Positions 1 through 64,000 of a stretch of DNA of 64,000 nt are shown in pieces. The notes beneath the pieces were generated by a model that ran no database searches, was not told where the DNA came from, and worked only from the letters and a program-made list of their open reading frames with translations. A program made the translations under genes and the position numbers. The stretch comes from Propionicicella superfundia DSM 22317 (lineage in GTDB: Bacteria; Actinomycetota; Actinomycetes; Propionibacteriales; Propionibacteriaceae): contig NZ_KE384020.1 in NCBI RefSeq assembly GCF_000423465.1, positions 551,671 through 615,670 on the forward strand, in the 5' to 3' direction. Each line of letters begins with the position of its first letter. The first letter of the stretch is position 1.

Positions 1-235
1 GCTCGTGCCGGTGGGGCGGGAGTCGGAGTACTTCAGTCTCTATCAGGCGATGGAACGCGGCACGAGCTGGACCGGCACGCTCGTCTTCGGCCTCGTCTTC
101 AGCCTGACCGGGACCTACCGTGCGTCGATCGTGGCCCTGATCGTCTTCTTCGTCGTGGGCGGCCTGCTGTTGTCACGGGTCGACATGCGCAAGGGCATCC
201 TGGACGCGGGCAACGAGTTGCCCAAGGTCTACTGA
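1..235 (+). CDS. MFS transporter, UMF1-like, C-terminal fragment
   Basis: Only the last ~77 codons lie in the window; the reading frame is open to the left edge, so the start is upstream. The protein carries the pattern EYFSLYQAMERGTSW, then two hydrophobic stretches and VDMRKGI near the end, which resembles the C-terminus of UMF1 (Atg22-like) major facilitator transporters. These are multi-pass inner-membrane proteins whose substrate is usually unknown. The gene stops about 100 bp before rbpA on the same strand. Family assignment rests on a short tail and should be checked with the full gene. Confidence 0.72.
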   Translation, partial: LVPVGRESEYFSLYQAMERGTSWTGTLVFGLVFSLTGTYRASIVALIVFFVVGGLLLSRVDMRKGILDAGNELPKVY

Positions 236-334
236 CCCGCCGGGCGCGGCCTTTTCGCGTGACCGGCGGGCGGCTACGGTGGAACACGTTCGCGGTGTGC
301 GGCGTTCCGATCTGGTGGAGGAGGGTGATCACCG

Positions 335-670
335 ATGGCTGATCGAGCATTGCGCGGTTCGGGCTTGGGTTCGAAGAGTTTCGAGGACGAGACCGGCATC
401 GAGTTCGCAGCGCGTCAGGAGGTCGGGTTCGACTGCCCCAACGGGCACCATTTCGATCTGGTCTTCGCTGAGGAGGCGGAGCTCCCCACGCAGTGGGAGT
501 GCCCCCGGTGCGGGCAGATCGCCGGGCGTACCGACGGCGTGGTCGCCGAGGAGAAGGAGACGAAGCCGCCACGCACGCACTGGGACATGCTGCGGGAGCG
601 GCGTTCGATCCCCGAGCTCGAGGAGCTTCTGGCCGAGCGTCTGGACGAGATCCGCAACCCCGACAAGTGA
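335..670 (+). CDS. rbpA: RNA polymerase-binding protein RbpA
   Basis: RbpA is an actinobacteria-specific protein that binds RNA polymerase and group 1/2 sigma factors and stabilises the open promoter complex. The 111-residue product has the usual length and begins MADRALRGSGLG, followed by the conserved FEDETGIEFA segment, a core with a CPNGH...CPRCG pattern, and the C-terminal sigma-interaction region (THWDMLRERRSIPELEELL). A purine-rich Shine-Dalgarno (ggaggag) lies about 10 nt before the ATG. It is transcribed towards the convergent fxsA gene, whose stop is only 16 bp away. Confidence 0.96.
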   Translation: MADRALRGSGLGSKSFEDETGIEFAARQEVGFDCPNGHHFDLVFAEEAELPTQWECPRCGQIAGRTDGVVAEEKETKPPRTHWDMLRERRSIPELEELLAERLDEIRNPDK

Positions 671-686
671 CGGTGTCGGGTCCGCG

Positions 687-1277
687 TCAGGGCTCGATCT
701 CGCCGCGAATGACGAGCGGATCGTCGGGGTCGTCGCCCGGTGTCCGAGGCGTGTCCGGTCCGCGCTCCTCCGTCGAGGCCGCTCCGCCGGCCGCGTCGGC
801 GACGGTCTCCCCCTCGATCACAGTGCTCGCGTTCGTCACCATGCGCAGCCGTGTGACGTCCACCCCGCGCCGACGCAACCAGCGGTCGACGAGCGCGGAT
901 GCGCCGGAGCGCAGCAGCGGCCGGGTGAACGGCAGGATGGCGAGCAGGCCGACGACATCGCCGATGTAGCCGGGCAGGAACAGCAGAATGCCGCCCAGCA
1001 TGATCAGCAGGACGTCGAGGATCTCGCCCTCGGGCGAGCGTCCGGCCTCGCGGAGCTGCCGGTATGCGGCCGCGGACGCGCGGCTCTCCAGGCCGACCAG
1101 CCAGCCGCCGAGGACGGCCGTGCCGAGGATGACCGCGAGCGACCACCAGACGCCGATCAGATTCCCGACCCACAAGAACACGGCCAGTTCGGCGAACGGA
1201 TACGCGACGATCGCCAGCACGCGCAGGAGCGCCCGCCAGGAGAACCCCCCGGAGGCCGGCGACGGCGAGGGCGTCAT
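687..1277 (-). CDS. FxsA family membrane protein
   Basis: The 196-residue product has an N-terminal membrane segment (residues ~17-36), the family pattern AVLGGWLVGLESR, and a hydrophobic pair around residues 85-110 with GGILLFLPGYIGDVVGLLAILP, typical of FxsA. FxsA is a small inner-membrane protein; in E. coli it relieves phage exclusion when overproduced, but its normal role is unknown. The C-terminal ~45 residues are polar and variable. It starts 12 bp after the stop of the mannosyltransferase gene and is probably the last gene of lnt-ppm1-fxsA. Confidence 0.85.
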   Translation of the reverse strand: MTPSPSPASGGFSWRALLRVLAIVAYPFAELAVFLWVGNLIGVWWSLAVILGTAVLGGWLVGLESRASAAAYRQLREAGRSPEGEILDVLLIMLGGILLFLPGYIGDVVGLLAILPFTRPLLRSGASALVDRWLRRRGVDVTRLRMVTNASTVIEGETVADAAGGAASTEERGPDTPRTPGDDPDDPLVIRGEIEP

Positions 1278-1289
1278 CGGCGAGCCCGG

Positions 1290-2078
1290 CTAGCCCTGCC
1301 CGCCGACGGCCGCCTTGGGGCGCTTCGGGCCGACGAGCGATCGGAGCTGCTCGGCGCGATGCTTGATCCCCCACCGTGCGGTGAGGAGAGCGGCCTCGAG
1401 GATGATCTTGGAGCTCATCTTCGACTGCCCGCGTTCGCGTTCGGCGAACTCGATCGGCACCTCCGCGACCTTCAGGCCGTGCTGCAGCACGTTCCACGTC
1501 ATGTTCACCTGGAACCCGTAGCCGGCCGCCTCGATCGTGTCGAGCCCGATCGTCTCCAGCGTGCCGGCGCGGAAGGCGTTCAGGCCTCCCGTGGCGTCCT
1601 TCACCGTGATCCCGAGCCAGAAACGCGTCCACAGGTTCCCGCCGCGCGAGAGGAGCTCGCGGGACTTCGGCCAGTTGACGACCGTGCCACCGCGCACCCA
1701 GCGGGAGCCCTTGACCATGTCGGCGTCGCGAAGCGCGTCGAGCAGCAGCGGAAGCTGCTCGGGCTGGTGGGATCCGTCGGCGTCGTGCTCGACGAGGACG
1801 TCGTAGCCGCGATCGAGGCCCCACCGGAACCCGGCGAGGTAGGCGGCGCCCAGCCCCTCCTTGCCCTGGCGGTGCAGGACGTGGATGTGGTCGTCGGCAG
1901 CCGCCAGCCGGTCGGCGATGTCCCCCGTGCCGTCGGGCGAGTTGTCGTCGGCGACGAGGATGTGCGCCGCGGGGACCGACGCGCGCAGGCGACCGGTGAT
2001 CATCTCGACGTTCTCGGCTTCGTTGTACGTGGGGACGATGACGAGGACCTTCTCCAGTGAAGCAGTCCGCTCGACCAT
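1290..2078 (-). CDS. ppm1: polyprenol monophosphomannose synthase (Ppm1 GT2 domain)
   Basis: This GT2 glycosyltransferase transfers mannose from GDP-mannose to polyprenyl phosphate, giving the lipid-linked mannose donor used for lipoglycans and protein O-mannosylation. Its 262 residues show VLVIVPTYNEAENVE (nucleotide binding), DDNSPDGTGDIAD, the metal-binding VEHDADGSHQPEQ motif, and KGSRWVRGG, all typical of DPM1-like synthases. No membrane domain is present, as in split actinobacterial versions where the Lnt partner is a separate polypeptide. The gene begins 12 bp after the lnt stop with a ggaag Shine-Dalgarno. In mycobacteria Lnt and Ppm1 are fused or adjacent, which supports both calls. 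Confidence 0.93.
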   Translation of the reverse strand: MVERTASLEKVLVIVPTYNEAENVEMITGRLRASVPAAHILVADDNSPDGTGDIADRLAAADDHIHVLHRQGKEGLGAAYLAGFRWGLDRGYDVLVEHDADGSHQPEQLPLLLDALRDADMVKGSRWVRGGTVVNWPKSRELLSRGGNLWTRFWLGITVKDATGGLNAFRAGTLETIGLDTIEAAGYGFQVNMTWNVLQHGLKVAEVPIEFAERERGQSKMSSKIILEAALLTARWGIKHRAEQLRSLVGPKRPKAAVGGQG

Positions 2079-2090
2079 GTGTTCTTCCGT

Positions 2091-3710
2091 TCAATCAGGG
2101 GTTCTCGGCGTGGCGTGGTCCATTGTGCCAGCCCGTCGGCGGGCGGCGCCGACCGCGACGGCGACGCACAGCCCCGCCACAGTCGCGACGGCGAGGCCGA
2201 GGTCGATCCACGGCGCGACGACGACGGCCGGGGTCACGGTGTCGCGCACCGGCATGGTGAACACGCCGGAGGCGGCCGTCCCCTCGGACGTGATGGCGTG
2301 CACGGTCCCGTCGGCCCCGATGAAGCCCGAGAGGCTGTTGGTCGTGGCGACGAGGATCTCGTGACGCGACTCCATCGCGCGGGCGCGGGTGATCGCGAAC
2401 TGCTGCTCGGGCTGTCCCGTCCCCCGGTAGGTGGCGTTGTTGCTCTGGACGACGAGGATGTCGGCCTCGCGGCCGAGCGCGTACATGGTGTCGTCGTAGG
2501 CGAGTTCGAAGCAGATGGCGTCCCCGATGGCGAGCCGTCGCCCGTCGGGCAGCGTCACGTCGAGGATGCCCGAGTCGGTCCCGGGCACGGAGTCCCGGCC
2601 CACCCGTTGCAGGATCGGGAAGACCGGCAGCAGGAGCGAGCGGAACGGGATGTACTCGCCGAAGGGGACGAGGTTGCGCTTGTAGTGGGTGGCCGTCGGC
2701 CCGTCCTCGGGGTCCCACCAGATCCCCACCGTCTGCCGCTGGTCGGCCCCGGGACCGTCGGTGACCGCGCCCACCAGGATCGGGACGCCCGCGAGCCGGA
2801 CGGCGGTCTCGACGACGCCTTCGGTCACCGGATCGGTGGTGGGGTCGATGTCCGTCGAGTTCTCGGGCCACAGGATGAAGTCGGGCTGCGGCTGCTCGCC
2901 GGTCCGGGACCGGGCGATGAGAGTGATGGTCTCGGACAGGTGGTTGTTGGTCACCGATCGCGCGCGTCCGAGGGCCTCGATGCCGGCACCGTCGACATTG
3001 CCCTGGACGAATCCGACGTCGACGGTCTCCGAGGTCGCGGCGGGCTGGTACAGACGTCCCGCGAGCCCGGTGAGGAACAGCGCGAGGGCGGCCGCCACGG
3101 CCGCGACCCGGAGCAGGGCGCCCCGGGTCGCCAGCGCGGCCCAGGCGAGCACCTGGCAGCTCAGAGCGGCGAGGTAGCTGACTCCCGCCACGCCCACGAG
3201 CGGCAGGAACCCCGACAGCGGGGTGTCGACGACGGCGTACGCGAGACGGACCCAGCCGAACCCGCCGAACGGGAAGCGCGAGTACCCGAACTCCACCAGG
3301 GACCAGGCCCCGGCGGTCCACAGTGGCCACGCGGGCAGGCGGTGCAGCAGGCGGATCGCGACGCCGAGCCCCCCGAACCAGAGAGCCTCGAAGGCGATGA
3401 GGGGGATCGGGACGAGCGGATGAATGGCACGCACCCAGGACACGGTGACCGTGAGGAATCCGAGCCCGAACAGGTATCCGGCACCGAACCCCGGCCAGTG
3501 GAGCCGGCGGCGCATCCGCCGGACCGCTGTCGTGGCGGCCGGCGACGGCCGATCCGGGGTGGTCACCAGGAGGATCGTGAGCAGCGGCACGCCGACGAAC
3601 AGTGCGGGCACGATGTCGAACGGCTGGAAGGCCAACCCGACGAGGACGCCCGAGGCGAGGATGAGCACGCGCCGCGGCCACGGGCGCAGCGACGAGGACC
3701 AGCGGAGCAC
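2091..3710 (-). CDS. lnt: apolipoprotein N-acyltransferase Lnt
   Basis: Lnt adds the third acyl chain to lipoproteins in the cytoplasmic membrane. The protein has about six membrane helices in its first ~200 residues, with the conserved FGGFGWVRLAYA stretch, followed by a nitrilase-fold domain containing LWPENS (catalytic Glu region), HYKRNLVPFGEYIP (catalytic Lys) and ICFELAYDD (catalytic Cys), and a last membrane helix near the C-terminus. I place the start at GTG 3710 because the minus strand carries TATTGT (3718-3723) seven nt upstream, the leaderless pattern seen repeatedly here; GTG 3719 overlaps that hexamer. It heads the lnt-ppm1-fxsA cluster. Confidence 0.93.
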   Translation of the reverse strand: MLRWSSSLRPWPRRVLILASGVLVGLAFQPFDIVPALFVGVPLLTILLVTTPDRPSPAATTAVRRMRRRLHWPGFGAGYLFGLGFLTVTVSWVRAIHPLVPIPLIAFEALWFGGLGVAIRLLHRLPAWPLWTAGAWSLVEFGYSRFPFGGFGWVRLAYAVVDTPLSGFLPLVGVAGVSYLAALSCQVLAWAALATRGALLRVAAVAAALALFLTGLAGRLYQPAATSETVDVGFVQGNVDGAGIEALGRARSVTNNHLSETITLIARSRTGEQPQPDFILWPENSTDIDPTTDPVTEGVVETAVRLAGVPILVGAVTDGPGADQRQTVGIWWDPEDGPTATHYKRNLVPFGEYIPFRSLLLPVFPILQRVGRDSVPGTDSGILDVTLPDGRRLAIGDAICFELAYDDTMYALGREADILVVQSNNATYRGTGQPEQQFAITRARAMESRHEILVATTNSLSGFIGADGTVHAITSEGTAASGVFTMPVRDTVTPAVVVAPWIDLGLAVATVAGLCVAVAVGAARRRAGTMDHATPRTPD

Positions 3711-3747
3711 GAACCTCACAATACGCGGACCGGATCGGCGGCCCGCG

Positions 3748-4203
3748 TCACACCGCTCCGGGCATGGCCGCCAGCGGAGAACGCTCCTCGAACGGGACCG
3801 CGAGCACCAACTCGGTCACCGTGGAGCAGCCGACGAGGCGGAGCCGGCTCAGCAGTTCGGCCAGCGCGGCCGGGGTCGGGACGAGCACCCGGAGGAGGAC
3901 GCTGGCGTCTCCGGCCACCGAGTAGCAGGCGACGACCTCGGGCAGGTCGGCGATACGCCCGGGCAACTCGTCCTCGGTCATGGGATCGACCGCGCGACAG
4001 CGAACGAACGCGGTGATCATGAGCCCGAGTGCCTCGTTGCTCACGACGGCCCTGTACCCCGTGATGACGCCACGGTTCTCGAGCTTGCGCACGCGCTGCT
4101 GGACGGCCGAGGTGGAGAGGCCTGTGGCTCGCCCGATATCGGTGTACGACATGCGCCCGTCGCCGATCAGCAGGCCGAGGATCTGTTGGTCCAAGCTCTC
4201 CAT
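3748..4203 (-). CDS. Lrp/AsnC family transcriptional regulator
   Basis: The 151-residue product begins MESLDQQILGLLIGDGRMSYTDIGRATGLS, the winged-helix domain of Lrp/AsnC regulators, and ends with a RAM ligand-binding domain (VACYSVAGDASVLLRVLV). Such proteins sense amino acids and usually control themselves or neighbouring genes. On the minus strand CACGAT (4210-4215) lies six nt before the ATG, so the transcript may be leaderless. The gene diverges from the 5'-3' exonuclease gene with almost no intergenic space. Target and effector cannot be read from the sequence. Confidence 0.9.
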   Translation of the reverse strand: MESLDQQILGLLIGDGRMSYTDIGRATGLSTSAVQQRVRKLENRGVITGYRAVVSNEALGLMITAFVRCRAVDPMTEDELPGRIADLPEVVACYSVAGDASVLLRVLVPTPAALAELLSRLRLVGCSTVTELVLAVPFEERSPLAAMPGAV

Positions 4204-4228
4204 GCCGTCATCGTGGCAGCATTTGAGC

Positions 4229-5164
4229 GTGGGTTCGTCCAAATTGCTTTTATTCGATACCGCCTCGCTGTACTTTCGGGCGTTCTTCGCGTTGCCGGAC
4301 TCTCTGCGCGCGCAGGACGGGAGATCCGTCAACGCGGTGCGCGGTTTACTGGAGTTTCTCGCTCGATTCGTCGCCGAGGCCGAGCCGACCCATCTGGCCT
4401 GCTGCTGGGATGTGGCCTGGCGCCCGCAGTGGCGCGTCGCGCTGGTGCCGACGTACAAGAGCCACCGGGTGCTGGCCGAGACACCCTCCGGTGCGGTCGA
4501 GCAGACGCCCGCCGGGCTCGATCATCAGGTGGGATGGATCCGGGAGGTTCTGGCCGCCCTGGGCATCCCGGTGATCGGGGCGCCGGACGCCGAGGCCGAC
4601 GACGTGATCGCCACCCTCACCGCGACCGCCGGGATGCCCACCGAGATCGTCACCGGCGATCGCGACCTGTTCCAGCTCGTGTCGGACGCGCAGGGTGTCG
4701 CCGTCCGGTACGTGGGTGCCGGCATGAAGCGTTCCGAGGTGGTGACCGACGGCCGGCTGCTGGCCAGGTACGGGATCACCGGCGACGGGTACGCGGACTT
4801 CGCGCTGCTGCGCGGGGACGCGTCGGACGGACTGCCGGGGGTTGCCGGTATCGGAGAGAAGACCGCGGCAGCGTTGGTGGCGGCCCACGGGGATCTGGAC
4901 CACATCCTGGCGGCCGCCACCGCGGGACTCGTGTCGCCGGGGGTGACCGCCAAGCTCGCCGCAGCGACCGACTACCTCGGCGCGGCGCGGGAGGTCGTCA
5001 GGGTGCGCCGGGACCTGCCCGGCCTGCCGGCGCCGACCGACCTTCTCCGACCGCAGGCTCCGGCGTCGGAGGAGGAGTTCGCCCTGCTCACCGAGACGTT
5101 GAAACTCGGATCGGCCGCTGATCGCATCCGCGGCGCCCTGTGGCCCGCGTTCCGCGTGTCTTGA
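4229..5164 (+). CDS. 5'-3' exonuclease (PIN/FEN-like)
   Basis: A stand-alone 5'-3' exonuclease related to the N-terminal domain of DNA polymerase I, of the kind that removes RNA primers or flaps. It shows the family acidic motifs in order: LLFDTASLYFRAFF at the N-terminus, DAEADDVIATL, TGDRDLFQLV, and the helix-hairpin-helix GDASDGLPGVAGIGEKTAA. At 311 residues it is a usual length. I chose GTG 4229 because CAGCAT (4217-4222) sits six nt upstream and the family motif begins at once. ATG 4202 would add nine residues and would share its start bases with the divergent regulator. Confidence 0.88.
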   Translation: MGSSKLLLFDTASLYFRAFFALPDSLRAQDGRSVNAVRGLLEFLARFVAEAEPTHLACCWDVAWRPQWRVALVPTYKSHRVLAETPSGAVEQTPAGLDHQVGWIREVLAALGIPVIGAPDAEADDVIATLTATAGMPTEIVTGDRDLFQLVSDAQGVAVRYVGAGMKRSEVVTDGRLLARYGITGDGYADFALLRGDASDGLPGVAGIGEKTAAALVAAHGDLDHILAAATAGLVSPGVTAKLAAATDYLGAAREVVRVRRDLPGLPAPTDLLRPQAPASEEEFALLTETLKLGSAADRIRGALWPAFRVS

Positions 5165-5235
5165 GTGAAATCCGCTCGCAGCACGGGGCCGGCGTGTCTA
5201 CTCTTGTGACAGTTGCCTGCCGGGAGGGGTTCACG

Positions 5236-5394
5236 ATGGCGATCCGTGCGGTCATGCCGCTGCGGTACGCCGCGCGGCATGCGATACAGAGTGGGAGTCG
5301 CAGTGCCCTGCCCCGGCCTGCCGTCGCGACCGTCCTGCCATGCGCAGGGCGGTCTTTTCTTTCCCGGTCCCGAGTCCACCGGAGGCGTCCATGA
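5236..5394 (+). CDS. putative 52-codon leader ORF upstream of HNH gene
   Basis: A short frame with a strong Shine-Dalgarno (gggagggg, 5222-5229) before its ATG reads 52 codons. Its TGA overlaps the ATG of the HNH gene in an ATGA arrangement, suggesting translational coupling. The peptide is basic and rich in Arg, Ala and Ser, with no recognisable domain. It runs straight through the terminator-like hairpin at 5328-5354. A possible -10 (TACTCT, 5199-5204) lies upstream. Nothing proves that it is translated; coupling and position are the only arguments. Confidence 0.35.
   Translation: MAIRAVMPLRYAARHAIQSGSRSALPRPAVATVLPCAGRSFLSRSRVHRRRP
5328..5362 (+). terminator. intrinsic terminator or attenuator in HNH leader
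   Basis: Arms 5328-5338 and 5344-5354 form an 11-bp stem with a single G-U pair and a 5-nt loop, followed at once by a T-rich run (ttttcttt). It lies 164 bp after the exonuclease stop and 28 bp before the HNH start, so it could end the upstream transcript, attenuate the HNH transcript, or do both. Confidence 0.7.
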
Positions 5395-5834
5395 GCGGAG
5401 TGCTGGTGCTGAACACCGACGACACGGCGCTGCACACGGTGTCGCTGCAGCATGCCGTCGGCATGCTCGTCCGCGAGGTCGCCATCGTCGAGGCGGCGCG
5501 TGACGGTGAGCAGTTCGGTCCGTACCCGCTGCCCGAGGTCCTGCGCCTCGTCCGCTACGTGAAGACGGGTTTTCTCTATTCCAGAGCTCCCGGCTGGACG
5601 AAGCGGGGCGTCCTGCGTCGCGACCGGCACCTGTGCGGGTACTGCGGGGGGCACGCGGCGACGGTCGACCACATCCTGCCGCTGTCGCGGGGTGGGCAGA
5701 ACACGTGGACGAACACGGTCGCGGCCTGCGCCGCGTGCAATGCGCGAAAGGCGGACCGGACGCCCGAGGAGGCCGGGATGGAGTTGCGTCTGCCCGCCTA
5801 CGCTCCCACGCGCGCGCAGGTGCTCGCCGCCTGA
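5391..5834 (+). CDS. HNH endonuclease
   Basis: The 147-residue protein has a short N-terminal domain (VLVLNTDDTALHTVSLQHAVGML) followed by the HNH nuclease fold. The fold has a first zinc pair CGYCGG (residues ~82-87), the catalytic DHILPLSRGG, and NTVAACAACNARK carrying the Asn and second zinc pair. ATG 5391 is preceded by ggagg. This compact family is widespread in actinobacteria as a single chromosomal gene; its physiological target is not established. No restriction or phage genes lie nearby. The gene converges on the MocR gene with 3 bp between stops. Confidence 0.88.
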   Translation: MSGVLVLNTDDTALHTVSLQHAVGMLVREVAIVEAARDGEQFGPYPLPEVLRLVRYVKTGFLYSRAPGWTKRGVLRRDRHLCGYCGGHAATVDHILPLSRGGQNTWTNTVAACAACNARKADRTPEEAGMELRLPAYAPTRAQVLAA

Positions 5835-5837
5835 GGC

Positions 5838-7220
5838 TCACACACGCAGCGCGGCGAGCGTCTGCAGGGCGTGTTCCATGGGTGCTCGCTCGTGCCACAC
5901 CGGCAGCCGGAGATGGGTGCGGAACCCTTCGTACACCGAGAAGCTGGGCCCCGGCGCGAGCTTGATCCCGGCCCGCTTCCCGGCCTCGGTGAGCGCGACG
6001 GTGTCCTGGCCGGTCTCGATCCACAGCCCCGGCCCGCCGCGGACAGGACGCCACTGCCATGAGGGGAAGGCGCTGCGGACCAGATCCTCGGTGGTCGCGA
6101 GGGCGCTGCCCAGGAAGGCACGCCGTTCGATGCGCGCCTCCTCGGCCACGCCGAGCAGCGTCGTCGCCTGCAACTGGTTGAGCACGCCGACGGCGAGATC
6201 GGTGGCTTTCCGCAACTGCACGAGGCCGCGGATGCGGTCGCGATCGGCCCTGATCCACCCGACCCGGAGACCTCCCCAGAACAGCTTCGACAGGGTCCCG
6301 ACCAGGACGAGCTGGGACGGTGGCACGAGCGCCGCGAGGGTCGGGGCGGTCGGACGGCCGTGCAGGGTGAGGTCGTGGCTGCAGCAGTCCTCGACCACCG
6401 TCATCCCCGTGCGCACCGCGACGTCGGCGAGCGCGGCGCGGGCCGACGCGGTGTGCGAGATCCCCGTCGGGTTGTGGACCGAGGTCTGGCAGTACAGGAG
6501 GGTGGCGCCGCGGGCGGCGCCCCGCCCCACCAGATCGGCGTCGATGCCGTCGGCCGACAGCCGGACGCCCTCGACCCGGGCTCCGACCGCCGCCAGCGCC
6601 GACAGCGCACCCCGATAGGTGGGCTCTTCGACGAGGACGAGATCTCCGGCCGTGAGGGTGGACAGGAACGACAGCCAGGTCCCCTGCTGCGCTCCGGAGG
6701 TGACGAGGATCTCGCGGGGCGATGTCGGGATGCCGTCGCGGGTGAGCCTGTCGGCGATGGCCGACCGCAGCACGGGCAGTCCGGCCGGGAAGTAGCCGTC
6801 GGTCTCCAGGTACGGGCCGAGAACGTCCCCGCGCGTCTCCTGGAGGACGGCGCGAGCGACATGCGAGGCGGGCAGCGCCCCGCTGGAGAGGTCCTGCAGT
6901 TCGGCCTGGGTGAACGAGAACATGCGTCCGTCGGAGGCCAGGCGGTGCCGTCCACGGGACCGGACGCGGCAACCGGAGCCCTGGCGCGCGATGAGGTACC
7001 CCTCCGCCTCGAGCCGGCCGTAGGCCGACGCGACGGTTCCGCGGGACACGCCCAGGGCCTCGCCGAGCCGGCGCTGCGGCGGGAGCAGGGAGCCTGCCGC
7101 GATGAGTCCCGAGTCGATGAGCTGGGCGATGGAGGTTGCGAGCGAATCGGGCAGCACGCCGTCTCCCGCCCACTCTCCGAGCAGGTTGGCGAGCTGCGGC
7201 GCCCCGACGACCGTGGTCAT
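5838..7220 (-). CDS. MocR-type regulator (GntR HTH + aminotransferase domain)
   Basis: The 460-residue protein fuses an N-terminal GntR winged helix (residues ~20-90, RRLGEALGVSRGTVASAYGRLEAEGYLIARQGSG) to a fold-type-I aminotransferase domain. The latter has the PLP lysine in LVGTLSKLFWGGLRVGW and the QTSVHNPTG motif. MocR proteins are transcription factors that sense PLP or PLP-amino acid adducts. It diverges from the Tm-1-like/TIM-barrel operon, and a perfect 7-2-7 inverted repeat lies between them, so it probably controls that operon. Confidence 0.93.
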   Translation of the reverse strand: MTTVVGAPQLANLLGEWAGDGVLPDSLATSIAQLIDSGLIAAGSLLPPQRRLGEALGVSRGTVASAYGRLEAEGYLIARQGSGCRVRSRGRHRLASDGRMFSFTQAELQDLSSGALPASHVARAVLQETRGDVLGPYLETDGYFPAGLPVLRSAIADRLTRDGIPTSPREILVTSGAQQGTWLSFLSTLTAGDLVLVEEPTYRGALSALAAVGARVEGVRLSADGIDADLVGRGAARGATLLYCQTSVHNPTGISHTASARAALADVAVRTGMTVVEDCCSHDLTLHGRPTAPTLAALVPPSQLVLVGTLSKLFWGGLRVGWIRADRDRIRGLVQLRKATDLAVGVLNQLQATTLLGVAEEARIERRAFLGSALATTEDLVRSAFPSWQWRPVRGGPGLWIETGQDTVALTEAGKRAGIKLAPGPSFSVYEGFRTHLRLPVWHERAPMEHALQTLAALRV

Positions 7221-7257
7221 GACGACGAGCGTTGCACGTCCCGCGGGCAGCCGATGT

Positions 7258-7273
7258 CAATTCGCTCGAATTG
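7258..7273. promoter_or_regulatory. candidate MocR operator
   Basis: CAATTCG-CT-CGAATTG is a perfect inverted repeat (7 bp arms, 2-bp spacer) in the 114-bp gap between the MocR gene and the divergent operon. Its AT-rich arms stand out from the surroundings. A possible -10 (TAACGT, 7300-7305) for the plus-strand operon lies about 30 bp downstream, so a bound protein would sit around the -35 region. Assignment to MocR is by position only. Confidence 0.5.
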
Positions 7274-7334
7274 GTCCAGTCGCTCGCCGGTCCGCCGACT
7301 AACGTCGGTAGTCAGCCACACAAAGGAGTGATTC

Positions 7335-8564
7335 ATGGCGACTGTAGGAGTGATGGGAACCCTCGATACGAAGGGTGATGACTACGCGTGGGTGGCGGAG
7401 CGGCTGCGGGATTGCGGTGTCGACGTCCTCATGATCGACGTGGGGTCCTTCTCCCACAGCGAACTGGCAGATGTGACGTCCGACGAGGTGATCGCGGCCG
7501 CCGGGGCGGACGCGGCGGCGGTGCGCGGACGACGCGACCGCGGCGAGATGATGAAGGTGATGGGTGACGGCGCGGCCGTGATCGTTCGCGGGCTGGCGGC
7601 GGAGGGGAAGATCCACGGGGTGTTCGCGATGGGCGGCTCGGGCGGGTCCTCGGTGGCGGCCCCCGCCATGCAGGCCCTGCCGATCGGGTTCCCGAAGCTC
7701 CTCGTCTCGACGATGGCGAGCGGCAACGTCAAGCCGTACGTCGGCGAGGTGGACACCACGCTGATGTACTCGGTGGTCGACGTGGCGGGCATCAACTCCG
7801 TCTCGGCCCAGGTGCTGGGCAACGCGGCGGCCGGGATCGCGGGCATGGCGGAGGCGTACGAGACGCGACAGGGCGCCGCGGACGAGCACCGCCCGGTGAT
7901 CGGCGTCACGATGTTCGGCGTGACGACGCCGGCGGCCGACGAGGCGCGCAAGCGGCTCACCGAGCTCGGGTACGAGGTCCTCGTGTTCCACGCGACCGGC
8001 ACCGGGGGCCGGGCGATGGAGAAGCTCGTCGAGTCCGGCCTGCTGACGGGGGTCCTCGATCTCACGACGACCGAGCTGTGCGACGAGTTGGCCGGTGGCG
8101 TCCTCTCGGCAGGCCCGGACCGGCTGGAGATGGCCGGCAGGCTCGGCACCCCGCAGGTGGTCAGCCTCGGAGCCCTCGACATGGTCAACTTCGGCCCGAT
8201 GGACACCGTGCCCGAGAAATATCGCGACCGCACGCTGTTCGTCCACAACCCGACGGTGACGCTCATGCGCACGACGCCCGAGGAGATGGGCGAGCTGGGG
8301 AGGCAGATCGCGACCAAGCTGCGAGCCGCCACCGGGCCGACGGCGCTGTACGTCCCGCTGAAGGGCGTGTCCGCGATCGCGGTCGAAGGGGCGCCGTTCT
8401 ACGACGCGGTCGCCGACCAGGCGTGCTTCGCGGCGCTCCGGGAGGGACTCGCCGGCAGCGCGGTCACCGTCATCGAGCGGGACATGGCCATCAACGATCC
8501 CGGGTTCGGGAGCGAGATGGCCGACGCCCTGCACGCATTCATCACGAAGGAAGGAAAGAACTGA
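7335..8564 (+). CDS. Tm-1-like ATP-binding domain protein (UPF0261)
   Basis: The 409-residue protein belongs to the UPF0261/Tm-1-like family. It has an N-terminal Rossmann-like domain starting [21 protein letters not shown], a glycine-rich loop ([24 protein letters not shown]), a central [17 protein letters not shown] stretch, and a C-terminal domain with [11 protein letters not shown]. In the tomato resistance protein Tm-1 the same domain binds ATP; the bacterial function is unknown. aaaggagtg lies nine nt before the ATG. The next gene starts 1 bp after this stop and encodes the TIM-barrel partner found as the C-terminal half of plant and fungal versions. Confidence 0.9.
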
Positions 8565-8565
8565 C

Positions 8566-9393
8566 ATGAAACGCAGTGAGGTACTGGGCAGGCTCCGCGC
8601 CCAGGTCGAGGCGGGCCATCCGATCATCGGCGGGGGCGCCGGAACGGGCATCACGGCGAAGTTCGCCGAGGCGGGCGGCATCGATCTGCTCGTGATCTAC
8701 AACTCCGGGCGATTCCGCATGGCCGGGCGCGGCTCGCTGTCGGGCCTGCTCGCCTACGGCGACGCGAACGCCATCGTGATGGAGATGGCCGACGAGGTCC
8801 TACCGGTCGTGAAGCACACGCCGGTCATGGCCGGTGTGAACGGCACCGATCCGTTCCGGCTGATGCCCGTGTTCCTCCGGGAGATCAAGCGCGTCGGGTT
8901 CAGCGGTGTGCAGAACTTCCCGACGGTGGGCCTCATCGACGGCACCTTCCGGGCCAACCTCGAGGAGACCGGCATGGGGTACGGGCTGGAGGTCGACATG
9001 ATCCGCATGGCGCACGAGCTCGATCTCGTGACGACGCCGTACGTGTTCGACGAGGATCAGGCCGTCGCGATGGCGGAGGCCGGAGCGGACATCCTGGTCC
9101 CGCACATGGGTCTCACCACCAAGGGGACGATCGGGGCGCACACGGCCCTCACGCTGGAGGAGTGCGCCGCACGCGTCCAGTCCTACGCCGATGCGGCGAA
9201 GCGCGTGAACCCCGACATCATCTGCCTGTGCCATGGCGGCCCGATCGCCGAGCCCGAGGACGCCCAGTACATCCTCGACAACACCGAGGGCGTCGTCGGG
9301 TTCTACGGAGCGTCGTCGATCGAGCGCCTTCCGACCGAGGTCGGCATCCGCAAGCAGACCGAGGACTTCAAGGCCATCACCTTCCGCGGGTAG
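8566..9393 (+). CDS. phosphoenolpyruvate hydrolase family TIM-barrel protein
   Basis: The 275-residue protein matches the TIM-barrel 'PEP hydrolase family' that accompanies UPF0261 genes. It begins [40 protein letters not shown] and contains [33 protein letters not shown] and [15 protein letters not shown]. Its reaction is not known; a carbon-carbon or phosphoester hydrolase has been suggested only from the fold. An aaggaaag Shine-Dalgarno sits in the end of the upstream gene and the 1-bp gap implies coupled translation. Two hairpins follow the stop codon. Confidence 0.87.
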
Positions 9394-9449
9394 GCGCACG
9401 ACGGGGTGCGCCTCAGGTGTCGGCCGCGGGCACGCCCGCGGCCGACACC
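9393..9449. terminator. tandem hairpins, probable bidirectional terminator
   Basis: A 7-bp stem (9393-9399 with 9406-9412) starts in the stop codon of the TIM-barrel gene. It is followed by a much stronger perfect inverted repeat of about 15-16 bp (9416-9449) with a tiny loop. There is no T-run. The position between convergent genes suggests termination from both sides. Confidence 0.65.
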
Positions 9450-9498
9450 GCGCGAACACGTCGCCGCGTGCACCCGCTCGGCGGCCGAACCTCCGTGA

Positions 9499-9756
9499 TC
9501 AGGTTCCGTCGGAGCGCTCCCCGGGCGAGGGCTGCGTGCGGGGACGTCCGCGCGGGCGCAGCGGGGCCAGCTTCTCGGGTGCCCGCCCGGCCTTGCGCAG
9601 GGCGTCGCGCAGGATGATCTCGATCTGGGCGTTGACGGACCGCAGGTCGTCGGCGGCCCACCGCGCGAGTGCCTCGTGAACGGCGGGATCGATCCGAAGC
9701 AGCACGGACCGGCGCTCCGGGGAGCGCCGGTCGCCGTCCGGTCGCTGCGGGGTCAC
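9499..9756 (-). CDS. ribbon-helix-helix (Arc/HicB-like) DNA-binding protein
   Basis: The 85-residue protein has a ribbon-helix-helix core: RSVLLRIDPAVHEALARWAADDLRSVNAQIEIILRDALRKAG. The beta strand is SVLLRID, and two helices with the N-A-Q-I turn follow. Proteins of this type bind short tandem operators as dimers. Its GTG start overlaps the SPFH stop as GTGA, so it is co-translated with that gene. There is no adjacent toxin, so a classic toxin-antitoxin role is not supported. It may repress its own operon through the repeats at 10704-10722. Confidence 0.78.
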   Translation of the reverse strand: MTPQRPDGDRRSPERRSVLLRIDPAVHEALARWAADDLRSVNAQIEIILRDALRKAGRAPEKLAPLRPRGRPRTQPSPGERSDGT

Positions 9757-10682
9757 GTGTACAGGGACCCCGTGTTGACGACGGGTGTGGCGCGGGCCTC
9801 GCCGCACAGGACGACGAGCAGGTTGGACACCATCGCCGCGCGACGTTCGTCGTCGAGCGCGACGACCCCGCTCTCCTCCAGTCGGGTGAGGGCGTCCTCG
9901 ACCATGGTGACGGCTCCCTCGACGATGCGCGCCCGGGCAGCGATGATGGCGCCGGCCTGCTGCCGCTGGAGCATCGCCTGGGCGATCTCGGGGGCGTACG
10001 CGAGGTTCGAGATGCGGGCTTCGATGACCTTGATGCCGGCGACGGCCACGCGTTCGGCCACCTGCTCCTCGATCTCGTTGGAGATCACCTCGGTGGCGCC
10101 TCGCAGGCTGGACTTTCCGTCGTCGGGGTCGTCGTAGGGATGGGAGCGTGCGACATGTCGCAGCGCCGCCTCCGACTGCACCCGCACGAAGTCCTCGAAG
10201 TCCTCGACCCCGAATCGGGCCTTGGCCGTGTCCTCCACCTGCCAGACGATGATCGCGGCGATGTTGACGGGGTTGCCTTCGGCGTCGTTGACCTTGAGCT
10301 CACTCGTCTCGAAGTTGCGGACTCGCGCCGAGACGTTGCGGCGCGTGGTCAGGGGAACGGTGTACACCAGGCCCGTCCTCCGCACGGTTCCGACGTACTG
10401 GCCGAAGAACTGGACGACGCGGGTGTGCCCGGGGCTGATCACCGTCAGTCCGCTCGCGACCAGTATCGCCAGGAGGATCAGGACGAACGTGATCCACCCG
10501 AGGAGGTCGTCGCCCCGGTCGACCGCGACGAACACGAGGGCGGTGGCCGCGACGACAAGGGCGATGGACCCTGCGAACGCCGCGGCCGCGACGCCGGGGC
10601 CGGACGTCCACGCGGGACGTTCGGCGATCGTGGAGCGGAGTTGGGCCACACCGGGCTCGGTGGGCGACGAGAGCGACGTCAC
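9753..10682 (-). CDS. SPFH/Band 7 domain membrane protein
   Basis: The 309-residue protein has two N-terminal hydrophobic segments (residues ~35-55 and ~65-85), then an SPFH (stomatin/prohibitin) domain: ISPGHTRVVQFFGQYVGTVRRTGLVYTVPLTTR, VNIAAIIVWQVEDTAKA, and a C-terminal coiled-coil-like region (AMLQRQQAGAIIAARARIVEGAV). Such proteins build membrane-microdomain oligomers. The GTG at 10682 follows gaggagg at a good distance, so I prefer it to ATG 10712. It is co-translated with the ribbon-helix-helix gene, a pairing that recurs in actinobacteria to my knowledge, but whose role is undescribed. Confidence 0.88.
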   Translation of the reverse strand: MTSLSSPTEPGVAQLRSTIAERPAWTSGPGVAAAAFAGSIALVVAATALVFVAVDRGDDLLGWITFVLILLAILVASGLTVISPGHTRVVQFFGQYVGTVRRTGLVYTVPLTTRRNVSARVRNFETSELKVNDAEGNPVNIAAIIVWQVEDTAKARFGVEDFEDFVRVQSEAALRHVARSHPYDDPDDGKSSLRGATEVISNEIEEQVAERVAVAGIKVIEARISNLAYAPEIAQAMLQRQQAGAIIAARARIVEGAVTMVEDALTRLEESGVVALDDERRAAMVSNLLVVLCGEARATPVVNTGSLYT

Positions 10683-10703
10683 GGTTCCTCCTTGGTCGAT
10701 GAA

Positions 10704-10722
10704 TGATGTCATTATGATATCA
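10704..10722. promoter_or_regulatory. phased direct repeat upstream of SPFH-RHH operon
   Basis: TGATGTCA (10704-10711) and TGATATCA (10715-10722) are near-identical palindromic octamers with an 11-bp centre-to-centre spacing, one helical turn. They lie about 22 bp upstream of the SPFH start. Ribbon-helix-helix repressors typically bind such phased short sites, so this is a candidate autoregulatory operator of the operon. Confidence 0.5.
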
Positions 10723-10984
10723 GTTTTCGTCGAGGGTCGCCCGAAAGCGGCACACGATCGCGGTCGGACGACGCCGGGGAGAGAGCCGGTCGCAGGCCGA
10801 GCGCGGACCGGTCGACTACTCTTCAGGGCACGGCGTCCGCATCGGACACCGCATCCCTCTCCCCCGCCGGCGGGGCCGCCTCGGCAGGCGGTCCGGGCAC
10901 CGACAGGAAGAACACAGGGAGCCCACAGCCCTCGGATGAGGAGGGGGCGTTGGATCGGTGGCGAACCGATCGAAGGAGGACGCT
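10723..10984 (+). promoter_or_regulatory. intergenic region, HtrA-like gene upstream region
   Basis: No credible gene was seen in this 262-bp gap. It holds a possible -10 element TACTCT (10817-10822) for the protease gene, giving a leader of about 155 nt. A small 7-bp hairpin (10953-10959 with 10965-10971) lies immediately before the Shine-Dalgarno gaaggagga. The hairpin could affect ribosome access. Confidence 0.35.
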
Positions 10985-12199
10985 ATGCAACCGTTCACGT
11001 CGCCGACCGCCCCACCGTCGGCACAGGTGCCTCCTGGTTCCCGCCGCCGCAGCACCGCGAAGGTCGTGGCCCTCGTGCTCGCCGTCTGGGTGGCGCTGGT
11101 CGGCGGCGGAGCGGCCGTCGCCGGCGTCGCCGTGACCCTCCCCGGCCTCATCGCTCAGGTCGAGCAGCCACAGACGTCCTCACCGGTCGACGGCACCCAG
11201 CGGCAACCGGACACCGGGTCGGGACAGGTCGGCGGCAACGACTCCGGGACCGGCTCGTCCTCGGGTTCGGGCTCGGACACGGGGACCCAGACGAAGCTCG
11301 AGGTCGACGCGCCGAGCGAAGGCGTCGTCTTCATCGAGGCCACGACCTCCGAAGGGGCGGCCGCCGGCACGGGGATGGTCCTGACCAGCGACGGGTACGT
11401 CCTCACCAACTACCACGTCGTCGCGGGTTCCAGCGCCGTGCAGGTGACGATCGCCGACACCGGCACGACGTACACCGCCGCGGTCGTGGGCGACGACTCG
11501 ACGCGCGACGTGGCCCTGCTGAAACTCTCGGGCGCCTCCGGTCTGCAGACCGTCACGATCGACGACGACGCCGTCGGCGTCGGCGACACCGTCGTGGCAC
11601 TGGGCAACGCGAACGGGGAGAAGGCACTCGTGCCGGCGGCCGGCTCGGTCACCGGGCTCGACCAGTCGCTGCAGGTGTCCTCCGAATCCCCCTGGGGCAC
11701 CACCGAGAACCTGTCCGGCATGATCGAGACGAACGCCGGCGCGGTGCCGGGCGACTCCGGCGGGCCGATGTACGACGACGAGGGCGAGGTCATCGGCATC
11801 ACGACGGCCGGCTCCACCAGCGAGGGCGTCAGCTACGCCGTGCCGATCGCCACGGCCATGAAGATCGTGAACCAGATCACCTCCGGGGACGAGTCGGGCA
11901 CGGTCAGGATCGGCCCGGCCGGGTACCTGGGGATCAGCACCAACAACACGACCTCGTCCCGCAGCGGAGGGCTGGTCATCTCCAGCGTCGCGACCGACGG
12001 CCCGGCCGCGGCCGCCGGTATCGCCGCCGGTGACGTGCTGGTCAGCTTCAACGGGACGCAGATCACGTCGACCACCAACGCCGCCGAGATCATCCGCGAG
12101 ACCGAACCGGGCCAGAAGGTGAAGGTGAGCTGGATCGATTCGTCCACCGGCACCACCAAGACCGCGACGGTGACGATGGGATCCAGCCCGCTGGCCTGA
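10985..12199 (+). CDS. membrane-anchored HtrA-like serine protease with PDZ domain
   Basis: The 404-residue protein has a short cytoplasmic N-terminus, one membrane anchor (residues ~20-45), and a Ser/Gly/Thr-rich linker (~60-100). A trypsin-like domain follows, with His144 (LTNYHVV), Asp175 (DVALLKL) and Ser258 (PGDSGGP), and a C-terminal PDZ domain (residues ~310-400; VATDGPAAAAGIAAGDVLVSFNG). This is the DegP/HtrA layout of actinobacterial extracytoplasmic quality-control proteases. The ATG at 10985 follows gaaggagga closely. The gene ends at a strong hairpin shared with the convergent metW. Confidence 0.93.
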   Translation: MQPFTSPTAPPSAQVPPGSRRRSTAKVVALVLAVWVALVGGGAAVAGVAVTLPGLIAQVEQPQTSSPVDGTQRQPDTGSGQVGGNDSGTGSSSGSGSDTGTQTKLEVDAPSEGVVFIEATTSEGAAAGTGMVLTSDGYVLTNYHVVAGSSAVQVTIADTGTTYTAAVVGDDSTRDVALLKLSGASGLQTVTIDDDAVGVGDTVVALGNANGEKALVPAAGSVTGLDQSLQVSSESPWGTTENLSGMIETNAGAVPGDSGGPMYDDEGEVIGITTAGSTSEGVSYAVPIATAMKIVNQITSGDESGTVRIGPAGYLGISTNNTTSSRSGGLVISSVATDGPAAAAGIAAGDVLVSFNGTQITSTTNAAEIIRETEPGQKVKVSWIDSSTGTTKTATVTMGSSPLA

Positions 12200-12206
12200 C
12201 TGTGGC

Positions 12207-12243
12207 GGCTCGCAGCCCCGGTCGACGGGCCGGGCTGCGAGCC
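12207..12243. terminator. bidirectional terminator hairpin
   Basis: Perfect 11-bp arms (12207-12217 and 12233-12243) enclose a 15-nt GC-rich loop between the convergent protease and metW genes. No T-run follows on either side. Confidence 0.65.
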
Positions 12244-12258
12244 GGCGGTGATCCGGGC

Positions 12259-12855
12259 TCAGCACTCCTCGGGCCGCATGAGGTAGACCCCCATGCTGCC
12301 GATGAGGTTGTACAGGGGGCTGGCGGCCCGGAGCCTCCGGCCGCGCTCGGTGATGACCACCCGCTCCTCGACGCGCAGGCCGACCGTCGCGAACAGCCGC
12401 TCCAGGTCCATGAGCGTGGTGAAGCGCAGGTTGGGCGACTCGTACCAGCGATACGGCAGATCCTTCGACATCGGCACGTGGCCGCGCAGCAGCCGCATCC
12501 GGTTGCGCCACAGACCGAAGTTCGGCACGGACACGATGCAGGTCGTCCCGATGCGGGCCATGTCCTGCAGGACGCGTTCCGGGCGGAGGATGGTCTGAAT
12601 CGTGCGGGACAGGACGACGACGTCGTAGGACGTGTCGGCGAAGCTGTCGAGACCGTTGTCGACATCGAGCTGCAGAACCGGGACGCCGCTCCGGATCGCC
12701 TGCCGCACGAGCGTGCCGTCGATCTCGACGCCCGTCCCCGTGCAGCCCCGCTCCTCCGAGAGATAACGCATCAGGGCCCCCGATCCGCAGCCCAGGTCGA
12801 GCACCCGCGAGCCGTGCGGCACGAAGTTCGCGATCAGGTCGAGATCGGCACGCAC
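12259..12855 (-). CDS. metW: methionine biosynthesis protein MetW
   Basis: The 198-residue protein has a class I SAM-dependent methyltransferase fold: RVLDLGCGSGALMRYLSEERGC (SAM-binding loop), QLDVDNGLDSF, and the MetW-typical VVVLSRTIQTILRPERVLQDM and PYRWYESPNLRFTTL segments. MetW works with MetX in homoserine acylation in several bacteria, where it is needed for or activates MetX. The GTG start lies 1 bp after the metX stop, giving a metY-metX-metW operon. Confidence 0.93.
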   Translation of the reverse strand: MRADLDLIANFVPHGSRVLDLGCGSGALMRYLSEERGCTGTGVEIDGTLVRQAIRSGVPVLQLDVDNGLDSFADTSYDVVVLSRTIQTILRPERVLQDMARIGTTCIVSVPNFGLWRNRMRLLRGHVPMSKDLPYRWYESPNLRFTTLMDLERLFATVGLRVEERVVITERGRRLRAASPLYNLIGSMGVYLMRPEEC

Positions 12856-12856
12856 C

Positions 12857-14005
12857 TCAGATCCCCTCCTCGATCGCGCGTTCCATGAAGGCGCGTAGCG
12901 TCTGGTGGTACTCGGGCAGGTCCAGCAGGAACGAGTCGTGCCCCCAGGTCGAGCCGATCTCGCGGGAACTCACCCGCAGTCGCTCCTGCTCCAGATGCCG
13001 GACGATGCGGCGCGAATGGTCGATGCTGAAACGCCAGTCCGACTCGAAGCTCATCACGAGGAAGCGCAGGTGTGCGGCGGTCCGCGCCGCCGCGCACGCG
13101 TCCACGTCGGCGAACGGGTCGAAGTAGTCCATGACGCGTGTGAGGTAGAGGTAGCTCAATGCGTCGAAACGCTCCAGGAACGTGCTTCCCTGGTGTTCGA
13201 GATAGCTCTCGATGGCGAAGTCCACACCGAACCCGAGCGGGGCGTCGCGTCCGGAGGGCTGGCGACCGAACTTCTCGGTCAACGCCTCCTCGGACATGTA
13301 GGTGATGTGGGCCATCATCCGCGCGATGGCGAGGCCGATGCGCGGAGAGACGCCCGCGGCGGCGTACTGACCGCCGTGGAAGTCCGGATCGGTCATGATC
13401 GCCCGGCGCGCCACGGCGGAGAACGCGATGTTCATCGCGGTGAGGCGGCTGGAGGCGGCGATCATGACCGTGTTGGCCATGTCGGCGGGGTGCTTCAGGG
13501 CCCACTCGAGCGCCTGCATCCCGCCGAGGGATCCGCCGACGACGGCGAGCAGTCGCCGGATGCCGAGTCTCTCGACGAGGCGCCGGTGCACGGTCACGAA
13601 GTCGTGCATCCGCAGCAGCGGGAAGTCCAGACCGTACGGCCGGCCGGTCGCGGGGTCGACCGACGACGGGCCGGTCGTCCCCTGGCAGCCGCCGAGCAGG
13701 TTCGCCGACACGACGAACAGCCGGCGGGTGTCCAGCACCTTTCCGGGGCCGATGAGGTTGTCCCACCAGCCGGGCCGGCTGGAACCCTCGTGGAACCCGG
13801 CCGCATGGGCGTCGCCGGTGAGCGCGTGACAGATGAACACGGCGTTGTCGGCGGCCGGGGACAGCGTTCCGTAGGTCTCGTAGGCGACGTCCACAGGACC
13901 GAGGGTCTGACCCGCCGCGAGGTGCAGCGGGTCGGACTCGGTGAACAGCCGGACGGACTGCGTCTCGACGAGACCCACCGATCCGGCTTCGGGCAGCGTG
14001 GCCAC
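12857..14005 (-). CDS. metX: homoserine O-acetyltransferase MetX
   Basis: MetX acylates L-homoserine with acetyl-CoA, the first committed step of methionine synthesis. The alpha/beta hydrolase fold shows the oxyanion/ANLLGGCQGTTGPSS region, the nucleophile elbow GGSLGGMQALEW (catalytic Ser), and the C-terminal Asp and His of the triad (FESDWRFS; STWGHDSFLLD). At 382 residues it is a normal length. The GTG at 14005 lies 2 bp after the metY stop. Acetyl versus succinyl specificity cannot be settled by eye; actinobacterial MetX enzymes are acetyltransferases. Confidence 0.94.
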   Translation of the reverse strand: MATLPEAGSVGLVETQSVRLFTESDPLHLAAGQTLGPVDVAYETYGTLSPAADNAVFICHALTGDAHAAGFHEGSSRPGWWDNLIGPGKVLDTRRLFVVSANLLGGCQGTTGPSSVDPATGRPYGLDFPLLRMHDFVTVHRRLVERLGIRRLLAVVGGSLGGMQALEWALKHPADMANTVMIAASSRLTAMNIAFSAVARRAIMTDPDFHGGQYAAAGVSPRIGLAIARMMAHITYMSEEALTEKFGRQPSGRDAPLGFGVDFAIESYLEHQGSTFLERFDALSYLYLTRVMDYFDPFADVDACAAARTAAHLRFLVMSFESDWRFSIDHSRRIVRHLEQERLRVSSREIGSTWGHDSFLLDLPEYHQTLRAFMERAIEEGI

Positions 14006-14007
14006 GG

Positions 14008-15288
14008 TCAGAGCGCCCCCAGCGACTGATCGAGATCGGTGAGGATGTCCTCGACGGCCTCGATGCCGATGGACAGGCGGACCATCTCCGGCGCGACCCC
14101 GGCCGCCCGCAACTCGTCCTCGGTGAGTTGCGAATGCGTCGTGCTCGCATTGTGGATGGCCAGCGACTTGGCGTCTCCGACATTCGCCAGGTGGCTGAAG
14201 AGGTTCAGTCCCTCCACGAACCGTGCTCCCGCCTCGCGCCCGGCCTTCAACCCGAACGAGAGGATGCCGCTGTACCCCTTGCCGGTGAGAACGCGGTCCG
14301 CGATCGCGTGCCACGGGCTGGATTCCAGGCCCGGGTAGTTGACCCACGCCACAGCCGGATGCTCGGCGAGGTGCCGCGCGGCTGTGAGCGCGTTGCTGCT
14401 GTGCCGTTCCATGCGCAGGTGCAGCGTCTCGACCCCCTGCAGGAGTTGGAAGGCGCTCATGGGCGCCATCGAGGCGCCGATGTTGCGCAGCAGGACGGTG
14501 CGGGCACGGATGATGTACGCGGCCTCGCCCGCGGCCTCGGTCCAGACGACGCCGTGGTAGGCGCTGTCGGGCCCGGAGAGGTTGGCGAACCGGTCCGTCG
14601 CCGCCCAGTCGAACCGGCCGGAGTCGACGATCACCCCGCCGAGGGTCGTGCCGTGGCCGCCGAGGTACTTCGTCGCGGAGTGGACGGCGATGTCGACACC
14701 GTGGTCGAACACCCTGCACAGGTACGGGGTGGGCAGCGTGTTGTCGACGATGAAGGGAAGGCCGAGCGCGTGGGCGGCCTCCGACCAGGCATCGAGGTCG
14801 ACGACGTTCACGAGCGGGTTGCCGATCGTCTCGCTGAAGAGGAGCCGCGTCCGGTCGTCGACCTGGGCGGCGAGGGCCGCAGGGTCGCCCGGGTCGACGA
14901 AGCGAACCTCGATCCCGTACTGCTTCAGTGTGTGGGCGAAGAGCGCGAACGTCCCGCCGTACAGAGTCGAGTGGGACACGATGTTGTCGCCCGCCGTGGC
15001 GAGGTTGAGCACCGCGAAGCTGATCGCCGACGCTCCGGAGGCCGTGGCGAGCGCGCCCACGCCGCCCTCGAGCGCGTTGATCCGCTTCTCGAACACGTCG
15101 TTGGTGGGGTTCATGATCCGGGAGTAGATGTTGCCGGGCGTCCGCAGCGCGAACAGATCGGCTGCCTGCTCGGTGTCGTCGAAGACATACGAGGTGGTCT
15201 GGTAGATCGGCACCGCCCGCGCATGCGTTGTCGGGTCCGCCTCTTCCTGCCCGGCATGGACGGAAAGAGTTTCTGGACTGTACGTCAT
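14008..15288 (-). CDS. metY: O-acetylhomoserine aminocarboxypropyltransferase MetY
   Basis: A Cys/Met-metabolism PLP enzyme that condenses O-acetylhomoserine with sulfide to give homocysteine (direct sulfhydrylation). The 426-residue protein contains YSRIMNPTNDVFEKRINALEGG, ATASGASA, the PLP region HSATKYLGGHGTTLGG (Schiff-base Lys), and the C-terminal LSIGIEAVEDILTDL. It opens the metY-metX-metW operon, preceded by agaggagaa. The region upstream is shared with a divergent TetR gene, so control by that TetR protein is plausible (compare McbR in Corynebacterium) but unproven. Confidence 0.95.
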   Translation of the reverse strand: MTYSPETLSVHAGQEEADPTTHARAVPIYQTTSYVFDDTEQAADLFALRTPGNIYSRIMNPTNDVFEKRINALEGGVGALATASGASAISFAVLNLATAGDNIVSHSTLYGGTFALFAHTLKQYGIEVRFVDPGDPAALAAQVDDRTRLLFSETIGNPLVNVVDLDAWSEAAHALGLPFIVDNTLPTPYLCRVFDHGVDIAVHSATKYLGGHGTTLGGVIVDSGRFDWAATDRFANLSGPDSAYHGVVWTEAAGEAAYIIRARTVLLRNIGASMAPMSAFQLLQGVETLHLRMERHSSNALTAARHLAEHPAVAWVNYPGLESSPWHAIADRVLTGKGYSGILSFGLKAGREAGARFVEGLNLFSHLANVGDAKSLAIHNASTTHSQLTEDELRAAGVAPEMVRLSIGIEAVEDILTDLDQSLGAL

Positions 15289-15440
15289 AGTTCTCCTCTC
15301 GGGATGTCGTCACGGTAGGGGGCGCCACCTGGCACCGGCGAACTGATCGCCATCCGGACGTCAGGGGGCCGCCCGGGTCGATCGGCGGGCCCGCCCACGC
15401 GGGCCGGAGATGTCGATGACCGGTGACGGAAGGATGCGAG
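15289..15440. promoter_or_regulatory. metY/tetR divergent promoter region
   Basis: This 152-bp gap must hold both promoters. I looked on the minus strand for a SAM-sensing riboswitch upstream of metY and found no convincing core. I also found no long palindrome that would be an obvious TetR operator. The region is very GC-rich, with several short GGCCC/GGGCC repeats. Confidence 0.4.
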
Positions 15441-16175
15441 ATGCTGTCTCACGACTCTGGCGGGCGCACGGAGCGGAACACCATGCGGGCGCGCGACGGC
15501 AGGGTGGCCCGCCGCGACCAGACCCGGGCCCGGCTGGTGGCGGCGACGATCGATCTCCTCGCGGCGAAGGGCTACGCGGAGACGTCCATCGAAGAGATCG
15601 CCGAACTGGCCGGTGTCAGCAAGGGCAGTGTGTTCTACAACTTCGGCGCGAAGGAGGACCTGTTCGAGGATGCGGTCCGCTCGTGCGCGGATCTCCTCGC
15701 CGGCCGGATGGAGGACGCGCGGGGCGGCACCTCCGGTGGTCAGGCTCTGGAGCGGATCCTGGCCGCGCTGTTCCGCCTGGCCGAGCAGTACCGGGCGGCC
15801 GTGCAGGTCCTGTCGAGCGAGTTGATCCGGACCGGCCGGCCGTGGTCGGCACGGGTCCCCGCGCTGCGGACGAAGATCCTCGAACCGCTCGTGACGGCGC
15901 TCACCGAGTATGTGGAGGAGCTGAGCGTCGCCGGAGAGATCGGGCGCGAGGTGCCCGCGTCCCATCTGGAGAGCCTGGCCGCGTCCCTGTGGGGCGCCGT
16001 GGTGTTCGTCAGCCTGTCCACTCCGGGCTCGGTGCCGGGCGACGCGCGCAGACACGTCTTCCAGACGCTGCTGACGTTGCTCGCCGGGTACAGGGGTATC
16101 GACTCGGCGCCGGTGGCGTTCGCCCCGTCCGCGGCGGCGCCGGTGGCGTTGCGCCCGACAGGATCCCTCGGCTGA
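15441..16175 (+). CDS. TetR/AcrR family regulator, candidate regulator of met operon
   Basis: The 244-residue protein starts with a TetR helix-turn-helix (residues ~25-70: RLVAATIDLLAAKGYAETSIEEIAELAGVSKGSVFYNFGAKEDLFEDAV), followed by a helical effector domain and a low-complexity Ala/Pro tail. ATG 15441 is chosen because ggaagga ends seven nt before it. The gene is divergent from metY and ends 20 bp before a convergent metallopeptidase gene. Effector and targets are unknown; position makes metYXW the first candidate. Confidence 0.88.
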   Translation: MLSHDSGGRTERNTMRARDGRVARRDQTRARLVAATIDLLAAKGYAETSIEEIAELAGVSKGSVFYNFGAKEDLFEDAVRSCADLLAGRMEDARGGTSGGQALERILAALFRLAEQYRAAVQVLSSELIRTGRPWSARVPALRTKILEPLVTALTEYVEELSVAGEIGREVPASHLESLAASLWGAVVFVSLSTPGSVPGDARRHVFQTLLTLLAGYRGIDSAPVAFAPSAAAPVALRPTGSLG

Positions 16176-16195
16176 GGCACGGGCCTGTCGGGGGG

Positions 16196-17176
16196 TCACC
16201 GGACCTCGGCGGGCCCGGCGGCGAAGGTGTTGCACGCCGCATAGCCGGATGTGGTGGCCGCGAGTCCTCTGTCGAACCATGCCTGCGTGCTCGCCGCCGT
16301 GCCGTGGGTCCCGCTCCCGGGAGTCTGTCCGGAATAGAGCTCCGTGAACATCGCGTGTGTCTGTGTGAGCATGTCGTCGGTCGCGCCCATGCGCGTCCAT
16401 GCCGCGTTGAAGAACATGCCGGCCATGCAGGTGGCCTGCAACTCCAGCCGTCGGCTGTCGGCCGTCGAGGTCGCGCCCGTGCCGGCGATGTTCGTCGCGT
16501 GCTGGAGGTAGTGCCCGTACTCGTGCGCAGCGATCCAGTACAGGGCGAGCGGGTTGCCGGTGACCGCCTGCCGGGAGCGGAGGGCCGTGAGGGAGAAGTA
16601 CAGGGTGCCGTCCGCCCCGCAGTAGTCGCCGAGGGAATCGGCGGTGATCGCGCTGCCGCACCCGGTGCCGACGGAGTCGGAGGAGAAGACGACCGGCGGC
16701 GACGCGACCTGGATCTCGTACTCGGCCAGACGCGGCTCGTTGAGCCTGTGGAGGCAGTCGAGGATGGCGGTGATCGCGGACTTCGTCTCCGCGTCGGCGC
16801 CTCCGGGCCGGTAGGCGCCGAGCGCCGGACAACCGGCCGTGGCCGCGTCGTGCGGCCACGAGATGTTGTACAGGACGTTGTCCTCGGCACCGTTTCCGTT
16901 GTAGGTCGGGAACACGGTGCCGACGGGGGTCGTGGGGCCCGCCGGGGGGATGCTCTCGTCGGCGATCGGCGGCGTCGGGCTCTCGACCGGCGTCACGGTG
17001 GAGGGGGCCTGCGACGGGTGGGTCTGCGGGCGCGGCTGCAGCGCGAGCGCGATCCCGGCGACGAGGATGACGACGCCTCCGACGGCCGCGGCGACGAGGA
17101 TGGCGCGGCGCCTGCCCCGCCGGGACGCGGCGGCGGGTCGAGGATCGGGTGTGCGAGGGGGCTGCTGGTCGGTCAC
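16196..17176 (-). CDS. neutral zinc metallopeptidase, membrane-anchored
   Basis: The 326-residue protein has a short basic N-terminus, one membrane helix (residues ~27-47; ILVAAAVGGVVILVAGIALAL), a Pro/Thr-rich spacer, and an extracytoplasmic peptidase domain of the YpfJ type. The zinc motif is in IAAHEYGHYLQH (HExxH), followed by RRLELQATCMAG supplying the third ligand, and CGADGTLYFS. Start GTG 17176 follows agaggagga. Substrate is unknown. The domain is similar to the 'neutral zinc metallopeptidase' family found across actinobacteria. Confidence 0.88.
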   Translation of the reverse strand: MTDQQPPRTPDPRPAAASRRGRRRAILVAAAVGGVVILVAGIALALQPRPQTHPSQAPSTVTPVESPTPPIADESIPPAGPTTPVGTVFPTYNGNGAEDNVLYNISWPHDAATAGCPALGAYRPGGADAETKSAITAILDCLHRLNEPRLAEYEIQVASPPVVFSSDSVGTGCGSAITADSLGDYCGADGTLYFSLTALRSRQAVTGNPLALYWIAAHEYGHYLQHATNIAGTGATSTADSRRLELQATCMAGMFFNAAWTRMGATDDMLTQTHAMFTELYSGQTPGSGTHGTAASTQAWFDRGLAATTSGYAACNTFAAGPAEVR

Positions 17177-17318
17177 GGGGTCCTCCTCTCCGTCCGCCCG
17201 AGCGTACCGGCGGCGCGGCCGACACGTCCCGGGCCTGTGGACGCGGGCAGGCTCGTGGTGTTTGATGCACCCCGTCCTGTGCGTCCGTGGAAGGATGGCG
17301 GGGAGGGGAAGGAAGAAC

Positions 17319-17786
17319 ATGGGAGCGTTGAAGGATCGCCTGCGGACCGATCTCGTGGCCGCCATGCGCGCGAAGGACGAGATCGCGAAGACGACACTGA
17401 GAAGTGCGATCGCGGCCATCCAGAACGCCGAAGTGGCCGGAGACACCGCCCGGGATCTGAGCGAGGACGAAGAACTGGCGGTCGTGAACGGCCAGGTCAC
17501 CAGCAGGCGCGACTCCGCCGAGGCGTACACGGCCGGAGGTCGCCCCGAACTCGCCGAGCGCGAACTGGCCGAGGTGGAGATCCTCCTCGACTATCTTCCG
17601 GCGCCCCTCACGGACGCCGAGGTCGAGGCCATCGTGAGCGAGGAGGTCGCTCGTGCGGCCGAGGAGTCCGGCGCGGTGCCCACGATGCGAGACATGGGCC
17701 GCATCATGAAGGCCGTGACCGCCAGGGTCTCCGGGCGCGCTCCCGGCGCGGAGGTGGCCGCCAAGGTGAAGCGCACGCTCTCCTAG
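17319..17786 (+). CDS. GatB/YqeY domain-containing protein
   Basis: The 155-residue protein is a stand-alone YqeY: MGALKDRLRTDLVAAMRAKDEIAKTTLRSAIAAIQNAEVA, LLDYLPAPLTDAEVEAIV, and MGRIMKAVTARVSGRAPG. The domain is shared with the tail of the GatB subunit of Glu-tRNA amidotransferase and probably binds tRNA; the free-standing role is not known. A purine-rich leader (gggaaggaag) precedes the ATG. The histidine kinase gene starts 2 bp downstream, so the two are probably co-transcribed. Confidence 0.92.
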   Translation: MGALKDRLRTDLVAAMRAKDEIAKTTLRSAIAAIQNAEVAGDTARDLSEDEELAVVNGQVTSRRDSAEAYTAGGRPELAERELAEVEILLDYLPAPLTDAEVEAIVSEEVARAAEESGAVPTMRDMGRIMKAVTARVSGRAPGAEVAAKVKRTLS

Positions 17787-17788
17787 CC

Positions 17789-20005
17789 ATGGCCCGCGAG
17801 GAGCCCGGCTCCTGGAGACATCCGCTGGACAGCGGCCTCCGGCTCGCCCTGACCGTGCCGCTGCTGGCCGCGATCGCGGCCGACCTGCCGCGGATCGTCG
17901 TCGTGACGCAGACCCTCGCCGGGGTCCAGGTGGGCGGCATGGTCATCACGATGGCCGGGCTGGTGATCCTGCTGGGACTGCTGGCGACGGGCCTGCAGAC
18001 GGTCACCCGGCTGTGGATCGTGGTCGTGCTCCTCTTCTGCGGTCAGGCGTGGGGCCTGGCCGACGCGATCATCTGGGATCGCCCGCCCGTGACCTGGTGG
18101 CCGACCGGCGGGGCCATCGTGCTGGCGTGCGCCCTCGCCGTGTGGACGACCTCGACCCGGCGGGTGCTGGTGGTGCTGCCCGCGATCCTTCTGCTCGGAC
18201 TGTGCCGGTTCGGCGTCGTGGTCCTCGTGAACGAGCCGCTGGAGGAGGCGGTCGCTGAGGCGATCCTGATGCTGGAGGTGGTCGTGATGTCGGCCATCAT
18301 CTCCGATGTCTTCCGCGACTCGGCCGCCGCGACGGATGCGGCCCTGGCGGAGCGGCGCGGCGCGAAGTCGCAGCGCGCCGCCGCGAGCGTGTATCGCGAT
18401 CAGTTGCGCGAGGTCGAACGATTCCTGCACGACGAGGTCGTGCACGCGCTGCGCGCGATCGCGATGGACCGTGAGCGGGTGCCCGCCGAGGACGCGGTCC
18501 GGGCGGCGGCCGACGCGTGGCAGAAGCTGAAACCGGAACGCGAGCCGCCCGTGGCGTCCCGCGACCTGATGACCGCGCTGGAACGACTCGCCCTCGATTC
18601 TCCGTGCGAGGTCGAACTGCGAGGCACGGCACCGGCTCTTCCGCCCGATGTCGTGGAGGCGGTCTGGCTCGCCGCGGCCGAGGCCGTCCGCAACGTCCTG
18701 CTCCACTCCGGCTCGGCCCGCGCGGAGGTCGTGGTGGCGGGCCGGGGCCGCGGCGTCGTCGTCGCGGTCGTCGATCACGGACGGGGTTTCGACACGAGCG
18801 GCACACGGTTGCGAGGCGCCCAGTCGTCCATCGTCGAGCGGATGGAGGCGGTCGGCGGGTCCGCGACGATCGCGTCGGACGGCGACGGAACCCGCGTCGA
18901 GGTGTCGTGGGTGCCGCGCATGCCCGACACCAACCCCGCCGCCGTCGTCCCCGGCCGGATGGCCCTGGCCGCTGTCCCCTCGCTTGTGGGAACCGTGGTC
19001 GTGGCGGCACTGCTGGCGGCCTCCATCGCGCGGCCGTGGCCGGCGCTGGCGGCGACGGCCGTCGTCATCGTCGTGGGGGCGATCGGCGTCCAGCTCGTCC
19101 GGCGCGGCCGGATGAGTCTGTGGTACCAGGCGGCGATGCTGTGCTGCGCGCACGGAGCCATCATCGTGAACGTGCTGGCCCTCGACCCGGCGGACCCGCA
19201 GGGACAGCATCTGTGGCTCATCAACGGCGTCACCCCGCTGGTGCTGCTGCTGATCGTGTCGACCACGTTCGGCTGGGGACTGGCCGTCGTCGTCAGCGTC
19301 GTCGTGACGGGTTTCGCCGCCGCATGGACGCATTTCGGCGGCGAGGCCACCGTCACCCACTTCATCCTGGTGCTGGTCATTCCGAGCGCGTGGCTCGGGG
19401 TGCTGGCCATGCAGATGATGATCGACCGGCTCTCCCGGCGCGCGCTGGAGGCATGGGAGGCCGCGGCACGCAGCGACTCCCACGCCCACCACCTGGCTGC
19501 GCGGGCGGAGATCTCCGAGCGCCGGCTGGCCCGGATCCGGGAGGAGATCGGGCCGTTCCTGTATGCGGTCGGCGACGGAGCGCTCGATCCCGACTCCGCC
19601 GACGTGCGCCGTGACGCGGCCGTGCTGGAGGCGCTCGTCCGCGACGACATCCGGTTCGGGGGCGGATCTCCCGCGTTCCGGCGCCAGCTCACCGCGCTGC
19701 GGCGCGGTGGCTGGGAGGTGGACGTCCGCATGTCGACGGCCGGCGTCCGCAGCCGCGGCGACGCCCTGCTGGACCTCGTCCTCGCGCTGCCCGATACCGC
19801 CCAGGGCGCGAGCCTGGTGATCACCTCGTCCACCGATCACCTCGTCGCGGTGCTGGAAGGCCTCCCGCCCGAGACGGTCGCCGGCCTGGCACGGGAATGG
19901 GTTCGGCGGGGAGGAGACGTCCTCGCCGCAGACGACTTCCTGCGGCTGACGCTGCCGCTCACCCCTGTGGAGACGCCGCTGGATCTGGTCGCCGAGGCGG
20001 ACTGA
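17789..20005 (+). CDS. membrane sensor histidine kinase with two membrane blocks
   Basis: The 738-residue protein has an N-terminal block of about six membrane helices (residues ~10-175) and a kinase core with H-box His214 (REVERFLHDEVVHAL). An HATPase domain follows, with N-box Asn302 (AAAEAVRNVLLHSG) and the G-box DHGRGFDTSG. A second block of about five membrane helices (~390-555) comes next, then a soluble C-terminal domain with a helical start (AWEAAARSDSHAHHLAARAEISERRLARIREE). The kinase core resembles NarL-type systems. Having the catalytic core between two membrane regions is unusual. A NarL-type response regulator follows. Confidence 0.85.
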   Translation: MAREEPGSWRHPLDSGLRLALTVPLLAAIAADLPRIVVVTQTLAGVQVGGMVITMAGLVILLGLLATGLQTVTRLWIVVVLLFCGQAWGLADAIIWDRPPVTWWPTGGAIVLACALAVWTTSTRRVLVVLPAILLLGLCRFGVVVLVNEPLEEAVAEAILMLEVVVMSAIISDVFRDSAAATDAALAERRGAKSQRAAASVYRDQLREVERFLHDEVVHALRAIAMDRERVPAEDAVRAAADAWQKLKPEREPPVASRDLMTALERLALDSPCEVELRGTAPALPPDVVEAVWLAAAEAVRNVLLHSGSARAEVVVAGRGRGVVVAVVDHGRGFDTSGTRLRGAQSSIVERMEAVGGSATIASDGDGTRVEVSWVPRMPDTNPAAVVPGRMALAAVPSLVGTVVVAALLAASIARPWPALAATAVVIVVGAIGVQLVRRGRMSLWYQAAMLCCAHGAIIVNVLALDPADPQGQHLWLINGVTPLVLLLIVSTTFGWGLAVVVSVVVTGFAAAWTHFGGEATVTHFILVLVIPSAWLGVLAMQMMIDRLSRRALEAWEAAARSDSHAHHLAARAEISERRLARIREEIGPFLYAVGDGALDPDSADVRRDAAVLEALVRDDIRFGGGSPAFRRQLTALRRGGWEVDVRMSTAGVRSRGDALLDLVLALPDTAQGASLVITSSTDHLVAVLEGLPPETVAGLAREWVRRGGDVLAADDFLRLTLPLTPVETPLDLVAEAD

Positions 20006-20063
20006 GCGGCCCCCGGCGACCCGTGGCTCCCGGGATCGGCGGGACGACGGGTGGACCGGAACG

Positions 20064-20102
20064 TAACCATCGCCCTCGCCGCGGCTACCGGATGGTTAGA
20101 AT
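20064..20102. promoter_or_regulatory. inverted repeat and leaderless promoter of response-regulator gene
   Basis: TAACCATC (20064-20071) and GATGGTTA (20091-20098) are perfect inverted 8-mers separated by 19 bp. The right arm overlaps a good -10 hexamer, TAGAAT (20097-20102), which sits six nt before the ATG at 20109. This gives a separate, leaderless transcript for the response regulator, with a potential operator over the promoter. Confidence 0.55.
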
Positions 20103-20108
20103 CCCGCT

Positions 20109-20762
20109 ATGGACACCCACCCGGTCCGCGTCGGCGCGGTCGACGACCATGAGATCGTGCTGCGCGGCGTCGCAGGGCTCGCGGCGACCTTCCCCGACCG
20201 CCTCGCTCTCGTCGCCGAATCCACGACCGTGGCCGGACTGCTGGCCAAGCTCGCCGTGACGGGCGTCGACGTGGTGCTGTTCGACCTGCACCTGGCCGAC
20301 GGCTCGGTCATCACCGAGTCCATCCCCGCCATCTTGGCCACCGGTGCGAAAGTGCTCGTGTTCACCTCCGACGTGCGCCCTGTTCCCGTGCGCCAGGCGA
20401 TGACGGCCGGCGCGGCCGGGATCGCGCTCAAGTCCGATCCCGACGAGAAGGTCCTGCAGGCGATCGAGACGGTGGCGACAGGTGAGTTCGCCGTGACGAG
20501 CGAGCTGGCCTACGTCCTCGCCACCGATCCGCAGCTCACGCCGAAGCTGGCTCGCCGTGAGGTGGAGGCCCTCGAACTGCTGGCCCAGGGCGTCCCGAAG
20601 AAGGCCATCGGCCGGCAGATGGAACCGCCCGTGCTGGCGAGCACCGTGAACACCTATTTCACCCGGATCGCGCAGCGGTACGCACAGTTGGGCCGTGAGG
20701 TCGGGAACGTCTACGGCTCGGTGCGCGAGGCGACCCGGGACGGGTACCTGGACTCCGTCTGA
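20109..20762 (+). CDS. LuxR/NarL-like response regulator
   Basis: The 217-residue protein has a receiver domain (VGAVDDHEIVLRGV acidic pocket; phospho-acceptor Asp59 in VVLFDLHLADGS; conserved Thr/Lys positions in LVFTSDVRP and GIALKSD) and a C-terminal helix-turn-helix (residues ~147-200; RREVEALELLAQGVPKKAIGRQM). The HTH is close to but not a canonical LuxR sequence (RQMEPPVLASTVNTYFTRIAQRY). It follows the sensor kinase by 103 bp and is its likely partner. The transcript appears to start at the ATG, driven by TAGAAT. Confidence 0.88.
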   Translation: MDTHPVRVGAVDDHEIVLRGVAGLAATFPDRLALVAESTTVAGLLAKLAVTGVDVVLFDLHLADGSVITESIPAILATGAKVLVFTSDVRPVPVRQAMTAGAAGIALKSDPDEKVLQAIETVATGEFAVTSELAYVLATDPQLTPKLARREVEALELLAQGVPKKAIGRQMEPPVLASTVNTYFTRIAQRYAQLGREVGNVYGSVREATRDGYLDSV

Positions 20763-20775
20763 GGTGCCGGCGCAG

Positions 20776-21654
20776 ATGACGTCCGGCCTTCCGCCGGAAG
20801 TCGAGCTCATCGCCGTGGTCGCGGGCACGGTCGGGGCCGAACCGTACGTTCTCGCATCGGAGCACACTCCCCCGGCGTTGCCCGCCGGGCCGCTGCTGAC
20901 CGACCACCGCTCCCTGCAGCAGGCGTTGCGCACGTGGGTCGAGGACCAGACCGGGCTGCAGCTCGGTTTCGTCGAGCAGTTGTACACCTTCGCCGACCTC
21001 GACCGGACCGACAGGACGTCGCAGCGGTCGCTGTCGATCTCCTACCTGGCGCTCACGCGGCTCCCGCAGGCGGCGCCCGGCTGGCTCGCATGGTACGACC
21101 TGTTCCCCTGGGAGGACCGGCGCGACCGGCCCGGCCTGTCCCCCGACCTCGCCGGACGGCTGCTGGACTGGGCCGCGCGGGACGCCACGGGTGACCGGCT
21201 GTTGCGGGTGCAGATCCTCTTCGGATGGGACGAGCGCCCCTGGCTGCCCGAGTTGGCGCTGCAACGGTACGAGACGGTGTACGAGGCGGGCCTGGTCGCC
21301 GAGTCCGGAGGCGGTCTGCCCGGCTCGGGGCCTGCGATGATGCGCGACCATCGGCGCATCGTCGCGACCGGCATCTCCCGGCTGCGGTCGAAGATCCAGT
21401 ACCGGCCGGTCATCTTCGAGGCGATGCCCGGCCTGTTCACGCTCGGACAACTGCAGCAGGCCGTGGAGGCCATTGCCGGCCAGACCGTCCACAAGCAGAA
21501 TTTCCGCCGCCTCGTGACCGGTCAGCAACTCGTCGAACCGACCGGCCGGATGAGCAACGACACCGGCGGGCGGCCCGCCGAGCTGTTCCGGTTCCGGACC
21601 GCCGTGCGGGACGAGCGAGCCGTGATCGGCACGAAGCTACCGCGTCCGCGCTGA
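20776..21654 (+). CDS. NrtR-like regulator (degenerate Nudix + winged helix)
   Basis: The 292-residue protein has an N-terminal Nudix-like fold with the box region HRSLQQALRTWVEDQTGL, where the REUxEE glutamates are mostly lost. Its C-terminal winged helix (FTLGQLQQAVEAIAGQTVHKQNFRRLV, GRPAELFRFR) is diagnostic of NrtR/ADP-ribose-sensing regulators. NrtR proteins typically bind ADP-ribose and repress NAD-metabolism genes, and often do not hydrolyse it. No NAD genes lie adjacent; the gene follows the response regulator by 13 bp and probably shares its transcript. Confidence 0.82.
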   Translation: MTSGLPPEVELIAVVAGTVGAEPYVLASEHTPPALPAGPLLTDHRSLQQALRTWVEDQTGLQLGFVEQLYTFADLDRTDRTSQRSLSISYLALTRLPQAAPGWLAWYDLFPWEDRRDRPGLSPDLAGRLLDWAARDATGDRLLRVQILFGWDERPWLPELALQRYETVYEAGLVAESGGGLPGSGPAMMRDHRRIVATGISRLRSKIQYRPVIFEAMPGLFTLGQLQQAVEAIAGQTVHKQNFRRLVTGQQLVEPTGRMSNDTGGRPAELFRFRTAVRDERAVIGTKLPRPR

Positions 21655-21744
21655 GGGGCGCGAACGTGTCCAACGACGTCCCGAGGCTCCGCCGGGCGTG
21701 CGGGCCGATGGGAGGCTGACCGGGTACGTGTCGAAGGAGGACTG

Positions 21745-21819
21745 ATGTTCCGCACGCCGCTGGTGTCCGCTCGTGGCGAGGTCGTGGTGGGGGCGCGTCG
21801 CGCCGTGGTCGTCGGATGA
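21745..21819 (+). CDS. 24-residue leader peptide coupled to YeiH-type transporter
   Basis: A strong Shine-Dalgarno (gaaggagg, 21733-21740) precedes an ATG opening 24 codons (MFRTPLVSARGEVVVGARRA...). The TGA overlaps the transporter's ATG at 21816 as ATGA. The transporter has no Shine-Dalgarno of its own, so its translation probably depends on termination of this peptide. The peptide has no Cys or Met run that would suggest amino-acid attenuation. Confidence 0.5.
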   Translation: MFRTPLVSARGEVVVGARRAVVVG

Positions 21820-22823
21820 CGGGCCGCGTGAGACCCCTCGCGCTCCTTCCGGGGCTCGCGGTCAGCGTCCTGATCGCGGCGGCCGCGCTCGGCATCGGCG
21901 TGCTGGCGCCCGTGCTCGGCGCACCCGTCGTGGCGATCCTCGTCGGTCTGATCGTCCGGCAGGTGGCCGGACTGCGTCCGTCGTGGGCGGCCGGCGTGGC
22001 CTTCGCCGCCAAGCCGGTCCTCCAGGCGTCGATCGTGCTGTTCGGCGCCGGGATGTCGCTGCGGCAGATCGCGGAGGTCGGTGCCGACGGGCTGCCGGTG
22101 ATGCTGGGCACGCTGGCGATTGCACTGTGCGGTGGGTACGTCCTGGGACGGCTGCTGCGGGTGGAGCCCGACGTCGGGGCCCTCGTGACCTACGGGACGG
22201 CCATCTGCGGGGCGTCCGCGATCGCGACGATGAGCGCGGTCATCGGGGCGAGCGGCGCGACCGTCGCGTATGCGATCACCGTGATCGTGGTCTTCAACGT
22301 GCTGGGCGCTCTGCTCTTCCCCGTCATCGGCCACGCCCTGGGCCTCTCGGGACAGGCCTTCGCGCTGTGGGCGGGCACGGCGGTCAACGACACCTCGTCG
22401 GTCGTGGCCGCGGCGACGGCCTACGGGGGTGCGGCGGTCGCGGCGGCGGCGGTCGTGGTGAAGCTGACCCGGACGCTGGCGATCGTCCCGCTCGCACTGG
22501 TGGAGTCCTGGCGCCGACAGCGCAAGGACGCGCAGTCCGGCGGGAGGCGGATCGTGTGGTGGCGGCTGGTGCCCGCGTTCCTGGTCTTCTTCCTGCTCGC
22601 GGCGGGGGTGAACTCGTTGGGAGTCATCCCCGATGCGGCGCACGAGCCGATCAGGACGGCGGCGACGGTGGGCACCACGATCGCCATGGCCGGGGTCGGG
22701 TTGTCCGCCTCGCTGAAGGAATTGCGGGCCACGGGGCTGCGTCCGCTGCTGCTGGGCGGCATGCTGTGGGTTGTGGTGGCCGCCAGCAGCCTCGCGCTGC
22801 AGGCGATATCGCATCATTGGTGA
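21816..22823 (+). CDS. YeiH family putative sulfate exporter
   Basis: The 335-residue protein has about nine to ten membrane helices and the family signatures [44 protein letters not shown] and [20 protein letters not shown] of the YeiH/UPF0324 family. These are annotated as putative sulfate exporters, but the substrate is not firmly established. The gene starts inside the stop codon of a 24-codon leader peptide. It is followed after 40 bp by polyphosphate glucokinase with its own Shine-Dalgarno. Confidence 0.88.
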
Positions 22824-22863
22824 CGGGCGATCGCCGGGACGACCTCGGCCGGAAGGAGACAGC

Positions 22864-23628
22864 ATGGGCGCGAACGTGGCACTGGGCATCGACATCGGCG
22901 GCTCCGGGATCAAGGGCGCGCCCGTCGACCTGCGCACCGGCAAGATGACCGGTGAGCGCCTCCGGATCGAGACCCCGGCGCGCTCGACGCCGAAGGCGGT
23001 CGCCAAGGTGGTGCGCCAGATCGCGAGGAACTTCGCCGACGAGCTTCCGCCCGACTCCCCCATCGGCGTGACGATCCCGACCGTGGTGCAGCACGGGGTC
23101 GTGAAGACGGCGGCGAACATCGACGACGAGTGGATCGACGCGCCCGGACAGCAGATCATCGCGGAGGCGGTCGGCCGTCCGATCTCCCTCGTCAACGATG
23201 CCGATGCGGCAGGGCTGGCCGAAGTGCGCTACGGCGCGGCGAAGGGTCGTGACGGGCTGATCCTCGTCGTCACGCTCGGCACCGGAGTGGGCGTGGCGAT
23301 CGTGCACGACGGCGTTCTGATCCCGAACGCCGAGCTGGGGCACATCGAGCTGGACGGGGTGGATGCCGAGACGCGCGTCTCGGCCGCGGCGCGTGAGCGC
23401 GAGGGGCTCTCGTACCCGCAGTGGGCCGCACGCCTGCAGCGGTACTTCTCGCAGGTCGAGTTCCTGCTGTGGCCGGACCTGTTCATCGTCGGGGGCGGTG
23501 TGTCGCGCAAGGCCGACAGGTTCCTGCCCCTGCTGAAGCTGCGAACGCCGATCGTCCCGGCGGAGCTGCGCAACGGTGCGGGCATCGCCGGGGCCGCGCT
23601 GTTCGCGGCGGCCGAACGCAACAGGTGA
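22864..23628 (+). CDS. ppgK: polyphosphate glucokinase PpgK
   Basis: A ROK-family kinase that phosphorylates glucose using polyphosphate (often also ATP), typical of actinobacteria. The 254-residue protein shows the phosphate loop [19 protein letters not shown], the catalytic [10 protein letters not shown], the adenosine/phosphate region [12 protein letters not shown], and the short ELGHIEL form of the ROK signature. The ATG follows gaaggagac. A short hairpin follows the stop, then an 85-bp repeat. Confidence 0.94.
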
Positions 23629-23629
23629 C

Positions 23630-23650
23630 GTGCGCCTCGGGACGGCGCAC
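23630..23650. terminator. short hairpin after ppgK
   Basis: Arms GTGCGCC (23630-23636) and GGCGCAC (23644-23650) with a 7-nt loop follow the ppgK stop by 1 bp. No T-run. It is probably part of termination between ppgK and the convergent ybaK. Confidence 0.5.
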
Positions 23651-23676
23651 CTGTCGGCACGACGGTCGTAGGTTCC

Positions 23677-23761
23677 ATCGAGCGCTCTGGTTCGTGCGGA
23701 AAAGCGAGAAAATCCGGCAGTTCCGGAGCGTTCACCGGGACCCGGCGCGCTTGACCGCACT
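23677..23761. repeat. 85-bp direct repeat, copy 1 (downstream of ybaK)
   Basis: This segment is about 79/85 identical by eye to 24341-24425 in the same orientation. The two copies flank ybaK. Each can fold by pairing its left end (here 23679-23687) with 23726-23734. Here the stem has one G-U and one mismatch, both of which become Watson-Crick pairs in copy 2. The interior is A-rich (ggaaaagcgagaaaa) and unlike its surroundings. No open frame looks real. Confidence 0.85.
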
Positions 23762-23779
23762 GCGTCGAGATCCTCACAG

Positions 23780-24259
23780 TCAGGCCACGACCGAGACGGG
23801 CGCGCCGTCGGTGATCCGCAGAAGGTCGTCGTAGGTCGTCGGGAAGAGCGCGTGCGGGGTTCCTCCCGCGGCCCAGATCTCGTCGAACTCGGCCAGGTCG
23901 ACATCGACGACGGTCTCGATCGGGGCGGGATGCCCGACCGGGGCGACACCCCCGATCGCCTGGCCCGTGGCGGCGCGCACCTGGTCGGCGGACGCGCGCG
24001 AGATCTTCTGCTTTCCGAGCCGGGTTGCGAGCGCGACCACGTCGACGCGGTGCGCCCCGCTCGTCATCACCAGAAGCGGCTCGCCGTCGGCGAGGAACAC
24101 GAGGCTGTTCGCGATGGCGCCGACGTCGCAGCCGATCGCCGTCGCCGCCTCCGCGGCGGTCCGTGCGGAGTCGGGCAGAATGCGCACGGCGCCGGTGATG
24201 CCGGCGGCGGCCAGCGCGTCGGCCACCTTCTGGGCGGATGCGGGCAGGGACATGCTCAT
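23780..24259 (-). CDS. YbaK/EbsC family aminoacyl-tRNA deacylase
   Basis: The 159-residue protein belongs to the YbaK/ProX editing-domain family, which hydrolyses mischarged tRNAs in trans. It shows IANSLVFLADGEPLLVMTSGAHRVD, the conserved LGKQKISRASADQV with the catalytic Lys, and GQAIGGVAPVGH, the signature glycine loop. ATG 24259 follows gagagagg; upstream in-frame ATGs lack a ribosome site. Which mischarged tRNA it clears cannot be told. Its 5' and 3' flanks each carry a copy of the 85-bp repeat. Confidence 0.93.
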   Translation of the reverse strand: MSMSLPASAQKVADALAAAGITGAVRILPDSARTAAEAATAIGCDVGAIANSLVFLADGEPLLVMTSGAHRVDVVALATRLGKQKISRASADQVRAATGQAIGGVAPVGHPAPIETVVDVDLAEFDEIWAAGGTPHALFPTTYDDLLRITDGAPVSVVA

Positions 24260-24340
24260 CGGACCTCTCTCCATCGCTGGTGGCAGCCTAGTGTTCGCGT
24301 GACGATCCCCTTCCGGCTCGTCACGTCGTGGCACCCCCAC

Positions 24341-24425
24341 ATCGAACGCTCTGGTTCGTGCGGAAAAGCGAGAAAACCCGGCAACTTCGGAGCGTTCGCC
24401 GGGACCCGGCGCGCTTGACCGCACT
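24341..24425. repeat. 85-bp direct repeat, copy 2 (upstream of ybaK)
   Basis: This is the second copy, 82 bp upstream of the ybaK start and 16 bp before the iron box. The terminal stem CGAACGCTC (24343-24351) with GAGCGTTCG (24390-24398) is a perfect 9-bp pairing. Copy 1 differs at these stem positions in ways that keep most pairing, which hints at structure being retained. Confidence 0.85.
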
Positions 24426-24441
24426 CTTCGGCCGTCCTAAC

Positions 24442-24460
24442 TTTGGGTAGGCACACCTAA
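24442..24460. promoter_or_regulatory. DtxR/IdeR-type iron box
   Basis: The 19-mer at 24442-24460 (tttgggtaggcacacctaa) matches the IdeR/DtxR consensus TWAGGTWAGSCTWACCTWA at 15 of 19 positions by eye. It lies 27 bp before the siderophore-interacting protein gene, so iron-loaded DtxR/IdeR is expected to repress it. Confidence 0.75.
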
Positions 24461-24487
24461 CCAACTGACGATTCGGACGGAGGCGGC

Positions 24488-25246
24488 ATGGGTCGGGGCT
24501 GGCAAGGGGCGGTCATGCGGGTGCTCGGAGCGCGCGACCACGAACTCACCCTCCTCTCCGCCCACGACGTCTGCACCGGATTCCGGCGGCTGCGCTTCTC
24601 GTCGCCGACGCTGCTCGCCGAGGTCGCCCCTGAGCCGGCCGCGTGGGTGCGGATCTGGTTCCCCGACCCCGCGCACCCCGGCCGGGAGGTCCAGCGGGGG
24701 TACACCATCGCCGAGGCCGACCCGGAGACCGGCGAACTCGACATCGACGTGGTGATCCACGAGCCGGCGGGCCCTGCGTCGGCGTGGGCGACGACGGCCG
24801 TGCCGGGAGCGACGGTGATGGCGCAGTCGTACGGCTCGGAGCCGTTCGTGGCGGATCCGGCTGCGCGTGGACTGCTCCTGGTGGGCGACCCGTCGGCCGT
24901 CCCGGCGGTCAACGGGATCCTACGGGCCGTGCCGGACGTGCCGGTCGAGCTGTTCCTCGAACAGCACCACGACCACGAGAGGGACATCCCGCTGGCACCC
25001 CACCCGTCGCTGCACGTCACGCGGGTGCCGCACTCCCCCGGAGCCCTCGCAGGCTCCATCGGTTCGCGTGACTGGGCGAACTGGCAGGTGTGGGCCGCCG
25101 GCGAGTCCGCGGCCCTGAGGGCGTTGCGTGCGCTGCGCGGCCGTCCCGGCGGGACCAAGGCCAACACCTATCTGCAGGCGTACTGGATCCGTGGCAGGGC
25201 GATGGGCCGCACGCGCGACGACACCTCCGGCCCGGTCCCTGACTGA
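24488..25246 (+). CDS. siderophore-interacting protein (ferric-siderophore reductase)
   Basis: The 252-residue protein is a ViuB/YqjH-type flavoreductase that releases iron from imported siderophores using NAD(P)H. It has an N-terminal FAD-binding domain with RGYTIAEADPETGELDIDVVIH and GPASAWA, and a C-terminal domain with GLLLVGDPSAVPAVNGIL and WAAGESAALRALRALRG. Its promoter region carries a DtxR/IdeR box, fitting iron repression. It stands alone; no siderophore uptake genes are adjacent in the window. Confidence 0.92.
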   Translation: MGRGWQGAVMRVLGARDHELTLLSAHDVCTGFRRLRFSSPTLLAEVAPEPAAWVRIWFPDPAHPGREVQRGYTIAEADPETGELDIDVVIHEPAGPASAWATTAVPGATVMAQSYGSEPFVADPAARGLLLVGDPSAVPAVNGILRAVPDVPVELFLEQHHDHERDIPLAPHPSLHVTRVPHSPGALAGSIGSRDWANWQVWAAGESAALRALRALRGRPGGTKANTYLQAYWIRGRAMGRTRDDTSGPVPD

Positions 25247-25301
25247 CACCGACGTGGACATCGACCCGGCCCGCCCGGGCACCTGCGGCTAGGCTGGCGG
25301 C

Positions 25302-25739
25302 GTGGCAACGGATCTGTATGCCGGACCGGTGGACTACCTGGTGTTCTCCTTCCCCGAGGAGGCCCGCGCGGACGCCGGACTGAAGGAACTGCTCGGCCGT
25401 GTCGATGCCGGACTCATCGAGATCCTCGATGTGGAATGCGTCGCTGCGGGACCGGACGGATCGCCCGTCCGGCTGCCCCTCGGCGAGGTGGCCACCGCGG
25501 AGACCGCCGCAGCCTTCGACGGCGTGGCGAGCGACATCCTCGACTCCGAGGACCTGGCGACGATCACCGGCGCACTGCCCCCTGGTTCGCGGGCGCTGGC
25601 CGTGGTGTACGAGGAACGCAGCCTCGCCACCACCGCGGAGGCCTGGGCCACGGAGGGCGGACGGCTGCTGATGTCCGGCGGGATCGAGATCGACGAACTC
25701 GAGCACTCCCTGGACGTCACCGAGGCGGTGGGGCGATGA
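25302..25739 (+). CDS. DUF6325 family protein
   Basis: The 145-residue acidic protein begins VDYLVFSFPEE and contains LVDAGLIEILDVECV-like and ALPPGSRALAVVYEERSLA segments that I associate with the DUF6325 family; function unknown. Its GTG start is six nt after TAGGCT (25290-25295), so the mRNA is probably leaderless. The last codons overlap the SHOCT gene (ATGA), so the two small proteins are made together. The paired SHOCT protein suggests a membrane- or envelope-related role, but this is inference. Confidence 0.75.
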   Translation: MATDLYAGPVDYLVFSFPEEARADAGLKELLGRVDAGLIEILDVECVAAGPDGSPVRLPLGEVATAETAAAFDGVASDILDSEDLATITGALPPGSRALAVVYEERSLATTAEAWATEGGRLLMSGGIEIDELEHSLDVTEAVGR

Positions 25740-26050
25740 GCCTGTTGCGCACGGCTGCTCGCGCTCACGTGGCCGCGAGCGTGATCGGACGCACACATCG
25801 CAGGCAACAGCAGCGATGGGCCGCGCAGGACGCCGCCACGCAGGCGGCGGCGAGGCAACCGGCAGCCGCACCCGCGCCCGGTCAGCCCCCGCAGGGTGGA
25901 CCTCCGGTCCCCCCGCCGCCCGCGGGCGGCCCGGCTCCGCAGCCCGGCCTGGTGGATCAGCTCACCCAGCTCGCCGCGCTGCGCGACAGCGGCGTGCTCT
26001 CCCCCGTCGAGTTCGAGACGGCCAAACAGCGCATCCTCGCCGGAGCCTGA
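25736..26050 (+). CDS. SHOCT domain-containing protein
   Basis: The 104-residue protein has a basic N-terminal half (AARAHVAASVIGRTHRRQQQRW), a Pro/Gly/Gln-rich linker, and a C-terminal SHOCT motif (GLVDQLTQLAALRDSGVLSPVEFETAKQRIL). SHOCT domains are short helical hairpins thought to mediate oligomerisation. The ATG overlaps the stop of the preceding gene. Function unknown. Confidence 0.85.
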   Translation: MSLLRTAARAHVAASVIGRTHRRQQQRWAAQDAATQAAARQPAAAPAPGQPPQGGPPVPPPPAGGPAPQPGLVDQLTQLAALRDSGVLSPVEFETAKQRILAGA

Positions 26051-26137
26051 CGGCCCGGCGAAGGGCGTCGACCGCGGTCGGTTCGCGGAACGCTCCGTGG
26101 CGCGGCGACCCCCGTCGTGTTGGGTAAGGTCGCGGTC

Positions 26138-27289
26138 ATGCGAGGACCCGCACACCGCAGCCAGGTCGAGCCGTTCCACGTCATGCAGGTGCTGCAGGCC
26201 GCGACCGAGCGGCAGCGCACCCACGGCGACGCTCTCCTCCTGTGCGCGGGCCAGCCGTCCTCGGCGGCGCCGCGGCCGGTCCTGGAGGCCGCTCGCGAGG
26301 CCCTGCGCACCGATGTCCTCGGCTACACCGAGACCCCCGGCATCCTGCCCCTGCGCGAGGCGATCGCCCGTCACCACCGCGAGCGCGACGGGATCGACGT
26401 CGATGCCACCGAGGTATACGTCACGACGGGATCGTCGGGCGCTTTCGTCGCCCTCTTCCTGGCGGCGTTCGACCCCGGGGACACGATCGCGATGACCCGG
26501 CCCGGATACCCCGCGTATCGCAACACGCTGACGGCCCTCGGCTGCCGGGTGGTCGAGCTCGACGGTGCCGCGACCCGGTTCCAGCCCTCCGTCGCCCAGC
26601 TCGACGCGCTGTCCGAACCGCCCGCCGGCGTGATCGTCGCGAGCCCGGCGAACCCCACGGGAACGATCATCGATCCGGCCGAACTGGACGCCATCGCGGG
26701 CTGGTGCCGCGCCCACGACTGCCTGCTGGTGAGCGACGAGATCTATCACGGCATCTCCTACGGGCGTCCGACGCGCAGCGCGTGGGCGACCGGTCGGGAC
26801 GCGGTCGTCATCGGCTCGGTCAGCAAGTACTTCTCGATGACCGGCTACCGGATCGGCTGGATGCTCCTGCCGCAGTGGCTGCGGCGACCGGTCGACGTGC
26901 TGAGCGGCAACCTGTCGATCTGCCCGCCGGCAGTCAGCCAGTACGCCGCCGTGGAGGCGTTCTCGCGCCGGTCCCGCGCCGAGCTCGACGGGCACGTGGA
27001 CCGGTACGCCCGCACCCGGGAGCTGCTGCTGCGGCGGCTGCCCGAGCTCGGGATCACCGACTATGCGCCACCCGACGGGGCGTTCTACGCCTGGTGCGAC
27101 GTCTCCCACCTCACCGCGGACTCGACGCGGTGGTGCGCGGAGGCACTCGCCGCGACCGGCGTGGCCCTCACCCCGGGCATCGACTTCGACACCGTGACGG
27201 GGCACCGGTTCGTGCGGATGTCGTTCGCCGGGTCGACCGCCGACGTCAACGCCGCCATCGACAGGCTCGCCCGGTGGGAGGCCGACTGA
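26138..27289 (+). CDS. PLP-dependent aminotransferase (class I/II)
   Basis: The 383-residue fold-type-I enzyme has YTETPGILPLREAIARHH, TTGSSGAFVALFLAAFDPGD (PLP phosphate), ASPANPTGTIIDP, LVSDEIYHGISYG and the Schiff-base lysine in SVSKYFSMTGYRIGW, with a C-terminal RMSFAGS arginine. This is a general amino-acid aminotransferase; substrate not predictable. ATG 26138 is seven nt after TAAGGT (26125-26130), suggesting a leaderless transcript. It converges on the ThrH-like gene with 10 bp between. Confidence 0.9.
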   Translation: MRGPAHRSQVEPFHVMQVLQAATERQRTHGDALLLCAGQPSSAAPRPVLEAAREALRTDVLGYTETPGILPLREAIARHHRERDGIDVDATEVYVTTGSSGAFVALFLAAFDPGDTIAMTRPGYPAYRNTLTALGCRVVELDGAATRFQPSVAQLDALSEPPAGVIVASPANPTGTIIDPAELDAIAGWCRAHDCLLVSDEIYHGISYGRPTRSAWATGRDAVVIGSVSKYFSMTGYRIGWMLLPQWLRRPVDVLSGNLSICPPAVSQYAAVEAFSRRSRAELDGHVDRYARTRELLLRRLPELGITDYAPPDGAFYAWCDVSHLTADSTRWCAEALAATGVALTPGIDFDTVTGHRFVRMSFAGSTADVNAAIDRLARWEAD

Positions 27290-27299
27290 GACCCGACGC

Positions 27300-28022
27300 T
27301 CAGGCTCGCGGCTCGTCGTCGCACCCGGATCCCGCACGCCGCGTGGACGCGGCCGAGATCGCGGCTCTCAACTCGTCGTAGCCACGAGTGACGGGAAGCT
27401 GACCGAAGGCGTCCACGACGCTCTGCGGCGGGTCGAACAGGATGCCGGCGTCGGCCGCGAGGAGCATCGCGGTGTCGTTGTGGGAGTCCCCCGCGGCGAT
27501 GATGCGGAACCCGAGGTCTCCGAACGCACGAACGGCCGCCCGCTTCTGGTCGGGCAGCCGCAGCCGGTAGCCGGTGATCCGGCCGTCGCCGTCCACCATG
27601 AGGGAGTGGCAGAACAGCGTGGGCCAGCCGAGCTGGCGCATCAGGGGCCGGGCGAACTCCGCGAACGTGTCGGACAGGATCACCACGCCGAACCGCTCGC
27701 GCGCCCAGCCGAGGAACTCGATCGCTCCGGGCAGGGGCGCCATCGTCGCGATGACGTCCTGGATGTCGGAAAGCCGCAATCCGTGGCGGTCGAGGACATC
27801 GAGCCGGTAGCGCATGAGCACGTCGTAGTCCGGTTCGTCCCGGGTGGTGCGCCGCAGCGCCTCGATGCCCGTGCGCTCGGCGACGTTGATCCAGATCTCC
27901 GGAACCAGGACGCCCTCCAGGTCGAGACAGACGAGCTCGGGCCGCGGATCGGGCGCGCTCGACATCCCGTTCTCGGTCGGAGACGGGCTCGGATGCCGTC
28001 GGTCGGCGGTCGCGGATGGCAT
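27300..28022 (-). CDS. thrH: ThrH-like phosphoserine phosphatase / homoserine phosphotransferase
   Basis: HAD-superfamily enzyme. The sequence [68 protein letters not shown] and [21 protein letters not shown] follows ThrH, which dephosphorylates phosphoserine and can transfer the phosphate to homoserine in Pseudomonas. The ATG at 28022 overlaps the acetyltransferase stop (TGATG) and has a good ggagg, so I use it. ATG 27965 would remove 19 N-terminal residues outside the family core. In vivo role here (serine or threonine synthesis) is inference. Confidence 0.88.
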
Positions 28023-28720
28023 CAGGCCTCCTGGCACAGGGGAATGCGGTCGGGGTCGGTCAACGCGACGGTGGCCACGTCGGGGACGGCCGCGGCGGCG
28101 AGCAGCCGCCGCGCCGCCGGATCGTCGGCGACCGCGCCCTCGTGGACGCGGAGATTCTCGGTGAGGAAGGCGTGGACGGTCGGCCCCGCGACGCCGTCGG
28201 GCCCGGCGAGACGCGGCCGCACCGCGAGCACGCCCAGGATGAAGCCGGGCACCCGGGGCTGTCCGGCGATGCCGGGCTGGAAGTACGGCAGGGCGAGACC
28301 GCGGGCGCCGTGGCGGTCGTAGAAGCGCAGTCGCGCGACGGGGTCGCCGCCGGATTCGCTGCCACCGTGCAGCGCGGGATGCTCGAACTCGCCGACGAGC
28401 AGGTCGACGTCGTCACCCTGGATCGTGGCGTCCACCGCGTGGCGGTAGAGTGCGCCGCCCACTCCCCCGCCCCGCCGGCCAGGGGCCAGCGCGAGGTAGG
28501 TCAGCAGCGCGGTGGACGACTCCGCGTACCGATCGCACACCGCGACGCCGAGCACCTCCTCGTCGTCCGACAGGGCGGCCCAGGCGAGGCTGCGTCCCGA
28601 TCGCCAGTGCGGCTCGAGCGTCTCGTAGGGACCCAGCTCCGCGGCCGGGAACGTGGGCACGAGCACACGGTCGTACGCCCGCCGAAGCACGGCGGCGGCG
28701 GTGATCGGAGCGATGTGCAC
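28022..28720 (-). CDS. GNAT family N-acetyltransferase
   Basis: The 232-residue protein has a GNAT core: [40 protein letters not shown], with the acetyl-CoA pyrophosphate loop R-G-G-G-V-G-G, then [20 protein letters not shown]. Substrate is unknown. GTG 28720 is chosen because TAGGAT (28727-28732, minus strand) lies exactly six nt upstream; a second GTG (28726) overlaps that spacing. Its stop overlaps the ThrH-like start, so the two are coupled. Confidence 0.85.
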
Positions 28721-28866
28721 ACGCACATCCTAGGGAAACGGCCGCTGCGGCGTGGCGGGCGTGCCCGGCCGGCACCCGATGCCCGGACCTCTTCCGCCGG
28801 GGTATTGCCGCGGCACGGGCACAAGATGACGCAGGGGGCGCGGGCGAATGCCCCTAGCCTTGCCGC

Positions 28867-29498
28867 GTGAGCCTGCTGCAGGCCGTCCTCGGCTTCACCG
28901 TTCTGGCCGCGCTCGTCACGGTCACCCCGGGGCTCGACACCGCCCTGGTGCTGCGATCCACCCTGACCGCGGGACGTCGCGCGGGGCTCGTGACCGCCCT
29001 CGGCATCAGTTCCGGCCTGCTTCTGTGGGGAGCCGCTGCCGCGCTCGGCGGGGCGCTGCTGCTGGCGACCTCCCGCCTCGCCTACAGTGTCGTGTCCTTC
29101 GCCGGTGCGCGTACCTGGTGTTCCTCGGGGTCCGCATGATCCTGCGCACCATCGGGCGACGCGGCGGGCACGACGTCCTGCCCGCCGCTCCGGCCGCGAC
29201 GCTGCGCCGCTCGTATCTGACGGGGTTGACGACCAACGTCCTCAACCCGAAGATCGGGGTCTTCTACGTCGCGACGATCCCCCAGTTCGTCCCCTCCGGC
29301 TACCCCCCGCTCGGGGTCGGCCTCATGCTCGCCCTCGTCCACGTGACGCTCGGTCTCCTGTGGCTGGGCTCGCTCATCCTCGCGTCCGGCTGGGCTCGGC
29401 GCCGGCTGGCCGATCCTCGGGCCCTGCGAGCCGTGGACAGGGTCACCGGGGGCGTGCTCATCGCATTCGGCGTGGGCCTGGTCTGGCAGCACACCTGA
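28867..29498 (+). pseudogene. LysE-family amino-acid exporter, single frameshift
   Basis: Codons from GTG 28867 (leaderless; TAGCCT at 28855-28860) give a LysE/RhtB N-terminus with TPGLDTALVLRSTLTAGRRAGLVTALGISSG, then go out of frame at about 29107-29111 and stop at 29139. The next frame continues the family sequence: YLVFLGVRMILRTIG, LRRSYLTGLTTNVLNPKIGVFYVATIPQF and VDRVTGGVLIAFGVGLVWQ. One missing base near 29110 explains it (gcg-cg-tac instead of gcg-ncg-tac). The rest is intact, so this is a recent loss, a programmed shift, or a sequencing error. Confidence 0.85.
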
Positions 29499-29543
29499 CC
29501 CGCGGCACTCCCGCTCCGCGGGCCGCCTCGCTAGCGTGGGGCG

Positions 29544-30974
29544 ATGGACACCATGTACGACGTGATCGTCGTCGGCGCCGGCCCGGTCGGCGAGAACGTG
29601 GCGGATCGCACGACCCGCGGGGGCCTGCGCACCGCCCTCGTGGAGGGTGAGCGGGTCGGTGGCGAGTGCTCCTACTGGGCATGCATGCCCTCGAAGGCGC
29701 TGCTGCGCAGCGGTGCCGCGCTGCGGGCCGCCCGGGCCGTGGGCGGTGCGGCCCAGGCCGTGACCGGCGACCTCGATGTCGGCGCGGTCCTCGCACGCCG
29801 CGATCGCCTCACTCACGGCGGGGACGACACGTCCCAGGTCGAGTGGGTGGCATCGGCGGGGATCGAGCTCATCCGCGGGCACGGCCGCCTCGCGGGCGAG
29901 CGGATCGTGCAGGTCACGGCCGGCGACGGACGGGCCGTGACGCTCACCGCGCGGCACGCCGTGGCGGTGTGCCCGGGATCGGCCGCGCTCATCCCCGACA
30001 TCCCCGGGCTGAGCGAGGCCGGCCCGTGGACCAACCGGGACGCGACCGGGGTGCAGGACATCCCCGCCTCGCTCGTCATTCTCGGCGGAGGCGTCGTCGC
30101 TGCCGAGATGGCGACGGTCTTCACCGACCTCGGCTCCGCGGTGACGATGGTCGTGCGCTCCCGTCTCCTGCGCGGCGTGGAGCCGTTCGCGGCCGACGCC
30201 GTACGGGCGTCGCTCACCCACCGGGGCGTGGACATCCGCGAGGGCATCGCCGTGGCGGCCGCCCGACGGATCGGCGGCTCCGTCCACGTGATGCTCGCCG
30301 ACGGCCGGACGGTGACCGGTGACGAGGTCCTGTGCGCGACCGGACGCCTGCCCCGCACGACCGACCTGGGTGTCGACGCGGTGGGCCTCGTGCCCGGAGC
30401 GTGGCTCGACGTCGACGACACCCAGCGCGTCCGGGGCAGCGACTGGCTCTATGCCGTGGGGGATGTCAACCACCGCGCGGCCCTCACGCACCAGGGCAAG
30501 TACCAGGCCCGGGCCGCAGGGGACGTGATCGTCGCGCGGGCCTTCGGCCGGCCGGTCGACGACCGGCCGTGGGGCGCACATGTCGCCACCGCTGATCATG
30601 CCGCAGTGCCGCAGGCGATCTTCACGGACCCCGAGATCGCGGCTGTCGGGCTCACGGAGGCGCAGGCGCGCGAGAAGGGGCTGCCGGTCCGGGTGCTCGA
30701 CCACGACCTGTCCTGGATCGCCGGAGCAGCCACCTGGTCCGATGACTACCGCGGACGCGCGCGGGCCGTCGTCGACACCGATCGCGAGGTCCTGGTGGGA
30801 GCGACGTTCGTCGGTCCCGAGGTCGCCGAGTTGGTACACGCCGCGACGATCGCGGTCGTCGCGGAGGTGCCGCTCGAGCGGCTGTGGCACGCGGTACCGC
30901 CCTACCCGACCGTCAGCGAGGTGTGGCTGCGGTGGCTGGAGGAATACGGACGGTCCGCAGACCGCTCGCGATGA
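29544..30974 (+). CDS. FAD/NAD(P) disulfide oxidoreductase (dihydrolipoamide dehydrogenase-like)
   Basis: The 476-residue flavoprotein has YDVIVVGAGPVGENVADRT (FAD), the redox pair in GGECSYWACMPSKALLR (Cys-x4-Cys), a second dinucleotide fold SLVILGGGVVAAEMATVF, the FAD loop LYAVGDVNHRAAL, and a dimerisation domain ending HAVPPYPTVSEVWL with the conserved His. This is the Lpd/mercuric reductase/mycothione reductase fold; the precise substrate is uncertain. ATG 29544 is six nt after TAGCGT (29532-29537), so it is probably leaderless. Confidence 0.9.
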   Translation: MDTMYDVIVVGAGPVGENVADRTTRGGLRTALVEGERVGGECSYWACMPSKALLRSGAALRAARAVGGAAQAVTGDLDVGAVLARRDRLTHGGDDTSQVEWVASAGIELIRGHGRLAGERIVQVTAGDGRAVTLTARHAVAVCPGSAALIPDIPGLSEAGPWTNRDATGVQDIPASLVILGGGVVAAEMATVFTDLGSAVTMVVRSRLLRGVEPFAADAVRASLTHRGVDIREGIAVAAARRIGGSVHVMLADGRTVTGDEVLCATGRLPRTTDLGVDAVGLVPGAWLDVDDTQRVRGSDWLYAVGDVNHRAALTHQGKYQARAAGDVIVARAFGRPVDDRPWGAHVATADHAAVPQAIFTDPEIAAVGLTEAQAREKGLPVRVLDHDLSWIAGAATWSDDYRGRARAVVDTDREVLVGATFVGPEVAELVHAATIAVVAEVPLERLWHAVPPYPTVSEVWLRWLEEYGRSADRSR

Positions 30975-31128
30975 CGCCGCGTCCGCGCCGTCCGACCGGA
31001 TCGGCTCGCCGGCGTGGACATCACGCCGGGGAGCGGGTCGGCATGGTGAAGTGTGTGCACGACAGGCGGAGCGCCTCACCGACCGGCCGGACGCGGCCGA
31101 GGCCCCGCCGACCACCTGGGAGGACGAC

Positions 31129-31791
31129 ATGCGCATCTTCGTGATCGGAGCCGCCGGGGGCGTCGGACGGAGACTGACCGCGTTCCTCACCGAGTCCGGC
31201 GACCGGGTCAGCGGAATGCACCGACGGCCCGAGCAGGCCAGCGACATCCGGGCGGCGGGAGGGTCACCCGTCGCGGGCGGTCTCGTCGCCGACTCCGTCT
31301 CCGAACTCGCGGGGCGCGTGCGTGGACACGATGCCATCGTGTTCTCCGCCGGAGCGCACGGCACCGGGATCAGCCAGACGACGGCCATCGACGGAGACGG
31401 GCTCGAGAAGGCGGCACGTGCCGCGGTCGAGGCGGGGGTTCGGCGCTTCGTGCTCGTGTCGGCCATGCCCGAGGCCGGTCGCGGCGGCCAGCCGGTCGAG
31501 CGCTTCGAGCACTACATGGCCGTCAAGAAGCGTGCCGATGCGTTCCTCGTCACCACTCCCCTGGACTGGCTCATCGTGCGCCCCGGGACGCTCACCGACA
31601 GCGCGGGGACCGGGGCGGTGCGGGCCGGACTGGCACTCGTCTACGGAGCGGTGTCGCGGGACAACGTCGCCGCATTCCTCGCGGCCGCCCTGCACGCGCC
31701 GCGCCTGAGCCGGGCGATCGTGGAGTTGACCGACGGACCGACGCCCGTCGCCCAGGCCGTCCAGCACGTCGTGCGCACGATGGGGCGCTGA
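31129..31791 (+). CDS. NAD(P)-binding atypical SDR oxidoreductase
   Basis: The 220-residue protein is a short atypical SDR with FVIGAAGGVGRRLTAFL (NADP-binding), DAIVFSAGAHGTG, RRFVLVSAMPEA and FEHYMAVKKRADAFL (Tyr-x3-Lys), resembling YwnB/NmrA-like NAD(P)H-binding proteins. Function is unknown; related proteins act as flavin reductases or redox sensors. A ggaggac site precedes the ATG. It lies 154 bp after the disulfide oxidoreductase and 22 bp before the AI-2E gene, and is likely co-transcribed with the latter. Confidence 0.87.
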   Translation: MRIFVIGAAGGVGRRLTAFLTESGDRVSGMHRRPEQASDIRAAGGSPVAGGLVADSVSELAGRVRGHDAIVFSAGAHGTGISQTTAIDGDGLEKAARAAVEAGVRRFVLVSAMPEAGRGGQPVERFEHYMAVKKRADAFLVTTPLDWLIVRPGTLTDSAGTGAVRAGLALVYGAVSRDNVAAFLAAALHAPRLSRAIVELTDGPTPVAQAVQHVVRTMGR

Positions 31792-31813
31792 TCGCGATCA
31801 GAAGGAGACCACG

Positions 31814-33067
31814 ATGACCGACCAGGATCTGCCCGCAGAGGGTACCGCCGAGACGCAGGACACCGTCGCGCCGGCCGTCGCGGAGGAATCGGACGGCGCC
31901 CCCGGTGCCGCGGCCGAGCCCGACGCCGTCCCCCTGGGGCCCGTTCCGGACACGTCCGCCGCAGCCGACGCGCCGCGGTCCCGACGCCGGTCACGGGTGC
32001 TGATCGACATCAGCCATCCGTTCCGCTGGGGTTTCGTCGTGACCGCGGGGGCACTCGTCGCGCTGGCCATCGCGGGCGGCCTCTCGTCCCTGTCGACGGT
32101 GCTGATCTCGATCGGCGTCGCGTTGTTCATCGCGCTGGCGCTCGATCCGGTCGTCCGGTGGCTGCAGTCGCACGGGATGTCGAGGGGGTTGAGCATCGCC
32201 ATCGTGTTCGTGGGCTTCGCCGTGGTCGTCGCGGGCGTGCTGGCGTGGCTCATCCCGGTGGCCATCACGCAGATCGCCCAGTTGGCCGGCAACATGCCGG
32301 GGTATGTGATCCAGGTCGAGAACGCCGACTGGTTCAAGCGGGCGCTCGAACTGTTCGGCCAGGGCGGCGACGTCTACGCCGGCATTCTCGACCAGGCGTC
32401 GGCGTGGCTGGCCGACCCGGCGAACCTGCTCGCCCTCGGCGGCGGTGCGGTCGCGGTGGGCACCGGCGCCATCAACGCCTTCTCGGGCACTTTGATCGTG
32501 ATCGTGCTGACCCTGTACTTCCTCGCGACGCTGGGCAGCATGAAGCGCGCCCTGTACAGCCTGGCGCCGGCCTACGCGCGGCCGCGGCTGGCCGAACTCA
32601 CCGAGAAGGTGACCGAGGCCGTCGGCAGCTACGTCGCCGGCATGGTGGTGCTCGCGTTCTGCAATGCCGTGTTCGCGTTCCTCCTGCTCACGATCCTCGG
32701 CATCCCGTTCGCGCCGCTGCTGGCGCTGCTCGCCCTGCTCATCACGATGATCCCCATGATCGGGCCGTTCCTCTTCCTGATCATCGCGACGATCATCTGC
32801 CTGTTCCATGCGCCGGTCACGGGGCTGATCTTCGCCATCGCCTACTTCGCGTACATGGAGGTCGAGGCGTACGTCCTCACACCGCGTGTCATGACGCGGG
32901 CGGTGGACGTCCCCGGGTCGCTCGTGCTCATCGGCGCGATGGTGGGGGCGAGCCTGCTCGGCCTGCTCGGCGCCCTCGTGGCCGTGCCGGTCGCCGCCTC
33001 GCTGCTGATCATCCTGCGCAATGTGTACATCCCGCGCCAGGATGCGCGGCTGCGGCCCGAGGACTGA
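31814..33067 (+). CDS. AI-2E family transporter
   Basis: The 417-residue protein has an acidic Ala/Pro-rich N-terminus (residues ~1-60) followed by about eight membrane helices. It shows the AI-2E signatures LFIALALDPVVRWLQSHGMSRGLSIAI, GSYVAGMVVLAFCNAVFAFLLLTILGIPFAPLLALLA, MIPMIGPFLF and GLLGALVAVPVAASLLI. Family members export small molecules (TqsA, autoinducer-2) or exchange cations; the substrate here is unknown. agaaggagacc is the Shine-Dalgarno. It converges on the GntR gene with 4 bp between stops. Confidence 0.9.
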   Translation: MTDQDLPAEGTAETQDTVAPAVAEESDGAPGAAAEPDAVPLGPVPDTSAAADAPRSRRRSRVLIDISHPFRWGFVVTAGALVALAIAGGLSSLSTVLISIGVALFIALALDPVVRWLQSHGMSRGLSIAIVFVGFAVVVAGVLAWLIPVAITQIAQLAGNMPGYVIQVENADWFKRALELFGQGGDVYAGILDQASAWLADPANLLALGGGAVAVGTGAINAFSGTLIVIVLTLYFLATLGSMKRALYSLAPAYARPRLAELTEKVTEAVGSYVAGMVVLAFCNAVFAFLLLTILGIPFAPLLALLALLITMIPMIGPFLFLIIATIICLFHAPVTGLIFAIAYFAYMEVEAYVLTPRVMTRAVDVPGSLVLIGAMVGASLLGLLGALVAVPVAASLLIILRNVYIPRQDARLRPED

Positions 33068-33071
33068 GCGG

Positions 33072-33713
33072 TCATCGGGCGAGGCGCGCCCAGTTCTCGC
33101 GGGTCAGGTCGGCAGCGCGAGCGGAGTCCTGCCCGGCCGCGGCGGCGATGATCGCGGTGTGCTGCGCGGGCGAGGCCGCACCGGTGAGGGATCCGAAGTG
33201 CAGGAACTCCGCGCGGCGCAGGGTCCCGGTGACCTCCTCCAGCAGGCGCGCCAGGAGCGGGTTGCCGCTCGCTGCCACCGCGACGCGGTGGAAGGCGTCG
33301 TCGGCCTCGATCGCGGCCTCGGCGTCATCGACCGCCAGGGCGGCCGTGAGCCGGTCGTTCGCGGCTTCCATGGCGGCCAGGTCGGCCGGCGCCAGGTGCG
33401 GGGTCGCGAGCCGGACCGCCAGGGCGTGTAGTTCGGCAGCCACCACCTGGGCGTGCTGCAGCGCCGTGGGATCCTCGGGAGCCACGATCGTCATGCGGCC
33501 CGGAGAGCTGTGCACCAGGCCGACACGCTGCAGCCGGAGCAGCGCCTCGCGGACCGGTGTGCGGGATACGCCGAGCCACGCACCGAGATCGGCGTCGCGC
33601 AGTTGTTCCCCCGGGGCGAGTTCGCCGCGGACGATCGCATCGCGCAGCGTGCGATAGACGTCGTCGCGAAGCGGACGACGGCGATGGACGTCACGCGCGG
33701 CGGGAACGGGCAC
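33072..33713 (-). CDS. GntR/FCD family regulator of ACC deaminase operon
   Basis: The 213-residue protein has an N-terminal GntR winged helix ([53 protein letters not shown]) and a C-terminal FCD effector domain (residues ~90-205) with [22 protein letters not shown]. It diverges from the ACC deaminase gene, and a perfect 16-bp palindrome lies between the two promoters, so it probably autoregulates and controls acdS-E1. GTG 33713 follows gaggagg. In proteobacteria acdS is usually controlled by an Lrp-type AcdR, so a GntR control here would differ. Confidence 0.9.
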
Positions 33714-33770
33714 GGTGCCTCCTCGGTCAGCGGGCCGATCCGCGATCGACCGGTGCGTTGGATCTGGTGA

Positions 33771-33786
33771 ATGCAATATATTGCAT
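33771..33786. promoter_or_regulatory. 16-bp perfect palindrome, GntR operator with divergent -10s
   Basis: ATGCAATATATTGCAT is a perfect palindrome in a GC-rich gap, 28 bp from the acdS start and 58 bp from the GntR start. It contains a TATATT hexamer on each strand (plus 33777-33782; minus 33775-33780), which can serve as the -10 of each divergent gene. Bound repressor would block both promoters. Regulator identity is inferred from position. Confidence 0.7.
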
Positions 33787-33813
33787 GTTGTCGATCCGAC
33801 CGAGGAGATCTCC

Positions 33814-34833
33814 ATGCCATTGTCCGACTTCGACCGCTACCCTCTGACGTTCGGTCCGAGCCCCGTCCATCCGTTGCGCAACCTCTCGCGTCACCTGGGG
33901 GGTGCGCAGATCTGGGCGAAACGCGAGGACTGCAACTCCGGTCTGGCCTTCGGGGGCAACAAGGTCCGCAAGCTCGAGTACATCGTCCCCGACGTCCTGG
34001 CCAGCGGCGCCGACACCCTCGTGTCCATCGGCGGCTACCAGTCCAACCACACACGCCAGGTCGCGGCCGTCGCCGCGCACCTCGGTCTCAAGGCCCGGCT
34101 GGTCCAGGAGCACTGGGTCGACTGGAGCGACCCGGTCTACGACAAGGTGGGCAACATCGAGCTGTCGCGGATCATGGGCGCCGACGTCCGACTCGACCCG
34201 GGCGGCTTCGACATCGGCATCCGGTCGAGCTGGGAGGAGGCGCTCGCCGACGTGGAGGCACACGGCGGCCGGCCGTACCCGATCCCCGCCGGCGCCTCGG
34301 AGCATCCCCTGGGCGGCCTCGGCTTCGCGAACTGGGCCTACGAGGTCGCCGCGCAGGAGGCGGAGCTGGGCGTCTTCTTCGACACCATCGTCGTCTGCAC
34401 GGTCACCGGTTCGACGCACGCCGGCATGATCGCCGGGTTCGCGGCGCTGGAGGACGCCGGCGGACGGCCGCGTCGCGTCCTCGGCATCGATGCGTCCGCG
34501 ACGCTCGCGCAGACCCGCGACCAGGTGGAGCGGATCGCGCGAGACACCGCCCGCAAGATCGGCGTCGACCGCGACCTGCGGGACGACGAGATCACCGTGC
34601 TGGAGGGATGGGCCGGAGACGCCTACGGCGTTCCCGTCGACTCGACCGTCGACGCCATCCGCACCACCGGTCGGCTCGAGGGCGTGATCCTCGACCCGGT
34701 GTACGAAGGCAAGTCGATGGCCGGCCTGATCGATCTCGTCCACGGCGGCGAGATCGGCCGCGAGTCGAACGTCCTCTACGCGCATCTGGGCGGACAGCTC
34801 GCCCTCAACGCCTACAGCGGTATCTTCGACTGA
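33814..34833 (+). CDS. acdS: 1-aminocyclopropane-1-carboxylate (ACC) deaminase
   Basis: AcdS cleaves ACC, the plant ethylene precursor, to 2-oxobutyrate and ammonia. The 339-residue PLP fold-type-II enzyme shows PLP lysine Lys50 ([10 protein letters not shown]), Ser77 in [12 protein letters not shown], the Tyr297-Glu298 pair (DPVYEGKS) and Leu325 (HLGGQLALN). The Glu and Leu are the residues that separate true ACC deaminases from D-cysteine desulfhydrases. gaggag precedes the ATG. It is followed after 57 bp by a pyruvate-dehydrogenase E1-like gene that could consume its product. Confidence 0.94.
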
Positions 34834-34890
34834 TCAGGCCCACCAGCAGACGGACGGGGGCCGCCTCCGTCCCCGCCCTCGGGAGGACCA

Positions 34891-37299
34891 ATGCCGGACC
34901 AACGCCACGACGACGAACGACACCAGTACGAGACCTCCGTCCAGCTCGACCCGCCGACCGTCAACTCCCGGCCCTTGTCGCTGGCGGGGACGGCCGACGC
35001 GTCGGTCCTCGACGAGGTGGCGCAGCGCCTGCTGTGGCTGTCCACGGCGATGATCGACGCGGCCAATCGCGGCCGCGCCAACCCCGACGGTGTGAAGGTC
35101 GGTGGCCACCAGGCGTCCTCCGCGTCGATGGTCGCCATCATGACGGCGTTGTGGTTCTCGGCGCTGCGGGCACAGGATCGCGTGTCGGTGAAGCCGCACG
35201 CGTCGCCCGTGCTGCACGCCATCAGCTACCTGCTCGGCAGGCTGGACGCGTCCTACCTGTCCCGGCTGCGCTCCTTGGGCGGGTTGCAGGCCTACCCCTC
35301 CCGGACGAAGGACCCCGACGAGATCGACTTCTCGACAGGGTCGGTGGGCATCGGCGCCACCGCACCGGTGTGGGCTGCGCTGGCCCACCGCCATCTGCGC
35401 GATCGCTTCCCCGGCACGCCTGCTGCGGGCCGCTTCTACTCGCTGCTGGGCGACGCCGAGATGGACGAGGGCGCCGTGTGGGAGGCGATCATCGACCCCG
35501 AGGTACGCCATCTCGGGGAGGTGGTGTGGATCGTCGATCTCAACCGTCAGTCCCTCGACAGGGTGATTCCCGACGTGCAGGTGAGCAGGCTGCAGGGGAT
35601 GTTCGCGGCGGCCGACTGGCAGGTTCTCACCTGCCCGTGGGGATCACGCCTCGACGCGCTCTTCGCCCGGCCCGGCGGCGACGCGTTCGAGCGACGGCTG
35701 CGGGGAATGCCGAACGAGGAGTTCCAGCGGCTGCTGCGCTCCCACCCGGGGGAACTCCACGAGCGGGTGATGACCGGCGTGCCCGAGGTCGACCAGCCCG
35801 CGCTGGCCGCCCTGCTCGACACCCTCGGCCCGCTGGAACTGGCCGGAGCCATCCGCGATCTCGGAGGCCATGACATCGGCCGGCTGATCGAGACCCTCGG
35901 CCGGATCGACGATACGCGGCCGACGGTCGTCTTCGCCTACACGATCAAGGGCCGCGGACTCGCGACAGAAGGGCATCCCGGAAATCACTCGGCGCAGCTC
36001 ACCGCGGCCCAACTGGCCGAACTCGCCGAGATCTCGGGAGTGAACATGGAGGATCCGTGGGCCCGGTTCGCCCCGGGAACCCCGGCCGCCGAGCTGTGCG
36101 AACAGACCGCCGAACGCCTGCGCCGGGAACCGCTCCCCTCCCATCCGGCACCGGCGGTGCCCGATGAGCTCGGCTACCGGCCGAAGGCCGTCACCTCGAC
36201 CCAGACCGCGCTGGGACGCTTCCTGCTCGATCTGCTCCACACCGCCCCGGACGTGGCCGAGCATGTCGTCACCCTCAGCCCCGACGTGGCGACGTCGACG
36301 AATCTCGCCGGATGGATCAACAAGACGGGCGTCTGGTCACCGGCCGGCCGCACGGACTGGTTCGCCGACGACCCGGAACGGGTCATGCGGTGGCGGGAGC
36401 GGTCGCAGGGACGCCACATCGAGCTCGGCATCGCCGAGGTGAACCTCGTCGGCCTCGCGGGCGAGCTCGGCTCGACCTTCAGTCGCTGGGGCCGCCCGCT
36501 GATCCCGCTGGCGACGCTGTACGACCCCTTCATCAACCGGGCGCTGGAGCCGTGGACCTTCGGGATGTACGCCGGTGGCCAGTCCATCGTGGTCGGGACG
36601 CCCTCGGGTGTGAGCCTCGCTCCCGAGGGCGGCGCGCACCAGTCGTTCAACACGCCGTCCATCACACTGGAGATCCCGGGGCTGACGAGCTGGGAGCCCG
36701 CCTTCGCCCAGGACCTGGAGTGGACCCTGCTGGAGGCGATGCGTCATGTCGGGCGGGCCGGCGGCGAGTCGGCGTACTTCCGGCTCAGTACGCGACCCGT
36801 GAACCAGGAACTCGCCCGGGTGCCGGCCGATCCACTGCTGCGGGAACGGCGCCGCCGGCAGGTCCTGGCGGGTGGCTACCGGCTGGCGGGTCGCCCGGAG
36901 ACGGATCAGGTGACGCTCGTCGCGGCCGGCGCCATCATGACCGAGGTGTGCGCCGCGCGGGACGTTCTCGCCGGACTCGGCGTCGACGCCGGCGTGGTCT
37001 GTCTCACGAGTGCGAGCAAGGTCTTCCGGTCGCTCCAGGACCGGGGCGGGCGTGACGGCGAGCCACGGTCGGACATCGTGGACGTCCTGTTCCCGGGCGG
37101 CTGCCCCGCTCCCCTCGTGACGGTGCTGGACGGACACCCCCACACGTTGTCCTTCCTCGCAGGTGCTCGGGGCGACCGATGCCGCAATCTCGGCGTCACC
37201 CAGGTCGGTCAGTGTTCGTCGGTCGAGGAGGCATACCGGCTCCACGGCATCGACACCATGTCCGTCGTCGAGGCCGCCCTCGATCTCACCGGGCGCTGA
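34891..37299 (+). CDS. pyruvate dehydrogenase E1-like (AceE-type) enzyme, likely 2-oxobutyrate-acting
   Basis: The 802-residue protein is a homodimeric-type 2-oxoacid dehydrogenase E1: KVGGHQASSASMVAIMTALWF, thiamine-diphosphate motif LLGDAEMDEGAVWEA...IVDLNRQSLDR, AYTIKGRGLATEGHPGNHS, LGIAEVNLVGLAGELG, PLATLYDPFINRALEPW, and a C-terminal transketolase-like domain. It is ~80-100 residues shorter than typical AceE. ATG 34891 follows gggagg. It lies in an operon with acdS, whose product 2-oxobutyrate is a known slow substrate of pyruvate dehydrogenase, so a 2-oxobutyrate-to-propionyl-CoA role is inferred. No E2/E3 gene is adjacent. Confidence 0.82.
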   Translation: MPDQRHDDERHQYETSVQLDPPTVNSRPLSLAGTADASVLDEVAQRLLWLSTAMIDAANRGRANPDGVKVGGHQASSASMVAIMTALWFSALRAQDRVSVKPHASPVLHAISYLLGRLDASYLSRLRSLGGLQAYPSRTKDPDEIDFSTGSVGIGATAPVWAALAHRHLRDRFPGTPAAGRFYSLLGDAEMDEGAVWEAIIDPEVRHLGEVVWIVDLNRQSLDRVIPDVQVSRLQGMFAAADWQVLTCPWGSRLDALFARPGGDAFERRLRGMPNEEFQRLLRSHPGELHERVMTGVPEVDQPALAALLDTLGPLELAGAIRDLGGHDIGRLIETLGRIDDTRPTVVFAYTIKGRGLATEGHPGNHSAQLTAAQLAELAEISGVNMEDPWARFAPGTPAAELCEQTAERLRREPLPSHPAPAVPDELGYRPKAVTSTQTALGRFLLDLLHTAPDVAEHVVTLSPDVATSTNLAGWINKTGVWSPAGRTDWFADDPERVMRWRERSQGRHIELGIAEVNLVGLAGELGSTFSRWGRPLIPLATLYDPFINRALEPWTFGMYAGGQSIVVGTPSGVSLAPEGGAHQSFNTPSITLEIPGLTSWEPAFAQDLEWTLLEAMRHVGRAGGESAYFRLSTRPVNQELARVPADPLLRERRRRQVLAGGYRLAGRPETDQVTLVAAGAIMTEVCAARDVLAGLGVDAGVVCLTSASKVFRSLQDRGGRDGEPRSDIVDVLFPGGCPAPLVTVLDGHPHTLSFLAGARGDRCRNLGVTQVGQCSSVEEAYRLHGIDTMSVVEAALDLTGR

Positions 37300-37315
37300 G
37301 CCGGGTCGGCGCCGA

Positions 37316-38647
37316 CTACCGGTCGTCGTCCCGCAGCGTGCGCTGCGCTCGCGTGCGGGGCATCCGCGTCCAGGTCGGGTTGGCCGCGATCCACGCGGGA
37401 TCGGTGAGCATCCGCGCGACCGCGAGTCCGCCCGCGAGCGCGGTCAGCACCGCGATGCTCGTCATCGCGTAGGTGAGGGCGTTCACGGGATCGCGGTCGA
37501 TGCTGGAGACGACCGCACGGTAGGTGCTGACGCCGGGGATCATGATCAGCACCGCCGGGACGGACAGGATGATCCGCGGCGACAGGATGCGCTGACTCGC
37601 CCAGCCGGCGAGCAACCCGATGACGGTGGTCGCGACGAGCGCGCACAGCAGCGGGTTCCACCCGGCGTCGACCGCGGCCAGGCGCGCCGTGTTCGCGACC
37701 GCCCCGATGGCGCCCGCGGCGAGCCCCGCCCGGGGCGGCGTGTTGAACGTGACGGCGAAGCCGAACACGCCCAGGAAGCTTGTGAGCAGGTGCAGGGGAA
37801 GCAGCAGCCACAGCGGCAGAGCGGCCGCGGGGAGTTCCGCGGGGTCGATCGTGAACGCCCAGGCCACCAGCCACACGCCCAGGGAGGCGGCCAGCGTGAT
37901 CATGCCCGCGTACAGCAGTCGCGAGACGCCGGACGTGAAGTCGAAGCGCGCCAGGTCGAGCGCGGCGGTCAGCAGCGGGAATCCCGGGACGAGGAACAGC
38001 ACCGCGGAGATGAAGGCCGCCTCGTGGGCCGTCGTCGTGACGCCCGGGAACAGCCAGGGGATCGCCTGCGAGACGAGCAGGAAGAGCGCACACGCCGTCA
38101 CCGCGGCGATCGCCACCGTGGCGAGCTGGTTCAGGCGCAGCCGGCGCACGGCCAGGTGGACGGACTTGCCCAGCCCGGCCGCGAGCCCGGCCGCGACGCA
38201 CTCCAGCCAGCCGCCGTTGTTCAGGAATGCGAACGCGGCGCAGGCGACCGCGGCGCCCGTCACGACGGCGACCGGCGGGTACAGCCCTCGGCGCGCCTCC
38301 ACGTCGTCGAGCTTGCCCTGCAGCCCGGCGGCGGTCAGTCCCGGGCTCGCTCGCAGCGACACCCGCATGAGCTCCTCGATGCGGTCCGCGTTGACCACCG
38401 GGGCGGGCACCTCGACGACCTGCGTGCGGAACGTGCCGTGCGCGCGCGTCGTGGCGACGATCTCGGTGAGGCTGACCTGGGCCTCCAACTGGTCGATGCC
38501 GAGGGCCTCGGCGACGCGTCCCATCGCCGCCTTCACCCGGTACGAGCCGGTTCCCGAGCTCAGCATCAGGGAACCCATCCGGCAGACGGCGTCGGACTTC
38601 TCGGCCAGGACGCGGTCCGGGCTCACGGGACTGCCTGCGCTGTTCAT
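37316..38647 (-). CDS. threonine/serine exporter family protein (ThrE-like)
   Basis: The 443-residue protein has an N-terminal soluble domain (residues ~15-110; SSGTGSYRVKAAMGRVAEALGID, the ThrE1 DUF1212 pattern) then about ten membrane helices, with LVPGFPLLTAALDLARFDF and SVPAVLIMIPGVSTYRAV. This is the fused ThrE architecture known from Corynebacterium glutamicum, which exports threonine and serine using the proton gradient. GTG 38650 and ATG 38647 are both possible; the ATG has the better spacing from gaggag. Confidence 0.9.
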   Translation of the reverse strand: MNSAGSPVSPDRVLAEKSDAVCRMGSLMLSSGTGSYRVKAAMGRVAEALGIDQLEAQVSLTEIVATTRAHGTFRTQVVEVPAPVVNADRIEELMRVSLRASPGLTAAGLQGKLDDVEARRGLYPPVAVVTGAAVACAAFAFLNNGGWLECVAAGLAAGLGKSVHLAVRRLRLNQLATVAIAAVTACALFLLVSQAIPWLFPGVTTTAHEAAFISAVLFLVPGFPLLTAALDLARFDFTSGVSRLLYAGMITLAASLGVWLVAWAFTIDPAELPAAALPLWLLLPLHLLTSFLGVFGFAVTFNTPPRAGLAAGAIGAVANTARLAAVDAGWNPLLCALVATTVIGLLAGWASQRILSPRIILSVPAVLIMIPGVSTYRAVVSSIDRDPVNALTYAMTSIAVLTALAGGLAVARMLTDPAWIAANPTWTRMPRTRAQRTLRDDDR

Positions 38648-38841
38648 CACGGCTCCTCGATGATCGTCGGGACGCCCTCCATCCTGGGCCGGGCCCGCCC
38701 CGGTGTCGTCGCGGTGCCGCTGGGCGGGACGACGTGCCGGCTCCAGGGGCGCCGCGGAGAGGTCGACGGCGCCCTGGAACTCAGTAGGGTCGGGGTGACC
38801 CGGCGCGCGCCCGGACGCATCCCGATGTCCCGAGGAGATCC

Positions 38842-40494
38842 ATGACCCCCGCGAAGCACGACCCGTCGCCGGCCGACTGGTGGCGCGAGGCCGTGGTGTA
38901 CCAGATCTATCCGCGCAGCTTCGCCGACGGCAACGGCGACGGGATCGGCGATCTCGCCGGGATCACCGGGCGCGTCGGATACCTCGCCGACCTGGGCGTC
39001 GACGCCGTCTGGCTGAGCCCGTTCTATCCGTCCGCCCTTGCCGACGGCGGGTACGACGTGGACGACTACCGCGATGTCGATCCGCGGCTGGGCACGCTCG
39101 CGGACATCGATGCGCTGATCGCCGCCCTCCACGGCGCCGGGATCAAGGTGATCGTGGACATCGTCCCCAACCACACGTCCGACCGGCATGCCTGGTTCCG
39201 CGAGGCGCTGGCGACCGGACGGGGTTCGGATGCGCGCGGGCGCTACCACTTCCGCGAGGGCCGTGGCGACGACGGTGCGTCGCCGCCGAACGGCTGGACA
39301 TCCATCTTCGGCGGCCCGGCGTGGACGCGGGTCGTCGAGCCCGACGGAACCCCGGGCCAGTGGTACTTCCACTATTTCGCCGCCGAACAGCCCGACCTGA
39401 ACTGGGACCGGCGGGACGTCCGCGACGACTTCCTGCGAACGATCCGGTTCTGGGCCGACCGTGGCGTCGACGGTTTTCGCATCGACGTCGCGTTCATGCT
39501 CACCAAGGACCTGGATCCGGCCCACGACGCCCTTCCCGACGTCCACGGGACCGAGCAGATGTTCCCCGAGGGGCATCACCCGCTGTTCGACCGCGACGAC
39601 GTGCAGGACGTCTACGCCGAGTGGCGCCGGGTGTTCGACGACTACGACCCGCCGCGGACCGCTGTCGCGGAGGCGTGGGTGCCGGCCCACCGGCGCGTGC
39701 GGTACGCGTCGCCCGCGAGCCTCGGTCAGGCGTTCAACTTCGACCTGCTGGAGGCGGGCTTCGACGCGGTGGCCTTCCGGGAGATCATCGAACGCAATGT
39801 CGCCGATGCGACCGCGTCCGGCACGTCGTCGACCTGGGTGTTCTCGAATCACGACGTCGTGCGGCACGCGACGCGGTACGGGCTGCCAGGGCCCGCCGGC
39901 GACGACGGAGGGGACTGGCTGCGCTCCGGCGGCGACCCGGCGGCGGTGGACGCCGCCCGCGGGCTGCGTCGTGCCCGGGCGGCCACGCTGCTCATGCTGG
40001 CGCTGCCCGGGTCGGCCTACCTCTACCAGGGGGAAGAACTCGGGCTGCAGGAGGTCGGGAGCATTCCCGCCGCCGAGCGGCAGGATCCGGTCTTCTTCCG
40101 CAGCCGGGGTGCCGACGTGGGCCGCGACGGCTGCCGCGTCCCGCTGCCCTGGACGTCCACCGGCCCCTCCTTCGGGTTCGGTGCCGGAGGCGCCCACCTG
40201 CCGCAGCCATCGTGGTTCGCCCGGTACGCGGTGGACGTCGAGGAGGCCGATCCCGACTCCACGCTGTGGTTCTACAGGAACGCGCTCCGTGCGCGGCGCG
40301 AGATCACGGGCGTGTTCGCCTGGGAAGACGGTTCGCCGGGCGTGCTGCGGTTCTCGCGCGGCGACGAGTGGCGGATCGTCGCGAACTTCGGCGAGGCCCC
40401 CGTCGCTCTGCCGCAGGGCGAGGTGGTGATGACGAGCGCGCCCCTCGACGCGGGCCGCCTGGCCGGCGAGGCGACCGTCTGGGTGCGTCGTTGA
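38842..40494 (+). CDS. GH13 alpha-glucosidase (oligo-1,6-glucosidase-like)
   Basis: The 550-residue glycoside hydrolase shows the GH13 regions: VYQIYPRSFADGNGDGIGDLAGI, DIVPNHTSDRHAW (region I), GFRIDVAFML (region II, nucleophile Asp), AVAEAWVP (region III, acid Glu) and VFSNHDVVRH (region IV). The QPDLNWDRRDVRDD stretch suits subfamilies acting on short oligosaccharides (alpha-glucosidase/oligo-1,6-glucosidase). It is cytoplasmic, with no signal peptide. A TAGGGT hexamer (38785-38790) may be its -10; gaggag precedes the ATG. Confidence 0.92.
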   Translation: MTPAKHDPSPADWWREAVVYQIYPRSFADGNGDGIGDLAGITGRVGYLADLGVDAVWLSPFYPSALADGGYDVDDYRDVDPRLGTLADIDALIAALHGAGIKVIVDIVPNHTSDRHAWFREALATGRGSDARGRYHFREGRGDDGASPPNGWTSIFGGPAWTRVVEPDGTPGQWYFHYFAAEQPDLNWDRRDVRDDFLRTIRFWADRGVDGFRIDVAFMLTKDLDPAHDALPDVHGTEQMFPEGHHPLFDRDDVQDVYAEWRRVFDDYDPPRTAVAEAWVPAHRRVRYASPASLGQAFNFDLLEAGFDAVAFREIIERNVADATASGTSSTWVFSNHDVVRHATRYGLPGPAGDDGGDWLRSGGDPAAVDAARGLRRARAATLLMLALPGSAYLYQGEELGLQEVGSIPAAERQDPVFFRSRGADVGRDGCRVPLPWTSTGPSFGFGAGGAHLPQPSWFARYAVDVEEADPDSTLWFYRNALRARREITGVFAWEDGSPGVLRFSRGDEWRIVANFGEAPVALPQGEVVMTSAPLDAGRLAGEATVWVRR

Positions 40495-40533
40495 CCCGCC
40501 TGTTCCCTGTGGTCGCGGTGGCCCGGGAACGGC

Positions 40534-41358
40534 TCACTGCCCGCGCAGGCGGTCCCGCAGGCGCAGGAGTTCACGCCGCTGGCTGCTGCTGAGGCTGTGG
40601 ATGCCCTGCTCGCCGATCTGGTCGAGCAGCAGGTCGAGCCGTTCCCGATCGGTCATCCGGCGCTGCTCGTTCTTCGCCTGGCTGCGCTGCGCCCGGGACG
40701 GGCGGGGGCTCCTCGGACGTCCGGCGCGACGCCCGCCGGGGATCCACGGGTACGCCGTGAGCAGGCCCACCATCCGCGCGACGACGGCGACGAGCACAAG
40801 GCTGAGGGCCAGGCTGAGCAGGCCCTCGGGGCTGCGTGCCGCGATCAGCATGAGAACCTGCAGGGCGACGAGCACCACGCCGATGACCCACGCCGGGATG
40901 TTGAAGAAGAACCGCATCGTGGGGTACTCCGCGATCCAGATGAGCAGGATCACCAACTGGATCATGCCGATCCCGGCGAGCGCGCCGCCGCCGATCGTCA
41001 GCCCGACGACCGTGGCCGCGACGGTCAGGCTCGCCCAGATGCCGAGCAGGAGCCGCAGCATGCGGGTCCGCCCGATGGTGTTCTCGAGGTTCGTCGCGAA
41101 GTACCAGAAGAAGAACAGGTTGAGGATTCCCCACAGGGACGGCTGGTTCGCCAGCGGCCAGGTCACGAGGCGCCAGAGCTCGACCCCCATCGTCTCCGGC
41201 GAGTAGTACAGGGAGAAGACGAGATCGGGGGTCGCGGCCCAGACGATCCAGGACGCGACGACGAGGACCACGACCGCGAGCGTGGTGGTCACCTCGAACC
41301 GTCCGACACGGAACCAGGGCTCGCTCGACGGACCACGCGCTGCGAAGAGACCACTCAT
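40534..41358 (-). CDS. rhomboid-like membrane protein lacking catalytic residues
   Basis: The 274-residue protein has about six membrane helices with the layout of rhomboids (WRLVTWPLANQPSLWGILNLFFFWYFATNLENTIGRTRML; GGGALAGIGMIQLVILLIWI). The GxSG catalytic motif is replaced by G-I-G-M-I and no catalytic His is evident in the last helix, so it resembles a rhomboid/Derlin pseudoprotease. The C-terminal ~75 residues are basic and end with a helix (LLLDQIGEQGIHSLSSSQRRELLRLRDRL). CACGCT seven nt before ATG 41358 suggests a leaderless transcript. Confidence 0.82.
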   Translation of the reverse strand: MSGLFAARGPSSEPWFRVGRFEVTTTLAVVVLVVASWIVWAATPDLVFSLYYSPETMGVELWRLVTWPLANQPSLWGILNLFFFWYFATNLENTIGRTRMLRLLLGIWASLTVAATVVGLTIGGGALAGIGMIQLVILLIWIAEYPTMRFFFNIPAWVIGVVLVALQVLMLIAARSPEGLLSLALSLVLVAVVARMVGLLTAYPWIPGGRRAGRPRSPRPSRAQRSQAKNEQRRMTDRERLDLLLDQIGEQGIHSLSSSQRRELLRLRDRLRGQ

Positions 41359-41427
41359 GACAGCTAGCGTGCCAGATGCCCGCACGCGGTGTTCACCCGG
41401 TGCGTCGACCGGCTCCGGCGAGGCTGC

Positions 41428-41808
41428 TCAGCTCGCGGCGGCGCGGCGTTTGCGGAGCAGCAGGGCCACGAGGATCCAGCCTCCTGCCGCCGTGCAGATC
41501 CAGACGACGACCGCCGCCAGGATCCACGTCGTGACGCCGGAGGCGGCGATGCCGCCCGGGATCAGCGATGCGATCAGCAGGGCCACGAGAGTGGAGATGA
41601 TCCCGATCCCGCCCATCAGCGCGGGCGCGTAGCGCTGCCCGATCTTGGTCGCGAGGGGGGCCAGGGCGGCCTGCGCGACGGTGAGGACGACGACGGCGGC
41701 GAGGAATCCGCCGATCTGCACGTGGAAGCCCGCCACGAGGAGTGCCGCGAGGAGGAGGCCCAGCGCGGAGGTCGCGAGGCTGATGCCGATCCGGATGAGG
41801 AGTCTCAT
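41428..41808 (-). CDS. phage-holin-family-like small membrane protein
   Basis: The 126-residue protein has four predicted membrane helices (LATSALGLLLAALLVAGF, FLAAVVVLTVAQAAL, YAPALMGGIGIISTLVALLIASL, WILAAVVVWICTAAGGWILVALLL), the pattern of the 4-TM 'phage holin family' of actinobacteria. No phage genes are nearby, so the holin label is only a family name. ATG 41808 is seven nt after CACGAT; ATG 41817 overlaps that hexamer. The last helix is followed by a short basic tail (LRKRRAAAS). Confidence 0.75.
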   Translation of the reverse strand: MRLLIRIGISLATSALGLLLAALLVAGFHVQIGGFLAAVVVLTVAQAALAPLATKIGQRYAPALMGGIGIISTLVALLIASLIPGGIAASGVTTWILAAVVVWICTAAGGWILVALLLRKRRAAAS

Positions 41809-41960
41809 GACGATCATCGTGCCAACAACGGGCCGCCGGCGGGGGTACACGGGCCACATGCACCGTCTTCCGCGCATCCGTGCCGATGGGCCGCGCCGGA
41901 CCCGCGTGCGACGGGTGCAGACTTGAGGGCAGCCCGACACCGCCGACCTCCGGAGGCACG

Positions 41961-43088
41961 ATGACGACCCTGGCCGATCCCGATACCCCGTTCGCCGCGG
42001 TCGACGCGGGACGGCTGGATCGCAACATCACGCGCCTCCGGGAGCGGCTCGCCGGCCTGGGAGTCCCGCTGCGCTACCACGTGAAGACGGCCAAGGCCGT
42101 CGAGGTCGCCTCCCGGGTGTTCCCGGGCGGGCCCGGTCCGATCACGGTCTCGACCCTCGCGGAAGCAGAGTTCTTCGCGGACGCCGGGTACAGAGACATC
42201 CTGTACGCCGTGGGCATCGATCCCCACAAGCTGCCGCGCGTGGTGCGCCTCGCGCGCCGCGGCGTCGCCGTGACCGTGCTGCTCGACAGTCCCGCGCAGG
42301 CCGAGGCGCTCGTGGCGGCGGCGCGAGAGGACGCCGCGATAGCCGCGGTCGTCGAGATCGACACCGACGGGCAGCGTGCCGGGCTGGCTCCGCACGATCC
42401 CCTCCTGGGGGAGATCGGACGGAGGCTCGCGGACGCGGGGCTGCTGGCGGGCGTCCTCACCCACAACGGCGGCTCCTATCACGCCCGCACCGACGAGCAG
42501 GTGCGGGCCGCGGCTCGACGCGAGCGCGACGGCGTTCTGGCGGCCGCGCGGACGCTTCGGGAGGCGGGTCTGCCCTCCCCCGTCGTCAGTCTCGGCTCCA
42601 CCCCGACGGCGAGCTCCGCGGACGACCTGCGGGGGATCACCGAGGTGCGCGCGGGTGTCTACGTCTTCCAGGACCTCGTGATGGCGGGGCTGGGTGTGTG
42701 CTCCCTGGAGGACATCGCGCTGTCGGTCGTCGTGACCGTGATCGGCCACCAGCCCGCAAAGGGCTGGATCCTGACCGACGGCGGCTGGATGGCGTTGTCG
42801 AGGGACCGGGGCACCGCGGAGCAGCAGGTCGACCAGGGATACGGCGTGGTGACCGATCTCGGCGGGGCCGTCGTCCCGGATCTCCTCGTGGCCGGTGTCA
42901 CCCAGGAGCACGGCGTTCTCGCGCTGCGCCCGGGAAGCGCCCGTTCGCTCCCGGCGCTGCCGATCGGCACGCGGTTGCGGGTGCTCCCCAACCACGCGTG
43001 TGCGACGGCGGCGCAGTTCGACCGCTACCACGTCGTGGCCGGTGGCACCGAGATCGTGGCGGAATGGGCTCGTGTCAACGGCTGGTGA
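41961..43088 (+). CDS. D-threonine aldolase / DSD1-like PLP enzyme
   Basis: The 375-residue fold-type-III PLP enzyme resembles D-threonine aldolases and D-serine dehydratases of the alanine-racemase superfamily: N-terminal DTPFAAVDAGRLDRNITRLRERLAG, PLP lysine region LRYHVKTAKAVEVA, EIDTDGQRAGL, LTHNGGSYHA, SLGSTPTA, and C-terminal metal-site LPNHACATAAQFDRYHVV (His and Cys as in DSD1). A D-amino-acid catabolic role is likely; substrate not resolved. cggaggc precedes the ATG. Confidence 0.87.
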   Translation: MTTLADPDTPFAAVDAGRLDRNITRLRERLAGLGVPLRYHVKTAKAVEVASRVFPGGPGPITVSTLAEAEFFADAGYRDILYAVGIDPHKLPRVVRLARRGVAVTVLLDSPAQAEALVAAAREDAAIAAVVEIDTDGQRAGLAPHDPLLGEIGRRLADAGLLAGVLTHNGGSYHARTDEQVRAAARRERDGVLAAARTLREAGLPSPVVSLGSTPTASSADDLRGITEVRAGVYVFQDLVMAGLGVCSLEDIALSVVVTVIGHQPAKGWILTDGGWMALSRDRGTAEQQVDQGYGVVTDLGGAVVPDLLVAGVTQEHGVLALRPGSARSLPALPIGTRLRVLPNHACATAAQFDRYHVVAGGTEIVAEWARVNGW

Positions 43089-43120
43089 CCGGCAGGGCCC
43101 GGCGCGGCCGGAGCCGGTCA
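43086..43120. terminator. inverted repeat spanning two convergent stop codons
   Basis: TGACCGGC (43086-43093) and GCCGGTCA (43113-43120) are perfect inverted 8-mers. The outer TGA/TCA triplets are the stop codons of the convergent aldolase-like and oxidase genes. The 19-bp spacer is GC-rich with further small pairing. It is a plausible two-way terminator. Confidence 0.5.
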
Positions 43121-44218
43121 GCGGGTCAGCACGGCGACCACCTCGTCGGCCAGAGCGAGCGACGCGGTGAGCCCGGGCGATTCGATGCCGAACAGATTGA
43201 CGAGGCCGTTCGCGCCGTGGTCGGCCGGGCCCTGCACGCAGAAGTCGGCGGCCGGTTCGGCCGGGCCGGCGAGTTTCGGGCGGATCCCGGCGTAGGCGGG
43301 AACCAGTTCGTGGTCGGCGACTGCGGGCCAGTACCGGGCGATCGCCTGGGCGAACGCCGGGGCGCGGGACGCATCCACGTCGTAGGAGACGTGCTCGACC
43401 CACTCGACGTCCGGCCCGAAGCGGGCGGCGCCGGCGAGGTCGAGCGTGAGATGGATGCCGAGGCCTCCGTCCTCGGGAACGGGGTAGATCAGACGGCGAA
43501 ACGGCGGCGATCCGGCCGCGAGGGTGAAATAGGTGCCCTTGGCGAGACGGCGCGGAGGGAGTCGGTGCGCGGGGAACCCGGTCAGTGATCGGGCGACCCG
43601 CCAGGCGTCGAGGCCTGCGCAGTTGACCACGATGCCCGCGCCGAGAGTGCCCGCACCGGCGACGTCGAGGATGAGCGGGTCGCCGCCGACGTCCCCGCCG
43701 GAGACCGGGCTGCGGCACACGACGACCGCCCCGAGGTCCTCCGCGTCGCGGCGCAGCGCGCGCAGGAGCCCGTCGCCGTCCACGATGCCCGTCGCCGGTG
43801 ACAGCAGCGCGGCGTGCCCCACGAGATCCGGTTCCAGTTCGCGCAGCTCACCGGAGGACACGGCACGCACCTCGGTCGCGCCGTTGGCGTGCGCGCGGGC
43901 GAGGATCGCGTCCAGTCGGGGACGCTGGTCGGCCGTGGCGGCGACGACCAGCTTTCCGATCCGCCGGTGCGCCACTGCCCTGTCGGCGCAGTACTGGTAC
44001 AGCGCCGCCCCGCCGGTGCGGCAGGTGCGGGCCTTCAGGCTGCCGGGCTCATAGTGGATCCCGGCGTGAATCACCTCGGAGTTGCGCGAGCTCGTGCCGG
44101 TCCCGATGCGGTCGGCGGCCTCCAGGACGAGAACCTCCCGACCGGCGAGGGCCAGCGCCCGCGCCACGGCGAGCCCGATGACCCCCGCTCCGATCACGAC
44201 CGCGTCGACCCGTTCCAT
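43118..44218 (-). CDS. FAD-dependent oxidoreductase, LhgO-like
   Basis: The 366-residue flavoprotein of the DAO superfamily has VDAVVIGAGVIGLAVARALALAGREVLVLE (FAD), GTGTSSRNSEVIHAGIHYEPGSLKARTC, and PAYAGIRPKLAGP near the C-terminus, closely following the L-2-hydroxyglutarate dehydrogenase/oxidase (LhgO) pattern. It would oxidise a 2-hydroxyacid and pass electrons on to the membrane or oxygen. ATG 44218 is six nt after GACGCT, a weak leaderless -10. Confidence 0.85.
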   Translation of the reverse strand: MERVDAVVIGAGVIGLAVARALALAGREVLVLEAADRIGTGTSSRNSEVIHAGIHYEPGSLKARTCRTGGAALYQYCADRAVAHRRIGKLVVAATADQRPRLDAILARAHANGATEVRAVSSGELRELEPDLVGHAALLSPATGIVDGDGLLRALRRDAEDLGAVVVCRSPVSGGDVGGDPLILDVAGAGTLGAGIVVNCAGLDAWRVARSLTGFPAHRLPPRRLAKGTYFTLAAGSPPFRRLIYPVPEDGGLGIHLTLDLAGAARFGPDVEWVEHVSYDVDASRAPAFAQAIARYWPAVADHELVPAYAGIRPKLAGPAEPAADFCVQGPADHGANGLVNLFGIESPGLTASLALADEVVAVLTR

Positions 44219-44305
44219 GCGGTCAGCGTCGCACCGTGCGCGGGCCTGCGCACGTGGAACGCGCGAGCTGCGGACGATGCCCCGTCCCACCCGGTGCGGC
44301 GGCGT

Positions 44306-46066
44306 TCACCCCTGCGCCAGCCAGCGACCGGCGAGGGCGATGCGGCGGTCCACGTCGGCCGCGCTCGCCTGGGCGAGGGCCGGTCCGCCCGCCTCGCGCC
44401 GCAGGGCGGCGTGGACATGGCTGTGCGGGATGCCGCGGACGCGGGCCAACTGCGAGACCAGGCGGTTCAGCTCGGAGCGTTTGGCCTTCAGCGCGCGGTG
44501 GAGGCTGACCGGCTCGGGGACCTTGTCGCGCCGCTCCTGCCGCTCCTGCCGCGCAAGCTGGCGGCGCTGGCGCTCGCGCAGGACGACACGCACCTGTTCG
44601 GGTTCCAGCAGGCCCGGAAGCCCCAGGTACTCGGCCTCTTCGCGGCTGGAGTACTCGGCGGGCAGTCCGTACTCCTGGGCGTCGAACAGGATGTGATCGA
44701 AGGTGGAGTAGGAGTCCAGCGCCTCCTGCTCGCCGAGCAGGTCGGACGCCGACTGCTCGCGGTTCGCATCGGCGAGAAGGCGCTCCTCGGGGCTCCACAG
44801 GCCGTCGCCGTCGTCCTCGCTCTTCGGGCGGCCCAGGACGTGGTCGCGCTGTCGTTCGATGGAACGGGCATGGAGCAGCAGGTGCGGGACGGTGGGGAGG
44901 AAGACGCTGGCCAGCTCGCCACGGCGCCGGCTGCGGACGAAGCGCCCGATCGCCTGGGCGAAGAACAGGGGTGTCGAGACGGACGTCGCGTACACCCCGA
45001 CCGCGAGCCGGGGGACGTCCACGCCCTCCGACACCATCCGTACGGCGACCATCCACCGCTGGGCGGATGCGGCGAAGGTGTCGATGCGGTCCGACGAGCT
45101 CGGGTCGTCGGACAGCACGACGGACGCGGGCTCGCCGGTGATGTCGTGCAGCAGCTTCGCATAGGCGCGCGCGTTCTTCTGATTGCCGGCGATGACCAGC
45201 CCACCGGCGTCCGGCACGTGTCGTCGCACCTCGGTGAGGCGCCGGTCCGCCGCGGTCAGCACCGACGCGATCCACTGCCCGTGGGGATCGAGCGCGGTGC
45301 GCCAGGCCTGCGCGGTGAGGTCCTTGGTGAGCGGCTCGGTGAGATCGGCCTCCAGCTCGTCGCCCGCGCGGGTGCGCCACCGCATGCCGCCCCCGTAGGC
45401 GAAGAAGACGACGGGACGCACCACGTTGTCCCGCAGGCCCTCCGCGTAGCTGTAGACGTAGTCGGCGGCCGAGCGTCGCGAGCCGTCGGGCTCGTCGTGA
45501 TAGCGGACGAACGGGATCGGGTGGTCGTCGCAGCGGAACGGGGTACCGGTGAGCGCCAGCCGGCGGGTCGCGGGGCCGAATGCCTGGGCGACCCCGTCGC
45601 CCCACGCCAGCGAGTCGCCGGCGTGGTGGATCTCGTCGAACACGACCAGGGTGGGCTGATCGGCGGTGAGCGTCTCGTAGAAGTACGGGGCGGCGGCGAC
45701 CCCGGCGTAGGTGACGACCTTGCCGTGATAGTGCCGGGACCGGCCGCGCCCGCCTCCGAGACCCGGGTCGAGGTGGACGCCCGCCCGCGCCGCTGCGTCG
45801 GCCCACTGCACCTTCAGGTGCTCGGTGGGGGTCACGACGATGACGCGTTTCACGATCCTCTCGGCCAGCAGGTCGCTGGCGATGCGCAACGCGAAGGTCG
45901 TCTTGCCCGCGCCGGGGGTGGCGACGGCGAGGAAGTCCCGTTCGGACCGGTCGCGATACACCTGGAGGGCCTCGGCCTGCCAGGCTCGGAGCCGCGCGGC
46001 GGTGCCCCAGGGTGCGCGACCCGGATACGCCGGTGAGAGGTGGTCCAGTGCTGCCGGGTTGGGCAA
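44306..46066 (-). CDS. DEAD/DEAH-box superfamily II helicase
   Basis: The 586-residue helicase has LAVATPGAGKTTFALRIASDLL (Walker A), VVTPTEHLKVQWADAA, VFDEIHHAGDS (DEIH Walker B), LTGTPFR (motif III), and a helicase-C domain with VRMVSEGVDVPRLAVGVYAT and FFAQAIGRFVRSRRRGE (motif VI). The C-terminal ~120 residues are helical and basic, with RLVSQLARVRGIPHSHVH. Its TTG start (46066) is supported by cggagg six nt upstream. Such single-gene helicases are common in actinobacteria; substrate (DNA or RNA) is unclear. A possible -10 TAGGGT lies about 40 nt upstream. Confidence 0.88.
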   Translation of the reverse strand: MPNPAALDHLSPAYPGRAPWGTAARLRAWQAEALQVYRDRSERDFLAVATPGAGKTTFALRIASDLLAERIVKRVIVVTPTEHLKVQWADAAARAGVHLDPGLGGGRGRSRHYHGKVVTYAGVAAAPYFYETLTADQPTLVVFDEIHHAGDSLAWGDGVAQAFGPATRRLALTGTPFRCDDHPIPFVRYHDEPDGSRRSAADYVYSYAEGLRDNVVRPVVFFAYGGGMRWRTRAGDELEADLTEPLTKDLTAQAWRTALDPHGQWIASVLTAADRRLTEVRRHVPDAGGLVIAGNQKNARAYAKLLHDITGEPASVVLSDDPSSSDRIDTFAASAQRWMVAVRMVSEGVDVPRLAVGVYATSVSTPLFFAQAIGRFVRSRRRGELASVFLPTVPHLLLHARSIERQRDHVLGRPKSEDDGDGLWSPEERLLADANREQSASDLLGEQEALDSYSTFDHILFDAQEYGLPAEYSSREEAEYLGLPGLLEPEQVRVVLRERQRRQLARQERQERRDKVPEPVSLHRALKAKRSELNRLVSQLARVRGIPHSHVHAALRREAGGPALAQASAADVDRRIALAGRWLAQG

Positions 46067-46312
46067 GAGACCTCCGTTCCCCTCGGGCGATCGGCGCGGA
46101 CTCGCCACCCTACGCCATCGCGATGACAGCTCTGCGGGGTGCCGCGCCGACACCGAACAGCGGGCGCCGCGTCACACCGGTCAGGTGAAGAGGCTGCTGT
46201 CGCTGTTGCGGAGACCGTGATCATCCAGGGCGGGGCGCCCGAGGAGGGGACCATGCGCGTTCCCCCGCCGCCCGGCACGACCGCGCTGCCGTCAGCCGTG
46301 TAGCGTGCCACT
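46067..46312. promoter_or_regulatory. divergent promoter region, helicase and tetR
   Basis: No gene is seen in this ~245-bp gap. On the minus strand TAGGGT near 46105-46110 could be the helicase -10. On the plus strand TAGCGT (46301-46306) is six nt before a GTG that opens the short frame described next. A TetR operator was not recognised. Confidence 0.4.
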
Positions 46313-46429
46313 GTGGTCATCCCGGATTCCGCCACGGTGTCCGGTGTGACCGAAGCGCGGGCTTCCAGGGCGACGGGAGCGGCTGGGCGGAAGGTCGGAC
46401 GTGGGACGCAGAGCGGGCAGATCGCCTGA
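46313..46429 (+). CDS. putative leaderless 38-codon upstream ORF overlapping tetR
   Basis: GTG 46313 lies exactly six nt after TAGCGT, the leaderless pattern of this genome. It reads 38 codons (VVIPDSATVSGVTEA...) to TGA at 46427, overlapping the first 29 nt of the TetR gene in another frame. Ribosomes on it would cross the TetR start region, so it may tune TetR output. The alternative is that TANNNT is fortuitous. Confidence 0.3.
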   Translation: MVIPDSATVSGVTEARASRATGAAGRKVGRGTQSGQIA

Positions 46430-46979
46430 GGACACCAGACGGGCGCTGCTGGACGCGGCCGCCGCAGCGATCCGGAGAAACGGCATCCACGCGTCCCTGG
46501 ACGAGATCGCGCACGAGGCGGGCGTGTCCAAGGGCGGACTGCTGTACCACTTCGCCAGCAAGGACGACCTGCTCGTCGCCCTCGCACAGCACCACCTGGC
46601 GGAGTTCCGGCACGCCATGTACTCCCGGATCGACCCCGCCGACGACCGGCCCGGGCGCCTGACCCGGGCCTACGTGCGGGCGTTGCTGGTCCCGATGGGA
46701 GACGAGGCGTCGGTGCGGGACGCCATCATGCTGATCGGCCAGCTCATGACGGTGGGTGCCGTTGCCGAGCTGGCCCGGGCCGACTCGGAGGAGCTGTACG
46801 CCGAGCTCGATGCCGACGGGCTTCCCGAACACGTGCTGATGATGGTCGCGACCTCCGCCGACGGCGTGAGCACGGCGCCACTGTGGGGGATGACCGGTCT
46901 GGAGGATCGGTACCGCGATCTCGGGGAGCGCCTGATCGCCCTGACGCTGCGCCCCGAACTCTGGGACGCCCTCGCATAG
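46401..46979 (+). CDS. TetR/AcrR family transcriptional regulator
   Basis: The 192-residue regulator has a TetR helix-turn-helix (TRRALLDAAAAAIRRNGIHASLDEIAHEAGVSKGGLLYHFASKDDLLVAL) and a C-terminal effector domain of the TetR_C type (residues ~75-185). GTG 46401 has a ggaagg site upstream. It is divergent from the helicase and 109 bp before two aldo-keto reductase genes on the same strand, which it may regulate. Ligand unknown. Confidence 0.88.
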   Translation: MGRRAGRSPEDTRRALLDAAAAAIRRNGIHASLDEIAHEAGVSKGGLLYHFASKDDLLVALAQHHLAEFRHAMYSRIDPADDRPGRLTRAYVRALLVPMGDEASVRDAIMLIGQLMTVGAVAELARADSEELYAELDADGLPEHVLMMVATSADGVSTAPLWGMTGLEDRYRDLGERLIALTLRPELWDALA

Positions 46980-47088
46980 ACGTCCCCCGGCTGTGCCCGC
47001 GTGCCGACTCTGGGCGGCCGGGAGCGACCGGTGTTCCCGGTACCGGCAGGGCCTGCCTCGTCCGTGGTCACGGACCTAGCCTGGCCGC

Positions 47089-47979
47089 ATGACGATGAGC
47101 TTCACGTTGAACAACGGCGTCCGCATCCCGGCCCTCGGATTCGGCGTCTTCCAGACCCCGCCCGAGGAGACGGTGGCCGCGGTCGAGACCGCGCTCCGGG
47201 TGGGATACCGGCACATCGACACCGCCGCGGCCTACGGCAACGAGCGGCAGGTGGGCGAGGCGCTGCATCGTTCCGGGATGGCCCGGGAGGACGTCTTCGT
47301 CGAGACGAAGGTATGGGTGAGCGACTACGGGTACGACAAGACGCTCCACGCCTTCGACAAGGCCACGGGGAAGCTCGGCGTCGACGTGCTCGACCTGCTG
47401 ATCCTCCACCAGCCCCTGCCGGCCGAGTTCGGGCTCGTGGTGGACGCCTATCGGGCGCTCGAGACGTTGCTGGCCGACGGGAGGGTCCGCGCGATCGGCG
47501 TCAGCAACTTCCTGCCCGATCACCTCGATCGGCTGCTGGCCGCGAGTTCGGTCGTGCCCGCTGTGAACCAGGTCGAGATCCACCCCTACTTCCGCAACAC
47601 CGAGCTGCTGGAGAAGCACGCCGCGCTGGGCATCCTGTCGCAGGCGTGGTCGCCGATCGGTGGCATCACCTTCTATCCGGGGTGGGGCGGGCAGGACCGC
47701 CGGAGCACACTGGACGATCCCGTCCTGCGGCGGATCGGGGACGCGCACGGCAGGACTCCGGCGCAGGTGATGCTGCGCTGGCACATGCAGCAAGGCAGGC
47801 AGGCGATCCCGAAGTCGGTCACGCCCGCGCGGATCGCGGAGAACCTCGACGTGTTCGACTTCACCCTGTCCGATGCCGATCTGGCGGCCGTCGACGTCCT
47901 CGACACCGGCGTCCGCGGCGGCCCCGATCCGGCGACGATCACCCTGGCCGCGTGGGCCCGCGAGATCCCGGAGGCATGA
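47089..47979 (+). CDS. aldo/keto reductase (2,5-diketo-D-gluconate reductase-like)
   Basis: The 296-residue NADPH-dependent reductase has the AKR tetrad: HIDTAAAYGNERQVGEAL (Asp, Tyr), VFVETKVWVSDYG (Lys), and LLILHQPLP (His), followed by AIGVSNFLPDHLDRLL and the cofactor motif IPKSVTPARIAENLDVFDFTL. Broad carbonyl substrate range is likely. TAGCCT (47077-47082) six nt before the ATG indicates a leaderless mRNA. Its stop overlaps the second AKR gene (ATGA), making a two-gene operon. Confidence 0.92.
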   Translation: MTMSFTLNNGVRIPALGFGVFQTPPEETVAAVETALRVGYRHIDTAAAYGNERQVGEALHRSGMAREDVFVETKVWVSDYGYDKTLHAFDKATGKLGVDVLDLLILHQPLPAEFGLVVDAYRALETLLADGRVRAIGVSNFLPDHLDRLLAASSVVPAVNQVEIHPYFRNTELLEKHAALGILSQAWSPIGGITFYPGWGGQDRRSTLDDPVLRRIGDAHGRTPAQVMLRWHMQQGRQAIPKSVTPARIAENLDVFDFTLSDADLAAVDVLDTGVRGGPDPATITLAAWAREIPEA

Positions 47980-48998
47980 GCATGGACTACCGCCGTCTGG
48001 GCCGGACCGGCATGTCGGTCAGCCCGCTGTGCCTGGGCACGATGATGTTCGGTCCGTGGGGCAATGCGGACGAGGCCGACTCGATCCGCGTCATCCACCG
48101 GGCGCTGGACGCTGGCGTGAACGTCGTCGACACGGCCGACGTGTACTCCGCCGGCGCCTGCGAGCAGATCGTCGGGAAGGCGTTGAAGGGACACCGCGAC
48201 GACGTGGTCCTGGCCACCAAGTTCTTCATGCCGATGGGAGAGGATCCCAACCGGCGTGGCGGATCCCGCAGGTGGATCATGCGCGCTGTCGAGGATTCGC
48301 TGCGCCGGCTGGACACCGATCACATCGATCTGTACCAGGTGCACCGGCCCAGCCCCGACACCGATGTGGAGGAGACTCTCGGCGCCCTCACCGATCTGGT
48401 GCGGCAGGGCAAGGTGCGCTCGATCGGCTCGTCCTCGTACGCCGCGAGCCAGATCGTCGAAGCGCAATGGGTCGCGCGGGAGCGCGGCCTGGAGCGGTTC
48501 CGCACCGAGCAGCCGCCGTACTCGATCCTGGTGCGCGGCATCGAGGCCGACGTCCTGCCCACCGCGCAGCGCCACGGCATGGGCATCCTGACGTACAGCC
48601 CGCTCGGCGGCGGGTGGCTCTCGGGCCGGTGGCGCAAGGACGCCGCGGGGACACCCACGTCGACCGCCCGTCCTCCTGCCCGGTTCGACATGACGAGCCC
48701 GGCGAATCAGCGCAAGCTCGACGTCGTCGAGAGCCTCGCCCTGCTGGCCGACGAGGCCGGACGGACTCTCATCGAGCTCGCGCTCGCCTTCGTTCTCACT
48801 CATCCTGCCGTCACCTCGGCGATCATCGGTCCGCGCACGATGGAACAGCTCGAGTCGCAGCTCCCCGCGGCCGACATCGTGCTTCCGGCCGACGTCCTGG
48901 ACAGGATCGACGAGCTCGTCGCCCCGGGGGTGACGATCAACCCCGACGACAACAGCTACGGACAGACCGAGCTCGCCGTGGGCGCCCGGCGACGCTGA
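47976..48998 (+). CDS. aldo/keto reductase (YajO/Tas-like)
   Basis: The 340-residue protein is a second AKR, of the longer Kvbeta/YajO group: RRLGRTGMSVSPLCLGTMMFG, NVVDTADVYSAGACEQIVG, LATKFFMPMGEDPNRRGGSRRWI, DLYQVHRPSP, and the C-terminal NADP-binding SAIIGPRTMEQLESQLPAAD. It begins in the stop of the first AKR gene; ATG 47982 is a possible alternative. The tandem suggests a detoxification or sugar-carbonyl role under the nearby TetR regulator, which is inference. Confidence 0.92.
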   Translation: MSMDYRRLGRTGMSVSPLCLGTMMFGPWGNADEADSIRVIHRALDAGVNVVDTADVYSAGACEQIVGKALKGHRDDVVLATKFFMPMGEDPNRRGGSRRWIMRAVEDSLRRLDTDHIDLYQVHRPSPDTDVEETLGALTDLVRQGKVRSIGSSSYAASQIVEAQWVARERGLERFRTEQPPYSILVRGIEADVLPTAQRHGMGILTYSPLGGGWLSGRWRKDAAGTPTSTARPPARFDMTSPANQRKLDVVESLALLADEAGRTLIELALAFVLTHPAVTSAIIGPRTMEQLESQLPAADIVLPADVLDRIDELVAPGVTINPDDNSYGQTELAVGARRR

Positions 48999-49056
48999 CA
49001 CGGGCCGCTGGGCCGAACGGCGGTGTTCGAGGGTGGTCAGACGAGTCGGCGTGCAT

Positions 49057-49085
49057 TAACATGCAACCAAATGGTTGTAGTTAAC
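49057..49085. promoter_or_regulatory. ArsR operator overlapping -10 and start codon
   Basis: CAACCA-AA-TGGTTG (49064-49077) is a perfect 6-2-6 inverted repeat, and the flanks ttaac/gttaa extend the symmetry. The ArsR start ATG (49071) lies inside the right half. A -10-like TAACAT (49057-49062) lies eight nt before the ATG. Bound ArsR would block its own promoter and start. Confidence 0.7.
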
Positions 49086-49430
49086 GAGCTCAGCGACGAC
49101 GAGGTGGACCGGGTCTTCCGGGCGCTCGCCGACACGACACGGCGTGACATCCTGCGCCGCACGATCGCCGCGGAACAGTCCGTGTCGGCGCTCGCGGCGG
49201 CCTACCGGATGTCGTTCGCCGCGGTGCAGAAGCACGTGTCTGTCCTGGAGGCCGCGCACCTCGTCGTCAAACGGGCACAGGGGCGGGAACGGCTGGTGCG
49301 GGCCGACCCGACCACGATCGTCCGCGTTCGCCGCCTGCTCGACCGCTACGAGGACATGTGGCGAGCGCGAGTGGACCGCCTCGACGCCCTGCTGGCCGAG
49401 CCGACCCGATCCGACCACCGAGGAGCCTGA
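49071..49430 (+). CDS. ArsR family transcriptional regulator
   Basis: The 119-residue winged-helix protein has the ArsR fold: DDEVDRVFRALADTTRRDILRRTIAAEQSVSALAAAYRMSFAAVQKHVSVLEAAHLVVKRAQGRERLVRAD. No ELCVCDL metal-binding motif is present, so it is probably not a metal sensor. It belongs to the class linked to SRPBCC genes. ATG 49071 sits within its operator. The SRPBCC gene follows by 1 bp. Confidence 0.92.
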   Translation: MVVVNELSDDEVDRVFRALADTTRRDILRRTIAAEQSVSALAAAYRMSFAAVQKHVSVLEAAHLVVKRAQGRERLVRADPTTIVRVRRLLDRYEDMWRARVDRLDALLAEPTRSDHRGA

Positions 49431-49431
49431 C

Positions 49432-50409
49432 ATGCCCGTCACTGCTGTGACCACCGATGCCGACGCGCTCACGATGACGCTCGTCGCCGACTTCACCGCT
49501 CCGGTCTCACGCCTGTGGTGGGCGTTCACCGAGCCGCGCCGGCTCGAACGCTTCTGGGGCCCTCCGGGCTGGCCCGCGACCTTCACCGTGTTCGATCTCC
49601 GCGTCGGCGGTCGCGCCGAGTACCACATGACGAGCCCCACCGGCGACCTGTCGCGCGGGGGCTGGGAGTTCCTCCGGATCGACGAGCCGAACGGATTCGA
49701 GGTGGTCGACTCGTTCCTCGGCGAGGACGGGAAGCCCATCGAGGGCATGCCCTCGATGCGCATGACCTTCGCGTTCGAAGCCACCGGTCAGGGATCGCGG
49801 ATGACGAACGTCACGTTCTTCACCTCCCCCGACGCCTTGGAGCAGGTTGTCGCGATGGGCGCGGTCGAAGGGTCGACGCTCGCCATGAGCCAGCTCGACC
49901 ACGTGTTGGAGGGCCTGCGGGCCTACGCCCAGGGCAAGGGCACGCGGACGGAGATCCTCGACGACACGCACGTGCGGATCACGCGGCTCATCGAGGGGCC
50001 GCGCGAGCTGGTCTGGCAGGCGCACCACGAGCCCGGACTGCTGCGGCAGTGGCTGCTCGGGCCCGAGGGCTGGCGCATGACGGTGTGCGAGGTCGACGCG
50101 AATGTCGGGGGCCGCTACCGCTACGCCTGGGAGCCGGATGAGAGCACGAGCGGGCAGCCGTTCGGGTTCGACGGCGAGACCCTGTTCTCCGACCCGCCGC
50201 GCCGCGCGGTCACGACCGAGCACATGACCGGCACCGACCTTCCCTCGACCACCAACGATCTGTCCTTGTTCGAAGAGGACGGCGCGACGCTGATCACGCT
50301 GCTCATCGCGTACCCCGACAAGACCACGCGCGATCTGGTGCTCGGCACCGGCATGACCGACGGCATGGAGACCAGCTACGCCCGGCTGGACGGCCTCCTC
50401 GCGCGCTGA
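49432..50409 (+). CDS. tandem-domain SRPBCC (AHSA1-like) protein
   Basis: The 325-residue protein contains two START/SRPBCC (AHSA1) domains in tandem. The first spans residues ~10-155 (VSRLWWAFTEPRRLERFWGPPGWPATFTVFDLRVGG) and the second ~170-325 (RELVWQAHHEPGLLRQWLLGPEGWRMTVCEVDANVGGRYRY). Each binds a hydrophobic ligand in related proteins. Partner ArsR-SRPBCC pairs are common; the fused double domain is less so. It is coupled to ArsR (1-bp gap). Ligand and role unknown. Confidence 0.9.
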   Translation: MPVTAVTTDADALTMTLVADFTAPVSRLWWAFTEPRRLERFWGPPGWPATFTVFDLRVGGRAEYHMTSPTGDLSRGGWEFLRIDEPNGFEVVDSFLGEDGKPIEGMPSMRMTFAFEATGQGSRMTNVTFFTSPDALEQVVAMGAVEGSTLAMSQLDHVLEGLRAYAQGKGTRTEILDDTHVRITRLIEGPRELVWQAHHEPGLLRQWLLGPEGWRMTVCEVDANVGGRYRYAWEPDESTSGQPFGFDGETLFSDPPRRAVTTEHMTGTDLPSTTNDLSLFEEDGATLITLLIAYPDKTTRDLVLGTGMTDGMETSYARLDGLLAR

Positions 50410-50573
50410 CCTGCGGCGATCGGCGTTCCCGGTCAGTGGGATCGGGGGCCCGTGCGTCGCCGCGGACCCTACACTCGCCCACGAAAGCCAGGACGCGCGG
50501 AGCGCATGCCAGCACTCCGGTCGGGCACAAGGATGCGCACGATTCGTCGCTGCCGGGGAAGGACATCATCACT

Positions 50574-51560
50574 GTGAACAAGAGACTCAGGATTGCCGCC
50601 GTCGCGGCCGCGGCCAGCCTCGCTCTGACTGCCTGCGCGAGCGCGCAGACCGGGTCGAGCCCGAGCGCCGACGGCGCCTCCTACTCGATCGGAATCGTCC
50701 AGATCATCAGCCACGACGCGCTCGACTCCTCCCGCGAGGGCTTCAAGAAGGCGCTCGCCGATGCGGGTCTCAACGTCACCTACGACGAGCAGAACGCCAA
50801 CGGCGATCAGTCCGTGGCCGCCTCGATCGCCGGCACGTTCGCCGCCGCCGACCACGACCTGATCCTGGCCATCGCCACGCCCGCCGCGCAGGCGGTCGCC
50901 CAGGCGGTGACCGACACGCCGGTCCTCTTCACCGCGGTCACCGATCCGGTGGGCGCCCAACTGGTGTCCTCCCTGGATGCTCCTGGCGGCAACGTCACCG
51001 GGACGTCGGATGCCAACCCGGTCAAGGAGCAGCTCGAGCTCATCGTCCAGGTCGTTCCCGAGGCCCACACGATCGGCGTGATCTACAACAGCGGCGAGGC
51101 CAACTCCGTCACGCAGGTGGAGTGGGTCAAGTCGGCTGCGGCCGAGCTCGGCCTGGAGGTCAAGGAGGCGACGGCCACCACCACCGGCGAGGTTCAGCAG
51201 GCCGCGGAGTCCCTCGACGTCGACGCGGTGTACATCCCCACCGACAACACGGTGGTGTCGGCTGTCGGCTCGGTGGTCCAGGTCGGCGAGACCAAGCAGA
51301 TCCCCGTCTTCGCCGCCGAGGGCAACACGGTGGCGGCCGGTGCGATCGCGACCTACGGCATCTCCTACTACGACCTCGGCTACCAGACCGGCAAGCAAGC
51401 CGCCCGCATTCTCACCGAGGGCGCGAACCCGGCGACCATGCCGGTGGAGACGCAGGAGGATCTGGCGCTCTACCTCAATCTCGGCGCGGCTCAGCGGATG
51501 GGCGTCACTTTGCCGCAGAACCTCATCGACAAGGCCGATCCGGAGAACGTCACCAAGTAG
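50574..51560 (+). CDS. ABC transporter substrate-binding lipoprotein (TrpX-like)
   Basis: The 328-residue protein has a signal peptide with lipobox LTAC (Cys ~22) and an ABC_sub_bind fold: SIGIVQIISHDALDSSREGFKKALADAGL, DLILAIATPAAQAVAQAV, TPVLFTAVTDPVGAQLV, and GYQTGKQAARIL. This is the family of TrpX (tryptophan) and related binding proteins; it anchors outside the membrane and delivers ligand to the permease encoded next. GTG 50574 follows gaaggac; TACACT near 50469 may be the -10. Confidence 0.9.
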   Translation: MNKRLRIAAVAAAASLALTACASAQTGSSPSADGASYSIGIVQIISHDALDSSREGFKKALADAGLNVTYDEQNANGDQSVAASIAGTFAAADHDLILAIATPAAQAVAQAVTDTPVLFTAVTDPVGAQLVSSLDAPGGNVTGTSDANPVKEQLELIVQVVPEAHTIGVIYNSGEANSVTQVEWVKSAAAELGLEVKEATATTTGEVQQAAESLDVDAVYIPTDNTVVSAVGSVVQVGETKQIPVFAAEGNTVAAGAIATYGISYYDLGYQTGKQAARILTEGANPATMPVETQEDLALYLNLGAAQRMGVTLPQNLIDKADPENVTK

Positions 51561-51609
51561 TGTCCGCACGAGGTGGGGGCAACCCCGCCTTCTCGATGGA
51601 GGGGCCAGG

Positions 51610-52560
51610 ATGATCACGGCGGTCGAGCTGGGTCTGATCTACGCGATCATGGCGCTGGGGGTGTACATCACCTTCCGGATCCTGGAGTTCCCCGACCTCA
51701 CGGTCGATGGCAGCTTCACCACGGGCGCGGCGGTCGCGGCCATTGGGATCACCGGCGGTCTGAACCCGCTGGTCGCGACCACCCTCGCCTTCGGTTCGGG
51801 ACTGGCCGCAGGAGTCGTCACAGGGCTGCTCCACACCAAGGGCAAGATCGACGGGTTGCTCGCCGGCATCCTCACCCAGATCGCGCTCTACTCGATCAAC
51901 CTGCGCATCATGGGCACGTCGAACGTCTCCCTCCTGCGGGCGGACACGTTCTTCTCGGGACTGCGGGCCGACAAGCTGCTCGGCACGTGGGTCGGGCCGG
52001 CGATCCTCCTTCCGGTCGCCGTGGTCACGCTGGCTCTGATCGTCTGGTTCCTGCACACCGATCTGGGCCTGGCCATGCGCGCCACCGGCGACAGCCCGGA
52101 GATGATCCGGTCCTTCGGCGTGTCCACCGACGCTCAGCAGATCCTCGGTCTGGCGCTGTCGAACGGGCTGGTCGCGATCGCGGGCTCACTGGTCGCCCAG
52201 TACCAGGGCTTCGCGGATGTCGGCATGGGCATCGGCATGATCGTGGCGGGGCTCGCCTCGGTGATCATCGGCCAGGCCGTCCTGGGCCGCCTGACGATCC
52301 TGCGAGCAGCGACCGCGGTCGTGCTGGGTTCCATCCTGTACCGGGTGGTCATCCAGGTGGCGCTGCTCGTCGGGTTCAATCCCAACGACATGAAGCTCAT
52401 CTCCGCCGTCCTGGTGGTGCTCGCCCTGCTCGTGCCGCAGATGAAGGGGCTCAAAAAGGTGCCGGCCCGGTTCCGGCGCCACGACGGCGATGCGGGAGAC
52501 CCCGGTGCGGCGGATCGCCCCGCGCCGGTCGACGCCTCCACGGGCGGAGAGGGACGCTGA
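51610..52560 (+). CDS. ABC transporter permease (TrpY-like)
   Basis: The 316-residue protein has about eight to nine membrane helices of the branched-chain-type permease family: LEFPDLTVDGSFTTGAAVAA (family signature), GLLHTKGKIDGLLAGILTQIALYSINLRIMG, and FADVGMGIGMIVAGLASVIIG. With the binding protein upstream and the ATPase downstream it forms a complete importer. Its stop overlaps the ATPase start (TGATG). Ligand may be an aromatic amino acid but is not established here. Confidence 0.92.
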   Translation: MITAVELGLIYAIMALGVYITFRILEFPDLTVDGSFTTGAAVAAIGITGGLNPLVATTLAFGSGLAAGVVTGLLHTKGKIDGLLAGILTQIALYSINLRIMGTSNVSLLRADTFFSGLRADKLLGTWVGPAILLPVAVVTLALIVWFLHTDLGLAMRATGDSPEMIRSFGVSTDAQQILGLALSNGLVAIAGSLVAQYQGFADVGMGIGMIVAGLASVIIGQAVLGRLTILRAATAVVLGSILYRVVIQVALLVGFNPNDMKLISAVLVVLALLVPQMKGLKKVPARFRRHDGDAGDPGAADRPAPVDASTGGEGR

Positions 52561-53351
52561 TGCTGCAGCTCACGGGGATCACCAAGACCTTCTTCCCGGG
52601 AACCGTGAACGAGCGCCGGGCGCTGGAGGACGTCGACCTGCACCTGGCACCCCAGGACTTCGTCACCGTGATCGGCTCCAACGGCGCCGGGAAGTCGACC
52701 CTGCTGAACGTCGTCTCGGGCTCGATCCGTCCCGACGAGGGGACGGTGATGATCGACGGCCGGGACGTGACCCGGCTCACCGACTTCCGCCGCGCCGCCG
52801 CGATCGGGAGGGTCTTCCAGAACCCCTCCATGGGCACCGCCCCGCACATGACGATCGAGGAGAACCTCGCGATGGCGATGGGCCGAGGACGGCGCAGGCT
52901 GTTGCGCCAGGCGGTCACGAAGGCCAAGCGCCAGCGCTTCCGCGAGGAGCTGACCGTGCTCGAACAGGGGCTGGAGAACCGGCTCACCGACTGGGTGGGG
53001 CTGCTGTCGGGCGGCCAGCGGCAGTCGCTGTCGCTGCTGATGGCCACTCTCTCGCATCCGAAGATCCTCCTGCTGGACGAGCACACGGCCGCCCTCGACC
53101 CGCAGCGCGCAGCGCTGGTCAACCGTCTGACGAGCGAACTGGTCGAAGAGCATCGACTGACCGCGCTCATGGTCACCCACAACATGCGGCAGGCCTTGCG
53201 CACCGGCAATCGGCTCATCATGATGCACGCCGGCCGGATCGTCCTCGACGTCGCGGGCGACCGCAAGGCGTCCATGGAGGTGGCCGATCTGATGGCCGAG
53301 TTCGAGAAGATCAAGGACGCCGAACTGTCCGACGCGACCCTCTTGCAGTAG
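52560..53351 (+). CDS. ABC transporter ATP-binding protein (TrpZ-like)
   Basis: The 263-residue ATPase has Walker A IGSNGAGKSTLL, Q-loop GRVFQNPSMGTAPHMTIEENLAMA, signature LSGGQRQSLSLLMA, Walker B ILLLDEHTAALDP and H-loop MVTHNM. It powers the adjacent permease. The start overlaps the permease stop by 1 bp, giving tight coupling. It converges on dnaE2 with 34 bp between stops. Confidence 0.94.
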   Translation: MLQLTGITKTFFPGTVNERRALEDVDLHLAPQDFVTVIGSNGAGKSTLLNVVSGSIRPDEGTVMIDGRDVTRLTDFRRAAAIGRVFQNPSMGTAPHMTIEENLAMAMGRGRRRLLRQAVTKAKRQRFREELTVLEQGLENRLTDWVGLLSGGQRQSLSLLMATLSHPKILLLDEHTAALDPQRAALVNRLTSELVEEHRLTALMVTHNMRQALRTGNRLIMMHAGRIVLDVAGDRKASMEVADLMAEFEKIKDAELSDATLLQ

Positions 53352-53385
53352 GTCGGGCGCAGAAGGCGACCGAGTGCTGCCACCG

Positions 53386-56300
53386 TCAGTGGAAATCACG
53401 CGAGGTGTGACGGACGGTGACGGGCAGCGGCTCGACGAGATCGGCGAGGAGGTTCGTGACCCCCTCGGGCGAGCGTTCGAGGATGCCGCGGACGATGAGG
53501 CCCGGGGCCTCACGGATGAACCGCCGATAGCGCGTCCAGACCCCGGCGGTGCAGATGACATTGACCAGGCCGTGCTCGTCCTCGAGGTTGACGAAGGTGA
53601 CCCCCGAGGCGGTGGACGGTCGTTGCCGGTGGGTGACCAGCCCGGCGACGCGGATCCGGCGTCCGGGCTCGACGGTCCGCAGCGCAGCCGAGGTCAGCAC
53701 GCCGCGAGCGTCGAGGCTCTGCCGGAGGTGGGCGAGCAGGTGGTCGGACGTCGCGATCCCGGTCGCCCAGAGGTCGTCGGCAAGGACCTCGAAGCCGGTC
53801 GGGTCGTCGAACAGCGGCGGTTGCAGCGGCGCGACCATGCCCGGCAGGCTTCCGGCCTGGTCCAGCGCGGCGGTACCGGCTCGCCACAGCGCCTGCCGAC
53901 GACTCAGGCCGAGCCCGTCGAAAGCGCCGGCGGTGGCCAACGCCGACAACTGCTCCTCGGACAGCCCGGCACGCCGGGCAAGATCCTCCAACGAGGTGTA
54001 CGACCCGCCGGCCCCTCGCTCGGCGACGATGCGCCCGGCCACCTTCAGCCCGATCCCCCGGACACCGGACAGGCCGAGCCGGACGGCGAACCGGCCGTCG
54101 CGGCGATGCGTCGCCGCGACATCGGGGGCTGCGGGGTCGTACTCCCCCACCGGCGGCTGCTCGGAATCCAGACACGAGTCGAGGCCGGTGGGGGCCCGGC
54201 ATTCGTCGAACGCCTCCAGACCGGCATCGACCCCCGAACGCTGCAGGTCGGGTCTGTGCACCTCGACGCCGTGGCGGCGGGCGTCGGCCGTCAGCGTGGC
54301 CGGTGAGTAGAACCCCATCGGCTGGGCGCGCAGCAGCCCGGCCAGAAAAGCGGCCGGATAGTGCAGCTTCAGCCAGGAACTGGCGTACACCAGCAACGCG
54401 AAGCTCAGTGAGTGGGACTCGGCGAATCCGAAGTTCGCGAACGCCTTGATCTGGGCGTAGAGCTGCTCGGCGGCCTCGCCGGTCAGTCCGTTGCGAGCCA
54501 TCCCCGCGAAGAGTTTCTGCTCCAAGGACTCGATGCGCTCGATCCCTCGCTTGGAACCCATCGCCCGGCGCAGCAGATCGGCGTCTTCACCGCTGCACTC
54601 CCCCACCGCCATCGCCATCTGCATCAGTTGTTCCTGGAAGATCGGCACGCCGAGGGTGCGCTTCAGAACCGGCTCCAGCTTGGGGTGGGGGTAGGCGACC
54701 GGCTCCTGGCCGAGCCTGCGGCGGACGAACGGGTGCACCGCCCCGCCCTGGATCGGGCCCGGCCGGATCAGGGCGATCTCGATGACCAGGTCGTAGAACG
54801 CCCGGGGCCGGAGCCGGGGCAGCAACCCCATCTGGGCGCGGGACTCCACCTGGAACACCCCGATCGCATCGGCCCGGCAGAGCATGTCGTAGACGGCCCC
54901 CTCCTCCTTGGGGATGTTCGCCAGGTTCCAGGCCTCGCCGGTGCCGTCGCGGACGATGGTGAAGCAGTGCTGCAGCGCGGCGAGCATGCCCAGACCGAGC
55001 AGGTCGAACTTCACCAGCCCCATCCAGGCGGCATCGTCCTTGTCCCATTGGATCACCGTCCGGTCGGCCATCCGGGCGTGCTCGATCGGCACCACCTCCC
55101 CCACCGGGCGTTCGGTGAGCACCATGCCGCCGGAGTGGATGCCCAGATGGCGGGGGGCCTTCAGCAACTGGGCGGCCAGCTCGACCACGTCCGGCGGGAC
55201 GTCCGGCGGCTGCCCTGTCCCGTCGGAGGGCTCCGGCAGCGTCCAGTGCTCGACCCGGCGCGCGAAGGCGTCCTGCTGACCGGGTGAGTAGCCGAGTGCC
55301 TTGGCGACATCGCGGACGGCGTTCTTCGGCCGGTACTGGATGACGTTGCAGACCTGGGCGGCGCGCGTGCGCCCGTAGCGCTCGAACACCCACTGGATGA
55401 TCTCCTCGCGACGGTCGGAGTCGAAGTCCACGTCGATGTCGGGCTCCTCGTCGCGCAGCGCCGACAGGAAGCGCTCGAAGGGCAGGCCATAGCGGATGGA
55501 GTCCACCGCCGTGATGCCCAGCAGGTAGCAGATCGCCGAGTTGGCGGCAGACCCCCGGCCCTGGCACAGGATGCCGCGCCGCTGGGCCTCGGCGACGATG
55601 TCGTGCACGATCAGGAAGTAGCCGGGGAAATCCTTGGTCTCAATCACCGTCAGCTCGCGTTCGATCCGCGCCCGGCCGGCGTCGTCCAGTCGCGGATACT
55701 TCTCGGGGATCGCCCGTCGGACCAGCTCCCGCAGCCAGGACATCGGGGTGTGTCCTTCCGGCACCTCCTGCTTCGGCAGTGCGGGCCTGGCCCGGCGCAG
55801 CGGGAAGGCCAGTTCGTCGGCGAGTTCGACGGTGCGCTCCACGGCGCCCGGATAGCGGGAGAACAGCCGGCGCATCTCGGCGCCTGAGCGCAGGAAGGCC
55901 GTCCCGGCGGCCGGCAGCCAGCCGTCCAGGTCGTCCAGGCTCCGGTTCGCCCGGATCGCCGCGACGGTCTGGGCGAGCGGGTGCTGTGCGGGGGTGGCGT
56001 AGTGCACGTTCCCGGTCGCGAGGGCGGGCAGTCCGCGAGTGTCGGCAAGCGCGGCCAGCGCATCGTTGTGGGACGAATCCACGGGGTGGCCGTGGTCGGT
56101 CAGCTCCACGTACACCTGCCGACGGCCGAAGAGATCGACCAGGGCGTCCAGCTCCTGCCCTGCCCCCTCGGTGTCGCCGGCGAGCAGCCGTTGGCGTACC
56201 GCACCCTTGCGGCAGCCGGTCAGCACCGCCCAGTGCCCGTCGGCGGCACTGGCCAGCCCGGCCGGATCGTAGACCGGCCGCCCTTTCTCGGCCCCGGCGA

Positions 56301-56772
56301 GCTGGGCGGTGGTGATCGCCCCGGCGAGCCGGTGGTAGCCCTCCTCTCCGGCGGCCAGCACCAGCAGATGGGTGCCCTCCGGGTCGGGGCGGCCGGTCTG
56401 CGGGGCAGACAGGCCCAACGACAGTTCGGCTCCGAAGACCGTCTTCACCCCGGTGGGCTCGGCGGCCTCGGCGAACCGGGCGACCCCGTAGAGCCCGTCG
56501 TGGTCGGTGAGCGCCAGCGCGTGCAGTCCGAGCCGTTCGGCCTCGACGATCAGGTCGGCCGGCGAGGAGGCGCCGTCGAGGAAGGAGAAGGAGGAATGCG
56601 CGTGCAGTTCGGCATACGGGACGGCGTCCTGCGGCCGCACGACCGGCGGCGGGAGATAGGGGCCGCGTTTGCGGGAGAAGGGGACGTCCGCCTCGGGCCC
56701 CGAGGGCGGACGCGGACCGGTCAGCGTGCGTCGCAGCTCGGACCAGGGCATCGGCGGGTTGTGGAAGCCCAT
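53386..56772 (-). CDS. dnaE2: error-prone DNA polymerase DnaE2 (ImuC)
   Basis: The 1128-residue C-family polymerase is the catalytic subunit of the damage-induced mutasome. It has a PHP domain (AELHAHSSFSFLDGASSP), the palm with GRGSAANSAICYLLGIT and catalytic PDIDVDFDSDRREEIIQWV, the fingers region FQEQLMQMAMAVGECSGEDADLLRRAMG, and a C-terminal OB-fold with VTFVNLEDEHGLVNVI. DnaE2 is distinguished from DnaE1 by its length and by linkage to imuB. ATG 56772 overlaps the imuB stop (TGATG). Confidence 0.95.
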   Translation of the reverse strand: MGFHNPPMPWSELRRTLTGPRPPSGPEADVPFSRKRGPYLPPPVVRPQDAVPYAELHAHSSFSFLDGASSPADLIVEAERLGLHALALTDHDGLYGVARFAEAAEPTGVKTVFGAELSLGLSAPQTGRPDPEGTHLLVLAAGEEGYHRLAGAITTAQLAGAEKGRPVYDPAGLASAADGHWAVLTGCRKGAVRQRLLAGDTEGAGQELDALVDLFGRRQVYVELTDHGHPVDSSHNDALAALADTRGLPALATGNVHYATPAQHPLAQTVAAIRANRSLDDLDGWLPAAGTAFLRSGAEMRRLFSRYPGAVERTVELADELAFPLRRARPALPKQEVPEGHTPMSWLRELVRRAIPEKYPRLDDAGRARIERELTVIETKDFPGYFLIVHDIVAEAQRRGILCQGRGSAANSAICYLLGITAVDSIRYGLPFERFLSALRDEEPDIDVDFDSDRREEIIQWVFERYGRTRAAQVCNVIQYRPKNAVRDVAKALGYSPGQQDAFARRVEHWTLPEPSDGTGQPPDVPPDVVELAAQLLKAPRHLGIHSGGMVLTERPVGEVVPIEHARMADRTVIQWDKDDAAWMGLVKFDLLGLGMLAALQHCFTIVRDGTGEAWNLANIPKEEGAVYDMLCRADAIGVFQVESRAQMGLLPRLRPRAFYDLVIEIALIRPGPIQGGAVHPFVRRRLGQEPVAYPHPKLEPVLKRTLGVPIFQEQLMQMAMAVGECSGEDADLLRRAMGSKRGIERIESLEQKLFAGMARNGLTGEAAEQLYAQIKAFANFGFAESHSLSFALLVYASSWLKLHYPAAFLAGLLRAQPMGFYSPATLTADARRHGVEVHRPDLQRSGVDAGLEAFDECRAPTGLDSCLDSEQPPVGEYDPAAPDVAATHRRDGRFAVRLGLSGVRGIGLKVAGRIVAERGAGGSYTSLEDLARRAGLSEEQLSALATAGAFDGLGLSRRQALWRAGTAALDQAGSLPGMVAPLQPPLFDDPTGFEVLADDLWATGIATSDHLLAHLRQSLDARGVLTSAALRTVEPGRRIRVAGLVTHRQRPSTASGVTFVNLEDEHGLVNVICTAGVWTRYRRFIREAPGLIVRGILERSPEGVTNLLADLVEPLPVTVRHTSRDFH

Positions 56773-58310
56773 CAGTCGTACCTCCCTTCGGCACGCCACC
56801 TGCCGGCGTCGTCGCACAGCAGCAGCCAGGCGGTCTGGGCGTCGTCGATCACCTGGAACCGGTGCGCTCGGCGTCGCCGGGCGGGATCCCAGGTGTGCTC
56901 GTCCATCGGCCAAGGCCCTGCCCAGGCGGTGATCGGCCGGTGCCGTCCGGCGTCGACCAGTACGGCGGGCGGAGCCGAGAGGACGCCGCGACCGTCCACG
57001 CAGACACCGGACCCGTCGGCGGCGAGGACGGCCATGTCCCGGGGGTCGCCGAACACGGTCGCCGGCAACGGCGCCGGCACGTGACCGGGCCAGGGACGGT
57101 CCGGCGGCAGCGACGACACCACTCGGTCCCCCCACGGGACGAGCACCTGGCGTTCGGCCAGCCACCGACCGCCGCCGATCACCGCGGTGGCCACGCCGTC
57201 CGCACCCAGCATCGCCTGTACCCGGGACAGGGCGTGGTGCACCCGCTCGTCGGGACCGGTGCCGAACAGCCCCGGGGTGTGGTGGGCGACGGCGTCCACC
57301 GCGACCGGCTCCAGTCGTACCCGCACCACGCCGCTGCCGATCTGGCTGCCGACGGCCTGTACCTGCCAGCGCACCCGGTCGACAATGGCTGCGGGGTCGA
57401 ACGCGGCGGGATGCAGCCACACCCGCTCGGAGCGCTCGCCCTCCTCGGCCACCAGCCCCACCCGCATCTCGGTGCACACCAGGTGGTGCTCGGCCAGCCC
57501 TGCGGTGAAGCTCTCGGCGGTTGCCCGCACGGCGAACGCGACCTGGTCGACCAGATCCAGCGGCGGGGAGAACTCGACCTGCCGAGCCAGATCGAGGGGC
57601 GGGACGCGCGGCTGTATGGGGCGGGAATCCCGCCCTCCGGCCAGGTCGTGCAGCCGGGCGCCGCGTTCGCCGAAGCGATCCCGCACCAGCTCCGCGTCGA
57701 GCGTGGCGAACTCCCCCAGCCGGTGGACGCCGAGGCGCGGCAGCAGATCGGCCAGCTCGGCGTCACCGAGCCGGCTCACCGGCAGGGGCGCCAGGAAGTC
57801 GGCAGCCATGCCCGGGGGGACGACTCGGACCGGCTCGGGGTCGTAGGCGGCCTGTTCAGCGGTGAACACCCCATCGGCGATCCCGGCCCGGAGTTCGGTC
57901 ACTCCGGCGTCCGTCATGGCAGCGAGAAGGGCCGCAACCGCCGGCTTCTCGCCGCCGTAATACCGGGCAGGACCTCGCATCCGGAGCGCGACGAGCCCTG
58001 GACGGATCACCTGGATGCCGGGGCTCACCTGCTCCAGCCGGTCCACCAGTGGCGTGAACAGCCGGTGGTCGCGGTCGGTGTCCGCAGGAACCACCTGCAG
58101 CGCCGGGCAGCAGGTTTGCGCCTCTCGTCGTCGCTGGCCGCTGCGCACCCCCTCGGCGTGGGCGGACGCGGAGCAGGAGACCACGCGGTTGGCCTCGACC
58201 ACGGCGACCGGGTCGCCGACGCTGCCGCCTTCGGCCTGTGCCCAGGCGGTCACCGGCCATTCGGGAAACCACAGCACGCAGCAGCGCGCCGGCTGGGTCG
58301 ACCCGGCCAT
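56772..58310 (-). CDS. imuB: ImuB, catalytically inactive Y-family polymerase homologue
   Basis: ImuB is a Y-family-like protein lacking catalytic acids that binds the beta clamp and bridges ImuA' and DnaE2. The 512-residue protein begins MAGSTQPARCCVLWFPEWPVTAWAQ and has a polymerase-like body (GVHRLGEFATLDAELVRDRFGERGARLHDLAGGRDSRPI) and a C-terminal tail (ITAWAGPWPMDEHTWDPARRRRAHRFQV). The triad of catalytic carboxylates is not evident. Its ATG overlaps the imuA' stop. Confidence 0.93.
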   Translation of the reverse strand: MAGSTQPARCCVLWFPEWPVTAWAQAEGGSVGDPVAVVEANRVVSCSASAHAEGVRSGQRRREAQTCCPALQVVPADTDRDHRLFTPLVDRLEQVSPGIQVIRPGLVALRMRGPARYYGGEKPAVAALLAAMTDAGVTELRAGIADGVFTAEQAAYDPEPVRVVPPGMAADFLAPLPVSRLGDAELADLLPRLGVHRLGEFATLDAELVRDRFGERGARLHDLAGGRDSRPIQPRVPPLDLARQVEFSPPLDLVDQVAFAVRATAESFTAGLAEHHLVCTEMRVGLVAEEGERSERVWLHPAAFDPAAIVDRVRWQVQAVGSQIGSGVVRVRLEPVAVDAVAHHTPGLFGTGPDERVHHALSRVQAMLGADGVATAVIGGGRWLAERQVLVPWGDRVVSSLPPDRPWPGHVPAPLPATVFGDPRDMAVLAADGSGVCVDGRGVLSAPPAVLVDAGRHRPITAWAGPWPMDEHTWDPARRRRAHRFQVIDDAQTAWLLLCDDAGRWRAEGRYD

Positions 58311-59005
58311 CACCCCACCGCCCTCAGCCGCCCGGCGGCGGGGGCAAGCGGTGCCACCACGTTCAGCCGCCCGTCGGCGCCGGGCAGCAGCAACCGGGCG
58401 CTACGCGGCCGGGGATCGCGCCGGGAGGTGATGGTCAGCGTCGCCTCACGTCCGGTCAGGTGGCCGTGGCCGGCACCCACACCGGACCAGCGCGGCGCAT
58501 CCACGCGCAGCGCCGCCTCGGCGCGTGGCCATTCCCCGACCACCAGCAAGGCGGCCCCACGGTCCCGGAGCCGGGCCGCCAGCCGGGCCGCGTCCGCCGG
58601 GCTCACCGCGTTGCCGGGATGCACGGCGATCACGCTCAGCACTTCGGCCAGCGCGGCGACCACCGACAGCCACCGCCGCCCCGGTGCGGGGACCAGCACC
58701 AGCCGGTCCAGCGCCACCCCCGCCTGACCGGCGGCCTCCGCTCCCAGTTCCGGCAGGCCCACCGCTCCGCACCAGGATCCCGCCCTGGACGGTTCGGCCA
58801 GCAGGGCGAGCAACAAGACGCCGGCCGTGTCCAGGGTGTAGGCGGATCCCGGCCGCAGACCGGCGTCCGGCAGCAACCCGGCCAGCCCGGGGGGCACGGG
58901 GAGCCTCCGCGGCCGGGCGTCCTCGGCCTGGCTGTCCGCCTGGGCGCGCAACTGCCGCATCAGTTCCGGGGTCGGAGATGCTGCGGTCACGGATCGGAAG
59001 GACAC
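58310..59005 (-). CDS. ImuA' (RecA-like mutasome component)
   Basis: The 231-residue protein is the first gene of the SOS cassette imuA'-imuB-dnaE2. It is RecA-like in outline with a poorly conserved nucleotide site (GLAGLLPDAGLRPGSAYTLDTAGVLLLALLAEPSRAG). Later come LALDRLVLVPAPG-like and RDRGAALLVVGEWPRAEAALRV segments. Identification rests mostly on position plus fold impression. GTG 59005 is six nt after GATTAT (59012-59017), a leaderless -10 overlapped by the LexA box. Confidence 0.82.
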   Translation of the reverse strand: MSFRSVTAASPTPELMRQLRAQADSQAEDARPRRLPVPPGLAGLLPDAGLRPGSAYTLDTAGVLLLALLAEPSRAGSWCGAVGLPELGAEAAGQAGVALDRLVLVPAPGRRWLSVVAALAEVLSVIAVHPGNAVSPADAARLAARLRDRGAALLVVGEWPRAEAALRVDAPRWSGVGAGHGHLTGREATLTITSRRDPRPRSARLLLPGADGRLNVVAPLAPAAGRLRAVG

Positions 59006-59015
59006 CCATCCATAA

Positions 59016-59031
59016 TCGAACGACTGTTCGA
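59016..59031. promoter_or_regulatory. LexA (SOS) box of imuA'-imuB-dnaE2
   Basis: TCGAAC-GACT-GTTCGA matches the actinobacterial SOS consensus TCGAAC(N4)GTTCGA perfectly. It overlaps the inferred -10 (GATTAT) of imuA' by 2 bp and lies 11 bp before the start, ideally placed for repression. It also lies 5 bp from the stop of the upstream DUF6994-like gene. Confidence 0.92.
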
Positions 59032-59036
59032 TTCCG

Positions 59037-59861
59037 TCAAGACGGCGGCGTCCCGCGCCTCGGGAGCTTCGGGTTCCCGCGCGAGACGCCAAGACCATCG
59101 ACGTCAACGGTCATGAGGCTCCTCTCGGAGAACTCATCGATCCGCGAGTTGCGGGCTGCCACGAAGGCGAGTGTGCATCGTTTGTAGTCGCGGTAGCTTT
59201 TGATGTCTCCGGGAGTCGCCTTGGTGCTGAAGTCGTCACAGGGAAGAAAGAACCGCACCGCACCACTGCTATCAACAAGATCTCCGAGCAGGAAAAAATC
59301 TATAAATCCTTCAAAGCTCTCGAAGAGCGAAAAGAACTTCGCGTACGCGATCAGCGTGGAAGCCATAGGGCTGTCGAGACCCCGGTAGTGACGGCGGATG
59401 CACTCCAAGGTGAGATCCATGCGGTCAGCGATGCGGGCGTTGAACCCTCGTTCGACGTTGATTGTCCTTCGCCCGCCGGCCGGAACTCCGGGCCAGATCA
59501 TCATGCCGCCCATCGTGTACCCGAGCGAGCGGAATTCCTCTCGCTCCGATTCCGGCAGTTGGCCCACGATGGCCTGCATTCGAACCCAGCGGGTGTAGGT
59601 GGGGATCACCGAGTCGCTCGAAAGGGTGAAATCGCCAAGTTCCGAGCTGTGGGAGAGGTAGCGGCCCGGCACCGACTGATCGAGGTCGAACACGTGTCCC
59701 GACGGCAGTGGCTTGCTCCACAGCAACCGGTGGTAGCGGCGCAGCGTCGGGCTGAACGCGTCGGGATCTCGACCCGGTGGAGTGTCGATGCGAAAGTCGA
59801 AGGTCGTGTCGATGAGTGCGGTCGCTCGACCTGGTCCGGGACCGGGCCTTGCTGTCGTCAT
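59037..59861 (-). CDS. DUF6994-like protein, atypical composition
   Basis: The 274-residue cytosolic protein starts FDFRIDTPPGRDPDAFSPTLRRYHRLLWSKPLPSGHVFDLD and contains LGYTMGGMMIWPG, GRRTINVERGFNARIADRMDLTLECIRRHY and FESFEGFIDFFLLGDLVDSSGAVRFFLPCDDF. I recognise it as the DUF6994 family; function unknown. The part at ~59200-59400 is visibly AT-richer than the window, hinting at transfer. ATG 59861 follows ggaggag. Its stop is 5 bp from the LexA box. It is read towards the SOS genes but appears to have its own promoter. Confidence 0.75.
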   Translation of the reverse strand: MTTARPGPGPGRATALIDTTFDFRIDTPPGRDPDAFSPTLRRYHRLLWSKPLPSGHVFDLDQSVPGRYLSHSSELGDFTLSSDSVIPTYTRWVRMQAIVGQLPESEREEFRSLGYTMGGMMIWPGVPAGGRRTINVERGFNARIADRMDLTLECIRRHYRGLDSPMASTLIAYAKFFSLFESFEGFIDFFLLGDLVDSSGAVRFFLPCDDFSTKATPGDIKSYRDYKRCTLAFVAARNSRIDEFSERSLMTVDVDGLGVSRGNPKLPRRGTPPS

Positions 59862-59989
59862 GGTTCTCCTCCACATGCCGTCCGGCCGCCGCGCCTGCGT
59901 CCGGAGCGGCCGCGCTGCCAGCGCCATTCTCGTCCACCGTGGCAGGAACCGGACTTCCTCGAACTGATATGACCGTACAACTTGCCTGT

Positions 59990-59995
59990 TACGAT
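59990..59995 (+). promoter_or_regulatory. -10 element of sdh leader ORF
   Basis: TACGAT is followed by six nt and then ATG 60002. This is the same TANNNT-N6-RTG geometry found at several other gene starts in the window, so transcription of the sdh operon probably starts at or very near this ATG. Confidence 0.55.
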
Positions 59996-60001
59996 GAGGT
60001 C

Positions 60002-60118
60002 ATGCCACGGCAGGTGGAGTCAGAGCAGCAGCGCAGCCGCTCCGGGCGCAGGGCGGTGGCACCGGATCGTCGAACGGCAGTCGGGATCCGACGGCAAGCC
60101 GGAGGGCAGCACGCATGA
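60002..60118 (+). CDS. putative 38-codon leaderless leader ORF coupled to sdhC
   Basis: ATG 60002, placed for leaderless translation, opens 38 codons (MPRQVESEQQRSRSGRRAV...). Its TGA overlaps the sdhC ATG as ATGA. The peptide is strongly basic and has no domain. sdhC itself has only ggagggc about 14 nt upstream, so it may depend on termination-reinitiation. Possible roles are a regulatory leader or simply the first cistron of the operon. Confidence 0.45.
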   Translation: MPRQVESEQQRSRSGRRAVAPDRRTAVGIRRQAGGQHA

Positions 60119-60828
60119 CGGTCTCACTGGAGAAGGCAGCGCCGACCACGCCGAAACGCAGGTTCCCTCTGTCGACCTTCGCGGCCAAGGTGGTGATGGC
60201 CGTCACCGGCATCGTCTTCGCGGCATTCGTGTTCGTGCACATGGTCGGCAATCTCAAGGTGTTCTTCGGCGCCGACCACTTCAACGAGTACGCCGCCTGG
60301 CTGCGTGACGCGTTCACACCCCTGCTCCCCCACGAAGGTCTGTTGTGGATCCTGCGAGCCGTGCTGCTCGCCGCCCTCGTCGCACACGTGGGCTGCGCGA
60401 TCCTCGTCGCGATCCGTGGCCGCCGGGCCCGCGGCCCCCACCGCCGCCGGGCACTGCCGCTGCGCACCTTCGGCACCAGGACGATGCTCGTCACCGGGAT
60501 CGTGCTCTTCCTGTTCCTCGTCTTCCACCTCCTCGACCTGACGATCGGTGCGCCGCCGGCGGCGACCGACGTGTTCGAGCACGGGGATGCCTACGCGAAC
60601 CTGGTCGCGAGCTTCCGGCGGCCGTGGGCGGCCGCGGTCTACATCGCCGCGATGCTCGCGCTGGTCCTGCACCTCGTGCACGGGCTGTGGCTTTCCGCCC
60701 ACGACCTCGGAGTGACCGGAAAACGCGTGCGTGCCGTCTGGAAGGTGCTCGGCTTCGCGGTCGCGCTCGTCGTCGCCGTGGGCAACACGTCCATCCCTCT
60801 GTTCATCCTGCTGGGAGTAGTCCGATGA
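60115..60828 (+). CDS. sdhC: succinate dehydrogenase cytochrome b subunit
   Basis: The 237-residue membrane anchor has about five helices (AAKVVMAVTGIVFAAFVFVHMVGNLK; LLWILRAVLLAALVAHVGCAI; LVTGIVLFLFLVFHLLDL; AAVYIAAMLALVLHLVHGLWLS; VLGFAVALVVAVGNTSI), with His residues positioned for heme b. This is the single-subunit, B-type SdhC of actinobacteria, in the order C-A-B. It starts in the stop of the 38-codon leader and ends overlapping sdhA (ATGA). Confidence 0.93.
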   Translation: MTVSLEKAAPTTPKRRFPLSTFAAKVVMAVTGIVFAAFVFVHMVGNLKVFFGADHFNEYAAWLRDAFTPLLPHEGLLWILRAVLLAALVAHVGCAILVAIRGRRARGPHRRRALPLRTFGTRTMLVTGIVLFLFLVFHLLDLTIGAPPAATDVFEHGDAYANLVASFRRPWAAAVYIAAMLALVLHLVHGLWLSAHDLGVTGKRVRAVWKVLGFAVALVVAVGNTSIPLFILLGVVR

Positions 60829-62816
60829 CCTTCGACGTCGCGTCGCAACGATCACGGGCCGACGAGGAGAAGGTGCTCGACGCCCTGCGCTCGATCGGTG
60901 GGGACATCTCCGGCATCGGTCCGAGCGATGTGCCCCCGGCCCAGGTCTGGGACGAGCGCAAGCTCGCCTACCGGCTCGTCTCGCCCCTGAACCGACGTAC
61001 GTTCACCGTCATCGTCGTCGGCACCGGACTTGCAGGTGCCGGCTGTGCGGCCGCGCTCGGTGAGCTCGGGTACGACGTCTCCGCGTTCACCTTCCACGAC
61101 GCGCCGCGCCGTGCCCACTCGGTCGCCGCCCAGGGTGGCATCAACGCGGCCCGCGGGCGCAAGATCGACAACGACTCCCTTGCGCGCTTCGTGAAGGACA
61201 CCGTCAAAGGGGGCGACTTCCGCGGGCGTGAGGCCGATGCGTGGCGGCTCGGCGAGGAGAGCGTTCGCGTCATCGACCATCTCGACGCGCTCGGCGCGCC
61301 CTTCGCCCGGGAGTACGGCGGTCAGCTCGCCACCCGATCCTTCGGCGGTGTCCAGGTCTCACGCACCTACTACACACGCGGCCAGACCGGCCAGCAGTTG
61401 CAGGTCGCGTCGTCCCAGGCGCTCCTGCGGCAGGTGGCGGCGGGTCGTGTGACGCTGCACACCCGCTCGGAGATGCTCGACCTGATCGTCGTCGACGGAC
61501 GAGCACAGGGCATCGTCGTGCGGGATCTCGTCACGGGTGCCATCACCGCGCACACCGCTCACGCCGTGGTGCTCGCCACCGGGGGGTACGGGAACGTCTT
61601 CTTCAAGTCGACGCTCGCGAAGAACTCGAACGCCACCGCCGCCTTCCGGGCGCACCGGCGCGGCGCCTACTTCGCGAACCCCGCCTTCATCCAGTTCCAT
61701 CCGACCGCGCTGCCCATGTCGGGCCCGTGGCAGTCGAAGACCATCCTGATGAGCGAGTCGCTGCGCAACGACGGACGCATCTGGGTGCCGGTGCGCGCCG
61801 GCGACACCCGCCCGCCGGATCAGATCCCGCAGGACGAGCGCGACTACTACCTCGAGCGGCGGTACCCGGCCTACGGAAACCTCGCCCCCCGCGACGTCGC
61901 GAGCCGGGCCGCCCGCACCGAGATCGTCGCCGGGCGGGGCGTCGGCCCGCTGCGCAACTCGGTCTATCTCGACTTCCACGACGCCGTCGCCCGGCTGGGT
62001 GCGAAGACCATCGCCGAGCGCTACGGCAACCTCTTCGAGATGTACGAGGACGCGACGGGCGAGAACCCGTACGAGGTTCCGATGCGCATCGCGCCCGGAG
62101 CGCATTTCGCGATGGGCGGACTGTGGTCCGACTACGACATGATGACCTCCATCCCGGGTCTGTTCGTCGGCGGCGAGGCCGGGTGGGGCTATCACGGGGC
62201 GAACCGGCTCGGTGCCAACTCGCTGCTGTCGGCGTGCGTGGACGGCTGGTTCACGCTGCCCTACTCGGTGCCGGACTACTTGGCCGGGCTGCTGGGCAGT
62301 CCCCGGCTCGCCGCTGACGATGCGGCGGCGCTCGCGGCCGTCGACGAGGTGCGCACGACGATCCAGGCGCTCGTCGACATCGGGGGGACTCAAGGCCCCG
62401 ACCGCTTCCATCGGCGCCTGGGAGAACTCCTCTACGACGTGTGCGGTGTGAGCCGTTCGGGTCAGCAGCTCACCGCGGGGATCCGCGGCATCCAGGAACT
62501 GCGGCGGGAGTTCACCGCCGACCTTCGTGTCCAGGGCGATGGCGAATCCCTCAATCAGGAACTCGAGCGCGCCGGGCGCGTGGCCGACTACCTCGACCTT
62601 GCCGAGCTCATGTGCATCGATGCCCTGGATCGTGACGAGTCGTGTGGTGCGCACTTCCGTGTCGAGCATCAGACGCCCGACGGCGAGGCCAGCCGGGATG
62701 ACGAGCACTGGATGTTCGCCTCCGCGTGGGAACGCACGCCGGCGGGCGGCTACGTGCGACACCAGGAGCCGCTCTCGTACGTCTCGGTTCCCCTCGCGAC
62801 GAGGAGTTACAAGTGA
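60825..62816 (+). CDS. sdhA: succinate dehydrogenase / fumarate reductase flavoprotein subunit
   Basis: The 663-residue flavoprotein has VIVVGTGLAGAGCAAALGELGYDV, the covalent-FAD His region RRAHSVAAQGGINAA, GGQLATRSFGGVQVSRTYYTRGQTGQQ, FIQFHPTALPMSGPW, HFAMGGLWSDYDMMTSIPGLFVGGEAGWGYHGANRLGANSLL, and the C-terminal helical domain. It oxidises succinate, or reduces fumarate, on the cytoplasmic side. Start ATG 60825 overlaps sdhC; its stop overlaps sdhB (GTGA). Confidence 0.96.
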   Translation: MTFDVASQRSRADEEKVLDALRSIGGDISGIGPSDVPPAQVWDERKLAYRLVSPLNRRTFTVIVVGTGLAGAGCAAALGELGYDVSAFTFHDAPRRAHSVAAQGGINAARGRKIDNDSLARFVKDTVKGGDFRGREADAWRLGEESVRVIDHLDALGAPFAREYGGQLATRSFGGVQVSRTYYTRGQTGQQLQVASSQALLRQVAAGRVTLHTRSEMLDLIVVDGRAQGIVVRDLVTGAITAHTAHAVVLATGGYGNVFFKSTLAKNSNATAAFRAHRRGAYFANPAFIQFHPTALPMSGPWQSKTILMSESLRNDGRIWVPVRAGDTRPPDQIPQDERDYYLERRYPAYGNLAPRDVASRAARTEIVAGRGVGPLRNSVYLDFHDAVARLGAKTIAERYGNLFEMYEDATGENPYEVPMRIAPGAHFAMGGLWSDYDMMTSIPGLFVGGEAGWGYHGANRLGANSLLSACVDGWFTLPYSVPDYLAGLLGSPRLAADDAAALAAVDEVRTTIQALVDIGGTQGPDRFHRRLGELLYDVCGVSRSGQQLTAGIRGIQELRREFTADLRVQGDGESLNQELERAGRVADYLDLAELMCIDALDRDESCGAHFRVEHQTPDGEASRDDEHWMFASAWERTPAGGYVRHQEPLSYVSVPLATRSYK

Positions 62817-63568
62817 AGCTCACCCTCAGGATCTGGCGGCAGGCGTCCACCGACAGCGAGGGCGCGTTCGCCGACTACGAACTCGACGAGGTCACTCCGG
62901 AGTTCTCGCTGCTCGAAGCCCTCGACAAGCTCAACGACGATCTCGTGGCCCGGGGCCGGGATCCGATCGTGTTCGACTCCGACTGCCGCGAAGGGATCTG
63001 CGGATCCTGCGGGATCGCCGTGGACGGGGTGCCGCACGGGCCGAAGCCCAACACGCCGTCCTGCCGGCAGCATCTGCGGAGCTTCCAGGACGGGCAGACG
63101 GTCGTCCTCGAGCCTTTTCGCGCACGCTCCTACCCGGTCGTGCGCGATCTCGCGGTCGACCGCTCGGGGCTCGATCGCATCATCACGGCGGGCGGTTTCG
63201 TCTCCGTCGACGCGGGCACGGCGGCCGACGCCGACGCACATCAGTTCGCCCATCAGCGGGCGGAATGGGCGCTCGACATGGCGGCCTGCATCGGCTGCGG
63301 CGCCTGCGTCGCGGCGTGCCCCAACGCCTCGGTGAGCCTGTTCACGGGAGCCAAGCTCCTGCATCTGGCCACGGTGCCCACGACGGGGCAGGAGCGCGCC
63401 CGCCGTGCGGCGGACATGGTCGAAGCCTCCGAGAAGGAGTTCGGCCCGTGTTCGGTGTACGGGGAGTGCGTGGCGGTGTGCCCGGCAGGCATCCCCCTGA
63501 CGGCGATCGCCGGCGTCAATCGGGAGCGATTGCGCTCCGTGAGGCGGGGACGCAACCGCGACGATTAG
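62813..63568 (+). CDS. sdhB: succinate dehydrogenase iron-sulfur subunit
   Basis: The 251-residue protein has the [2Fe-2S] site CREGICGSCG, the [4Fe-4S] site CIGCGACVAACP and a third cluster motif CSVYGECVAVCPAGI, in the usual order. It passes electrons from SdhA to the heme/quinone site in SdhC. GTG 62813 overlaps the sdhA stop. It closes the sdhCAB operon; nothing clear follows for 160 bp. Confidence 0.95.
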   Translation: MKLTLRIWRQASTDSEGAFADYELDEVTPEFSLLEALDKLNDDLVARGRDPIVFDSDCREGICGSCGIAVDGVPHGPKPNTPSCRQHLRSFQDGQTVVLEPFRARSYPVVRDLAVDRSGLDRIITAGGFVSVDAGTAADADAHQFAHQRAEWALDMAACIGCGACVAACPNASVSLFTGAKLLHLATVPTTGQERARRAADMVEASEKEFGPCSVYGECVAVCPAGIPLTAIAGVNRERLRSVRRGRNRDD

Positions 63569-63728
63569 CGGCGTCGGTGATTCGTGACCCACGCCGCATC
63601 CGACGCATCATGACGTGACGGTCCGGCGTCCACCGCAGGCAACGTCCCGCTCCGGCGTCACGATTCCTACGGGCCATCACCGCCAGGGCGCGATCTGCAC
63701 CGGTGTTCCCGCAGCGCGCGCCCCTCGG

Positions 63729-64000
63729 TCATGCCTGTCGGACAGCGTGGCGGATGTAGATCACGCCGTTGCCGAACCGTCGGTGGTCCAGCAACTCGAG
63801 GTCGAGTCGCATGCCCCGAGGCAGAGCGGGCTTACCGCCACCGACGACGACCGGGCACAGCAGCAGCACGCACTCGTCCACCAGGCCGTGCCGGAATGCC
63901 TCCGCCGCGATCCCCGCGCCGCCGATGCTCAGGTCCGAGCTGGAGGTCTCCTTGAGCCATCGCACCGCGGCGGGGTCGAACCGCCGCTGGATGGTGGTGC
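63729..64000 (-). CDS. dihydrofolate reductase family protein, C-terminal fragment
   Basis: The frame is open through the window edge and the start lies beyond it. The visible C-terminus has LKETSSSDLSIGGAGIAAEAFRHGLVDECVLLLCPVVVGGGKPALP...LELLDHRRFGNGVIYIRH, the RibD_C/DHFR-like fold of YyaP/YwjB-type reductases. Such stand-alone proteins are NADPH-binding with unknown substrate. Confidence 0.87.
   Translation of the reverse strand, partial: TTIQRRFDPAAVRWLKETSSSDLSIGGAGIAAEAFRHGLVDECVLLLCPVVVGGGKPALPRGMRLDLELLDHRRFGNGVIYIRHAVRQA

Follow-up and report, generated by a model that had tools for sequence, protein, structure and literature searches.

A dispersed family of 62-bp inverted repeats in Propionicicella superfundia, one local pair of which flanks a ybaK-like gene

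Genomic Context of the ybaK-like Gene and Its Flanking Repeats

The window, i.e., the whole 64,000-nucleotide stretch of Propionicicella superfundia DSM 22317 that was analyzed, carries a ybaK-like gene between a ROK family kinase gene and a siderophore-interacting protein (SIP) gene, and one copy of a direct repeat lies on either side of it (Table 1). Copy 1 sits between two gene 3′ ends, and copy 2 occupies a divergent gap. A repeat search followed by a recount gave an 86-nt pair that starts 664 nt apart and is identical at 80 of 86 positions (93%), with six differences, which bears out the claim of an earlier note on this DNA that two similar direct repeats flank ybaK. The likeness ends abruptly on both sides, and a 30-mer from the repeat occurs twice in the window at up to three mismatches, against 0.00 times in 100 shuffles. 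The earlier note had also described two of the six differences as turning a G-U pair and a mismatch into Watson–Crick pairs, and both are as claimed (4/53 goes from G-U to A-U and 1/56 from C-A to C-G, in the numbering of the family described below); pair 4/53 varies freely across that family, and at position 56 copy 1 alone is off the consensus. The "AT-rich core" of the same note holds in a relative sense, with 64% GC in each copy vs 71% for the window. The predicted RNA folds of the two copies have z-scores of −2.6 and −2.3 on the plus strand and −0.95 and −1.7 on the minus strand. An assembly artefact is an unlikely source of the second copy, because the copies differ in their flanks and from each other within one 1.02-Mb contig.

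Table 1. Coordinates in the window of the genes, repeat copies, and half-sites at the ybaK locus
Feature	Position	Strand	Remarks
ROK family kinase gene, left neighbor	22864..23628	+	Pfam PF00480
Copy 1 of 86-bp direct repeat	23676..23761	+	62-bp element and 24 bp of common right flank; convergent gap ROK/ybaK
Family element (62-bp unit), copy 1	23676..23737	+	56-bp core 23679-23734; model score 54.9 bits
Left half-site, copy 1	23676..23700	+	Divergent, TTC variant; half-site matrix score 16.4
Right half-site, copy 1	23713..23737	-	Near consensus; half-site matrix score 30.9
Copy 1, right flank outside the 62-bp unit	23738..23761	.	Common to copy 2
ybaK-like gene, aminoacyl-tRNA editing domain	23780..24253	-	157 aa; Pfam PF04073; between the copies, outside the element
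Copy 2 of 86-bp direct repeat	24340..24425	+	62-bp element and 24 bp of common right flank; divergent gap ybaK/SIP
Family element (62-bp unit), copy 2	24340..24401	+	56-bp core 24343-24398; model score 52.6 bits
Left half-site, copy 2	24340..24364	+	Divergent, TTC variant; half-site matrix score 18.3
Right half-site, copy 2	24377..24401	-	Half-site matrix score 22.7
Copy 2, right flank outside the 62-bp unit	24402..24425	.	Common to copy 1
Siderophore-interacting protein (SIP) gene, right neighbor	24488..25246	+	Pfam PF04954 and PF08021

The ybaK-like gene resembles its neighbors in composition (GC 73%, third codon position 92%, same codon-position profile). Its closest matches in the collection of named species belong to Microbacterium (up to 71%); the best match in another genome of its own taxonomic family reaches 65%, and relatives at 53–65% identity are common there. 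Contigs labelled Vibrio cholerae 35D and Planococcus (L034 and L049) carry ybaK genes that rank among the Microbacterium matches; these labels may be wrong, or the contigs may be contaminants. Within the flanks examined, the order ROK–ybaK–SIP occurred in none of 80 named ybaK loci and none of 58 SIP or ybaK loci of other genomes; likewise within the flanks examined, none of the 80 had a ROK or SIP neighbor, and neither ybaK nor SIP was seen at any of 29 ROK loci from other genomes. At one locus of the same taxonomic family (L311), ybaK stands close to a SIP homologue in divergent orientation. A search of the 80 named loci with the covariance model described below yielded no copy of the repeat family, and the best match among them (31.8 bits, L090) was rejected on inspection as a different palindrome. 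A search for tRNA and tmRNA genes found none.

Two further short stretches lie at this locus. Upstream of the SIP gene, TTTGGGTAGGCACACCTAA (window 24442-24460) agrees at 15 of 19 letters with a DtxR/IdeR iron-box consensus, and copy 2 stops just short of it. Over the ybaK stop codon, the 28-bp stretch ACTGCGTCGAGATCCTCRCAGTCAGGCC (window 23759-23786) recurs on another contig of the genome (C9; L028 1514-1541), where, judged by eye, it also ends in an apparent minus-strand stop codon.

Architecture of the Dyad Element

Each of the two ybaK-flanking segments contains one member of a genome-wide dyad family. In the element, a 12-bp center separates two 25-bp half-sites (CGCCGARCGCTCCnnAACTGCCGGA) in inverted orientation, and the 62-bp unit can be written as CGC, a 56-bp core, and GCG, outside which the flanks are near random. 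When the host genome (G000; 3.62 Mb, 23 contigs, a 98% complete draft) was searched with copy 1 and its flanks, the full-length match was confined to the two ybaK-flanking places, and 38 more short match rows fell in their majority on the core. Alignment of 28 loci revealed one common dyad element, and the covariance model built from them recognized at least 65 distinct places in the genome, with the best 150 of 4748 candidates scored. One weak place (C6:95967, E 0.41) was dropped; the 64 copies kept each have a best E of at most 3.3e-5. The geometry of the core is fixed, GCTC standing at positions 6–9 and GAGC at positions 48–51 in 64/64 kept copies, and the model match spans 68 nt in 63 copies and 67 nt in one. 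The median core identity between copies is 0.77, i.e., most differ by about 23%. The dispersed repeat family is real and is a more interesting object than the ybaK pair, which is one local duplicate within it.

Beyond the paired half-sites, some copies carry an extra half-site in the same orientation exactly 31 bp outside their own; scored with the half-site matrix, this offset gives values above 0 on 15 of 128 sides and above 5 on 14. The largest count at any of 109 other offsets from 20 to 129 is 2, and neighboring tandem elements explain at least some of the counts at these offsets. Over 17 cases chosen for a closer look, extra half-sites have a mean likeness of 0.71 to their neighbors, hardly above the 0.68 to unrelated half-sites. 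The case at C2:247441 and, by their repeated spacers, those at C4:133700 and C3:396360 look like tandem duplications. At C2:378519 (L006 1469-1610), extra right half-sites follow one another with a 33-bp period and near-identical spacers, unlike the 31-bp cases, and are likely a tandem duplication. Strict matches to the half-site number 90 in the genome; one of them is isolated, and no recognized transposase was seen beside it by eye.

Pairing and Conservation of the Two Arms

The dyad could in principle reflect an RNA or DNA hairpin, for which changes in one arm should be answered in the other. Among the 28 aligned copies, 86.4% of stem cells are paired vs 86.0% with one arm shuffled (128 of 500 shuffles as high), and changes on both sides of a pair number 4 against 5.5 expected. 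Across the 64 copies, pairing per position is near independence (0.62 vs 0.62 at 4/53; 0.47 vs 0.44 at 11/46), and whole-arm shuffling gives 1280.5 ± 9.6 Watson–Crick pairs vs 1298 of 1600 observed (113 of 3000 as high). Restriction to 57 non-redundant copies gives 1160 of 1425 Watson–Crick pairs vs 1137.6 ± 9.2 (29 of 3000 as high, or 17 of 3000 when G-U is counted), a weak excess, roughly one-sixth of the maximum attainable by re-pairing the arms (1277). Since a small excess persists after the removal of near-duplicates, some hairpin constraint is possible. Beyond the element, copy-specific pairing of the flanks (287 pairs vs 266 ± 12; 199 of 5000 shuffles) points away from full independence and is too weak to carry a conclusion.

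The two arms mirror each other in conservation, with an entropy correlation of 0.85–0.88, and seven position pairs are invariant in 64/64 copies; both the mirroring and the invariance are partly ascertainment, as similarity was the basis on which the copies were picked out. As RNA, the elements have stable predicted folds (median z −6.1), which is what any palindrome would show. An Rfam scan of the whole window returned 0 matches at the gathering score, and no T-rich run was found beside the elements, the 10 nt beyond the element holding on average 1.3 and 1.5 T, on either strand.

Placement and Copying of the Elements

The elements are mostly intergenic and skewed to gene 3′ ends. With the weak place included, 61 of 65 places are free of predicted genes and 4 overlap one. 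The 61 gene-free places comprise 27 convergent, 28 same-direction, and 6 divergent gaps, against 9, 29, and 21, respectively, among 59 baseline gaps of at least 70 bp from six stretches; genes were called with a rough codon-based finder, and the baseline stretches include some elements. Relative to same-direction genes, the orientation of the element is about even by eye.

Two kinds of copy pairs can be told apart by their surroundings. The copies at C1:903117 and C8:40599 are alike at 61 of 62 positions with flank identities of 27% and 37%, and such close copies in unrelated flanks show that a 62-bp unit has moved. Other pairs have flanks in common: C1:96168 and C2:261563 (L160 and L161) lie in a 256-bp segment with one element that is 99.6% identical at distant places, C13:43561 and C2:98873 are 94% identical across 145 bp, and the tandem pairs of contigs C9 and C5 likewise have common flanks. 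The ybaK pair resembles these flank-sharing pairs, as its match extends 24 bp to the right of the unit, and it looks like a local duplication of an element plus flank, from a once-mobile repeat.

No clear target-site duplication was found with boundaries placed 0–7 bp outside the core and lengths of 2–9, where 1 of 64 combinations reached z 2.8. The Y1_Tnp domain (PF01797) of RAYT transposases had 0 matches in the 98%-complete draft, and 6 of 14 control genomes were positive. Among 20 proteins around three copy-rich stretches, which form part of the genes there, no transposase was recognized.

Occurrence in Other Genomes

In the search of the genus, the host genome was the sole member. Across 197 genomes of the taxonomic family, matches at 1e-6 arose in two, the host and G165, and the latter match (L139 1501-1558) was rejected as a perfect 58-bp palindrome without the 56-bp geometry. 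The element was thus not found at high score in the 196 other genomes, with the best 26 candidates per genome scored under strict filters, through which weak or diverged families could escape. A search with a pattern of the outer ends gave matches in 12 of 198 genomes, with 58 sites in the host; besides it, G176 alone has more than one site, namely five palindromes. Four of these are 68 bp and one is 67 bp long, and G079 has one of 68 bp (L246-L251); L248 and L251 have flanks in common, so that one palindrome site is inherited across two genomes. A looser pattern (GCGCTCC, a gap of 46–76, and GGAGCGC) matched 158 of 197 genomes and was dropped, its reversed control being similar or higher in most of the rows listed.

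Phage and plasmid collections queried with one good copy gave no match. In IMG/VR, a 17-bp half-site pattern hit 62 stretches with one match each; these were treated as chance, as none of them contains an element according to the model at E 0.1. Among the papers listed by searches of the open-licence literature, no earlier account of the 62-bp repeat family was found. As a separate observation, locus L344 holds, at about 6600–6700, two near copies of CTGACCGCCAnnTTGnGAGGCATACG close together; they are absent from the window and are perhaps another short repeat family.

Origin and Possible Role

We propose, with a probability of roughly 0.6, that the elements form a lineage-specific, non-coding miniature repeat family of REPIN-like build, in which the ybaK pair is a local duplicate and no ybaK-specific function is needed; in this analysis, no role tied to ybaK was found. 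The family would have spread by copy transposition, and each half-site is probably read as double-stranded DNA by a protein, as suggested by the mirrored conservation, the rigid spacing, the exact 31-bp phase of some extra half-sites, and arm pairing only weakly above chance. Copies may persist downstream of genes, where they would do little harm. The ybaK pair would stem from one element that was duplicated locally together with part of its flank; copy 1, which has the usual convergent setting, would be the likelier parent and copy 2, which lies in a divergent gap, the daughter. Several observations weigh against the proposal: no transposase could be linked to the family in the searches described, no target-site duplication is clear, most copies are about 23% apart in the core, so that movement today would be hypothetical, and arm pairing retains a small excess. 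Recombination between the two copies could in principle delete ybaK.

The suggestions of the earlier note fare unevenly under this proposal. Its "mobile palindromic element" survives in modified form, as a dyad family with 64 or more dispersed copies, whose 62-bp unit has reached flanks of no common origin, and its "scars of a duplication" are upheld by the 24 bp of right flank that the pair has in common beyond the unit and that most other copies lack. A "paired regulatory RNA" finds no backing in the Rfam scan, the T content, or the arm pairing, which is at or barely above that of shuffled arms, and an operator for ybaK is not supported, as the family adjoins many unrelated genes, mainly at their 3′ ends. 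The view that "structure matters" is not upheld, as the arms vary almost independently, and the two "compensating" differences are expected variation around the consensus. By the test that the note set itself, no relative yielded the 85-mer and there is next to no covariation, yet the genome-wide family is real.

Several other explanations have to be weighed against a miniature repeat family. The elements might be sites of a host DNA-binding or chromosome-organizing protein, their spread being secondary. Inverted and 31-bp tandem half-sites (about three helical turns) would bring the subunits of a protein to the same face of the helix; moreover, conservation is mirrored (entropy correlation 0.85–0.88) between nearly independent arms, the core length is fixed, and the 31-bp phase is exact among units that are mostly no more alike than unrelated ones. 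However, the elements were not found at high score in 196 other genomes of the taxonomic family, which is unexpected for a core chromosomal function, the whole 62-bp unit has been copied to new flanks, and no candidate protein was found in this analysis, so we regard this explanation as unlikely. A broader version is advanced tentatively and against the odds: a modular system of double-strand DNA sites in a single lineage, built of 25-bp half-sites that are either inverted around the 12-bp center or tandem in 31-bp phase and are read by a non-RAYT transposase or a chromosome-organizing factor, with related 67–68 bp systems in another genus.

It is quite improbable that the elements are transcription terminators or mRNA 3′-end stabilizers that came to share a consensus by chance. 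The skew to gene 3′ ends and convergent gaps and the stable predicted RNA folds would suit such a role, but few T lie beside the element (means of 1.3 and 1.5 per 10 nt), arm pairing is almost at the shuffled-arm level, six placements are divergent, ybaK copy 2 among them, and a terminator would not need the strong sequence constraint that is seen. Least credible, and to be entertained only at long odds, is the arrival of ybaK as a cassette between two repeat copies, through horizontal transfer or as a composite mobile unit. The closest named matches of ybaK in Microbacterium (up to 71%, vs 65% within its own family) and a ROK–ybaK–SIP order not seen in the other loci examined can be cited for it; against this, the GC content and codon-position profile of ybaK equal those of its neighbors (73%, third position 92%), family relatives at 53–65% identity are common, the 80 ybaK loci hold no copy of the repeat family, and at L311 of the same taxonomic family ybaK lies near a SIP homologue and diverges from it. 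As a minor instance, the ybaK pair would illustrate that copies of a miniature repeat multiply locally too, with some flank.

Comparison with Known Miniature Repeats

Miniature inverted-repeat transposable elements (MITEs) are short, non-coding, dispersed sequences with inverted ends and without a gene of their own. The family described here is likewise short, non-coding, dispersed, gene-free, and bounded by inverted ends; it differs from MITEs in that no clear target-site duplication was found and in having almost no interior between its halves, and no parent transposon was recognized beside the one isolated strict half-site. The palindromes of G176 and G079, from another genus of the same taxonomic family, have the same outer ends (CGAGCGCTCC...GGAGCGCTCG) and a near-fixed length, whereas their interior and their length (67–68 bp) differ; kinship with the present family is only suggestive, since these genomes were picked by their common ends.

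The closest likeness is to REPINs, which Bertels and Rainey (2011; PMC3116915) describe as REP doublets forming hairpins. Like the REPINs described there, the present elements consist of two short conserved motifs, inverted, extragenic, and separated by a spacer of set length; doublets are far commoner than singlets, as reflected here in a single isolated strict half-site; and both show occasional tandem or clustered extra units and a population of related copies in one host (PMC3116915). There are also differences. The family here has no RAYT-type (Y1_Tnp) match in its own genome; compensatory changes, reported there as common on the two sides of the hairpin, are near absent here apart from the small excess of arm pairing; and the center is 12 bp, while the commonest inter-REP spacings given there are 71 and 110 bp (PMC3116915).

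The GTAG- and CGTC-tagged REPs, as portrayed in another account (PMC3733652), are also short palindromic intergenic repeats that occur as dimers and arrays and prefer convergent and same-direction gaps; the present element is longer (62 bp) and of fixed length. GTAG, CGTC, and their complements are absent from the family consensus, and within 7 bp of the core the 64 copies show GTAG 1, CTAC 3, CGTC 14, and GACG 8 times, i.e., no constant end tag. The CGTC class is itself said there to be without a dedicated transposase (PMC3733652), so a missing RAYT is not fatal for a wider "REP-like" label.

Because the family lacks both a RAYT match and an end tag and shows far less compensatory change than is reported for REPINs, it is not filed as a REPIN; it is read as a REP/REPIN-like miniature repeat and labelled REPIN-like. 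Miniature repeats that come in pairs are understood best in genomes with an accompanying RAYT transposase, and a family with a rigid geometry and an exact 31-bp phase but no RAYT match would be a test case for distinguishing spread by some other enzyme from retention as protein sites.
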